Below, in pieces: positions 1-37,617 of a DNA stretch of 37,617 nt. Made by a program: the position numbers and the translations under genes. The notes under the pieces are model-generated. The model worked only from the letters and a program-made list of their open reading frames with translations. It did not search any database and had not been told where the DNA came from. The DNA comes from Chloroflexota bacterium (GTDB taxonomy: Bacteria; Chloroflexota; Anaerolineae; Anaerolineales; VGOW01), in NCBI GenBank assembly GCA_016875735.1, contig VGOW01000036.1:1-37617 (forward strand). The letters are read 5' to 3'. How positions within the stretch are numbered: position 1 is the first letter of the stretch; each line of letters begins with the position of its first letter.

Positions 1-13
1 GAGTAAGGAGTAA

Positions 14-1411
14 TTACAACTCCCCTCTAAACGCCCTCGCCAGCACCGCCTGATCCACTTTCTCCGCCCGCCGCCGCGCCGCCTCCACCGCCCGCTCAAT
101 CGCCTCCGCCTGCGCAAACAGACCCTCGATTTTGGCGACGATGCGAATTTGCTCGGCAAATGGGGCGACTGCTATCGGACACAATCTCACGTCCGCAATA
201 TTTACTCCTTTTACAGCTACGCCTCGCGCCACGGCCTTGAAGTAATTTTGGGTAAGAGTTGAACGCACATGCATGGCAACGTACCGTCTGTCCATCAATT
301 CACTTACCGCAAGTCTCGCTGTATCTTGAGTGATATTCGCTCCTTCAAGTTCAGGTGGAACTTCTGCTACTCGGCCATAGGTGCCTCGTATTGCAAGCAG
401 AAGGTCGCCGGGAGTTAACGATGCTCGCGCATATTGAGCGGCGATCTCTTTTGATGTTCGGTGCAAGGATGAGATATTGATCCTGTCGTCTTTGATGTCT
501 TTCACCTTTACGTAGAGCACCCCGTCAGGAACGTTCTCCTTGGGCATAAGGATCCCATAACAGATTACTCGGACTGCGCTGGTAAGCTCTTCAAGGGTAG
601 CCCAACACCACCCCTCCGGCAACTCCGGCAACCCGCTCGTGCTCGGCGGACCCGGCTCCACATACTTTTTACTCTTTACTCCATTATTCCTTATTTCCCG
701 CCGTTCCTCCCGTATCCGTTCCAACAGCACCGACGCCGGCTCATCGCCTGGATCGCGCCCGGTCAGTTCGCCGCGAAAGGCCTTGGCCAGCACCGACTGC
801 CGGAAGCGTTTGAGCAGGGCAGGCACTTTATCCAGCGCCTCGCGCGCCGTGCGGCTCTCGGAAAGCAGGCGTTCGATTTTTTCGACGAGGCGGTGTTGTT
901 CGGGGAGTGGAGGAAGGGGTAATTCTTGTGAGAGATATTCACTGGTTTTGAGATTTCGTAACCCGGCTGTATCTTGCGCCATACTACGGCGGTCAGCCTC
1001 GGCTTTTGCTCCCGCTAGAAAGTGAAAGAGATATTTAGGCTGAATACGCTCACTGTCTGGCCGTAGGCGCATCGTAAAGTTTGAGCAAAGATAGGTTTGT
1101 CCATCGGGGCTTCCTTCAAAGAGAGCAGGCAAGCCGACTAGGTGAGGGCTGCCGCTCGACTTGCTAACAATGATGTCTCCTGGTTGCAAGGCAGCTGACC
1201 TCGCCACTTCATCTGAAATCTCGCAACGCGCGACTTCAGAAAAATCCAATTTGCTGCCTCGCATATTGGTTGAGCGTAAAACGGGATATCCTTTCCCGTT
1301 TTCGACTTCCGGCCCCCACACTCCACCACGGTGGCTTTCCAAAACAGACTTGAGAGTTACCATCGCCCACCCGTCCGGCAACTCCCCCCACTCTTGCAAG
1401 TCGTCGTTCAC
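14..1411 (-). CDS. hsdS: Type I restriction-modification specificity subunit HsdS
   Basis: DNA-recognition subunit that directs the HsdM/HsdR complex to a bipartite target. The 465-residue protein has the classic two-half design: a target-recognition domain at about 10-165 (LPDGWAMVTL), a conserved helical spacer at 166-216 with LPPLPEQHRLVEKIE, a second recognition domain at about 262-410 (LPEGWCWATL) and a second spacer at 415-465. The two spacers end in near-identical peptides, QSVLAKAFRGEL and QAVLARAFRGEL, an internal duplication typical of HsdS. The start overlaps the stop of the DUF559 gene by ATGA, so it is last in the operon. Which DNA sequence it recognises cannot be read from the sequence. 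The first 13 bases of the window lie past the stop and show nothing except GAGTAAG repeats. Confidence 0.95.
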   Translation of the reverse strand: MNDDLQEWGELPDGWAMVTLKSVLESHRGGVWGPEVENGKGYPVLRSTNMRGSKLDFSEVARCEISDEVARSAALQPGDIIVSKSSGSPHLVGLPALFEGSPDGQTYLCSNFTMRLRPDSERIQPKYLFHFLAGAKAEADRRSMAQDTAGLRNLKTSEYLSQELPLPPLPEQHRLVEKIERLLSESRTAREALDKVPALLKRFRQSVLAKAFRGELTGRDPGDEPASVLLERIREERREIRNNGVKSKKYVEPGPPSTSGLPELPEGWCWATLEELTSAVRVICYGILMPKENVPDGVLYVKVKDIKDDRINISSLHRTSKEIAAQYARASLTPGDLLLAIRGTYGRVAEVPPELEGANITQDTARLAVSELMDRRYVAMHVRSTLTQNYFKAVARGVAVKGVNIADVRLCPIAVAPFAEQIRIVAKIEGLFAQAEAIERAVEAARRRAEKVDQAVLARAFRGEL

Positions 1412-1821
1412 CCCTCACCCCCTGCCCCCTCTCCCGACGGAGAAGCGCATCGGGAGAGGGGGGAGGGTGCGGCGGCGAGGATGCGGCGCAGAACGTGTGG
1501 CAGGTTGTTCTCAACTTCCGCATTTGTGAAGCGCAAAACCTGGACACCGCGTTGGGTCAGAAATTCGGCTCGAGCGGCGTCGTGCGCGGCAACAGCGGGG
1601 GCGGCATGAATCCCCCCATCGAGTTCAACCGCCAGCAATCGTTCGGCGCAGAAAAAGTCCAGCACAAATTGGGCATATGGATGTTGCCGCCGAAACTTGA
1701 GGCCACCCAACTGCCGGTCGCGGAGAGCGGCCCACAACCTTTCCTCGGCCGGAGTCATTTCGCGGCGCAGGCTCCGCGCTTTAGCAATCGTTTTGGCGAA
1801 AGCCGGGCCTTTCTTTTTCAT
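1408..1821 (-). CDS. DUF559-family (Vsr-like) endonuclease inserted between hsdM and hsdS
   Basis: A 137-residue protein of the DUF559 family, related to very-short-patch-repair and PD-(D/E)XK nucleases. Visible family motifs are RREMTPAEERLWAALRDRQL near residue 15-35, FRRQHPY, then FVLDFFCAERLLAVELDGG, where the Asp and Glu-x-Asp residues are the likely metal ligands, and VLRFTNAEVENNL near 95. It overlaps hsdM upstream and hsdS downstream by ATGA. The last ~22 residues (SPLSRCASPSGEGAGGEG) are not family sequence: they are translated from a GC-rich hairpin repeat that also supplies the stop codon. Its function in the operon is unknown; DNA nicking or repair linked to the restriction system is inference. 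Confidence 0.85.
   Translation of the reverse strand: MKKKGPAFAKTIAKARSLRREMTPAEERLWAALRDRQLGGLKFRRQHPYAQFVLDFFCAERLLAVELDGGIHAAPAVAAHDAARAEFLTQRGVQVLRFTNAEVENNLPHVLRRILAAAPSPLSRCASPSGEGAGGEG
1412..1467. repeat. GC-rich hairpin repeat, copy 1 (end of DUF559 gene)
   Basis: Perfect 12-bp inverted repeat CCCCTCTCCCGA (1426-1437) and TCGGGAGAGGGG (1450-1461) around a 12-base loop, flanked by CCCTCACCCCC-type arms. It codes for the C-terminus of the DUF559 protein. Confidence 0.85.
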
Positions 1822-3341
1822 CCCTCACCCCCTTCTCCCCTCTCCCGACGACGCATTTGTTTTTTGTCGTCGGGAGAGGGGCCGGGGGTGAGGGCCGCCG
1901 CCAACTCATTCAGCGCATCCAGCGCCGTCTCCAAATGCGTCACCGCCTCGCCCACCAAATCTTCCGGCTCCGGCAGGTCGTCGGGGTCTTCGAGGCTTTC
2001 GTCTTTCAACCAGAAGATGTCGAGGTTGTCGTCACGGTCGGCGATGTCCTTGCGGGAGAAGCATTTCCAGCGGTCGGTCTCGGCCCTCACCCCCCGGCCC
2101 CCTCTCCCGACGCTCTCCTTCGACTGCGTTTCACTCCGCTCAGGATGCGCGTCAGGAGAGGGGGAGCCGAAGGCGGGGGTGAGGCCAAAATAACATCTCT
2201 CAAAGTCCTCAAAATACTTCGCCGTCAGCCCGTTGCGCTTCGTCACCTTCTCGACGTTCGTCCGCAGGTCGTAAATCCAAACCGAGTCAGTCTTCCAGCC
2301 TTTGTCGAAGAAAAGCACGTTGGCCTTGACGCCGGCCGAGTAAGGAGTAAAGGTGCCGACCGGCAGGCGCAGAATCGTATGCAGGCGGCAATCTTCCATG
2401 AGCAATTGGCGCACGTCGCGCCCGGCGTGGTCTTCGAACAGCACGTTGTCGGGCAGGACCATCGCCGCGCGCCCGCCCGGTTTGAGGATCGTCAGCACGT
2501 GCTGGATGAAATTCAATTGCTTGTTGCTCGTCGCCACGGTGAAGTCGTCGCGGTTGGGCACGTCGCCGCCGCCCTTCGTCCCAAAGGGCGGGTTGGTGAG
2601 GATGCAGTTGTAAAGGCGGCCACCCGCGCCCTCGGCAATCGAGTCGCCGTAATGAATGTCGCCCTCGATCCCGTGCAGGTACAAATTCATCAGCGCCAGC
2701 CGCCGCGTCTCCAGCACGATCTCGCCGCCCGAAAGTGTCCCGCGCCTCAGCCGCTTCTGCTCCTCGCGCGCCAGCGCCTTGCCCCGCTGATGCAGATTCC
2801 ATTCGGCGGCCCCGATCAGAAAGCCGCCCGTTCCGCAGGCCGGGTCGTGGATGGTGTAGTCGGGGCTCCCGCCGAGGTCGGGCCGCACGCAGCGCACGAT
2901 GGCGCGAATGGCCTCGCGCGGGGTGAAGTATTGGCCGGCGCCTTTCTGCTCGGCGGCGTACTTTTGCAGCAGGCCCTCGTAGGCCTCGGCCTTCAAGTCC
3001 ACGTCGAGTTCGGCCCACTCAGTTTCGTTGATGAGCAGGATCAATTTCTTGAGATTGACCGGCTCGCGGAATTTGGACAGTGACCCGGCGAAAATATCGC
3101 CGAGCAGATCTTTCTCCTTGCCGAGTTTGTTGAGCGTGGCCTGATAGTGATCGGTCAGATCCGTGCCCGACCGGTCGAGCAAACCCGCCCAGCCGAACCC
3201 TTTGGGTACCGCCGCGCCCTTCTCGTCGGCCAGCTTCAAGAAGAGCAGGTAGGTCAACTGCTCGATGTAATCGCCGTAGTTGATCCCATCGTGGCGGAGT
3301 GTGTTGCAAAAGCCCCAGAGCTTTTGGACGACGTCGGTCAT
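1818..3341 (-). CDS. hsdM: Type I restriction-modification DNA methyltransferase HsdM
   Basis: N6-adenine methyltransferase subunit that transfers a methyl group from S-adenosylmethionine within the HsdS-chosen site. The 507-residue protein has the HsdM N-terminal helical domain (VQKLWGFCNTLRHDGI, residues 5-20; YLLFLKLADE), the AdoMet motif DPACGTGGF at 166-174 and the catalytic motif IV NPPFG at 250-254. It starts 3 bases after the vapC stop and overlaps the DUF559 start by ATGA. Two stretches are repeat-derived: about residues 384-418 (PSPDAHPERSETQSKESVGR and neighbours) and the last ~22 residues (PGPSPDDKKQMRRRERGEGG). Both read through in frame. The catalytic core looks intact, so the enzyme is probably active, though the effect of the inserted peptides is unknown. 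Confidence 0.95.
   Translation of the reverse strand: MTDVVQKLWGFCNTLRHDGINYGDYIEQLTYLLFLKLADEKGAAVPKGFGWAGLLDRSGTDLTDHYQATLNKLGKEKDLLGDIFAGSLSKFREPVNLKKLILLINETEWAELDVDLKAEAYEGLLQKYAAEQKGAGQYFTPREAIRAIVRCVRPDLGGSPDYTIHDPACGTGGFLIGAAEWNLHQRGKALAREEQKRLRRGTLSGGEIVLETRRLALMNLYLHGIEGDIHYGDSIAEGAGGRLYNCILTNPPFGTKGGGDVPNRDDFTVATSNKQLNFIQHVLTILKPGGRAAMVLPDNVLFEDHAGRDVRQLLMEDCRLHTILRLPVGTFTPYSAGVKANVLFFDKGWKTDSVWIYDLRTNVEKVTKRNGLTAKYFEDFERCYFGLTPAFGSPSPDAHPERSETQSKESVGRGGRGVRAETDRWKCFSRKDIADRDDNLDIFWLKDESLEDPDDLPEPEDLVGEAVTHLETALDALNELAAALTPGPSPDDKKQMRRRERGEGGEG
1824..1894. repeat. GC-rich hairpin repeat, copy 2 (end of hsdM)
   Basis: Perfect 16-bp inverted repeat CCCCTCTCCCGACGAC (1837-1852) and GTCGTCGGGAGAGGGG (1866-1881), with outer arms CCCTCACCCCC / GGGGGTGAGGG. 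It encodes the HsdM C-terminus and borders the ATGA that joins hsdM to the DUF559 gene. Confidence 0.88.
2083..2186. repeat. GC-rich hairpin repeat, copy 3 (inside hsdM)
   Basis: Outer arms GGCCCTCACCCCC and GGGGGTGAGGCC and inner arms CCCCCTCTCC / GGAGAGGGGG enclose a second small repeat (CTCCTTCGACTGCG...CTCAGGATG). The whole block is in frame within hsdM and adds about 34 residues. Confidence 0.8.
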
Positions 3342-3344
3342 GGC

Positions 3345-3782
3345 CTATTCCAGCGTCTCCGGCCAGACGTTCATGCCGTCGCGCCCCGCCGCCTGCCACA
3401 GGTCACGGTCAAAGGTCGCCATCGTCACCGTCTCGGCCAACCTCTCTTGCCATGACAGGGCGCAGGCCAAATGAACGGCGTCGTAGCCGCGCAAGCCGTG
3501 TTCCCAGGCCAAATCATCAGCCTGGATAACAATAGACTCGGACACCTCCACGCCGACCAAACTGGGCCATTCTGATCGGAATGACTGACGGGCCAGGAGC
3601 GCCGCCTCGCGCGTTAACCAGTTCATGCGCCCCGCTTTGGCAATGGCCGCCGAGACTTCTGCTCGGCTGATTAGGCTGGTGCCCATCACGCTCGCTTGAG
3701 CGATGAGTGAATTAACCCGAGCGGACTCAGCCTCGCTAAGATAGCGTTTGACGAGCGCGCTCGAGTCAAAATAGACGATCAT
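3345..3782 (-). CDS. vapC: PIN-domain ribonuclease toxin, VapC-like
   Basis: A 145-residue PIN-domain protein, the toxin half of a type II toxin-antitoxin pair; family members cleave RNA using a metal bound by acidic residues. The expected acidic residues are visible: MIVYFDSSALVKRY (Asp6), SRAEVSAAI (Glu near 42), LRGYDAVHLACAL (Asp near 100) and TFDRDLW (Asp near 120). The start overlaps the stop of the antitoxin gene by ATGA, and hsdM begins 3 bases after its stop (TAGGCCATG). The pair is therefore embedded in the restriction operon rather than next to it. The RNA target is unknown. Confidence 0.92.
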   Translation of the reverse strand: MIVYFDSSALVKRYLSEAESARVNSLIAQASVMGTSLISRAEVSAAIAKAGRMNWLTREAALLARQSFRSEWPSLVGVEVSESIVIQADDLAWEHGLRGYDAVHLACALSWQERLAETVTMATFDRDLWQAAGRDGMNVWPETLE

Positions 3783-4054
3783 CGGCGATCCTCAATAATG
3801 AGTTGGGCCACCGAATAGCCCTCTTTGACCTTCGCCACAGGCTTCATCGGCTTGAGCTTTTTGCCGTTCCAACGGATCAGCCCGGCCCGCCGCATGGCTT
3901 CCAGTTTTTCTTCCACCGTTTGTTCGGCCGGGCTGAGCTGCGCCACCGCCTTTCCGTGTTCAGTGATCACGACCGTCCGCCCGGCTTTCACCTGCCGCAG
4001 ATATTTGCTCAATTGTGACTTGAGTTCACGCACGCCAACCGTCAGCTCTGCCAT
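3779..4054 (-). CDS. Phd/YefM-type antitoxin paired with VapC
   Basis: A 91-residue antitoxin. The N-terminus MAELTVGVRELKSQLSKYLR and VVITEHGKAVAQLSP match the Phd/YefM DNA-binding fold, which binds as a dimer to an operator and represses its own operon. The C-terminal half, rich in charged residues (LEAMRRAGLIRWNGKKLKPM), is the expected toxin-binding part. A good SD (AGGAGG on the minus strand, 4061-4066) lies 6 bases before the ATG, unlike the coupled genes downstream. A 9-bp inverted repeat around the promoter fits an autoregulated operator. Confidence 0.9.
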   Translation of the reverse strand: MAELTVGVRELKSQLSKYLRQVKAGRTVVITEHGKAVAQLSPAEQTVEEKLEAMRRAGLIRWNGKKLKPMKPVAKVKEGYSVAQLIIEDRR

Positions 4055-4076
4055 GTTCGGCCTCCTGAAATAAAAT

Positions 4077-4104
4077 GTGGCTACATTATATCATATGTAG
4101 CCAC
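4077..4104 (-). promoter_or_regulatory. Operator/promoter of the antitoxin-vapC-hsdM segment
   Basis: Perfect inverted repeat GTGGCTACA (4077-4085) and TGTAGCCAC (4096-4104) with a 10-base spacer. On the minus strand an extended -10 box TGATATAAT lies at 4093-4085 inside the palindrome, giving a predicted start near 4078 and a short leader with AGGAGG. A repressor bound here would cover the -10 box; the antitoxin is the obvious candidate. Confidence 0.8.
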
Positions 4105-4112
4105 GCCGATTC

Positions 4113-6806
4113 TCACGCCGCAATGGCTTCGTTCAGCCTCAGTATGATTTCTTCCAGCGCCCCGCCAAAATCGCTGTTCACCCGGTTCCACGTCGCGCCC
4201 GCGTTCTGAAACTCGATCAACTCGAAATCGTCCCGCTCAATCGTCAGGTTGGCGATGAGATGCCGGCGGATCAACTCGAACCACTTCAGCTGCGGCGGCG
4301 TCAGTTCGCGCGGGGCGCGGCCATCTCCCACCCGCGCCATCGCCCGATCCACGCGCTGTTCCGCCGACATGAGCGGGTCGCCCTCCGCGGCGTGGTGCAC
4401 GATGGAAATAATGTCGGCCAGTTCGTGCTGATAGGCGCGGCGCAGGTTCTCTTCGGTGAACCGCTCCGGCTGTGTCTGCAACTTCTGGCGCAGTTCGGCC
4501 AGCGCGTTCGTGCTCCAGTCGCGGGGCCGGTCGAGCAGAATGCGGATGGCTTCGATCTGCGCCGGGTTCTCGCGCACGAATTGGCTGAAGGCTGTGAGGT
4601 AGTCGCCCGGCTTCAACGCCCGCCCATCCGCCGTGCGAAACACAATTTCCGAAGTTACGCTGTCCACTGCTTCCAGCGCTTCGATGAACGTGCGCTTTGG
4701 GCGCGGGTACTTTTCGAGAAAGGCGAGGAAGTTCGGGTCGCGGAGAACCGCCATCGTCGGCGCCCATTCGGAATCGAGCCGCCGGGCGAGCGAGGCGGCA
4801 AACGCGCCGATGTCGCCGTCGGGAACGAATTGCTTTGCCATCTCGCGCCCTTCCGCCGAAACGGTCTTCGCCACCCGCTGCAACCGTTTCACCAGAACCC
4901 GAACATTGTATTCGCGGTCTTCGTTGTTGTAGATCGCCTCGACAATTTCCCGGTTGGGGCGAGTCGGTTTGGCCGGCGGCTCGACCGTGAACTCGCTGGC
5001 CTGGCGGAAGTATTCGAGCACGCCGACCGCGTCGAAGACGATGAAGTGTGTCTTGTTGATGGGCGGATGCAATCGCGTCCCGCGTCCCAGCATCTGCTCG
5101 AAGAGGATGCGTGATTTGACGGGGCGGAGAAACACAATCGCTTCGAGCGCGGGGATGTCCACGCCGGTGGAGAGCAAATCCACCGTGACCACGATGCCCG
5201 GTTCGGGCCGGTTGCGGAACTGGCGAATCTTTTGCAGGGGCCGGTCTACGCTCGGCGAGCCGGTAATCTTCTGCACGAAGTCGTCGCCGCGCCCGAACTC
5301 GTCGCGCAGAAAGTTCACCAGTTGATCGGCGTGCGAGCGGTGCGGCAGGTCGTTTTCGGCGAAAACGAGCGTCTTGGGGAAGCGGCCCGTTTGCTCTTCG
5401 TGCTCGCGCAGATACTTCGCCAGCTCGCTCACAATCTTGCGGTCGCGGTCGGGCGCAGTCCAATCTTGCTCCAGCGTTTCAGGCGGCAGATCGCGTTCGT
5501 CCTCCACAAAGTCCAGCCGGAGTTGGCCGGTCTGCGTATCGCGCAGGCCCACTTCTTCGCCCTCGCGCAGGAAGTAGCCGCGCAGGGTGATGTCGGAATG
5601 GATGAGCACCGGGTCGTAATCCACCAGAAAGCCGTCGGCGACCGCGCGTTGGATGCCGTACTCGTAGATGGGCTTGCCGAAGTAGGCGCTGGTGTGCGCC
5701 GCCGGGGTGGCCGTCAACCCGATCTTGATTCCGTCGAAGTGATCGAGCGCCTCGCGCCATTTGCTGTCTTCGGAAGATGTGTACCCCCGATGACATTCGT
5801 CGGCAACGATCACATCGAAAGCATGAATCGGGATCGGCAATGGGGAGGCGTCTGACTCGTCGTCTCGTTCACTCCATCCGGCATCTTCCGGCGGCCCAAA
5901 TAGATTGATTCGCATCCGCTGGATGGTGCAGACGTAAACGAAGGCATGGCGGCCGCCCGGCTCGGTGAGATACGTCTCCGGCAGCACCTTCGGGTCGAAC
6001 TTGAACTCGCCGTCTTCCAAATCTTCGCGCCTGAAGCGCTGGCTGTATACTTCGTAAATCTTGTCGAACTTCAGCCCCGGCGCCGGCTCGTAGGCCGCCA
6101 GTGCGCCCACCGCCTGCGCCGCCAGCGCCCGCCGATCAACCAGAAACAGCACCCGCTTTGCATACCCGGACTTCATCAGCCGGTAGATGGCGGCAATCGT
6201 CATCCGCGTTTTGCCGGTTCCGGTTGCCATCGCGGCCAGCATCTGCCGTTTGCCATTGCGGATGTTGTTCTCGATGGCGGCAATCGCCTCGCGCTGGTAA
6301 TAGCGGTCGGGATCGGCGATGGCGTTGGAGCGCAGCCACAAATCGGCGGCGGCCAGATCGCGCGCCAGAAATTCGCGGAGCGCGCCGGGCGTGTGGAAGC
6401 GCGCAATCTTGTGCGTGCGCGCGAGCGGGTCGCGCAGGTCGCAGGAGTAGATCAGTTTGCCGTTGGTGGAGTAGATGAAGGGGATGCGATACCCTTGCGG
6501 GCCGAAGTGAAAAGGACTGCCGGCCAGAGCGCGGGCGTAGCGTTTGGCCTGCTCGACCACGTTCTGCGGACCGACTTCCAGTTTCTTGGCTTCGACATCG
6601 GCGACGGGCCTGCCGTCGAGGAAGAGGAGATAATCGGCCGGGCCGCTGTCGGTGGGATATTCTTCGACCGCATCGGCGTTGGCGCGGTCACCGCCCTGCC
6701 AGCGAGCAAGCGGCACCACACGCCAACCGGCATCGGTGAGGGCGCGGTCGATCAGTTGTTTCCGGGTAGCGCGCTCGCTAAACTGTGCCAAATGGCCCCC
6801 TAACAT
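4113..6806 (-). CDS. hsdR: Type I restriction enzyme HsdR (EcoR124-like nuclease/translocase)
   Basis: DNA-translocating and cleaving subunit, 897 residues. An N-terminal PD-(D/E)XK nuclease is visible as PADYLLFLDGRPVADVEAKK (Asp58, Glu72-x-Lys74). The superfamily 2 motor follows: Walker A ATGTGKT at 194-200, DECH box at 336-339, GLTATP at 363-368 and QMLGRGTRL near 600. The C-terminus (about 760-897) matches the EcoEI-type R-subunit C-terminal domain. It is upstream of the toxin-antitoxin genes, whose operator begins 9 bases after its stop codon. No purine-rich SD precedes the ATG; a short palindrome GGGTC-6-GACCC lies at 6812-6827. All motor and nuclease residues look intact. Confidence 0.95.
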   Translation of the reverse strand: MLGGHLAQFSERATRKQLIDRALTDAGWRVVPLARWQGGDRANADAVEEYPTDSGPADYLLFLDGRPVADVEAKKLEVGPQNVVEQAKRYARALAGSPFHFGPQGYRIPFIYSTNGKLIYSCDLRDPLARTHKIARFHTPGALREFLARDLAAADLWLRSNAIADPDRYYQREAIAAIENNIRNGKRQMLAAMATGTGKTRMTIAAIYRLMKSGYAKRVLFLVDRRALAAQAVGALAAYEPAPGLKFDKIYEVYSQRFRREDLEDGEFKFDPKVLPETYLTEPGGRHAFVYVCTIQRMRINLFGPPEDAGWSERDDESDASPLPIPIHAFDVIVADECHRGYTSSEDSKWREALDHFDGIKIGLTATPAAHTSAYFGKPIYEYGIQRAVADGFLVDYDPVLIHSDITLRGYFLREGEEVGLRDTQTGQLRLDFVEDERDLPPETLEQDWTAPDRDRKIVSELAKYLREHEEQTGRFPKTLVFAENDLPHRSHADQLVNFLRDEFGRGDDFVQKITGSPSVDRPLQKIRQFRNRPEPGIVVTVDLLSTGVDIPALEAIVFLRPVKSRILFEQMLGRGTRLHPPINKTHFIVFDAVGVLEYFRQASEFTVEPPAKPTRPNREIVEAIYNNEDREYNVRVLVKRLQRVAKTVSAEGREMAKQFVPDGDIGAFAASLARRLDSEWAPTMAVLRDPNFLAFLEKYPRPKRTFIEALEAVDSVTSEIVFRTADGRALKPGDYLTAFSQFVRENPAQIEAIRILLDRPRDWSTNALAELRQKLQTQPERFTEENLRRAYQHELADIISIVHHAAEGDPLMSAEQRVDRAMARVGDGRAPRELTPPQLKWFELIRRHLIANLTIERDDFELIEFQNAGATWNRVNSDFGGALEEIILRLNEAIAA

Positions 6807-6922
6807 GGAAGGGGTCTATTGTGACCCGATGCCGTTACTCATCAGCATCGAACCACGCAGGTAGTTTAGCCGCGCCGTCTTTCCCTGTCAAACATTATTC
6901 ATCTCGAGCAGGGCGCAACAAC

Positions 6923-9900
6923 CTACGGCTTGGCAACGCCCTGACTCAAAATGACTCGCTGGCCCAATCGAGCGCCGGTGTTCGGATCGTACCAACCGAC
7001 TCCGATGTTATACACCGTTTTCGATTCCAGATCGGCCAGCGGTAGGGAAGCCGACACGATCACCACCTCATTCTTTTGCCATTGCGAAGTCGGAATGATC
7101 GGGAAGCCGTCGGCTTGAGCGGCGATGAATTCGTCGGCGGGGTGGAAGAGGTGGATGAAGTATTTGTAGTCGGCGGTCATCGCGCTCGATTGTTGCCAGT
7201 ACAGAGTCAGGTTGAGCGTGTCGCCGCTGATCGCGGCGTCGTACCCGGCGAGGGTGATGGCCGGGGGTGAGCCGAAAGAATCGCCGGACTCGAATTGCAT
7301 CGGCGGCAGAGTCGTCGTTCGGTCCGATGGGGTGACGGCGACTTTGCCCACCGCGACGGGCGGCGAGAGCAGTTCGCCCGAAGGATCGAGCAATTGCACG
7401 TTGAGGGTGTATTCGCCAGCGGGCGCGGTGATGGGCAGAGCGAGTGACGGGCGGCCCATCACCAACGCCCCCGCCGCCCATTGCGAAGTTGGAATGACGG
7501 CCAACGGGTGATCGGCGACGGCGCTCACTTCGCCGTTGGGACTCACGGCGCTCCAGCGCGCGATGAAATTTTGCGAGAGCGCGGCGAGCGACGTCCATTG
7601 CGCCGTGAGGGTGAACTGATCTCCGGCGCGAGCCGAGCCGGGAAGGGACACGTCGTGCAAGGCGAGCGCGTCGGTGAAGCGGTGGAGAGGTTCGGTGCCC
7701 GGCGGCGGAGTCCATTGGCCGAGACGCACGGGCACGGTGACGGCTCCCGCCGCGGCGGCGGTGGCCGCGTCGTACAACGTGAGGGTGAGCGGATAATCGC
7801 CCGGCGGGAGTCCGAGAGGGAGATCGAAATGATAAATGTCGGGAACGATTTCGCCGACGCGCCACGCGCTGGCGGGATAAACGCCGCCAGTGGGTTGAAT
7901 ATCGAGCGCGGCGAGTTCGAAGCCCGTGCCGTCGCGCAAGCGAAGGGCGAGCACGTAGTTTGCCGGGACGGGCGCGGTGGCTTGCCAATGGAGGGCGATG
8001 GCAACGGAGGCCGAGTCGGTTTGAGAGGCGGCGGCGCTGAGGAGGGCGATGGAGGGGGTGAGGTGGTTAGGTGGTTGGGTGGTTGGGTGGTTGGGTGGTT
8101 GGAGGATGCGGATGGGGCGGAGGTAGAGAGGGCCGCGCGGTTGATGATTGAAGGTGAGCGCCGGAGCGGGGAGATCGTTTTGAGTGAGGGTGAGGCGGAG
8201 GAGATAGACGCCGGTGGCGATGTCGTCGGGAATGCGGAATGAGACTCCGGCGAGGCCGCGCGCGGCGCCGCCCGCGCTGGCGAACGTGCGCGGAAGATCG
8301 AGGAGATGCCCGGCGGGCGAGACGAGATCGACGGTGAAGGTTGCGTTGCCCGCGCCCTGCCATTGCAGAGCGATGCCGAAAAGATCGCCGGGGCGAAGAG
8401 ATTCGGCGGAATAGTTGTAGCCTTGCAGAATATCGCCATTGCTGAAGGGGGCGGCATCGGAGTGGAGATAGCCCTGCTGATCGAAATCCATTGTGGCCGC
8501 GCCGGAGGGTTGAGCGCGAGCGTTGAGGGCTCGAGCGATGATTGAGATAGCAATGAGTGCGGCGGCGACGGCGATTGAGAGGGCAGCGTATTTCAACCGC
8601 AGAGACGCCGAGAGCGCGGAGATGCTTTTGAGAAGATGATGGGGCTGAGCGACGATGGCAGTGGCGAGGAGGGCAATGAGTGAAACGATGTTTCCGGCGC
8701 GGCGAATGGGTGTGTCGCCGAGTTGAAGTTCGACGGTGTGATCGCCGCGAGGGAGATCGAAGGCGATCCAGCCGAGTCCGTCGGCGGGGCGGATGTCGAG
8801 GGGTTGGCCGTCGGCGCGGGCCTGCCAGCCGGGCCAATACAGAAGGGGCGCCGCCACCGAGGCCGAGCCGGAATGGACAGTGATGCGCCACGTTTGCGAG
8901 TGGGCGCGTTTGTCGAGTCGCTCGCCCTCGGCTTCGCCGTTCAACGCTTTGAGTGTGGCCGCGCCGAAGATGTATTCCTCCGATGAGTACGGCCGGGGCT
9001 GAGTCCATTTCGGCAAATACTCGTATCGGATTGTGGCGCCGATGTTGCCGGTGAAGTATTCGTAGGTTTGCAGTCGCTCGGCGGTGATGTCGGAGTCGGC
9101 GAGGGGGATGAAGTCGGGGCGGAGAGGGAGGAGGGTGGGCAAAATGCAGAGGGCAGAGATTGTGATGGCAAGTGGGGCGATGAGCGTGGGGCGTGGGGCG
9201 TGATTGCTGATTACTGATCGCTGACCGCTGATCGCTGATTGCTGATTGCTAAGAGCGAGGCCGATGAGGGCGCTGGCGAAGAGGCTCTGCGCGGAGAGGA
9301 ACCGCCACGGGAATTGGACGAAGGGGAGGAGAGGGAGGTTTGCCCACAACGGTTCGCTGAAGCGGGTGATCATGAAGGTTGAAATGATGAGGCCGGCGAT
9401 GGCGAAGGATGAAGGATGAACCCCCTGACGAGGGCAGGTGATGAAGGATGGATCTTTTCTGCGGAGGGCGGCGAGGAGTTGAAGGCTAACGGCCAACAGC
9501 CCTATGGCGGCGAGGAGGGCTTGGGCGAGTCCCATGGCGAACGGGGTGGCGGCGTCACTGCCCACATCGAAGTTGAAAAGGAGAGAGGGCTGAACGAGAT
9601 CCCATCCACGAAAGTGGTTGGAGTAATGGAAGTAGCCGGTGGTTTGCGCGCCGAGTTGGGCGAAGCCGGTTTCGCGCAGAGCGGGGAGCCAAAAGAAGGA
9701 GGAGAGGGCGAGGCCGAGGGCGATGGACAATGAGCAATGAGCAATGAACAATGAACAATGAACAATGGCGCGGAGCGAGTTGTGATTGATTGCTGAACGC
9801 TGAACGCTGATAGCCAAAATGTAGAGGCCGAGAAAGGGGGAGAAGATGAGGGCGGAGACGTTGTGAGTGAGGATGAGCGCGGCGTAAGCGAAAGTGAGCG

Positions 9901-10438
9901 GCAGGCCGCGTGGGAGCGACGGCTGATCGGCGAGGCGGCGGGCGGCCCACAGGCAGATGGGGTAAAGGGCGAAGGCGAAAAACTCGTTGAGCGAGTCGCC
10001 GCGCACGTAAACGTTGATGAGGTGGAAAGGGGCGAAGGTGTAAGCGGCGGCGGCAGTCCACGCGGCGAGGCGGGTCGTTCCGATGGAACGCATCCAACCG
10101 TACATGCCAATGGCGGCGAAGATGAAGCCGGTGAGATGAGTCAGTTTGAGGGCGAGGACGTACGATGCGCCGAGCAGTTTGAATGCGGCGGCGAGGTAGA
10201 GCGGCAGTGCGGCGTAATAGTTGAAGAAGGGGTAGCCGAGTCCGAAGGCGGCGTCGGGCATCCAGCGGGCGGGGAAGACGCCCTGCGTGAGCGCCGAATA
10301 AAGTTGGTGAAGGCGGAAGAGGAGGAAGGGGCTGTCGCCGCCCCCGCGCGTGTTGAGGAAGCCGGGGTTGAGGAAGAGGGGAGAAGCGGCCAGCGCCGAT
10401 ACGATGATGAGCGCGATCGGCGCCAGCCGCCGTTGCAT
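6923..10438 (-). CDS. Large PTPS-related membrane glycosyltransferase-like protein
   Basis: An 1171-residue integral membrane protein. The N-terminal ~600 residues carry about a dozen hydrophobic segments and the signature of the family annotated as membrane protein 6-pyruvoyl-tetrahydropterin-synthase-related: GGGDSPFLLFRLHQL (32-46), FPARWMPDAAFGLGYPFFNY and VRGDSLNEFFAF. The C-terminal half is mainly soluble, with repeated beta-sandwich-like segments. A role in surface glycan transfer is inferred from the family and from its position after two surface proteins and a GT39-like enzyme. Several segments come from DNA repeats: about 205-240 (AIVHCSLFIAHCSL), 329-344, 395-418 (SNQQSAISGQRSVIS) and 778-791 (TTQPPNH). 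No SD is visible; a 7-bp array stands directly before the ATG. Confidence 0.8.
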   Translation of the reverse strand: MQRRLAPIALIIVSALAASPLFLNPGFLNTRGGGDSPFLLFRLHQLYSALTQGVFPARWMPDAAFGLGYPFFNYYAALPLYLAAAFKLLGASYVLALKLTHLTGFIFAAIGMYGWMRSIGTTRLAAWTAAAAYTFAPFHLINVYVRGDSLNEFFAFALYPICLWAARRLADQPSLPRGLPLTFAYAALILTHNVSALIFSPFLGLYILAISVQRSAINHNSLRAIVHCSLFIAHCSLSIALGLALSSFFWLPALRETGFAQLGAQTTGYFHYSNHFRGWDLVQPSLLFNFDVGSDAATPFAMGLAQALLAAIGLLAVSLQLLAALRRKDPSFITCPRQGVHPSSFAIAGLIISTFMITRFSEPLWANLPLLPFVQFPWRFLSAQSLFASALIGLALSNQQSAISGQRSVISNHAPRPTLIAPLAITISALCILPTLLPLRPDFIPLADSDITAERLQTYEYFTGNIGATIRYEYLPKWTQPRPYSSEEYIFGAATLKALNGEAEGERLDKRAHSQTWRITVHSGSASVAAPLLYWPGWQARADGQPLDIRPADGLGWIAFDLPRGDHTVELQLGDTPIRRAGNIVSLIALLATAIVAQPHHLLKSISALSASLRLKYAALSIAVAAALIAISIIARALNARAQPSGAATMDFDQQGYLHSDAAPFSNGDILQGYNYSAESLRPGDLFGIALQWQGAGNATFTVDLVSPAGHLLDLPRTFASAGGAARGLAGVSFRIPDDIATGVYLLRLTLTQNDLPAPALTFNHQPRGPLYLRPIRILQPPNHPTTQPPNHLTPSIALLSAAASQTDSASVAIALHWQATAPVPANYVLALRLRDGTGFELAALDIQPTGGVYPASAWRVGEIVPDIYHFDLPLGLPPGDYPLTLTLYDAATAAAAGAVTVPVRLGQWTPPPGTEPLHRFTDALALHDVSLPGSARAGDQFTLTAQWTSLAALSQNFIARWSAVSPNGEVSAVADHPLAVIPTSQWAAGALVMGRPSLALPITAPAGEYTLNVQLLDPSGELLSPPVAVGKVAVTPSDRTTTLPPMQFESGDSFGSPPAITLAGYDAAISGDTLNLTLYWQQSSAMTADYKYFIHLFHPADEFIAAQADGFPIIPTSQWQKNEVVIVSASLPLADLESKTVYNIGVGWYDPNTGARLGQRVILSQGVAKP
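8064..8103. repeat. Octamer array TGGTTGGG, five units, in frame
   Basis: Five 8-bp units of TGGTTGGG (first and last with one change). On the minus strand it encodes the PTTQPPNH peptide repeat inside the large membrane protein. The same unit occurs at 24844-24910. Confidence 0.9.
9185..9252. repeat. Heptamer arrays GTGGGGC and TGATTGC family, in frame
   Basis: GTGGGGC units run into about seven units of the TGATTGC/TGATCGC/TGACCGC family. All are read in frame as part of the large membrane protein (QQSAIS, SGQRSVIS). Confidence 0.85.
9405..9450. repeat. 46-bp dispersed repeat, copy 1
   Basis: AAGGATG units flank a CCCCCTGACGAGGGC core. It matches 19183-19228 at 45 of 46 positions by direct reading. 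Both copies are in coding sequence of membrane glycosyltransferase-like genes. Confidence 0.9.
9726..9800. repeat. Heptamer array CAATGAA/CAATGAG, followed by GCTGAAC units
   Basis: Six CAATGAG/CAATGAA-type units followed by GCTGAAC-type units. On the minus strand they read as the hydrophobic peptide VHCSLFIAHCSL in the large membrane protein. Confidence 0.88.
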
Positions 10439-10440
10439 TT

Positions 10441-10475
10441 ATTGCTGATTGCTGATTGCTGATTGCTGATTGCTG
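10441..10475. repeat. Perfect heptamer array ATTGCTG, five units, abutting a start codon
   Basis: Five identical 7-bp units end 2 bases from the ATG of the large membrane protein (minus strand), where an SD would be expected. Related units in inverted order (CAATCAGCAAC, CTGCAAT) continue to about 10513, filling the gap to the next gene. Confidence 0.92.
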
Positions 10476-10516
10476 ACTGGAAAATCAACAATCAGCAACC
10501 ACAGATCTGCAATCTC

Positions 10517-12022
10517 TTACCGCCTGCGGGTGAGGACGAGGAAGCCGGCCACGCCTGCGGCGATGAGCAGAAGCACGACGCCCGCGGCGGCGAGCAAGGC
10601 GCGCACGAGGGGCGAGTTGTCGCTCGCCTCGTCTCCGCCCGCGCCGTTGGTGGCCGGCGCTTGGCCCGTGGACTGCGCGCCGAATTCGAGGTTGGCCGTG
10701 CTGCCCGCCGCCAGAGTCAGATCCCAATCGGAGCGGGTGGTGGCTTTGAAGCCTTCGGGCGCGGTGGACGTGATGCGGTAGTTGCCGCTGGGCAAGTTGT
10801 CGAAGCAGTGCGGCTCGCTTGCGCCGTCGGTGGTGTAGGCGGCGACGGTGTTGCTGTTGGTCATATCGAGCAGGCTGAAGCCGCCGCCCGCCACCAAGCC
10901 TTCGCCCGCGTCGAGCACGCCGTTGCCGTTGGCGTCGTTGTAGAGCGTGACGCAAATGGAGGCTTGCCCCGCCGGAACTTCGGTGGGTTGCTCGATGGCA
11001 GCAGTGGGTTGGGCCGAGGTGGGCTGCGCATTGGGATCGGTGGTGGGTTGAACGGCAGAGGCGGGCGTTTCAGTGGCCGCCACGGCGGGCGGCGTGGTGG
11101 CGGTGGGTTGCACCGCGCTGGTTCCCGGTTGAGCGATGATCAACTGCTGGCCGGGCACAATCAGCCGTGGATTGCTCAACCCGTTCCATTTCTGAATATC
11201 GTCTATGCACGTAGGGTCTGCGCCGCGACCGACAACGCCACAAATGCTGATGAGGTCGTCGCCCGCTTTGACCGTGTACACAATTTGCCCTTGCGTGTTG
11301 GGCGTGGGCGTGGGGAATTTAGTGGGCACGGTGCGCAGGGTGGGCTGGGGCGGCGCGGTGGGCGCGGCGGTATTGGCCGGAGCGCTGCTCACTTCGGTGA
11401 GCGAGGCCGCATCCCAAAAAGTTTCGTTGTGTTTGATGCACGCGGCGGGGTTGGCCGAAGTGAACACGGTGATGGTGTTGCCCGAGGCGACCGCTTCGAC
11501 GGTCAATTGGACGTAAGAGTCCTTCGTGTTATTGGCGCTCGACCATTTGATACTGGGATCGGCGGCGTACGTTGCGCCCTGCCCAATTCCGATTTGGAAA
11601 TTGATCGAGTTCGTGCCTTCAGAGACGGCAGGGTTGTCGCTGCTGCTCGACCAGGCCTGCGCCCAAATGGTGAAGCGATAGGTCTTGCCCGCCGTGAGGC
11701 CGCTCACCGTTTGTTGCAAGCCGCCGTAGTAAGTGAGGTTTGCATCCACAAGCACTTGCTGTGCGCGCGAACCATCTTTCACCCGGCGAGCATCGATGGT
11801 GGTGTTGGCTTCTCGATAGATCGGGGTAGCGCGATCACAACCGCTTCCCGGCAGAGACCAGTTTGACCAGTTGTTGGCGACGCCGTTGGTGAAGCCGTCT
11901 TCGAAGGAGGCATTTTTGAGCAAGCTGGTTTGCGCTTGCGGCGCAGCGGTCACTGTGAGCGGCAGGCTGACGGCAAGGAGGCCGATGACCGCGAGAAAAC
12001 TTACGAGTCGAATTGAACGCAT
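10517..12022 (-). CDS. Secreted LysM + SdrD-like surface protein (paralogue 2)
   Basis: About 501 residues. The order is: signal peptide (LVSFLAVIGLLAVSLPLTVTA), a jelly-roll or carbohydrate-binding-like domain starting LLKNASFEDGF, a Thr/Pro linker, a LysM motif at about 245-296 (VYTVKAGDDLISICGV...NPRLIVPGQQLII), a Pro/Thr/Gln-rich linker, an SdrD/Cna-B-like domain at about 354-450 (ICVTLYNDANGNGVLDAGEG) and a C-terminal membrane segment ending LTRRR. I chose the start at 12022 because AAAGGAAG lies 7-8 bases before that ATG; the upstream in-frame ATG at 12040 overlaps the previous stop by ATGA. LysM suggests peptidoglycan or glycan binding; the exact partner is unknown. Confidence 0.85.
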   Translation of the reverse strand: MRSIRLVSFLAVIGLLAVSLPLTVTAAPQAQTSLLKNASFEDGFTNGVANNWSNWSLPGSGCDRATPIYREANTTIDARRVKDGSRAQQVLVDANLTYYGGLQQTVSGLTAGKTYRFTIWAQAWSSSSDNPAVSEGTNSINFQIGIGQGATYAADPSIKWSSANNTKDSYVQLTVEAVASGNTITVFTSANPAACIKHNETFWDAASLTEVSSAPANTAAPTAPPQPTLRTVPTKFPTPTPNTQGQIVYTVKAGDDLISICGVVGRGADPTCIDDIQKWNGLSNPRLIVPGQQLIIAQPGTSAVQPTATTPPAVAATETPASAVQPTTDPNAQPTSAQPTAAIEQPTEVPAGQASICVTLYNDANGNGVLDAGEGLVAGGGFSLLDMTNSNTVAAYTTDGASEPHCFDNLPSGNYRITSTAPEGFKATTRSDWDLTLAAGSTANLEFGAQSTGQAPATNGAGGDEASDNSPLVRALLAAAGVVLLLIAAGVAGFLVLTRRR

Positions 12023-12036
12023 TGGGTAACTTCCTT

Positions 12037-13575
12037 TCATTTCTTTTTTGCCAACAGAAACACGGCCACGCCGCTGGCGATCATGATTGCGGTGGCCACA
12101 CCGCCTCCGATCAACAGCAGGGTTGCGCCCGACGCGCCCGAAGGCGGCGGCAAAGCCGGGGCGGTTTCCATCACTGCGGTGAGGCCGAACGCCAGCGTGA
12201 CCAGATTGCCCGACTGCAACTGCACGGCGGCTTCGCTCGAGGTGGTGGTGGTATACCCGGCGGGCGCGGCCACCGATACGGTGTAACTCCCCGGCGGCAG
12301 CTGCGGAAAGCAGTGTGAGGTTTCTGCGCCGGTAGTCAGGTAGCCGTCGAGCGGGGTCGTGCCCGCGCTCAACGTCACGCGCACATCGGCCAGCGAAGGC
12401 TCGTTGTCGTTGACAGCGTTTCTGTTGGCGTCATTATACGCGACTACGCACAATTGGCCGTAATCGGGCGAGAGGGCGAGAGGCGGAGTCGTTCCGGTGG
12501 GGAGTTGAACGAGCGGAGGCGTGAGCGACGGCGTGAACGCGGGAAGCGGCGGCTCGGTGGCGGTGGGCGGCGGCGCGAGAATTTTGATCAACAATTTTTG
12601 ATTCGGAAAGATCGCGCTCGAGGCCAGTGAGTTGAGGCGCTTGATCTCATCGACAGTTGTTTCATGATAATAGGCGATCACAGCCAGCGTGTCGCCGGAG
12701 CGCACCGTGTACCACACTTCGCCGTTGGGCAGGGGCGTGCTGGTGGGCGGCCACGGCGGCGTGGGCGGAACGACGGTGATCTCGGCGGCGGGGCCGGAGG
12801 CGGTTGCCAGCGGCGGGCTGGTGGGCAGGGACTCGGCCCCCGCGCCAATGGCTATGAGGCTGGCATCGTCAACATACACATCGTTGTGGCGCAGAGCCAG
12901 CGAAGGCCACGAGCGCGTGACCACCGTGACGGTTGAGCTTTTGGCGACGGCGTCCACCCCGAACTGCGCCCACTGATCGAACGCCTCTTGCCGTTGACCC
13001 CACACAATGTTCGCGCTGAATGGATCGGTGCCGCCGCCGGGGTCGATGCCCACCTGCAAGCCCATCGAAGTTTGCGTTGACGAGGGCGCGCCCGGTTCGC
13101 TACTATCGGTTGACCACGCTTCCATGAATACCGTGAAGCGGTACGTTTGGCCGGGGAGAGCGCCCGTCACTTGCTGATACAGCCCGGCGAGATGAGTGGA
13201 GTAAAACGAAAAATACTTTTGCGCGTTGCTGCCGCTGCGCACGCGCGCCGGATCGACGAACAGCGCGGCGTATTCGGGGCGATGATACGGCTGGCACGTG
13301 ATGGGGGCGATGTTGTAATCGCAGTAACTCGGAAACGCAGGGCTGGAATCGGGATCGACCCACCACGCTCGCCAGCCGGGGGCCACTTGAATCTCGGCGT
13401 ACGGCGTGCCGGGCGTGAACCCCTGCTCGGTGTGGCAACACTGTTGAACATAGTTGCCCTCGAAGCCGGGGTTCTCCAGCAGGTTTTGCTGCGCGCTGTG
13501 CTCCGCGCGCGCGCTCAACACGGCGGGCGCAAGCGCGACGCACACGAAGCACAGCCTCAATAACGCTCTCATCAT
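12037..13575 (-). CDS. Secreted LysM + SdrD-like surface protein (paralogue 1)
   Basis: About 512 residues with the same plan as the next gene: signal peptide (MMRALLRLCFVCVALAPAVL), N-terminal jelly-roll-like domain (LLENPGFEGNYVQQCCH, with YQQVTGALPGQTYRFTVF), LysM at about 287-332 (VWYTVRSGDTLAVIAYY...NQKLLIKIL), Pro/Thr linker, SdrD-like domain (LCVVAYNDANRNAVNDNEPS) and a C-terminal membrane segment with a KKK tail. The ATG at 13575 overlaps the stop of the upstream glycosyltransferase (ATGA), so I prefer it to a longer reading that starts inside that gene. Several Cys residues in the N-terminal domain may form disulfides outside the membrane. Confidence 0.85.
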   Translation of the reverse strand: MMRALLRLCFVCVALAPAVLSARAEHSAQQNLLENPGFEGNYVQQCCHTEQGFTPGTPYAEIQVAPGWRAWWVDPDSSPAFPSYCDYNIAPITCQPYHRPEYAALFVDPARVRSGSNAQKYFSFYSTHLAGLYQQVTGALPGQTYRFTVFMEAWSTDSSEPGAPSSTQTSMGLQVGIDPGGGTDPFSANIVWGQRQEAFDQWAQFGVDAVAKSSTVTVVTRSWPSLALRHNDVYVDDASLIAIGAGAESLPTSPPLATASGPAAEITVVPPTPPWPPTSTPLPNGEVWYTVRSGDTLAVIAYYHETTVDEIKRLNSLASSAIFPNQKLLIKILAPPPTATEPPLPAFTPSLTPPLVQLPTGTTPPLALSPDYGQLCVVAYNDANRNAVNDNEPSLADVRVTLSAGTTPLDGYLTTGAETSHCFPQLPPGSYTVSVAAPAGYTTTTSSEAAVQLQSGNLVTLAFGLTAVMETAPALPPPSGASGATLLLIGGGVATAIMIASGVAVFLLAKKK

Positions 13576-15413
13576 TTCAGAATGACCGGCTCGCCCAACG
13601 GCGTGCCATCGGGCGCATACAACCCCACCCGAACCGACTCGCCGCGCGGCAGATCGTATTCGTCGTTCAATACGTCTCCGGGCTTCAGCCACGAAAAATG
13701 ATACAGTCCGCCCAGCGGCTCGCCATCGCTCTGCGCCACAATGCCACCGCCGCTGATGACGTGAACAAACACATGATAATCCGCCTCGACCGGCTTCGAC
13801 ACCGCCCACCCCAACCGCATTCGAATCCGATCCGACTCTTCGATCACCGCCGCGCCTCTGAGTTCGACCGACTCTCCGAAACGCGCCATCACCAATTCGT
13901 CAGCCGCCGGCTCTGCGAAGTACAACGTGTACAGCGAATACGGCTCGCTTTCGAGATCGCCGCGAGCCAATGCGCCGCGCCGCGCGCTGATCTGTGAGCC
14001 GGGCGGGAGCGCCGCCACTGCATCGCGAATCTCATCCGGCTCGTACGGCCACACGGCCAGCAAAACGTGGTCGGCAGAGTCCGCGCCGTCGGGGTCGGCG
14101 ATCAAAAATCTCAGCGAGGCAAAATTATCCCACAATCGGTGGTCGATGCGCGCCGCGAAATCGGGCCGGGCGATGATCTCGTTCGCCAAATCGGTGGCGG
14201 CAGATTCGAAATAGTAATCAGTGATCGGGGATTGGGCGTATCGAGCAAAATAATCGAAGGCAGTGGAGGCCGCCGAGGCGGTGAGCAACATCGCCACTAT
14301 CCCAAACGCCCACGCGCGGGGGAACCGACTCAAGAACGAGTCGAAGCCGATGGCGGGCGCGAGCCACAGCGCAGGCAACATGCCGATGGCGCGGAGGAAG
14401 TGCGGGGTGTCGTCGGCGAACACGGTGGGGAGGAGGGTGGCGGCCAACCACACGATGGCGAGCGTGTGCGATTCGGAATCCCGCGCGCGCATGATCATCA
14501 CGATCAGCCCGATAACGAAAAACACAAACGTCCACAGATCGAACACGGGGCGGCCGGGCAAATTGTGCCGGGCGATGGTGTCGCCGCCCCAACCGAACAT
14601 GCCGAGCGCGAGCGCGGTGTGTTTGAGCGCGGCGGCAATCGCACTGCTTTCGGAATCGAAAATGGAAACTTGCGCCTCGCGCGCGAAAACTTGCTGAGGG
14701 TTGGCAACGGCATACGCGGCCAGCGGCGCAACGACAACGGCGGCGGCGATGACGAATGCCAAAACGGGCTTCGCCGCAGAGAACGCAGAGTCATTCTTAT
14801 TTTCTCTGCGGTGAAAAAAAGCGATGAGGCCAAACAGAATCAATGCCAGCGGCGTGGCGCGCGAGGCGGTGTATGTGTTGAAAGCCAGCCCGTAGGCCGC
14901 GCCGCCGAGGATCGCAAGCCACAGGTTTCGCCGCCGCCAGCCGATCCAGCCCAGCGCGATGGCGAGGCCGAGAAACAACGGCAGGGACCCGGCGCGGAAA
15001 CTCACGCGGCTGAGAGCCACCGGCCAAAACGCGGCGGCGCAGACGGCCATTGCCAATAGCCCCACCCGGCGGTTGAACAGCGCCCGCCCCAAAAGATAAG
15101 TGGCCGGGATTGTGAGTGTGCCGATGACCGCCGAGGCGAATCGCAAGCCGAGCGGGGTGCGGCCAAACGCGGCAATGCTCAGACTCAAAACGTAAACGAA
15201 CAGCGGCTCGCGCCCATTGTTAGCCGGGAAAAAAATGGGCCGCGCGCCTTCGATAACGCTCACCGCGTCGAGGCCGTAAAAGGCCTCGTCGTGGTAAATG
15301 CCGCGCGGCAGATCGCCCAACCCACAAAATCGCAGCCCTGCGCCGACGGCAATGGCAAGAAAGAACAGCGCCCATTCCGGCTGGAATGGGCGCGCGGTGC
15401 GCCGAATCTCCAT
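13572..15413 (-). CDS. GT39/ArnT-like membrane glycosyltransferase
   Basis: A 613-residue polytopic membrane protein of the dolichyl-phosphate-mannose/ArnT-like clan, which transfers sugars from lipid carriers on the outer face of the membrane. The first loop holds the acidic signature GIYHDEAFYGLDA (about 38-50), with the expected Asp-Glu pair, followed by NNGREPLFVYVL and about ten hydrophobic segments. A soluble C-terminal domain starts near 400. It is first in a minus-strand cluster with two surface proteins, coupled by ATGA, so those proteins may be its substrates (inference). A CCGCAGAGAA inverted repeat is inserted in frame at 14774-14811. A -10 box TATAAT lies about 28 bases upstream of the ATG. 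Confidence 0.83.
   Translation of the reverse strand: MEIRRTARPFQPEWALFFLAIAVGAGLRFCGLGDLPRGIYHDEAFYGLDAVSVIEGARPIFFPANNGREPLFVYVLSLSIAAFGRTPLGLRFASAVIGTLTIPATYLLGRALFNRRVGLLAMAVCAAAFWPVALSRVSFRAGSLPLFLGLAIALGWIGWRRRNLWLAILGGAAYGLAFNTYTASRATPLALILFGLIAFFHRRENKNDSAFSAAKPVLAFVIAAAVVVAPLAAYAVANPQQVFAREAQVSIFDSESSAIAAALKHTALALGMFGWGGDTIARHNLPGRPVFDLWTFVFFVIGLIVMIMRARDSESHTLAIVWLAATLLPTVFADDTPHFLRAIGMLPALWLAPAIGFDSFLSRFPRAWAFGIVAMLLTASAASTAFDYFARYAQSPITDYYFESAATDLANEIIARPDFAARIDHRLWDNFASLRFLIADPDGADSADHVLLAVWPYEPDEIRDAVAALPPGSQISARRGALARGDLESEPYSLYTLYFAEPAADELVMARFGESVELRGAAVIEESDRIRMRLGWAVSKPVEADYHVFVHVISGGGIVAQSDGEPLGGLYHFSWLKPGDVLNDEYDLPRGESVRVGLYAPDGTPLGEPVILK
14774..14811. repeat. CCGCAGAGAA inverted repeat in coding sequence
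   Basis: Perfect 10-bp arms CCGCAGAGAA (14774-14783) and TTCTCTGCGG (14802-14811), read in frame inside the GT39-like gene as HRRENKNDSAFSAA. Relatives of the CCGCAGAG unit occur near 8600, 19236 and 25371-25438. Confidence 0.8.
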
Positions 15414-15440
15414 TTTTGTGCCCGAACCGTTCCGCCGCGC

Positions 15441-15446
15441 ATTATA
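15441..15446 (-). promoter_or_regulatory. -10 box for the GT39-like operon
   Basis: TATAAT on the minus strand within CTGTATAAT, about 28 bases before the ATG at 15413. No convincing -35 box. It is arranged back to back with the sigma-factor promoter. Confidence 0.5.
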
Positions 15447-15487
15447 CAGCGCCTTTGACTCCGGGTGCGAAATTTGCCATCATACTG

Positions 15488-15527
15488 TATAATTCAGATG
15501 ATAATTATCATTTTTATTACAGGAGGT
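15488..15527 (+). promoter_or_regulatory. Promoter, palindromic operator and SD of the sigma-factor gene
   Basis: TATAAT at 15488-15493, then the perfect 14-bp palindrome ATGATAATTATCAT at 15498-15511, covering the expected transcription start, then AGGAGGT at 15521-15527, 5 bases before the ATG. The palindrome resembles the GATAAT units of Fur-type boxes; the regulator is not known. Confidence 0.6.
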
Positions 15528-15532
15528 AACCC

Positions 15533-16459
15533 ATGGTGACCTCAACAAGACCTCTTCAGCGAATGCTCGGTGAACAAGCTCCCCCGCCGTTGTTGACTCA
15601 TGCGGAGGAAATGGCGCTGGCTCGCCGTGTGGCGATTGGACACTCGGCGGCGGAACAGTTGACTCGCAAAGGCCGTTCATCCACGTTGACGCCGAAACGC
15701 CGCCGCGCGCTGAAGCATCAAGTGGCCGACGGCGACGCGGCTCGCGAAGCGCTCATTCTGCACAACCTGCGGCTGGTGCTGAATTTGGCCGGGCGCTTCC
15801 GCAACGAGTCGCTCACTTACGACGATCTGGTGCAAGAGGGAATCTTCGGCCTGCTCAAAGCCGCCGAACGATACGATCCCAAACGCGGCACGCGCTTCGC
15901 CACTTTTGCCGTGTGGTGGATCCGGCAGAGCATTGGCCGGGCCATTGCCAACTTGGGGCGCACGGTGCGCCTGCCGGTGAACCGCGTGCACAAGATCAGC
16001 CAACTGCGGCGCATTGCTTCGCAAATGGCTCAACACATGGGCAATGAGCCTCTGCTCGACGACTTGGCCGACTCGGCGGGAGTGACCTCGCAAGTGGCGG
16101 CGTCGCTGTTGCAGGACGCGCAGGATGTGCTGTCGCTCGACGCGCCATTGGAGGCCGATGATCGCGAGGCCGTGGAGCGCATGGCCGACCGAATGGCTAT
16201 CGACCCCGAAAACGCGGTGAGCGAAAACAGCCTGAAGCAGATCATCGAGAAGTCGTTGGCGATGCTCGACGAACGCGAAGCCGAAATTTTGCGACTGCGT
16301 TTTGGGTTGGGCGGAGGCGAGGCGCGGCCATTACGGGCTATCGCCGCCGCATGGCAAATGAGCCCCGAGGGGGTGCGGCAGATCAGCCAGCGCGCGCTTT
16401 CGCGTTTGCGCACCATGCCCGATGTGCGAGGGCTGGGCGAGTTCCTGAAAGAGGAGTGA
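15533..16459 (+). CDS. Sigma-70 family RNA polymerase sigma factor
   Basis: A 308-residue sigma factor that lets RNA polymerase recognise a promoter set. Region 2 is clear at about 80-145 (NLRLVLNLAGRF, LTYDDLVQEGIFGLLKAAERYD, GTRFATFAVWWIRQSIGRAI). Region 3 follows (VRLPVNRVHKISQLRRIA...), then region 4 near 240-300 (LDEREAEILRLRFGLGG, MSPEGVRQISQRALSRLR). It lacks the long N-terminal region 1.1 of housekeeping RpoD, so it is probably a group 2 or group 3 alternative factor. It stands alone, with a strong SD, a palindromic operator candidate and its own terminator, which suggests dedicated control. The stress or signal it serves is not shown by the sequence. Confidence 0.93.
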   Translation: MVTSTRPLQRMLGEQAPPPLLTHAEEMALARRVAIGHSAAEQLTRKGRSSTLTPKRRRALKHQVADGDAAREALILHNLRLVLNLAGRFRNESLTYDDLVQEGIFGLLKAAERYDPKRGTRFATFAVWWIRQSIGRAIANLGRTVRLPVNRVHKISQLRRIASQMAQHMGNEPLLDDLADSAGVTSQVAASLLQDAQDVLSLDAPLEADDREAVERMADRMAIDPENAVSENSLKQIIEKSLAMLDEREAEILRLRFGLGGGEARPLRAIAAAWQMSPEGVRQISQRALSRLRTMPDVRGLGEFLKEE

Positions 16460-16471
16460 GTTCGAAAGTCG

Positions 16472-16503
16472 AAACGCCGTCGGATGAACCCGGCGGCGTT
16501 TTT
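16472..16503 (+). terminator. Rho-independent terminator after the sigma-factor gene
   Basis: 12-bp stem (16472-16483 with 16490-16501, core AAACGCCG / CGGCGTTT, one G-U pair), 6-base loop and a T run, starting 12 bases after the stop codon. Confidence 0.88.
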
Positions 16504-16507
16504 GATT

Positions 16508-17155
16508 CTATGGCGCGAGGAGGTTTTGCTTCGCCTGCACTTTGCGCACGAGCAGAGGCGTGGGGCGGTAACGGTCTTCGCCGTATTCGTATTGCAGAGC
16601 GCGCATCACGGCCAGCACCACTTCGGGGGTGAGGGTATCGGCCCATTCGAGGGGGCCGAGCGGGTAGTTCGCGCCAAGTTTCATGGCCGCATCAATATCT
16701 TGGATTGAAGCGACGCCGTCGGCGGCAGTGGCAATGGCTTCGTTGATGATGCAGCTGAGGATACGCAAACGCACGAGCCCGGGGCCATCGGCCACCGGCA
16801 CGATTTGGAGTCCGAGTTCGCGGAGGAGCGATTCGCCGTGAGCGAGAACATCGGGCGCGGTTTGCAAGGCCGGAGCAAATTCGATGGTTTTGCCGATGAC
16901 AGGCGAGATGCCGATGACTCGCGAGGGGTTCACCGACCATGAGGCGGCTTCGGTGGCCGAGCACGGCACGGCGGCGGTGAAGATGAGATCGGCGGCGACG
17001 CTTTCGAGGAATTGCCGTTTGGCCGGGAGGTCGGCAAGGTGAAAGTCGAAGACGGCGTCCACCGGCAGATCGGGGTTGTGGATGTATCCGGCTTCGTTGC
17101 AGATGTTGTGAATGTCTTCGACGAGGGCGGGTTGTCCGGAGGCAAAGATGTTCAT
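16508..17155 (-). CDS. 3-hydroxyacyl-CoA dehydrogenase-like protein with degenerate N-domain
   Basis: A 215-residue protein related to 3-hydroxybutyryl-CoA dehydrogenase but shorter (the full-length relative in this window has 281). The C-terminal helical domain is recognisable: PGLVRLRILSCIINEAIA and DIDAAMKLGANYPLGPLEWAD (about 125-180). The N-terminal part keeps a weak Rossmann-like pattern but has no GxGxxG NAD motif and no HFFNP catalytic His segment (ISPVIGKTIEFAP stands there). NAD-dependent activity is therefore doubtful; a CoA-binding or regulatory role, or decay, is possible. Its ATG overlaps the stop of the upstream membrane protein by ATGA. Confidence 0.75.
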   Translation of the reverse strand: MNIFASGQPALVEDIHNICNEAGYIHNPDLPVDAVFDFHLADLPAKRQFLESVAADLIFTAAVPCSATEAASWSVNPSRVIGISPVIGKTIEFAPALQTAPDVLAHGESLLRELGLQIVPVADGPGLVRLRILSCIINEAIATAADGVASIQDIDAAMKLGANYPLGPLEWADTLTPEVVLAVMRALQYEYGEDRYRPTPLLVRKVQAKQNLLAP

Positions 17156-19263
17156 TGAAAGTCCACGCGATAGAGGGGGATGAGTTCGTGTATGGCCGAG
17201 CCGTCACGATAGTAATACGGAAGATAAAGTTCGGCAATGGGGATGAGTCGGCAACAGCCGCCGAGTGCGGCGGCGGGTTCGATCATCTCTTCGCTGTCCA
17301 TGAGGAGGTAGAGTGGGCGATTCTGTTTGTGGAGCGCGTTGGCGAAAGTGATGATCTCGTCGTCAGTCCACGTGCGCCCGGGCTGGAGGAGGCGGCCGGG
17401 GCGCACGGTGTCGCGTCGGGCGTAAAGACTGACGGCGCCGGAGTTGAGCGAGGCGGCGATGACGGCGTTAGGCGGAGTGAGATCTGTAATCGACTCGACG
17501 CGCGCGCGCTGTTCGGCGTTGAGGAAGCCGTAGGTGTAGAAGCCATCGAGGAGAGGGAGTTGGGCGTTGAGGCGAGGGGCGAGAAGAATGAACAATGAGC
17601 AATGAAGAATGAACAATGAACAATGAGCAAGTGGGAATTGGAGATTGGAGGTTGAGAAACGTCGCCAAACGCTGGCGGTGAGTTGCCATGCGCCCATTGC
17701 GGCGAGGGCGCAGAGGGCAGGGAAGATGAAAAGCAGGTCGCGGAGTTTGAGGTAGTGATAGGGGAGATGGAAGAGGAGGGCCGGGCCGAGAATCAGGGCG
17801 AGGTTGAGGGCGAGCGGGCGATGCTGTTTGATGAGGTGAATGAGGCCGATGAGGATGAAGGGGACAGCGATGCCGAAGTCGGCGAGGAGTTCGGCGAGGA
17901 GGCGGAGGGCGACGGGCAGGATGTCGGCGGCGGAGAATTGGGCGAGTTCTCCGGCGGCGAAGGCCAAGGGAGAGCCGAAGGCGGAGGCACGGTAGAAGGT
18001 GTCGGGCAATGAGGCAATGAAGAATGAGAGAATGAGCAATGAACAATGAACAATGGGCGTGGGGCGTGGGGCGTGAGGTGTGGAGCGTGAGACGTGGAGG
18101 GTGGAGGGTGGAGGGTGGAGGGCGGCGAGGAGGAGGCCGGGGATGAGAAGGAGTTGGGTGTAGCGGGTGACGAAGGCGAGGGCGGCGAAGAGGCCTAATG
18201 ACAAATGACGAATGACGAATGTCAAATTCCGAAACTCAAACTCTAAACCCTTGTCGGCGAGGGCGAGGATGATGGCGAGGGTGGTGAAGAGCTGCGCGGC
18301 GAGGTCGGCGAGGGGGGTGCTGAGGCGGATGGTTTGTTCGAAGGAGGTGAGGAGCAATACGGCGGCGAGCGCGGAGAAGAACGGTGGGAGATCGAAAACG
18401 CGCCGGGCGAGGAGGTATGTCGCGGCGGCGCAGAGAAGTCCGAGAATCGGATTGAGAAGATAAAGTCCGCGCTCGCCGAAAACGGTGAAGGCGATGGCAA
18501 GCAGGGCGGAGAATCCGGGCGGCCAAACGGTGGCGGAGTCGATGCCGCGAGGGATGGTGTATCCGACGAAGAGTGTGGGGTAGATGGGGATGTTGAGTTG
18601 GTGGGCGAGATCGGCAAGGGGAAAAGAATGCATGGGCGTGCCGCGAGTGGCGAGGTCGATTCCCATTTGCGCGTAAGCGAACGGATCGGCGCCGGTGACT
18701 GCGGCAGGGATGAGGCGCGGGAAGAGGATGGCAACCCAAATGGCGCTGAGGGCGGCGAGCGCAAAGGTGGCGAGGCGAGGGTGATAGGGGGGCGGAATGG
18801 CGAATGACGAACGATGAATGACGAATGCGGTGAGCGAAAAGATGGCCGCCCACTGAAAGGAGAGGAGAGAGGCGAACGGTTCGGGGACGATGAGGCCTGA
18901 GTAGCACGATGAGCAGAGGGCGCGGGCGATGAGGGCGATGAGGAGGCGGAGGGCAGTGACGGCGTAAAGAGGAAAAAGACTCCAAAGATCGAGTTTTAAA
19001 TTCCAAAAATCAAACCTCAAACTCCAAAGGTCAAACTTTCGACTCGGAAGAGGCGAGAGGTGAGAAGTGATGCGATTGTATGCGGCGAAGGGCAAGGTGG
19101 CAGCAACGAGGGTGAGAAGGACGAGAGGCAAGGGCCAATGGGCGAGGCGGGCGGTAAGAGCGAGAGCGAGAAGATGGAAGAGAAGGATGAAGGATGAACC
19201 CCCTGACGAGGGCCGGTGATGAAGGATGAGTCGTGCCGCAGAGAACACGAAGTTCTGTTTCAT
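17152..19263 (-). CDS. Polytopic membrane glycosyltransferase-like protein (ArnT/GT39 clan)
   Basis: A 703-residue membrane protein with about ten or more hydrophobic segments. TGADPFAYAQMGIDLATRG (near 190-210) and DSATVWPPGFSALLAIAF look like the first-loop acidic motif and following segment of lipid-linked-sugar glycosyltransferases. Substrate unknown. It starts directly after the stop of the dehydrogenase gene (TAG then ATG) and is coupled to the following gene, so it sits inside an acyl-CoA cluster. Much of it is repeat-derived: near the N-terminus (LILHHRPSSGGSSFILLFH, from the 46-bp repeat), a stretch PPPSTLHVSRSTPHAPRPTP and the peptide AHCSLFILHCSLFILL. The family part is likely functional; the true start could be further downstream. 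Confidence 0.72.
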   Translation of the reverse strand: MKQNFVFSAARLILHHRPSSGGSSFILLFHLLALALTARLAHWPLPLVLLTLVAATLPFAAYNRITSHLSPLPSRKFDLWSLRFDFWNLKLDLWSLFPLYAVTALRLLIALIARALCSSCYSGLIVPEPFASLLSFQWAAIFSLTAFVIHRSSFAIPPPYHPRLATFALAALSAIWVAILFPRLIPAAVTGADPFAYAQMGIDLATRGTPMHSFPLADLAHQLNIPIYPTLFVGYTIPRGIDSATVWPPGFSALLAIAFTVFGERGLYLLNPILGLLCAAATYLLARRVFDLPPFFSALAAVLLLTSFEQTIRLSTPLADLAAQLFTTLAIILALADKGLEFEFRNLTFVIRHLSLGLFAALAFVTRYTQLLLIPGLLLAALHPPPSTLHVSRSTPHAPRPTPIVHCSLLILSFFIASLPDTFYRASAFGSPLAFAAGELAQFSAADILPVALRLLAELLADFGIAVPFILIGLIHLIKQHRPLALNLALILGPALLFHLPYHYLKLRDLLFIFPALCALAAMGAWQLTASVWRRFSTSNLQFPLAHCSLFILHCSLFILLAPRLNAQLPLLDGFYTYGFLNAEQRARVESITDLTPPNAVIAASLNSGAVSLYARRDTVRPGRLLQPGRTWTDDEIITFANALHKQNRPLYLLMDSEEMIEPAAALGGCCRLIPIAELYLPYYYRDGSAIHELIPLYRVDFQ
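17588..17632. repeat. Heptamer array CAATGAA family in the 703-residue membrane protein
   Basis: Imperfect CAATGAG/GAATGAA/CAATGAA units, read in frame on the minus strand as HCSLFILHCSLFI. Confidence 0.85.
18009..18122. repeat. Compound array: CAATGAA, GTGGGGC and GTGGAGG heptamers
   Basis: Three 7-mer families run into each other: CAATGAA-type (18009-18053), GTGGGGC-type (about 18054-18085) and GTGGAGG (about 18094-18122). All are in frame in the membrane protein gene. Confidence 0.85.
19183..19228. repeat. 46-bp dispersed repeat, copy 2
   Basis: 45 of 46 bases match 9405-9450. It codes for residues just after the start of the 703-residue membrane protein. Confidence 0.9.
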
Positions 19264-20109
19264 CTACGGGTATTCGTAGAAGCCCTTTTTTGTTTTGCGG
19301 CCCAGCAGTCCGGCCTCCACCATTTTTTGCTGGATGGGGTGCGGCCGATATTTGGGCTCGTGGAAGAAAGCGTTGTAGGTGGATTGAGTGACGGCGAAGT
19401 TCACGTCGAGGCCGATGAGGTCAATGAGCTCGAACGGGCCCATGCGGAAGCCGAGAGTCTTCACCAGCGAGTCGATGGTCGGAACATCGGCGGCGTTCTC
19501 GCCGAGCAGGCGCAGGGCTTCGCCGTAAAAGGGGCGGGCGACTCGATTGACGATGAACGCGGGCGTGTCTTTGCAGACGACGGGCGTTTTGCCGATGGCG
19601 CGCGTGTAAGCCACTCCGGCATCCATCGTGGCCTGTGAGGTCGAGTCGCCGCGCACGACTTCGACGAGAGCCATGAGATGAGGCGGGTTGAAGAAATGCA
19701 GGCCGAGAACTTTTTCGGGGCGGCGGGTGGCGGCGGCGAGGGCGGTGACGGACAGCGAGGAGGTGTTGGTGGCGAGGAGCGCGTGCGGTTTGAGAATCGT
19801 ATCGAGTTGGGCGAAGAGATCGCGCTTGAGGTCGAGTTTTTCGGGGACGGCCTCGATGGACAGATCGGCGGGGGCGAGGTCGGCGAGGCGGGCCGCGCCG
19901 CGCAAGCGGGCGAGGGCGGAGTCGGCGTCGGCGGGTTGAGTCTTTCCGAGTTCGACGCCTTTGCGGATCGTGGCCTGAATCTTTTGCAGGGATCGGTTGA
20001 CGGTTTCGTCGTCAACGTCGTACAGAATCGTGTCGAAGCCGCGCATGGCGTTGATCTGCGCGATGCCGCCCCCCATGGTGCCGCCGCCGATGACTGCGAT
20101 GGTTGCCAT
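19264..20109 (-). CDS. hbd: 3-hydroxybutyryl-CoA dehydrogenase (3HCDH family)
   Basis: A 281-residue NAD(P)-dependent enzyme interconverting acetoacetyl-CoA and 3-hydroxybutyryl-CoA type substrates. The Rossmann motif GGGTMGGGIAQ is at 8-18, the catalytic His region GLHFFNPPHLMALVEVV near 138-154, and the C-terminal domain motifs FIVNRVARPFYGEALRLL and LGFRMGPFELIDLIGLDVN follow. The length is normal for the family. It follows the enoyl-CoA hydratase-like gene by 69 bases that hold a GC-rich hairpin repeat, and it directly abuts the next membrane protein gene. A PaaH-like role is possible because the upstream gene looks PaaG-like; no other phenylacetate genes are in the window. Confidence 0.93.
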   Translation of the reverse strand: MATIAVIGGGTMGGGIAQINAMRGFDTILYDVDDETVNRSLQKIQATIRKGVELGKTQPADADSALARLRGAARLADLAPADLSIEAVPEKLDLKRDLFAQLDTILKPHALLATNTSSLSVTALAAATRRPEKVLGLHFFNPPHLMALVEVVRGDSTSQATMDAGVAYTRAIGKTPVVCKDTPAFIVNRVARPFYGEALRLLGENAADVPTIDSLVKTLGFRMGPFELIDLIGLDVNFAVTQSTYNAFFHEPKYRPHPIQQKMVEAGLLGRKTKKGFYEYP

Positions 20110-20112
20110 GGT

Positions 20113-20180
20113 TTTACCCCCACCCCTTCCCCTCCCCCCTTTGCGAAGTCACAAATGGGGGAGGAGTTAGGGGAGGGGTT
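20113..20180. repeat. GC-rich hairpin repeat, copy 4 (between hydratase and dehydrogenase genes)
   Basis: C-rich arm ACCCCCACCCCTTCCCC and G-rich arm GGGGAGGAGTTAGGGGAGG around a CTTTGcgaagtcaCAAAT turn. It occupies the whole gap and would lie in the mRNA leader of the dehydrogenase gene. Confidence 0.8.
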
Positions 20181-20967
20181 ACTTTCCCGAGAAGTTGGGT
20201 TTGCGTTTTTCGAGGAAGGCCGCCACGCCTTCTTTGTGATCGGCGGTGCGCCCGGCGATGTCCTGCAAATGCGCTTCGTAATCGAGCGCTTCGGCCAGTG
20301 TGGCGCTGGCCGCGTGGAGCATAGCCCGTTTGGTGAGGCCGTAGCCTTTGGTGGGGCCAACGGCCAGCCGCGCGGCGAGCGCGCGAGTTTGCGAAAGCAG
20401 ATCGGCGGGGGGAAAGAGTCTGTTGACGAGTCCGAGTTGAAGCGCAGTGGCGGCGTCGATGAGATCGTTGGTGTAGGCCAGTTCGAGCGCGCGCCCCATG
20501 CCGATCAGTCGCGGAAGAAAATAACTCGTGCCCGAATCGGGAGCGAGGCTGATGCCGATGAAAGCCATTCGGAATTTGGCCGACTCCGAGGCGTAACGGA
20601 TGTCGCAGGCGAGGGCGATGCCAAAGCCCGCGCCCACCGCCGCGCCGTTGATGGCGGCGAGGGTGGGCTTTTCGAGCGCCGAAAGTTTCTCGACGATGGG
20701 GTTATAAGTTTTGAGCAAGTGCGCGCGGAAGGAGTGGCCTTCGCCGCGCCCGTGCACGGCCTCCAAATCTTGCCCGGCGCAAAAGCCTTTGCCCGCGCCC
20801 GTGAGGATGATGGCCCGCGCCGAAGAGTCGCGCTCGGCGTTCTTGAGCGCCTCTTGCATTTCGGCGGCCATCGCGTCGTCGAAGGCGTTGAGCGAGTCGG
20901 GTCGGTTGAGGGTGATCTCGGCGACGCCGTTATCGAGGGAGTAGAGGAGGGTTTTGTAGTCGGGCAT
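20179..20967 (-). CDS. Enoyl-CoA hydratase/isomerase, PaaG-like
   Basis: A 262-residue crotonase-fold enzyme. The oxyanion-hole segments are ILTGAGKGFCAGQDLEAV (about 57-74) and AAINGAAVGAGFGIALACD (about 100-118). The segment ISLAPDSGTSYFLPRLIG, with Asp at a catalytic position, is typical of PaaG-type isomerases rather than standard hydratases. The start at 20967 (MPDYKTLL) fits family N-termini; an in-frame extension upstream is coded by 7-mer repeats. No good SD is visible. It is probably co-transcribed with the phosphatase gene 74 bases upstream and with the dehydrogenase downstream, suggesting acyl-CoA metabolism. Confidence 0.9.
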   Translation of the reverse strand: MPDYKTLLYSLDNGVAEITLNRPDSLNAFDDAMAAEMQEALKNAERDSSARAIILTGAGKGFCAGQDLEAVHGRGEGHSFRAHLLKTYNPIVEKLSALEKPTLAAINGAAVGAGFGIALACDIRYASESAKFRMAFIGISLAPDSGTSYFLPRLIGMGRALELAYTNDLIDAATALQLGLVNRLFPPADLLSQTRALAARLAVGPTKGYGLTKRAMLHAASATLAEALDYEAHLQDIAGRTADHKEGVAAFLEKRKPNFSGK

Positions 20968-20971
20968 GGCG

Positions 20972-21004
20972 GAGGGATTGCGGATTTTGGATTGCAGATT
21001 TGAG
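20972..21004. repeat. Heptamer array GGATTGC/GGATTTT before the hydratase start
   Basis: Degenerate 7-bp units (ATTGCGG, ATTTTGG, ATTGCAG, ATTTGAG) begin a few bases before the ATG on the minus strand. Confidence 0.7.
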
Positions 21005-21040
21005 GCGTAATTGTAAGGCGGAATACGAATATGCGACAGG

Positions 21041-21847
21041 CTACGGTTTCGGCGCGTTCTCACCCTCGCGGATCACGGTGAGCATTTCAGAATGGATGAG
21101 GCCGTTCGAGGCGACGAGGCCGATGTTCGGAACCGGGACGGGAACATCGTCGAAATTGGTGACGCGGCCGCCCGCTTCGCGAACCATGAGCGTCCCGGCG
21201 GCCACGTCCCACGGACTGAGCCAACTCTCCCAGTAGCCGTCGAGTCTGCCCGCCGCCACGTAAGCCAGATCGAGCGCGGCCGAGCCGAGCCGGCGCACGG
21301 CGCGGGCGCGCAGGGCGAAGTGATTGAAGCGGGCAATGTTGTTGTCGGGGTTGGTGCGGATGTTGTAAGGAAAGCCGGTGACGAGCAGAGCGCGGCTGAG
21401 GGGCCGCGTGGCCGAGACTCGCAGTGGCTTACCATTCAGGAAGGCGCCCTCGTCTTTGGCGGCGGTGAACATTTCATCGCGGGTGGGGTCGAAGATGACG
21501 CCGATGAGTGGATCGCCGCGGTGGAGCAGAGCCAGCACCACGCTGTAAATCGGAAGGTGGTGAGCGAAGTTGGTCGTGCCGTCGAGAGGATCGACAACCC
21601 ATTCGTACTCTGCGCCGCTGTTGGCCCGCGAGCCTTCTTCGGCGCGCAGGGCATGATCGGGAAACGCCTCGCGCAGGGCCGCAACGATGAAGGCTTCGGA
21701 GCGGCGGTCGTATTCGGTGACCAGATCGATTTCGTTGAGTTTGAAGTCGGCGGCGCGATCGCTTCCGGCCTCTTGCAGTATCGCGCCTGCGCCGCGAGCA
21801 ATGGCGGCGGCAGTGGAAAGAGCGTGAGCAAGTTCGATGGAAGGCAT
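21041..21847 (-). CDS. Inositol monophosphatase family protein
   Basis: A 268-residue metal-dependent phosphatase of the IMPase/SuhB family. The metal-binding motifs are visible: LVTEYDRRSE (about 42-51), AEEGS (about 69-73), the signature DPLDGTTNF at 86-94 and SPWDVAAGTLMVREAGG near 207-223. Substrate (inositol, histidinol or sugar phosphate) cannot be assigned. I chose ATG 21847 because a -10 box TATAAT lies exactly 6 bases upstream, which implies a leaderless message, and because longer readings would run into the opposite gene. Confidence 0.9.
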   Translation of the reverse strand: MPSIELAHALSTAAAIARGAGAILQEAGSDRAADFKLNEIDLVTEYDRRSEAFIVAALREAFPDHALRAEEGSRANSGAEYEWVVDPLDGTTNFAHHLPIYSVVLALLHRGDPLIGVIFDPTRDEMFTAAKDEGAFLNGKPLRVSATRPLSRALLVTGFPYNIRTNPDNNIARFNHFALRARAVRRLGSAALDLAYVAAGRLDGYWESWLSPWDVAAGTLMVREAGGRVTNFDDVPVPVPNIGLVASNGLIHSEMLTVIREGENAPKP

Positions 21848-21853
21848 GGGGGA

Positions 21854-21859
21854 ATTATA
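21854..21859 (-). promoter_or_regulatory. -10 box for a leaderless phosphatase transcript
   Basis: TATAAT on the minus strand, 6 bases before the ATG at 21847. The predicted +1 falls on or next to the A of ATG. Confidence 0.6.
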
Positions 21860-21868
21860 AACTGCCTG

Positions 21869-21877
21869 TGCTATACT
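21869..21877 (+). promoter_or_regulatory. Extended -10 promoter of the selenoprotein gene (leaderless)
   Basis: TGCTATACT, i.e. TG-n-TATACT, ending 7 bases before ATG 21885. The predicted start of transcription is at the ATG, and no SD is present. Confidence 0.65.
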
Positions 21878-21884
21878 TTGCCCC

Positions 21885-22130
21885 ATGCATACCATTGAAC
21901 TCACTTACTGCGCTGAATGACACTACACCGCGCGCGCCGCCAGTTTGGTGGGCGAACTGCTGACGAAATACGAATTCGAAATCGAGTCACTGCGGGTGAT
22001 TCCCTCGAAGGGAGGCCGGTTCGAGATCGTCTTCGATGGGGAACTGATCTATTCCAAACTGACCACGGGCCGCCATGCCGAACCGGGCGAAGTGGCCAAG
22101 TTGGTGGGAGAGAGAATCAAGAAAGCGTAG
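21885..22130 (+). CDS. Rdx/SelW-family selenoprotein with in-frame TGA (CxxU)
   Basis: An 81-residue thioredoxin-like redox protein of the Rdx (SelW/SelT/SelH) family. From ATG 21885 the reading is MHTIELTYCAE, then TGA at 21918-21920, then HYTARAASLVGELLTKYEF and on to KKA at 22128. The first strand, Tyr-Cys-x-x-[TGA], KYEFEIESLRVIP, GGRFEIVFDGELIYSK and TTGRHAEP match the family along its whole length. TGA lies exactly where the second redox Cys or the Sec of CxxC/CxxU is expected, and the next base is C. Ordinary gene finding would start downstream (for example 21945) and lose the active site. A hairpin fitting a bacterial SECIS follows the TGA. Sec use is inference until selA/B/C/D are found in the genome. 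Confidence 0.85.
21935..21954 (+). promoter_or_regulatory. Candidate bacterial SECIS hairpin
   Basis: CCGCC (21937-21941) pairs with GGTGG (21947-21951, one G-U), extended by two pairs with one bulged G. The loop is AGTTT with G at its second position. The loop lies 21 bases after the TGA, within the usual range. Confidence 0.6.
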
Positions 22131-22131
22131 C

Positions 22132-22193
22132 GATCAGCATTCAGCGGTTAGCCACAGGCTGACGGCTGATCGCTGACCGCTGACCGCTGACCA
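22132..22193. repeat. Inverted heptamer array directly before trpS
   Basis: Three units in one sense (GATCAGC, ATTCAGC, GGTTAGC), then five in the opposite sense (GCTGACG, GCTGATC, three GCTGACC), which can fold as a hairpin. The last unit ends 1 base before the trpS ATG, in place of an SD. Confidence 0.85.
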
Positions 22194-23174
22194 ATGAAAA
22201 AAGGTCGAGTCTTTTCCGGCGCGCGGCCTACGGGCCGCCAGCATTTGGGCAACTATCTGGGCGCGATCAAAAACTACGTGGCCCTGCAAGACGATTACGA
22301 TTGCGTGTATTGCATCGTGGATTTGCACGCCCTCACCACGATGGACGAGTTCGAGGATTTGCGGCAGAACACTGCCGAGATGGCTCTCGATTGGCTGGCC
22401 GCCGGAATCCGCCCCGCCGAGACGATCATGTTCGTGCAGAGTCATGTGCCGCAGGTGACTGAACTGCACACCATCCTCTCGATGTTCACCCCGCTGGGCA
22501 AACTTACCGACCTGCCCACGTTCAAAGAGAAAGTGGCCCAATCGCCGCACAACGTCAACTACGGCCTCGTCGGCTACCCCGTGCTCATGGCCGCCGACAT
22601 CGTCCTCTACAAAACCGATGTCGTGCCGGTGGGCGTGGATCAGGCTTCGCACATCGAGTTCACCCGCGAGATCGTGCGCACGTTCAACTTCCGCACCAAA
22701 CGGCAAGCGCTCATCGAGCCGCAGATGAAGAACACCGAGTACCCCAAAGTGCTCGGCACCGACGGCGCGCAGAAGATGGGCAAGAGCCTCAACAATCACA
22801 TCGAGTTGGCCGCCACCCCCGCCGAGACTCAGGCCAAAGTGATGACGATGGTGACCGATCCCCAGCGCCAGCGCCGCACCGACCCCGGCCGCCCCGAAGT
22901 GTGCAACGTCTTCAGCCTGCACAAAACTTTTTCGCCGAACGACGTGGCAATGATTGACTCGCAGTGCCGTTCGGCGGGCATCGGCTGCGTGGATTGCAAA
23001 AAGCTGCTGGCGAAAAACATCAACGCCCATCTCGAGCCGTTCCGCGCCAAACGCGCCGAGATCGCCAGCGACCATCAACAGGTGTGGAATGTTCTGCGCG
23101 ACGGGGCGAAGCGGGCCACCGCCATCGCCGAGCGCACGCTGGCCGAAGTGAAAGACGCAGTGGGATTGCCGTGA
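22194..23174 (+). CDS. trpS: Tryptophanyl-tRNA synthetase
   Basis: A 326-residue class I synthetase that charges tRNA-Trp. The HIGH-like motif is GARPTGRQHLGNYLGAIKNY (about 8-27) and the KMSKS-like motif is KMGKSLNNH near 193-201; GVDQASHIEFTREI and a C-terminal GIGCVDCKKLLAKNI also fit. The length is standard. It has no SD; the ATG is preceded by a 7-mer array. It lies downstream of the selenoprotein and upstream of dtd on the same strand, so the two tRNA-quality genes trpS and dtd may be co-transcribed. Catalytic motifs are complete. Confidence 0.96.
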   Translation: MKKGRVFSGARPTGRQHLGNYLGAIKNYVALQDDYDCVYCIVDLHALTTMDEFEDLRQNTAEMALDWLAAGIRPAETIMFVQSHVPQVTELHTILSMFTPLGKLTDLPTFKEKVAQSPHNVNYGLVGYPVLMAADIVLYKTDVVPVGVDQASHIEFTREIVRTFNFRTKRQALIEPQMKNTEYPKVLGTDGAQKMGKSLNNHIELAATPAETQAKVMTMVTDPQRQRRTDPGRPEVCNVFSLHKTFSPNDVAMIDSQCRSAGIGCVDCKKLLAKNINAHLEPFRAKRAEIASDHQQVWNVLRDGAKRATAIAERTLAEVKDAVGLP

Positions 23175-23245
23175 ATCTCAAATCTCAAACTTCAAACTCC
23201 CAATCTCAAACAGTTTGAAGTTTGGAATTTGAAGTTTGGAGTTCG
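23175..23245. repeat. TCAAACT heptamer array with 13-bp inverted repeat before dtd
   Basis: Perfect arms CAAACTTCAAACT (23186-23198) and AGTTTGAAGTTTG (23212-23224), with further TTTGGAA/TTTGAAG units up to 5 bases before the dtd ATG. Related units occur near 18215-18250, 18986-19035 and 29508-29540. Confidence 0.85.
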
Positions 23246-23249
23246 CCCC

Positions 23250-23687
23250 ATGCGCCTTCTCCTCCAGCGAGTCGCTCGCGGCTCCGTCGCCGTCAACAAC
23301 GAGCGCGTGTCCGAGATCGGCGCGGGGTTGGTCATCCTCGTCGGCGTGGGGCGCGGCGACACGCAAGAGCAGGCCGACTGGCTGGCCGAGAAGACGGCCA
23401 ACCTTCGCATCTTCGAAGACGATCAGGGAAAGATGAATCGCTCGGTGCTGGAATCGGGTGGGAGCGCGCTGGTCGTTTCGCAGTTCACCCTGTATGCCAA
23501 CGCCGAAAAGGGCCGCCGCCCCTCGTTCATCGAGGCCGCCCCGCCCGAAGAGGCCGAGCCGCTCGTCACCTTTTTCGCCAAACGACTGCAGTTCTACGGC
23601 GTGCCCACCCAAACCGGAGTCTTCCGCGCCGTGATGCTCGTCGAGATTCACAACGACGGGCCGGTGACGATTTGGTTAGAGAAATGA
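23250..23687 (+). CDS. dtd: D-aminoacyl-tRNA deacylase
   Basis: A 145-residue deacylase that removes D-amino acids wrongly attached to tRNA. The family N-terminus [13 protein letters not shown], the active-site motifs VVSQFTLYA (about 76-84) and NDGPVT near 137-142, and the [12 protein letters not shown] segment are present. I chose ATG 23250 because family proteins begin MR-VVQRV; the upstream in-frame extension comes from repeats. The 3' end overlaps the end of the convergent gene by 12 bases. No SD. Confidence 0.95.
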
Positions 23688-24503
23688 TGCGGAGTCTGGA
23701 GTTGGAGTCTGTGTCGCGCTCAAACGCGAAACCCCAACTGCATCCACCCACACCGCGCTGTCCACCATCACCGCCGACGCGCCCGCCTCCAGCATCGCTT
23801 CAACGTCTGCTTTTGTGTGCGCGCCGCCCGCGCCGATCATCGGCAGGGCGGTTTGCTTTTTGATCTCGCGCACAACGCTCAATGCCGACGGCAACAGCGA
23901 CGGCCCGTACAACCGCCCGCTCACCCAATCACTGCCGCGCCGCAGTGTTCCGCGCGGCGGCGCAGTGACTGTGAGCGCTTGCGCTCCAGCTCGCTCCGCC
24001 ATTCGCGCAAAAGCAGCGGCGCGCGCATGCGGCAAACTCACAATGATCGGCTGGCGCGCGCGCTGAATCATTTCCCTCAGCATCGACTCGGCATCACTCA
24101 ACGATTCATCGTCTCGAAAACCGACCTCGATCCCCGCCACCGCCTCCACTCGATCCAACCGTTCGGCGCACGCCGCCGCCTCTTCCGGAGTGGTGGCCGC
24201 CACGTGAATCACAACCGGACAACCCATCTTCGCCCACTTCCGTTCGCAGTCGCGCACCACCGCCGATAAACCGGCGTTGGGCAAGCCGGTGTGAATCAGC
24301 GCCCCGCCGGGAAACGGAATCACGCGCGGGCCGTCGGCGGGCGAGCGCGGGCGCAGGGTGATCGGGTTGGTGATGAACGCGCCGAAGCGCGAGAAATCCA
24401 CCAGCGGCGCATATTCGTCGGCGAAGCCAAAGGCCCCGCCGCCCGCGATCAACGGCGAGTTGAGCGCGAGGCCGATCTTGTGAGAGGGAGCGAGTTCAAT
24501 CAA
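23676..24503 (-). CDS. Dihydroorotate dehydrogenase-like flavoprotein (atypical)
   Basis: A 275-residue TIM-barrel protein of the PyrD/DHOD class. Visible family segments are [13 protein letters not shown] near the N-terminus, [17 protein letters not shown], and the phosphate/FMN-binding [29 protein letters not shown] near 218-246. The usual ElNvSCPN loop is replaced by [10 protein letters not shown], and no catalytic Cys or Ser loop is obvious, so the substrate may not be dihydroorotate. Translation appears to start at TTG (24501-24503), and repeats occupy the upstream region. A PyrK-like gene lies upstream on the same strand with a deacetylase between, which supports a flavin-dependent complex. 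Confidence 0.75.
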
Positions 24504-24508
24504 ATGAT

Positions 24509-24564
24509 GAACGATGAATGCGGAATGATGAATGGGGAAAGCCAGTGTTCGTCATTCATCGTTC
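24509..24564. repeat. Inverted repeat GAACGATGAATG between the LmbE-like and DHOD-like genes
   Basis: Perfect 12-bp arms at 24509-24520 and 24553-24564. The right arm contains the stop codon of the LmbE-like gene, and the left arm lies just before the TTG start of the next gene. Confidence 0.8.
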
Positions 24565-25358
24565 CGTGTTCAGCATGGCTGTCAAAGCGTCGTCCGGCGA
24601 TCCGAAAACCCGATGCAGACTCTCCACCGTGAGCATGGCCTCGCGCGCGGTGACGGGCCGCCCCATCGCTTCGGAGCGGCGACGGATGAAGAGCGCGTTC
24701 TGCGTTCGGTGGCACAGCGCGGCGGCCTCTTTTTTGTCGAGCATGGCCGAGACGTCAATCACGATATCGGCGCTGTCATCTTTGTTGGCGAGGCGGGGGT
24801 AGGGGTGTTCGGGGAAGTTGGCGCAGATGGTGTAAAGCAACAGTGGTTGGGTGGTTGGATGGTTCGGTGGCTGGGTGGTTGGGTGGCTGGGTGGTTGGGT
24901 GGTTGGGTGGTGTATTCTTGTCGAAGGGCGGTGACGGCGGCCAGAGTCGTTTGGTGGACGAGCACGTGCGCGGGATGGCCGTATTCGCCGTTGGAGCCGT
25001 GCGTCAGCACTGCGTCGATCTCGAACTGTCTGATGGCGTTGACGATTTGCCCGGCCAGCATCGTGGGGTTGTGCTCGGGCGCGAAGAGCTGGTTGTCGGG
25101 GCCGATGACCGGATCGACGTAGCCGAGAAAGGTGAGGCTTTTGCCGCCGAGTTTGCCGACGGCGCATACCATTTCCTGCTCGCGCACTTCGCCGAGATGC
25201 TCGCGGTCGGCGAGAGGCGGCTCGCCGAGTTCGCCGCCCTCGCCGCGCGTGAGGCAGGCCACGTGAACTGCCGCGCCGCGCGAGGCCAGCAACGCCAATG
25301 TGCCGCCGCAGAGAATGGTTTCGTCGTCGGGGTGAGCGATGACGCAAAGGATGTTCAT
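24556..25358 (-). CDS. LmbE/PIG-L-like deacetylase split by an octamer array (frame shifted)
   Basis: Zinc-dependent N-deacetylase family, acting on sugar or amino-sugar conjugates. The N-terminal part (ATG 25358, to about 24912) has MNILCVIAHPDDETILCGG with the metal motif AHPDDE, LTRGEGGELG and HGSNGEYGHPAH. The conserved C-terminal part (about 24843-24556) has DDSADIVIDVSAMLDKKEAA and CHRTQNALFIRRRSEAMGRP, but lies in another frame. The switch happens at the array 24844-24910 (eight TGGTTGGG-type units). As sequenced, the first frame runs on to a premature end at 24759. Deleting one 8-bp unit would join the two halves. Phase variation, simple decay or an assembly error are all possible. 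Confidence 0.82.
24844..24910. repeat. Octamer array TGGTTGGG, eight units plus three bases
   Basis: Units at 24844-24907 (TGGTTGGG, TGGTTGGA, TGGTTCGG, TGGCTGGG and others), then TGG. It encodes TTQPPNHP-type peptides on the minus strand and is the exact point where the LmbE-like gene changes frame. Confidence 0.92.
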
Positions 25359-25370
25359 CCGCTGGTTTCA

Positions 25371-25438
25371 TTCGCCGCAGAGTTCGCGGAGCGCGCCGAG
25401 TCTTTCAATTCGCTCTCTGCGTTCTCCGCGCGCTCGGC
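25371..25438. repeat. CGCCGCAGAG-type inverted repeat between PyrK-like and LmbE-like genes
   Basis: CGCCGCAGAGTTCGCGGAG at the left and a CTCTGCGTTCTCCGCGCGC / CGGCGG arm at the right form an imperfect palindrome filling the gap. Confidence 0.7.
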
Positions 25439-25440
25439 GG

Positions 25441-26133
25441 TCAATCGATATCGGTCGAATAGAAGAACGGCCCGTCCACGCAGGCGAGTTTCCAGCCGCG
25501 TGTGGTTTTCACCGCGCACGCGCCGCACGCGCCCACGCCGCAGGGCATGGGCGAGCGGCTGAGCGCAAAAGCATAATCGCGCGGAGCGAGGCCGCGAGAT
25601 TGAATGATGCTGTGATGAATCGGGCGATGCAGTGAATGATGGCAGTGAATGAATATGAGATCGGCGGCGGCGGCAAATTCGGCGGTGAGGGCGGGCAGGC
25701 CGCCGACTCGAACTTCGATTTCAGGATCGAGGGACTCGAGCGGGTAGCGGGCCGAGATGATCAGGGTGGCCGCTCCCCCGCGAGCGATGGCTTGGGATGC
25801 GAGGGGAAGCAATACTGCCGGATCGGAATCGGCGATGAGCAGGACTCGGGCGCGGGATGGAATGTCGGGAACAGCGGAGCCGACGGGGCCGATTACGTCG
25901 ATCCATACGCCGGGCGCGATCAATGCTGAATCGGCAGGATCGAAATCGGCGGCGAAACCGGAATCGGCAATGAGCGTAGGAAATAGCGGCCGGCGCAAAT
26001 ACGGATCGAACGCGGGCGTGAGGCGGGCGAGGAGGAATTGGCCCGGCGCGGGGACGAGATCGGAATCGAAATGCGCGCGCACGCGCTCGCCGATGAGTTC
26101 GAGTCGTTGGCAGTGGGCGGCGGCCTGTCGCAC
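25441..26133 (-). CDS. PyrK-like ferredoxin-reductase electron-transfer subunit
   Basis: About 230 residues resembling the dihydroorotate dehydrogenase B electron-transfer subunit, which passes electrons between NAD and the flavin subunit through FAD and a [2Fe-2S] cluster. Visible parts are PAPGQFLLARLTPAFDPYLR RP (FAD domain), an NAD-domain-like stretch VLLIADSDPAVLLPLASQAI, and the cluster motif CGVGACGACAVKTTRGWKLAC (written here in two parts: CGVGACGAC, then GWKLAC) near 203-224. The GTG start at 26133 is chosen because an extended -10 box lies 6 bases upstream; a longer reading frame is antisense to the next gene. A partner is the DHOD-like protein downstream. Confidence 0.8.
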   Translation of the reverse strand: MRQAAAHCQRLELIGERVRAHFDSDLVPAPGQFLLARLTPAFDPYLRRPLFPTLIADSGFAADFDPADSALIAPGVWIDVIGPVGSAVPDIPSRARVLLIADSDPAVLLPLASQAIARGGAATLIISARYPLESLDPEIEVRVGGLPALTAEFAAAADLIFIHCHHSLHRPIHHSIIQSRGLAPRDYAFALSRSPMPCGVGACGACAVKTTRGWKLACVDGPFFYSTDID

Positions 26134-26139
26134 GCGGCG

Positions 26140-26148
26140 ATGATAACA
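26140..26148 (-). promoter_or_regulatory. Extended -10 promoter, leaderless PyrK-like gene
   Basis: TGTTATCAT on the minus strand (TG-n-TATCAT), 6 bases before GTG 26133. It has the same spacing as at 21869 and 30030. Confidence 0.6.
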
Positions 26149-26165
26149 CAAAAGAATTGGGCGAG

Positions 26166-26192
26166 TGCTATAATCGTTTTGTCGGAAAGGAG
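26166..26192 (+). promoter_or_regulatory. Extended -10 promoter and SD of the SPFH gene
   Basis: TGCTATAAT at 26166-26174 and AAAGGAG at 26186-26192, 7 bases before ATG 26200. This is the leadered counterpart of the leaderless divergent gene. Confidence 0.65.
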
Positions 26193-26199
26193 ATTGGCA

Positions 26200-27252
26200 A
26201 TGAATGTAGCGAGTGTGGTGCAAGTGTTGGCCGGTCTGTCGTGGATGCTGGTGATCGGCGCGGTTGCTTTTGCCGGGGCGATGGCCGCCCGGCGCGGGAA
26301 CGTGGCCCGGGTGGTGCCGTTGGTGATCGGCGCGGTGGCGCTGGCGATTGCGTTGAACGTGACCGCGGCGGGGTTGGTGTTCATCGAGCCGCAGGAGCGC
26401 GCAGTGGTGATCAGCGCGTTGCAGCCGAAAGGGTATCGCGAAGCGGCGCTCGAGCCGGGCCTGCGGTGGGTCGTTCCGTTTTTCGAGACGACGCGCACGT
26501 ACCCGATCTCGCGGCAAACCTACACGATGTCGTCGGCGCAGATCGAGGGGCAAGTGATCGGCGACGACTCGATCCCGGCGCGCACCAAAGACGGCCAGCA
26601 GGTGCAAATTGATGCGTCGCTGATTTATGCCATTGATCCGGCGAAGATCATCAACCTGCACATTACCTGGCAGAATCGCTACGAAGACAGCGTGGTGCGG
26701 CCAGTGGCGCGCGCCGCCATTCGCGATGCGGTGTCGCAGTACGGCGTGGAAGAAATCGTCAGCAGCAAACGCGCCGAATTGGAGCAAGCCATCACGGATG
26801 AGATCGCCAAAACACTGGCCGAGCAAAATTTGATGTTGAGCGACTTTTTGCTGCGCAACATCACCTTCAGCGAGGAATACGCGAATGCGGTGGAGCAGAA
26901 GCAGATCGCCGAACAGCAGGCCCAGCAGGCGAAGTTCGTGGTGGAGCAGAGAAAGCAGGAGGCCGAGCAGGCGCGGCAGGTGGCGCAAGGGCAGGCCGAT
27001 GCGGCGGTGATTGCGGCCAAAGGCGACGCCGAAGCGCGATTGATTCAGGCTAACGCTGAAGCGAAGGCGTTGGAGTTGATCGCCGCCGCGTTGAAAGACA
27101 ACCCCGATCTGCTTCAGTACACTTACGTGCAGAAATTGGGCGACGATGTGCAAGTGATGCTCGTCCCGGCGAACAGCCCCTATCTGTTCCAGTTGCCCAC
27201 GGTGACGCCGACTCCCGAAGTGATCACTCCCGCGCCGACGGCGACGCCGTGA
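26200..27252 (+). CDS. SPFH/prohibitin-like membrane protein
   Basis: A 350-residue membrane-anchored scaffold protein of the SPFH (stomatin, prohibitin, flotillin, HflK/C) group. Two N-terminal membrane segments lie within residues 5-55. The SPFH domain follows (FIEPQERAVVISALQPKGYR, PGLRWVVPFFETTRTYPISR, DGQQVQIDASLIYAIDP). A long coiled coil at about 225-300 is rich in Glu, Gln and Ala (EQKQIAEQQAQQAKFVVEQR), and a Pro/Thr tail ends the protein. Such proteins form membrane rings that organise proteases or lipid domains. It has a clear promoter and SD and stands alone, convergent with the helicase. Confidence 0.9.
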   Translation: MNVASVVQVLAGLSWMLVIGAVAFAGAMAARRGNVARVVPLVIGAVALAIALNVTAAGLVFIEPQERAVVISALQPKGYREAALEPGLRWVVPFFETTRTYPISRQTYTMSSAQIEGQVIGDDSIPARTKDGQQVQIDASLIYAIDPAKIINLHITWQNRYEDSVVRPVARAAIRDAVSQYGVEEIVSSKRAELEQAITDEIAKTLAEQNLMLSDFLLRNITFSEEYANAVEQKQIAEQQAQQAKFVVEQRKQEAEQARQVAQGQADAAVIAAKGDAEARLIQANAEAKALELIAAALKDNPDLLQYTYVQKLGDDVQVMLVPANSPYLFQLPTVTPTPEVITPAPTATP

Positions 27253-27286
27253 GAGAGTCGTTGGCAATGGGCTGTTAGCGATTCGC

Positions 27287-27325
27287 AAAGCGTGGCGCTG
27301 ATAAATTCTGCGTCACGCTTTTTCG
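27287..27325 (+). terminator. Terminator-like hairpin after the SPFH gene
   Basis: AAAGCGTG (27287-27294) pairs with CACGCTTT (27314-27321), followed by TT. The 3' arm overlaps the end of the convergent helicase gene. Confidence 0.6.
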
Positions 27326-29925
27326 ATTAACGCCTCCCCCAACTTCACCACCAACCCTTTCACCTCTCCGCCGTCGCTTCCCACCGGCCCGATGCACGCC
27401 GGGCAACCCTCGGCGCACGGGCAATGGCGCGCGAGATCGAGTGCGCCGCGCAGAAGTTCGTCGTGCAATTCGTACAGCCGCCCGCTGAGGCCGATACCCT
27501 CGGGCGTTTGATCGTAGAACGTGATCGTCGGCCCGCCCGTCTCTTTTGATTTCGACTCGGCCAATTGCCCAATGTCGCGCGGATCGCACATGAGGTAGAG
27601 CGGGGCAATGTTGCCCAGCGCATGAGCCAAGCCGCCGAGCGCGGAGACGGCGCGTTGCGCGGTTTCCACTCGCCGGTGGCACGATGGGCAGAGCGTGATC
27701 AAATTGTCGAGTTCATTCGCCGGTTTGTAATTTTCGTTCTGCCCGCGCGCGTATCCAAACTCGCGGAACGGGCGGATGTGATGAACGTGGTGTTGACGAC
27801 CCCCTCCCGCCCCCTCCCCCATCGGTGAATCTTCGATGGGGGAGGGCCGGGGTGGGGGTTCCGCCGCCCCGCACTCGCGGCACCGAAATTCATCCCGCGC
27901 CCGCGCCGCATTCCTCTGCGCTTCCCAGTTCGGCCCGTAATCGTTCGGCCTCGATAACACGCCCTCATCCATCAACGCCTTCGCCGCTTCCGGCGCGATC
28001 CACAGCCAGTACGCCGTCGTCTGAAATTCGCGCGGCGGCAGATCGATCAACCCGAAGCCCAACGTCTCGTGCGTGTAGCGCTTGATCTTTCGGAAGCCGG
28101 TCGTTTGCGCCGTCACCAGCACCGAGCCGTGCGCCTTTCGCGCCGGGCCGTGCTCGTCGGCGTCCGTCACTTCGATGACATCGAGCGTTGCCGACTCCGA
28201 GGCGTGCGTGTAATAGTCCAAGCCGTCGGCGGCGGATACGATGGCGATGCGCTCTTCCCAATTCAACTCGGTCACTAAGTATTGCCGCCCCTCGTGCAAA
28301 TACACTGCGCCCGTGTGCACGCTCGACGGCGCGCGCGTCGCGTCCACTTCCCCGATCACCACTGGCTTGCCGGCGCCCGCGTCTTGAATCACGACTCGAT
28401 CATCACCGCTCGTCCGCAAACTCATCCCCTCCGCCGGATACGTTTGCCCCACCCATCGCGCCGCTCCGCCCGACCGATGCGCCTCGCCTTGCTCCTCCAA
28501 AATCTCCAACAGCTGATCGCCAATCTCGCCAAATCTTTCGCCCTCCTCGAACGGCAGCTCGAACACTGCACAGCGCACGTGATTGAGCAGTATCGCCAAA
28601 TTGTCCGGGTTGATGAGCGCGTGCTCCGGCGACGACTCGAAGATGTATTTTGGATGCAGAGCGATGTACTGATCCAACGGCGCCGCCGACGCCACGAACA
28701 CCACTGCCGATGACTCCGCCCGCCGCCCCGCCCGGCCCGCTTGTTGCCACACGCTGGCCACACTGCCCGGATACCCCGCAATCACCGCCGCGCCGAGTTG
28801 GCCGATGTCCACGCCCAGCTCCAGCGCGTTCGTCGCCACCACGCCGCGCACCGATCCGTCCCTCAACCCTCGTTCGATCTCGCGCCTTTCGTTTGGCAGG
28901 TAGCCGCCTCGGTAGCCTCGCACCGACGGCGACTCGACCCCAAACTTTTCCGCCGCGTCGCGCGCGTATCCCAACAATACTTCCACTGTCGCTCGCGCCC
29001 GGCCGAACAGGATCGTCTGCGCGCCGTCGCCGATGAACTGCGCGGCGATCTCTTTCGCTTCCAGCGTGTATGCGCGGCGCAAACCCAACGCCGGATCGAC
29101 CACTGGCGGGTTGTAAATGATGAAATGCTTCTCGGCGCGCGGCGAGCCGTCGTCGTCCACCAGAGTCACCGGCGCTTCGATGAGTCGCTCGGCCAATTCT
29201 TTGGGGTTGGCAATCGTGGCCGATGAGCAAATGAACTGCGGATGGCTTCCGTAGAATTTGCAAATGCGCCTCAGCCGCCGGATCACGTTCGCCACATGCG
29301 AGCCGAACACGCCGCGATAGGTATGTAACTCGTCGAGCACCACCCAGCGCAAGTTGGCGAACAGCGCCGCCCATTTGGTGTGATGCGGCAAAATCCCGGT
29401 GTGCAGCATGTCGGGGTTGGAGATGAGGAGACGCGCCTCTTTGCGAATAGCGGCGCGTTGGCTTTGCGGCGTGTCGCCGTCGTAAATGCGGATGCGGAAC
29501 GAGTCTTTGGAGTTTGAGATTTGAGATTTGGAGTTTCCCTCTATCGTCGCCGCAAGCTCGGCCAGTTCCGCCGCCTGATCTTGAGCGAGGGCTTTGGTGG
29601 GAAAGAGGTAGAGGGCGCGGCACTCCGGGTTGTTCAACATCGTGTGCAGAACGGGCAAGTTGTAACACAGTGTCTTGCCGGAGGCCGTTCCGGTGACGAC
29701 GGCCACGTTTTCTCCGTGCAGGGCGGCCTCCACCGATTGCGTTTGGTGGGTATACAGCGAATCGATCCCCCGGCGGCGCAAAGCCTCCGTGAGTCGAGAG
29801 TCGAGCGTGGCGGGGAAGGGAGCGGTGCGCGCCGGGCGCGGCGGAATCTTTTCCCACGCCGCCACGTTCCTCATGAACTGCGGATCGAGTCGCAAGCGGT
29901 CGAGAGTCAGATCGGCGGAGGCCAT
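27313..29925 (-). CDS. DUF1998/MrfA-like superfamily 2 helicase with HNH nuclease motif
   Basis: An 870-residue helicase of the YprA/MrfA type, a family linked to DNA repair. The N-terminus MASADLTLDRLRLDPQF leads into Walker A TGTASGKT, the DELH box, the SAT motif ICSSATIANP, GVVATNALELGVDIG and QQAGRAGRR. The C-terminal Cys cluster CPCAEGCPACIGP is the DUF1998-like zinc site. Between them, at about 675-758, lies an HNH nuclease pattern: CRECG, HHVHHIRPFREFG, then LDNLITLCPSCHRRVE. A GC-rich hairpin repeat is inserted in frame between CRECG and HHVHH. I chose ATG 29925; the longer reading upstream comes from a CACAGAG repeat. The nuclease activity is inference. Confidence 0.85.
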   Translation of the reverse strand: MASADLTLDRLRLDPQFMRNVAAWEKIPPRPARTAPFPATLDSRLTEALRRRGIDSLYTHQTQSVEAALHGENVAVVTGTASGKTLCYNLPVLHTMLNNPECRALYLFPTKALAQDQAAELAELAATIEGNSKSQISNSKDSFRIRIYDGDTPQSQRAAIRKEARLLISNPDMLHTGILPHHTKWAALFANLRWVVLDELHTYRGVFGSHVANVIRRLRRICKFYGSHPQFICSSATIANPKELAERLIEAPVTLVDDDGSPRAEKHFIIYNPPVVDPALGLRRAYTLEAKEIAAQFIGDGAQTILFGRARATVEVLLGYARDAAEKFGVESPSVRGYRGGYLPNERREIERGLRDGSVRGVVATNALELGVDIGQLGAAVIAGYPGSVASVWQQAGRAGRRAESSAVVFVASAAPLDQYIALHPKYIFESSPEHALINPDNLAILLNHVRCAVFELPFEEGERFGEIGDQLLEILEEQGEAHRSGGAARWVGQTYPAEGMSLRTSGDDRVVIQDAGAGKPVVIGEVDATRAPSSVHTGAVYLHEGRQYLVTELNWEERIAIVSAADGLDYYTHASESATLDVIEVTDADEHGPARKAHGSVLVTAQTTGFRKIKRYTHETLGFGLIDLPPREFQTTAYWLWIAPEAAKALMDEGVLSRPNDYGPNWEAQRNAARARDEFRCRECGAAEPPPRPSPIEDSPMGEGAGGGRQHHVHHIRPFREFGYARGQNENYKPANELDNLITLCPSCHRRVETAQRAVSALGGLAHALGNIAPLYLMCDPRDIGQLAESKSKETGGPTITFYDQTPEGIGLSGRLYELHDELLRGALDLARHCPCAEGCPACIGPVGSDGGEVKGLVVKLGEALIEKA
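27800..27859. repeat. GC-rich hairpin repeat, copy 5 (inside helicase HNH region)
   Basis: Arms CCCCCTCCC...CCCCCATCG and TCGATGGGGG...GGGTGGGGG around a short loop. It is read in frame as PPPRPSPIEDSPMGEGAGGG. Confidence 0.85.
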
Positions 29926-29938
29926 AGGAGATGGTTCA

Positions 29939-29965
29939 CCACAGAGCACACGGAGAACACAGAGA
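29939..29965. repeat. CACAGAG/CACGGAG repeat, left copy
   Basis: A 27-bp sequence starting CCACAGAGCACACGGAG. Its inverted copy is at 31054-31080 with one mismatch. Confidence 0.85.
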
Positions 29966-30029
29966 AATTTGGATCAAGGTATCAGCGTTCATCCGCGTTC
30001 CCATTGCCTCGGCCATGATACCATCTCCA

Positions 30030-30038
30030 TGCTATCAT
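30030..30038 (+). promoter_or_regulatory. Extended -10 promoter, leaderless zinc-ribbon gene
   Basis: TGCTATCAT (TG-n-TATCAT) ending 6 bases before ATG 30045. No SD. Confidence 0.6.
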
Positions 30039-30044
30039 TTCCTC

Positions 30045-30401
30045 ATGCCGCAAACGTGCCCCGCCTGCCTATGGATTTCGAGCGACGATGTTGCCGAATG
30101 CGAACGGTGCGGCCAGCCGTTCGACAGTAAACTTAAGCCGCAAAATTCCGCCGGGGCTGTCGGCGCGGGACTCAAGATCATCGTTGCTGTTTTTGCTTTC
30201 GCCATTATTGGCGCAGTGATCGTTCAACGCGCGGGAGATCGTTTCCCCGAGTTGTGGGCCGGAGTGAAAGGCGCACTGCGGGGTTTCTACATATGGCTGC
30301 TCGGCCCCAACGAAATCTACAAGCCTTATCTCGTCACTGCGCTGGTCATCACTCTCATCACGTGGGCGGTGTTGTGGCTGTTGGCGCGGCTGAGCCGATA
30401 G
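30045..30401 (+). CDS. Small zinc-ribbon membrane protein
   Basis: A 118-residue protein of unknown function. A zinc-ribbon-like pair of Cys knuckles opens it (CPAC at 5-8, CERC at 19-22). A membrane segment lies at about 43-62 (GLKIIVAVFAFAIIGAVIV) and a second at about 96-115 (LVTALVITLITWAVLWLLAR). The start is placed by the Cys motif and by a -10 box 6 bases upstream. The next gene begins 3 bases after its stop, so the two small membrane proteins probably form one unit. Confidence 0.75.
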   Translation: MPQTCPACLWISSDDVAECERCGQPFDSKLKPQNSAGAVGAGLKIIVAVFAFAIIGAVIVQRAGDRFPELWAGVKGALRGFYIWLLGPNEIYKPYLVTALVITLITWAVLWLLARLSR

Positions 30402-30404
30402 CGG

Positions 30405-30833
30405 ATGGCTCCCATGGCGCGAATCGCTTTCGCCATCATCCTTGGCAACCTCGTCGGCTGCGCGCTCTTTCGGCTGGCGGCGTGGGCCTCGCCGCAGTGG
30501 TGGCGCTCTGTGGGAGATGCAGTGCCGTTTGGCAAGATGCTGTGGCTCATCAGCCTCACCGCCATTGCCTTTGCCACTCCGCCAGTGATTGTGGGCGCGC
30601 TTGCGGCGCGGCTCGCCGGACGATACGAGCCAGCCGTGGGGTTGGCCTCTGCCCTGTGGGGCCTTTCGGCGCGGCAGTGGTGGCCGTCACAGGTGCCGCT
30701 GTTGCCGCCCGAAAGTTGGGTAGCGCCCATGACGTTGATTCTGCTTTCGGGATTGGTGGGCGGGTGGCTGGCCGCGCGGCAACGCCCTCAAGAGTCGGCG
30801 CCCCTTCACTCCCCAGCTTCTAAACATTCGTGA
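30405..30833 (+). CDS. Small hypothetical membrane protein
   Basis: A 142-residue protein with four hydrophobic segments (IAFAIILGNLVGCALFRLAA; MLWLISLTAIAFATPPVIVGA; a weaker one near 75-95; MTLILLSGLVGGWLAA near 110-125) and Trp-rich loops (WASPQWWR, ARQWWP). I do not recognise a family. It starts 3 bases after the zinc-ribbon gene; either ATG 30405 or ATG 30414 could be used. Nothing in the sequence indicates a substrate. Confidence 0.65.
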   Translation: MAPMARIAFAIILGNLVGCALFRLAAWASPQWWRSVGDAVPFGKMLWLISLTAIAFATPPVIVGALAARLAGRYEPAVGLASALWGLSARQWWPSQVPLLPPESWVAPMTLILLSGLVGGWLAARQRPQESAPLHSPASKHS

Positions 30834-30864
30834 GCGCCGTTGTCGCTATAATTGAATTGCTGAT

Positions 30865-30981
30865 CTCACCTTACGCAGATGATTACACTCTGCGCCCGTC
30901 ACCGCGAACGAAGTGAAGCGGTCTCCTCGCATGAAAGACGAGACTCCTCGCTGCGCTCGGAGTGACAGTGCGTAAGGTGAG
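30865..30981. mobile_element. MITE-like element A with 13-bp terminal inverted repeats
   Basis: CTCACCTTACGCA at 30865-30877 and TGCGTAAGGTGAG at 30969-30981, total 117 bp. The core is a GCGAACGAAGTGAAGCGG / CTCCTCGCTGCGCTCGGAG type dispersed repeat. It has no transposase, and no clear target duplication is visible. Confidence 0.75.
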
Positions 30982-31053
30982 TTACTGATGTTGCGCAGTT
31001 CGTGATCATTCACCACTGAGATCACGGAGTCCACTGAGATTACTCTATGATTC

Positions 31054-31080
31054 TCTCCGTGTTCTCCGTGTGCTCTGTGG
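31054..31080. repeat. CACAGAG/CACGGAG repeat, right copy (inverted)
   Basis: Reverse complement of 29939-29965 with one difference in 27. The two copies bracket the two small membrane protein genes and element A. Confidence 0.85.
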
Positions 31081-31105
31081 TAAAACGCGGATGCCGGAGG
31101 CGGCC

Positions 31106-32341
31106 ATGAAACGATCCATCTTTCCTTTCATTCTTTTGAGTCTCATCGCCTCGGCTTGCGCCCGGCAAGCCGGGCCGCTCGCCACACCACTGCCCACCAT
31201 CAGCCCGGTGGATCGGCAGACGCGCGTGCTCGATACTCTGTGGGCGACGGTCAACGATCAATACCTCTATCCCGATTTCGGCGGCGCGGATTGGGAATCG
31301 CTGCGCGGCGAATATCAAACCAAGATCGAAGGCGGCCTCACCGCCGCTCAATTCGAAGAAGCCATGTCCTCGATGGTGAGCGCCCTGCCCGATGACAGCG
31401 TTGTGTATCAAACGCGCTCCGAGCGCATCGCGCTTGAGTTGGAAAACACCGCGCTGTACTCCGGCATTGGCGCATACATCACCGTGCGCGCCGAGCCGAA
31501 GCCGCACATCGTCATCATGTCCATCATCGAAGGCTCGCCCGCCGAAGCCGCCGGGTTGCAAGCGCATGATTCGATCTACAGCGTGGACGGGCAGCCGGTG
31601 ACCGCCGAAGAGGGTCTGGATGTGGTGCAACGAGTGCGAGGGGAAGAGGGCACGGCGGTGAGGCTGGACGTGCAAACCCCCACCGGATTCCGCCGCACGG
31701 TGGAAGTGACCCGCGCCAAGCTTACCGCCGCCGACACGTTGAAAGGCGGCCTCTTCACCGACAGCGGCGTGGTGTTCGTGCGCCTGCCGGTCACGCCCGA
31801 TGCGACGATGATCGATCAGCTCGGCGGGGCGCTGGCCCAATTCAGCCAGCGCGCGGAACTGCACGGCATCATCCTCGATCTGCGCGTGGCTCGCTCCGGC
31901 GGCGGCTGGCCGCTGGCCGAAATGCTGGCTATGTTCGGCGATGGCCGGTTGGGCGAATACTACTCGCGCGAGGGCTCTCAACCACTCACGGTGAACGGCG
32001 TAGATGTGGGCGGATCGCAAACCCTGCCGTTGACCCTCATTGTCGGACCCGACACCGAAGGCTCGGTGGAAGTGTTCGCCGCCGCCCTGCAAGATTCGGG
32101 ACGGGCCACCGTCATTGGCCTGCCCACCCCGGGCCGCATTTTCGGTTACGAAACCATGCCCCTGCCCGACGGCTCGCGGCTCACGCTGGCCGTCTCCTCG
32201 TTTCGAACCGAAACGGGGAACGACCTCGGCGAATCGGGGGTGGCGCCCGACGTGCGCGTAGACGCCGACTGGGACGAAGTAGAGCCGGACAACGACCCGG
32301 TGATCGAACGCGCATTGCAGATCGTTTTGGCAACGCGGTGA
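31106..32341 (+). CDS. PDZ-containing S41-protease-like lipoprotein, probably inactive
   Basis: A 411-residue exported lipoprotein: signal peptide MKRSIFPFILLSLIASAC with the lipobox Cys at 18, a helical domain (RQTRVLDTLWATVNDQYLYP), a PDZ domain at about 115-200 (IVIMSIIEGSPAEAAGLQAHD) and an S41/C-terminal-processing-protease-like domain. The active-site region reads GPDTEGSVEVFAAALQDSGR and GLPTPGRIFGYE. Against the Prc/CtpA pattern SASASE...GEPTFGKG, the Ser position appears to be Gly with a Ser one residue on, and the Lys is Arg. It is thus likely a pseudoprotease with a peptide-binding role. GGAGG lies 5 bases before the ATG. The stop overlaps the next start (TGATG). Confidence 0.82.
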   Translation: MKRSIFPFILLSLIASACARQAGPLATPLPTISPVDRQTRVLDTLWATVNDQYLYPDFGGADWESLRGEYQTKIEGGLTAAQFEEAMSSMVSALPDDSVVYQTRSERIALELENTALYSGIGAYITVRAEPKPHIVIMSIIEGSPAEAAGLQAHDSIYSVDGQPVTAEEGLDVVQRVRGEEGTAVRLDVQTPTGFRRTVEVTRAKLTAADTLKGGLFTDSGVVFVRLPVTPDATMIDQLGGALAQFSQRAELHGIILDLRVARSGGGWPLAEMLAMFGDGRLGEYYSREGSQPLTVNGVDVGGSQTLPLTLIVGPDTEGSVEVFAAALQDSGRATVIGLPTPGRIFGYETMPLPDGSRLTLAVSSFRTETGNDLGESGVAPDVRVDADWDEVEPDNDPVIERALQIVLATR

Positions 32342-34209
32342 TGCCAACCGCCCTTTCCCTCCTCGACAAACTTGCCTCATCCCCTCTCCTCGCCGACGGC
32401 GCGATGGGCACGATGCTTCATGCGCGCGGCGCGGGCCTCGACGAGTGCTTCGACGAATTGAATCTCACACGGCCGGAAGCGGTGGCGCAAATTCACCGCG
32501 CGTATATCGAAACGGGCGCTGATATTATCGAAACCAACACCTTCGGCGCGAACCGATTCAAACTGGCCCGCCACGGACTCGAAACCAAAGTTCGGCAAAT
32601 CAACTCAGCGGCGGCGGCCATTGCCCGGCAGGCCACTGCCGAATCGGGGCGGGATATTTTTGTGGCCGGGTCGGTCGGGCCGCTCGGAGTCCGTCTGGCG
32701 CCGTTTGGCCGGGTGAAGCCGGAGCAAGCCTTCGCCGCGTTTCACGATCAGATCGCCGCGCTCGTCGCCAGCGGAGTCGATCTGATCCTCATCGAGACCA
32801 TGACCGATCTGCAGGAAGCCGCCGAAGCCCTGCGCGCGGCGAAGGCGGTGAGCAAACTGCTGGTCATCGCCAGCATCACCTTCACTCGCGACGATGTGAC
32901 TTTGCTCGGCGACACCCCGGCGCGCGCCGCCGCGCAGCTCGCCGCGCTCGGCGCGGATGTGATCGGAGTCAACTGCTCCAGCGGCCCGGCGCAAGTGCTG
33001 CGCCTTCTCCAAATGATGAAGGCCGCCGCGCCCGGCGCAAAATTTTCGGCCATGCCCAATGCCGGGTGGCCGGAGCGCGCGGGCGGGCGGCTCATGTATC
33101 CGGCCACGCCCGATTATTTCGGCAACTATACGGCCATGTTTGTCGAAGCGGGCGCGTCAATCGTCGGCGGGTGCTGCGGCGCCACGCCCGGCCACATCGC
33201 CTCGATGCGCGCCGCGCTTGATGCGATGGGGAGTCGGCGACCCATCGCCGCGACGGTTGCCATCGCGGAGAAAGGCGAGGAGCCGGAATCGACGGAAGCC
33301 CCCACACTTTTGGCGCAGAAGTTCGCCGCGGGCAAATTCATCATCGGAGTCGAAGTGCATCCGCCCAAAGGACTCTCGACTCACAAATTGATCGCCGGAG
33401 CGAGTTTGCTGGCCGAGGCCGGAGCCGATGTGATCAACGTGGCCGATGCGCCGATGGCGCGGATGCGCATGAGCGCGTGGGCGGCCTGCCATTTGATCCA
33501 ATCGCAGCTCAACGTCGAAACCGTTCTGCACTTTCCCACACGCGGGCGCAACCTGCTGCGCTTGCAGGGCGATCTGCTCGCGGCGCATGCGCTCGGCATC
33601 CGCAACATTTTTGTGGTGATGGGCGACCCGACGGCGGTCGGCGATTACCCGAAGGCGAACGACAATTACGATCTCGTGCCCTCCGGCATGATCCAATTAA
33701 TCAAGCAGGGTTTCAATGCCGGGGTGGATCATGCCGGGCAGGCCATCGGTCAGCCCACTTCGTTTTTTGTGGGATGCGCGGTGAACCTCTGCGCGCTGGA
33801 CGTTGAGAAAGAGATCAAGGCTCTGCGAAAGAAGATCGCCGGCGGCGCGGATTTTGCGCTGACCCAGCCGATCTTCGAGACGGGCCGGGCGCGCGACTTC
33901 ATCCGCCGCTACACCGACTCGCACGGGCCGCCGCCGATTCCGTTTTTGGCCGGGCTCATGCCCCTGCACAACGCCCGCCACACCAACTTTTTTCACAACG
34001 AGGTGCCGGGCATCTTCATTCCAGAATCGATTCGCGGGCGAATGCACAGAGCGGGCGATTCGCCGGAGGCGATGGCCGAAGGGATGAGCATCGCCGAAGA
34101 ATTGCTGACGGAACTGCGTCAACTCAATGTGACGCAGGGGGTGTATCTCATGCCGCCGTTCGGCAAATACAATATCGCCGCCGAGATCATTGAGGCGGTG
34201 AGGGAGTGA
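32341..34209 (+). CDS. Homocysteine S-methyltransferase / methylenetetrahydrofolate reductase fusion
   Basis: A 622-residue bifunctional enzyme (YitJ-like). The N-terminal half (about 10-295) is the zinc-dependent homocysteine methyltransferase domain: LADGAMGTMLHARG, ETNTFGANRFKL and the zinc Cys residues C212 (GVNCSSGP), C278 and C279 (GGCCGATP). The C-terminal half (about 333-622) is a MetF-type flavin-dependent reductase: FIIGVEVHPPKG, NIFVVMGDPTAVGDYPKAN, FALTQPIFETGRARDF. Together they would make methyl-THF and use it for methionine formation. The start ATG overlaps the stop of the S41-like gene by one base (TGATG), a coupling that is hard to explain functionally. It ends at an inverted-repeat element and a bidirectional terminator. 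Confidence 0.93.
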   Translation: MPTALSLLDKLASSPLLADGAMGTMLHARGAGLDECFDELNLTRPEAVAQIHRAYIETGADIIETNTFGANRFKLARHGLETKVRQINSAAAAIARQATAESGRDIFVAGSVGPLGVRLAPFGRVKPEQAFAAFHDQIAALVASGVDLILIETMTDLQEAAEALRAAKAVSKLLVIASITFTRDDVTLLGDTPARAAAQLAALGADVIGVNCSSGPAQVLRLLQMMKAAAPGAKFSAMPNAGWPERAGGRLMYPATPDYFGNYTAMFVEAGASIVGGCCGATPGHIASMRAALDAMGSRRPIAATVAIAEKGEEPESTEAPTLLAQKFAAGKFIIGVEVHPPKGLSTHKLIAGASLLAEAGADVINVADAPMARMRMSAWAACHLIQSQLNVETVLHFPTRGRNLLRLQGDLLAAHALGIRNIFVVMGDPTAVGDYPKANDNYDLVPSGMIQLIKQGFNAGVDHAGQAIGQPTSFFVGCAVNLCALDVEKEIKALRKKIAGGADFALTQPIFETGRARDFIRRYTDSHGPPPIPFLAGLMPLHNARHTNFFHNEVPGIFIPESIRGRMHRAGDSPEAMAEGMSIAEELLTELRQLNVTQGVYLMPPFGKYNIAAEIIEAVRE

Positions 34210-34212
34210 GTT

Positions 34213-34329
34213 ACTCACCTTACGCAGTTTGCAAAGAACACCCATGTTCCCTCACCCTCTCCCTGCGGGAGAGGGGACTCTCTTCCCCCTTCGGGGGAAG
34301 GGTTGGGGATGAGGGTGCGTAAGGTGAGT
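34213..34329. mobile_element. MITE-like element B with the same terminal inverted repeats
   Basis: ACTCACCTTACGCA at 34213-34226 and TGCGTAAGGTGAGT at 34316-34329, 117 bp. The ends match element A, but the core is a different hairpin repeat (CCCTCTCCCTGCGGGAGAGGG and CTTCCCCCTTCGGGGGAAG). Confidence 0.78.
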
Positions 34330-34340
34330 GAGTTAAACCA

Positions 34341-34373
34341 AAAGGCCCTCGCAACGGAGGGCCTTTCTATTTT
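34341..34373. terminator. Bidirectional terminator between the methyltransferase fusion and FHA genes
   Basis: Perfect 10-bp stem AAAGGCCCTC (34341-34350) and GAGGGCCTTT (34357-34366), 6-base loop, with T-rich tails on both strands, placed between convergent genes. Confidence 0.9.
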
Positions 34374-34385
34374 GCCAGCGAAGTG

Positions 34386-35042
34386 CTATCCGCCGAAGAG
34401 GCCGCTGGTGAATAAATAGTAGAAACCCGCAATGAGCGCCGGGCAACAACAGCACAGCAAAACGAAAGCGCCCACGCCAATGCCAATGTACATATTCCGT
34501 TTGCTGTCGCCTCCGGCAGGTTTGGAGGAAAGCGGGCTTGGATCGGGAGCGCTCATGGCTGGCTGGGCGGGCGGCAGATCGAACGCCTGAGGCATGGGCG
34601 CGGTGGGCGGCTCGGGCATCGGCGGCGGAGCGCTGGCGGCGGCCATCTCCTGAATCTGTTTTGCCGACATATCGCCGGAGGCCACCACCGTCGCATCCAC
34701 CCCGCCGATCACCGTGGCCCCGCCGATCTCCGGCGCGGCAACCGCCACCTCGTAGTGAAGCGTCACCGTTTCGCCCACCCCAACCACATCGCCGTTGTTG
34801 AGCGCGCGCGGACTCGAAACGCGGGCCGAGTTCACAAACGTCCCGTTGGTGCTGCCCAGATCCTCGATCACATACGAGTCGCCCTGCTTCGAGAGCCGCG
34901 CATGATGCCGCGACGACTCGGCGTCGTTGATCACGATGTCGTTGGACATATCGCGCCCCATCGTGACCACATCTTTTACCAATTCGAAAGTTTTCCCCAC
35001 ATTGGGGCCGCGCTGCATCGTCAAGCGGAAAGAGTTTGCCAT
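34386..35042 (-). CDS. FHA-domain membrane protein
   Basis: A 218-residue protein with an N-terminal forkhead-associated domain (about 5-100), which binds phosphothreonine peptides: VTMGRDMSNDIVINDAESSR, HHARLSKQGDSYVIEDLGST and NGTFVN hold the conserved Gly-Arg, Ser-Arg-His and Asn residues. A Pro/Ala-rich linker leads to a C-terminal membrane segment (IGVGAFVLLCCCCPALIAGF). AGGAG lies upstream of ATG 35042. It is likely a membrane reader of Ser/Thr kinase signalling; no kinase is in the window. Confidence 0.9.
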   Translation of the reverse strand: MANSFRLTMQRGPNVGKTFELVKDVVTMGRDMSNDIVINDAESSRHHARLSKQGDSYVIEDLGSTNGTFVNSARVSSPRALNNGDVVGVGETVTLHYEVAVAAPEIGGATVIGGVDATVVASGDMSAKQIQEMAAASAPPPMPEPPTAPMPQAFDLPPAQPAMSAPDPSPLSSKPAGGDSKRNMYIGIGVGAFVLLCCCCPALIAGFYYLFTSGLFGG

Positions 35043-35148
35043 GAGTGATCTCCTGAAGGTAATACCATGAGTATATTCAACTGTGGCCGAAGCGCAACCC
35101 ACCCATTTGTGCCATGCCGCTTGCCCGTTTATACTTCGGGGCGCGCCC

Positions 35149-35895
35149 ATGCCCACCCCATTTTATCATCTCAGCCTCGTTCGTGATCTGCTCGTCGCCG
35201 GGCAGCTCCCGCCGCTTTTGGGCGATGAATGGCCCGCCTTCTGCCTCGGCAACATTGCCCCCGACGCCCAAAACATCTCCGGGCAGACGCGCGCCGCCAC
35301 TCATTTCTTCGACGTGCCCATGACCGACCTCACCCCCGCGTGGCACGTCATGTTCCATCGGTTTCCCCGCCTCGCCGACCCGGCCCCTCTATCCCCCGCG
35401 CACGCCGCCTTCGTCGCCGGATACCTCTGCCATCTCGCCCTCGATCAAGTGTGGATCGCCGACATCTTCGACCCCGTCTTCGGCGAACACGCCGGATGGG
35501 ACTCCTTTCGCCGCCGGCTCTTTCTGCACAACGTCCTGCGCGTTTATCTCGATAGACTCGATCTGCCCAAGCTGCAAAACGGAACCGGCGGCGCGTTGCG
35601 AGAGGCCCGGCCCCGCGATTGGCTGCCCTTTCTCGCCGACGACGCCCTGAGCCGCTGGCGCGATTTTGTGGCCGATCAACTGGCCGACGGCGGCGAGTCA
35701 CAAACCATCGAAGTGTTCGCCGCGCGCATGAGAGTCGCGCCCGCAGAATTTGAATCTTTGCTACAATCCCCTGCGGCCATGCAAGAAAACATCTTCCGCC
35801 GATTGCCCTTCTCGTCGCTGAACACCTTCCGCCAGCGCGGGCTCGACCGCACCCTCGAAGTCATCGCCGAGTATCTCGGCCCCGCGCGCCGCTGA
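35149..35895 (+). CDS. Zinc-dependent phospholipase C-like protein
   Basis: A 248-residue protein of the zinc-dependent phospholipase C/S1-P1-like fold. The pattern of His and Asp residues that bind zinc is visible: MPTPFYHLSLVRDLL, FCLGNIAPDAQNISGQTRAA followed by THFFD, WHVMFHRFP, and AFVAGYLCHLALDQVWIADI. Related proteins are often annotated only by fold, so hydrolysis of phospholipid is inference. ATG 35149 is chosen from the family N-terminus; TATACT at 35130-35135 gives a very short leader. No signal peptide, so the protein is probably cytoplasmic. Confidence 0.8.
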   Translation: MPTPFYHLSLVRDLLVAGQLPPLLGDEWPAFCLGNIAPDAQNISGQTRAATHFFDVPMTDLTPAWHVMFHRFPRLADPAPLSPAHAAFVAGYLCHLALDQVWIADIFDPVFGEHAGWDSFRRRLFLHNVLRVYLDRLDLPKLQNGTGGALREARPRDWLPFLADDALSRWRDFVADQLADGGESQTIEVFAARMRVAPAEFESLLQSPAAMQENIFRRLPFSSLNTFRQRGLDRTLEVIAEYLGPARR

Positions 35896-35899
35896 CATC

Positions 35900-36604
35900 A
35901 TGCGAGTCACTCACTGCTCCCCTTTCCGCGACGCCGCTGGCAGCCCTCGATCCGACAACAGACGAGAGGCGGCCAAAGCCCTCGGCTCCCGCTGGAAAGA
36001 CTACCTCAAAGCAGAAGACGCCATCATAGAAAACCTGGGCGACAACCTCGACGACGAATATCAACTCATCTGCAACGGCAACCTGCTCGAAGACGGCCCC
36101 GACACCGATATGCTTCTCATCGGCCCCACCGGCATGTGGGTGGTGGAGTTCGTGCACGGCAAAGGGCTATTCAAGGCCAGCGGCGACGATTGGCTCAGTT
36201 ACAACAACAACACATTGGAGTACATCGCCGCCGAGCCCAATCCCATCCTCATCGCCCGCGCCAACGCCATTTACGACTACTTGCACTCCAAAGATTTGCC
36301 CGTGCCGTGGGTCAACCCCCTGCTCATCCTCACCCTGCGCCCCGCCGATATTCAGCAGTTCGTCGTCCTCGACATACGCGAACTCGACTCAGTGATGAGC
36401 GCCACTGACGTGGATATGGTTGCCGAAACACTGCGGCCTTTCTTCACCGAGTCGGCGCCCGCCCCCGCGCAAGCGCCCGCGCCCACCACCTTCATGGGCA
36501 TGTCCACCCAGCAATGGCTCATCATTCTCGGCCTCGCCCTGCTCAACATCTGCGTGCTCGGCGGCCTCGCCGCTTTTGTGATCTACATTAACTCCCGGCC
36601 CTGA
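35900..36604 (+). CDS. NERD-like protein with C-terminal membrane anchor
   Basis: A 234-residue protein. Residues ~38-110 resemble the nuclease-related NERD domain: AEDAIIENLGDNLDDEYQLI, CNGNLLEDGPDTDMLLIGPT, GMWVVEFVHGKGLF. The Asp and Glu of a PD-(D/E)XK-like core can be placed, but the Lys expected two residues after the Glu is not there (EFV), so nuclease activity is doubtful. A Pro/Ala linker and a membrane segment (WLIILGLALLNICVLGGLAA) end it. It follows the phospholipase-like gene by 4 bases and precedes rmlD by 14. Confidence 0.72.
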   Translation: MRVTHCSPFRDAAGSPRSDNRREAAKALGSRWKDYLKAEDAIIENLGDNLDDEYQLICNGNLLEDGPDTDMLLIGPTGMWVVEFVHGKGLFKASGDDWLSYNNNTLEYIAAEPNPILIARANAIYDYLHSKDLPVPWVNPLLILTLRPADIQQFVVLDIRELDSVMSATDVDMVAETLRPFFTESAPAPAQAPAPTTFMGMSTQQWLIILGLALLNICVLGGLAAFVIYINSRP

Positions 36605-36618
36605 CTCGAATCCCGCGC

Positions 36619-37458
36619 GTGCGACTCTTCATCACCGGCATCAAAGGACAACTCGGCTCCGACCTCGCCCGCCGGGCATCGCCATCGCATCAAATCTCCG
36701 GCGGCGACTTGCCCGACTTCGACATCACCGATCCGGCGCAAGTGCGAACCGCCTTCGCCTCTGCCCGGCCCGACGTTGTGCTCCACTGCGCGGCCTTCAC
36801 CGATGTGGACGCCGCCGCCCGCCAACCCGATCTCGCCTACCGCGTCAACGGACTCGGCGCACAGAACGTCGCCCTCGCCTGCGCCGAAACGGGCGCGGCC
36901 ATGCTTTACGTGAGCACCAACGAAGTCTTCGACGGCGCGAAAGCGGAGCCATATCGAGAGTTCGATAGCGCCAACCCCCTCAACCCCTACGCCCATTCCA
37001 AACTCGCGGGCGAGTGGTTTGTCTCGCATCTTCTCTCGCGCTTTTATATCGTGCGCACCTCGTGGCTCACCGGCGCGGGCGGGCGTAACTTCGTCCACCG
37101 CATTCAGCAACTGGCCGACGAGCGCGGCGCTCTCCGCGTCGTCACCGACGAAGTGGCCTCGCCCACCTTCGTGCCCGATCTCTGCGAAGCGATTCTCAAA
37201 CTGATCGCCATTGCGCAATACGGCATCTATCATTTCGTGAACGATGGATACTGTTCGCGGTACGACTACGCCAAACGTATCCTCGAACTCACGGGGCGCC
37301 GCCACATCCCGGTGCAGCCGATCACCCTCGCCGACCACCCCCGCCCCTCCACCCCGCCCAAGTTCACTCCCCTCGCCAACCAATGCGGCGCGGCCATCGG
37401 CATCACGCTGAGGCCATGGGACGAAGCACTCGAAGATTTCCTGAAGGCCGCTCCATGA
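36619..37458 (+). CDS. rmlD: dTDP-4-dehydrorhamnose reductase
   Basis: A 279-residue NAD(P)H-dependent reductase for the last step of dTDP-L-rhamnose synthesis, supplying sugar for surface glycans. The GxxGxxG motif GIKGQLG is at 7-13, the segment YVSTNEVFDG precedes the catalytic Tyr124-xxx-Lys128 (NPYAHSKLAGEW), and VRTSWLTG follows. Translation starts at GTG 36619. No other rhamnose genes are in view. The product may feed the glycosyltransferases of this window (inference). Confidence 0.92.
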   Translation: MRLFITGIKGQLGSDLARRASPSHQISGGDLPDFDITDPAQVRTAFASARPDVVLHCAAFTDVDAAARQPDLAYRVNGLGAQNVALACAETGAAMLYVSTNEVFDGAKAEPYREFDSANPLNPYAHSKLAGEWFVSHLLSRFYIVRTSWLTGAGGRNFVHRIQQLADERGALRVVTDEVASPTFVPDLCEAILKLIAIAQYGIYHFVNDGYCSRYDYAKRILELTGRRHIPVQPITLADHPRPSTPPKFTPLANQCGAAIGITLRPWDEALEDFLKAAP

Positions 37459-37490
37459 CCTCACCTGATACAACCACTTGAAAAACTCTG

Positions 37491-37617
37491 AGAGCCTATT
37501 TCTTAAAGAAAACTCTGCCAGTTGAGCTGAGGTAAGATTGGCGAATGTTCAAAAAACGCAAACCCTACCCTTCTGATTTGACTGACCGCGAATGGGAATT
37601 GCTCAAGCCGCTGCTGC
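37491..37617 (+). mobile_element. IS5-like insertion sequence, left end (cut by window edge)
   Basis: An IS left end seems to begin near 37491 (GAGAGCCTATTTC) after CTGAG, a CTnAG-like target. It is followed by a transposase start. Only the first ~127 bases are present, so the exact end is uncertain. Confidence 0.55.
37545..37617 (+). CDS. IS5-family transposase, N-terminal fragment
   Basis: The first 24 codons, MFKKRKPYPSDLTDREWELL and KPLL, match the start of IS5/IS427-group transposases (DLTDREWELLKPLLP). The gene runs out of the window, so the catalytic DDE residues are not visible. Confidence 0.8.
   Translation, partial: MFKKRKPYPSDLTDREWELLKPLL

Follow-up and report, generated by a model that had tools for sequence, protein, structure and literature searches.

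The question raised by this locus is how a single in-frame TGA is read in an otherwise open frame located in the window, i.e., the whole stretch of 37,617 nucleotides that was analysed here. A sequence-only reading had proposed that the frame encodes a protein of the Rdx/SelW type with selenocysteine (Sec) at the TGA. This proposal is supported by the Sec machinery of the genome, by the TGA/Cys column of the homologues and by a SECIS hairpin, and we assign a probability of about 0.97 to the reading that the gene encodes an Rdx-family SelW-like selenoprotein in which the UGA of codon 12 is decoded as Sec via the SECIS element. The features are collected in Table 1.

Table 1. Features of the selW locus (positions in the window)
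Feature	Positions	Strand	Details	Basis
-10-like hexamer	21872..21877	+	TATACT, 7 nt before ATG	same spacing in genus members
SelW-like (Rdx family) selenoprotein gene	21885..22130	+	81 residues, TAG stop 22128-22130	Pfam Rdx, TIGR02174, dN/dS
CxxU redox motif	21909..21920	+	TGC GCT GAA TGA = C-A-E-U (C9-A-E-U12)	frame, homologue alignment
In-frame UGA, predicted Sec codon	21918..21920	+	codon 12	TGA column in homologues, Sec machinery in genome
Bacterial SECIS	21933..21954	+	outer stem 21933-21935/21952-21954, bulged G 21936, inner stem 21937-21941/21947-21951, loop AGUUU 21942-21946	folding, covariation, bSECIS rules
Codons 19 (Ala) to 22 (Val); residues 19 and 22 covary	21939..21950	+		codons pair in SECIS stem

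The gene and its reading frame

The frame of 81 codons from ATG 21885 with its lone in-frame TGA, followed by a C, was present as described before. With the TGA translated as U it reads MHTIELTYCAEUHYTARAASLVGELLTKYEFEIESLRVIPSKGGRFEIVFDGELIYSKLTTGRHAEPGEVAKLVGERIKKA. The assignment to the Rdx family was borne out for this read-through product, which matches Pfam Rdx (PF10262) with 66.9 bits and an E-value of 1.9e-18 over residues 3-74 (cut-off 22.6) and TIGR02174 (CXXU_selWTH) with 56.8 bits (cut-off 34.2); for the equivalog SelTWH_Campy (NF041051) a score of 71.3 bits was obtained, which is under the cut-off of 88. The motif C9-A-E-U12 aligns with the CxxC of Cys homologues and the TGA is at motif position 4, the second redox position, to which it had been assigned. 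It had also been expected that ordinary gene calling starts at a GTG or ATG past the TGA and loses the active site. The active site is indeed lost, but the open frame behind the TGA begins at TTG 21945, and conventional calling from there would give a protein of 61 amino acids.

The left neighbour of the gene is inositol monophosphatase, encoded on the minus strand (ATG 21847), and the right neighbour is a class I tRNA synthetase of the Trp/Tyr type. Short tandem GCTGACC/GCTGATC repeats are found in the stretch that separates selW from the tRNA synthetase gene (22158-22193) and at around 9220-9255, and a unit resembling them is also located upstream of selW in the relative L021. A weak Rfam match to mir-9209 on the intergenic repeats (22158-22193 area) was judged to be spurious.

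Homologues across the order and the phylum

The gene was detected in 176 of 301 genomes of the order, and among the matches listed almost all of these homologues contain exactly one in-frame TGA. In a phylum sample of 400 genomes 181 showed a match; the closer ones have the TGA form, the more distant ones the Cys form. At the DNA level 166 homologues were read, of which 163 have TGA in the column, two TGC and one TGT, and the column is Cys in the 35 Cys-form homologues examined; the comparison of relatives suggested with the original proposal therefore returned Sec (TGA) or Cys in this column. The homologues with TGA span many genera and families. The motif in relatives is mostly C-A-[VA]-U-H-Y, and the TGA is followed by C in 127 of the 163 cases, by A in 24 and by G in 12. 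In the genus g47 (L193, L194, L195; G075, G121, G142) the match extends over a TAG near the C-terminus, which is probably merely an earlier stop.

The SECIS hairpin

The hairpin that had been proposed behind the TGA exists with the inner stem and the outer pairs given in Table 1, satisfies the bSECIS model and covaries. Its distance, stated as 21 bases after the TGA, holds for the loop (21 nt between), but not for the conserved G 21943, which is the second loop position and the 23rd base after the TGA. The bSECIS rules demand a loop of 3-9 nt with a G in the first two positions, a stem of 4-16 bp, a distance of 16-37 nt from the UGA and an MFE of at most -7.5 kcal/mol (PMC13188914). The window hairpin agrees with all four constraints, having the loop AGUUU, a spacing of 21 nt and an MFE of -13.1 (positions 15-38). 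An Rfam scan of 21800-22200 yielded no SECIS family.

Because dinucleotide shuffles of the single sequence did not single out the window hairpin (z about 0), it was tested by synonymous-codon nulls. For the window sequence, 11 of 1000 synonymous versions preserving the protein were equally stable, and it was only against this null and among the relatives that the hairpin reached significance. The class with the 21-nt spacing was defined by GT at loop positions 25-26, i.e., by bases outside the stem, and comprises 105 distinct sequences. All five inner pairs are formed in 87 of them, compared with 19 (maximum 32) upon synonymous recoding, and the mean MFE of these 105 loop-defined sequences is -10.2 versus -6.6 in the recoded ones. 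When the stem partner was slid by 1-3 bases, only 0-5 sequences kept the pairs. Among the Cys homologues, which need no SECIS, the stem was present in 0 of 35. These sequence comparisons indicate that the hairpin is under selection.

Covariation of residues 19 and 22

In the stem, codons 19 and 22 are paired through their first two bases, and for this reason residues 19 and 22 of the protein covary. The pairs found from residue 19 to residue 22 are Ile with Met or Ile, Val with Thr (or with Ala by G-U pairing), Ala with Ala or Val, and Thr with Val. With a mutual information of 1.2 bits this is the strongest coupling in the 16-residue segment, the next one reaching 0.95. Both base pairs of codons 19/22 are Watson-Crick in 74 of the 105 sequences, compared with 25 (maximum 40) if codon 22 is dealt anew. 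The tests keep some relatedness among the sequences; after thinning to below 70% identity (n=49) both pairs are found in 36 sequences with 13 expected (maximum 23), and below 60% identity (n=26) in 18 with 7 expected (maximum 15). In the 35 Cys homologues, which are more distant and thus an imperfect control, the 19/22 coupling is at chance.

A gene that is decoded with Sec could show the same covariation if residues 19 and 22 packed against each other in a helix (i, i+3), as residues three apart can make contact there, and the RNA pairing would then not be its cause. Yet the residue pairs observed are those that base pairing predicts, the coupling is absent in the Cys homologues, and two synonymous third positions, both fourfold degenerate, covary as well, being Watson-Crick in 60 of 65 cases (expected 33, maximum 46 in 20,000 shuffles). 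Helix packing is therefore regarded as improbable.

Two SECIS registers

A second class of 55 distinct sequences was selected by GTG at codon 19, i.e., by one codon of the loop region, and was checked on the stem. In this register the stem is formed by positions 15-19/25-29, with the loop CGUGA or similar located 17 nt after the UGA, and all five pairs are present in 55 of 55 sequences versus 2.2 (maximum 8) upon synonymous recoding. The second register is nearly confined to family f11, which accounts for 46 of the 49 sequences in the subset assigned to families (e.g., L025, L027 and L036). Some sequences of other families can form both hairpins equally, and these would give a path between the registers. 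The window gene uses the 21-nt register.

Sec machinery and predicted decoding of the UGA

The genome of the window, which is 97.8% complete, encodes a tRNA-Sec whose anticodon is UCA (76 bits), SelB (350 bits, counting both stretches), SelA (552 bits) and SelD (383 bits), so that the search for selA, selB, selC and selD advised by the sequence-only reading found all four in the same genome; this genome is a draft of 150 contigs with 3% contamination, and the Sec genes are on contigs other than that of the window. SelD itself (L018, G000:C2:124118-125059) has its own in-frame TGA, corresponding to Sec in SCAGUAAK, and ends at an ordinary TGA stop. SelA is present in five of five genomes of the genus and in 168 of the 176 gene-bearing genomes of the order (Fisher p 3e-13). 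The eight gene-bearing genomes with no SelA match are G006, G099, G108, G135, G150, G210, G234 and G279, and the TGA form of the gene is found in G099, G108, G135, G210, G234 and G279. They may represent incomplete assemblies, as several of the eight are incomplete, or a loss of Sec.

The SelA/SelB/SelD mechanism is well established. Applied to this gene, the mRNA would carry the UGA at codon 12 and, 21 nt further on and within the coding sequence, the SECIS hairpin. SelB would bind the hairpin loop and deliver Sec-tRNA-Sec, made by SelA using the selenophosphate of SelD, to the ribosome, and the UGA would then specify Sec instead of ending translation. The product would have 81 residues and the redox pair C9-x-x-U12. 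It is most likely a thiol/selenol oxidoreductase, and the redox chemistry that we infer for it is the reduction of a disulfide, a peroxide or a glutathione-mixed disulfide. Judged from the sequence data, Sec insertion in this organism is near certain.

An open frame would also result if UGA were a sense codon throughout the genome, specifying Trp, Gly or Cys, or if a plain stop were read through. This is very improbable, as the homologues have Cys in the column, TGA terminates other genes here, such as SelD, and in L021 and L022, two relatives from the genus, TGA occurs internally and again as final stop of the same gene; moreover, the genome has a dedicated UCA tRNA-Sec together with SelA and SelB, and selection acts on the hairpin. 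A sequencing error that conceals TGC or TGT, or a dead gene, is still harder to credit; the assembly is a draft in 150 contigs, but TGA occupies the same column in 163 homologues of many genera and families and dN is well below dS both 5' and 3' of the TGA in the genus relatives (dN 0.17-0.28 and dS 1.3-2.7 for the window gene against three of them). Error, pseudogene and genome-wide reassignment were accordingly rejected on the relatives, namely on the TGA column, on dN/dS and on L021/L022.

A possible leaderless start

In four of four gene-bearing members of the genus the hexamer TATACT or TATAAT is followed after exactly 7 nt by the ATG or GTG start, without a Shine-Dalgarno sequence, and GGAGG-type sites are found in many other families. 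The start of selW on the plus strand and that of inositol monophosphatase on the minus strand are divergent and 37 bp apart, and the latter also shows TATAAT, 6 nt and the ATG without a Shine-Dalgarno sequence. A search for sigma-70 promoters gave no -35/-10 pair. The selW mRNA is probably leaderless in this genus, and the arrangement of both starts suggests the same for the mRNA of inositol monophosphatase. We put at even odds the joint claim that one ungapped family has two SECIS registers (21 or 17 nt), that in the register of the window the RNA stem and not protein contacts sets the 19/22 pairs, and that members of this genus recode the UGA, 33 nt from the 5' end, on a message that has no leader.

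Significance and comparison with known systems

In the open-access papers searched, no report of RNA-imposed residue covariation, of two registers or of a leaderless selenoprotein message was found. Annotation from TTG 21945 would drop the active site, and the protein is thus probably missing or truncated where selenoproteins are not modelled. The family constitutes a clean test case in which an RNA hairpin within a coding region visibly limits the choice of amino acids, and covariation driven by RNA in this way would mislead contact prediction. With the two registers, recognition by SelB can be compared between messages that otherwise match.

SelW-like CxxU selenoproteins have been known in bacteria since 2005 and are established and abundant, and the window gene belongs to them. 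In the Sargasso Sea set no other family was as abundant (PMC1088965), and few Cys homologues exist in Sec-decoding bacteria (PMC1794560). The window gene shares with these proteins the CxxU motif, the Rdx family, a SECIS directly downstream and the scarcity of Cys forms in Sec-decoding organisms; it differs in its lineage and its C-A-[VA]-U-H-Y signature, in the probably leaderless mRNA of its genus and in a SECIS that occurs in one of two registers (PMC1088965; PMC1794560). The solved structures of the PF10262/TIGR02174 family (e.g., 3dex, 2fa8 and 2p0g) match the protein in sequence over residues 2-78; these bacterial Rdx relatives are distant (best E 7.4e-11), and in the window protein the second residue of the redox pair is encoded as U. 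Compared with the bacterial SECIS consensus of the bSECISearch model, the window hairpin fits the N1-G-U-N-N2 loop (A-G-U-U-U), the distance with 21 nt, the stem of at least 4 pairs and the MFE below -7.5 kcal/mol (PMC13188914). It lacks nothing that the consensus requires, and the wider family adds the register of 17 nt.
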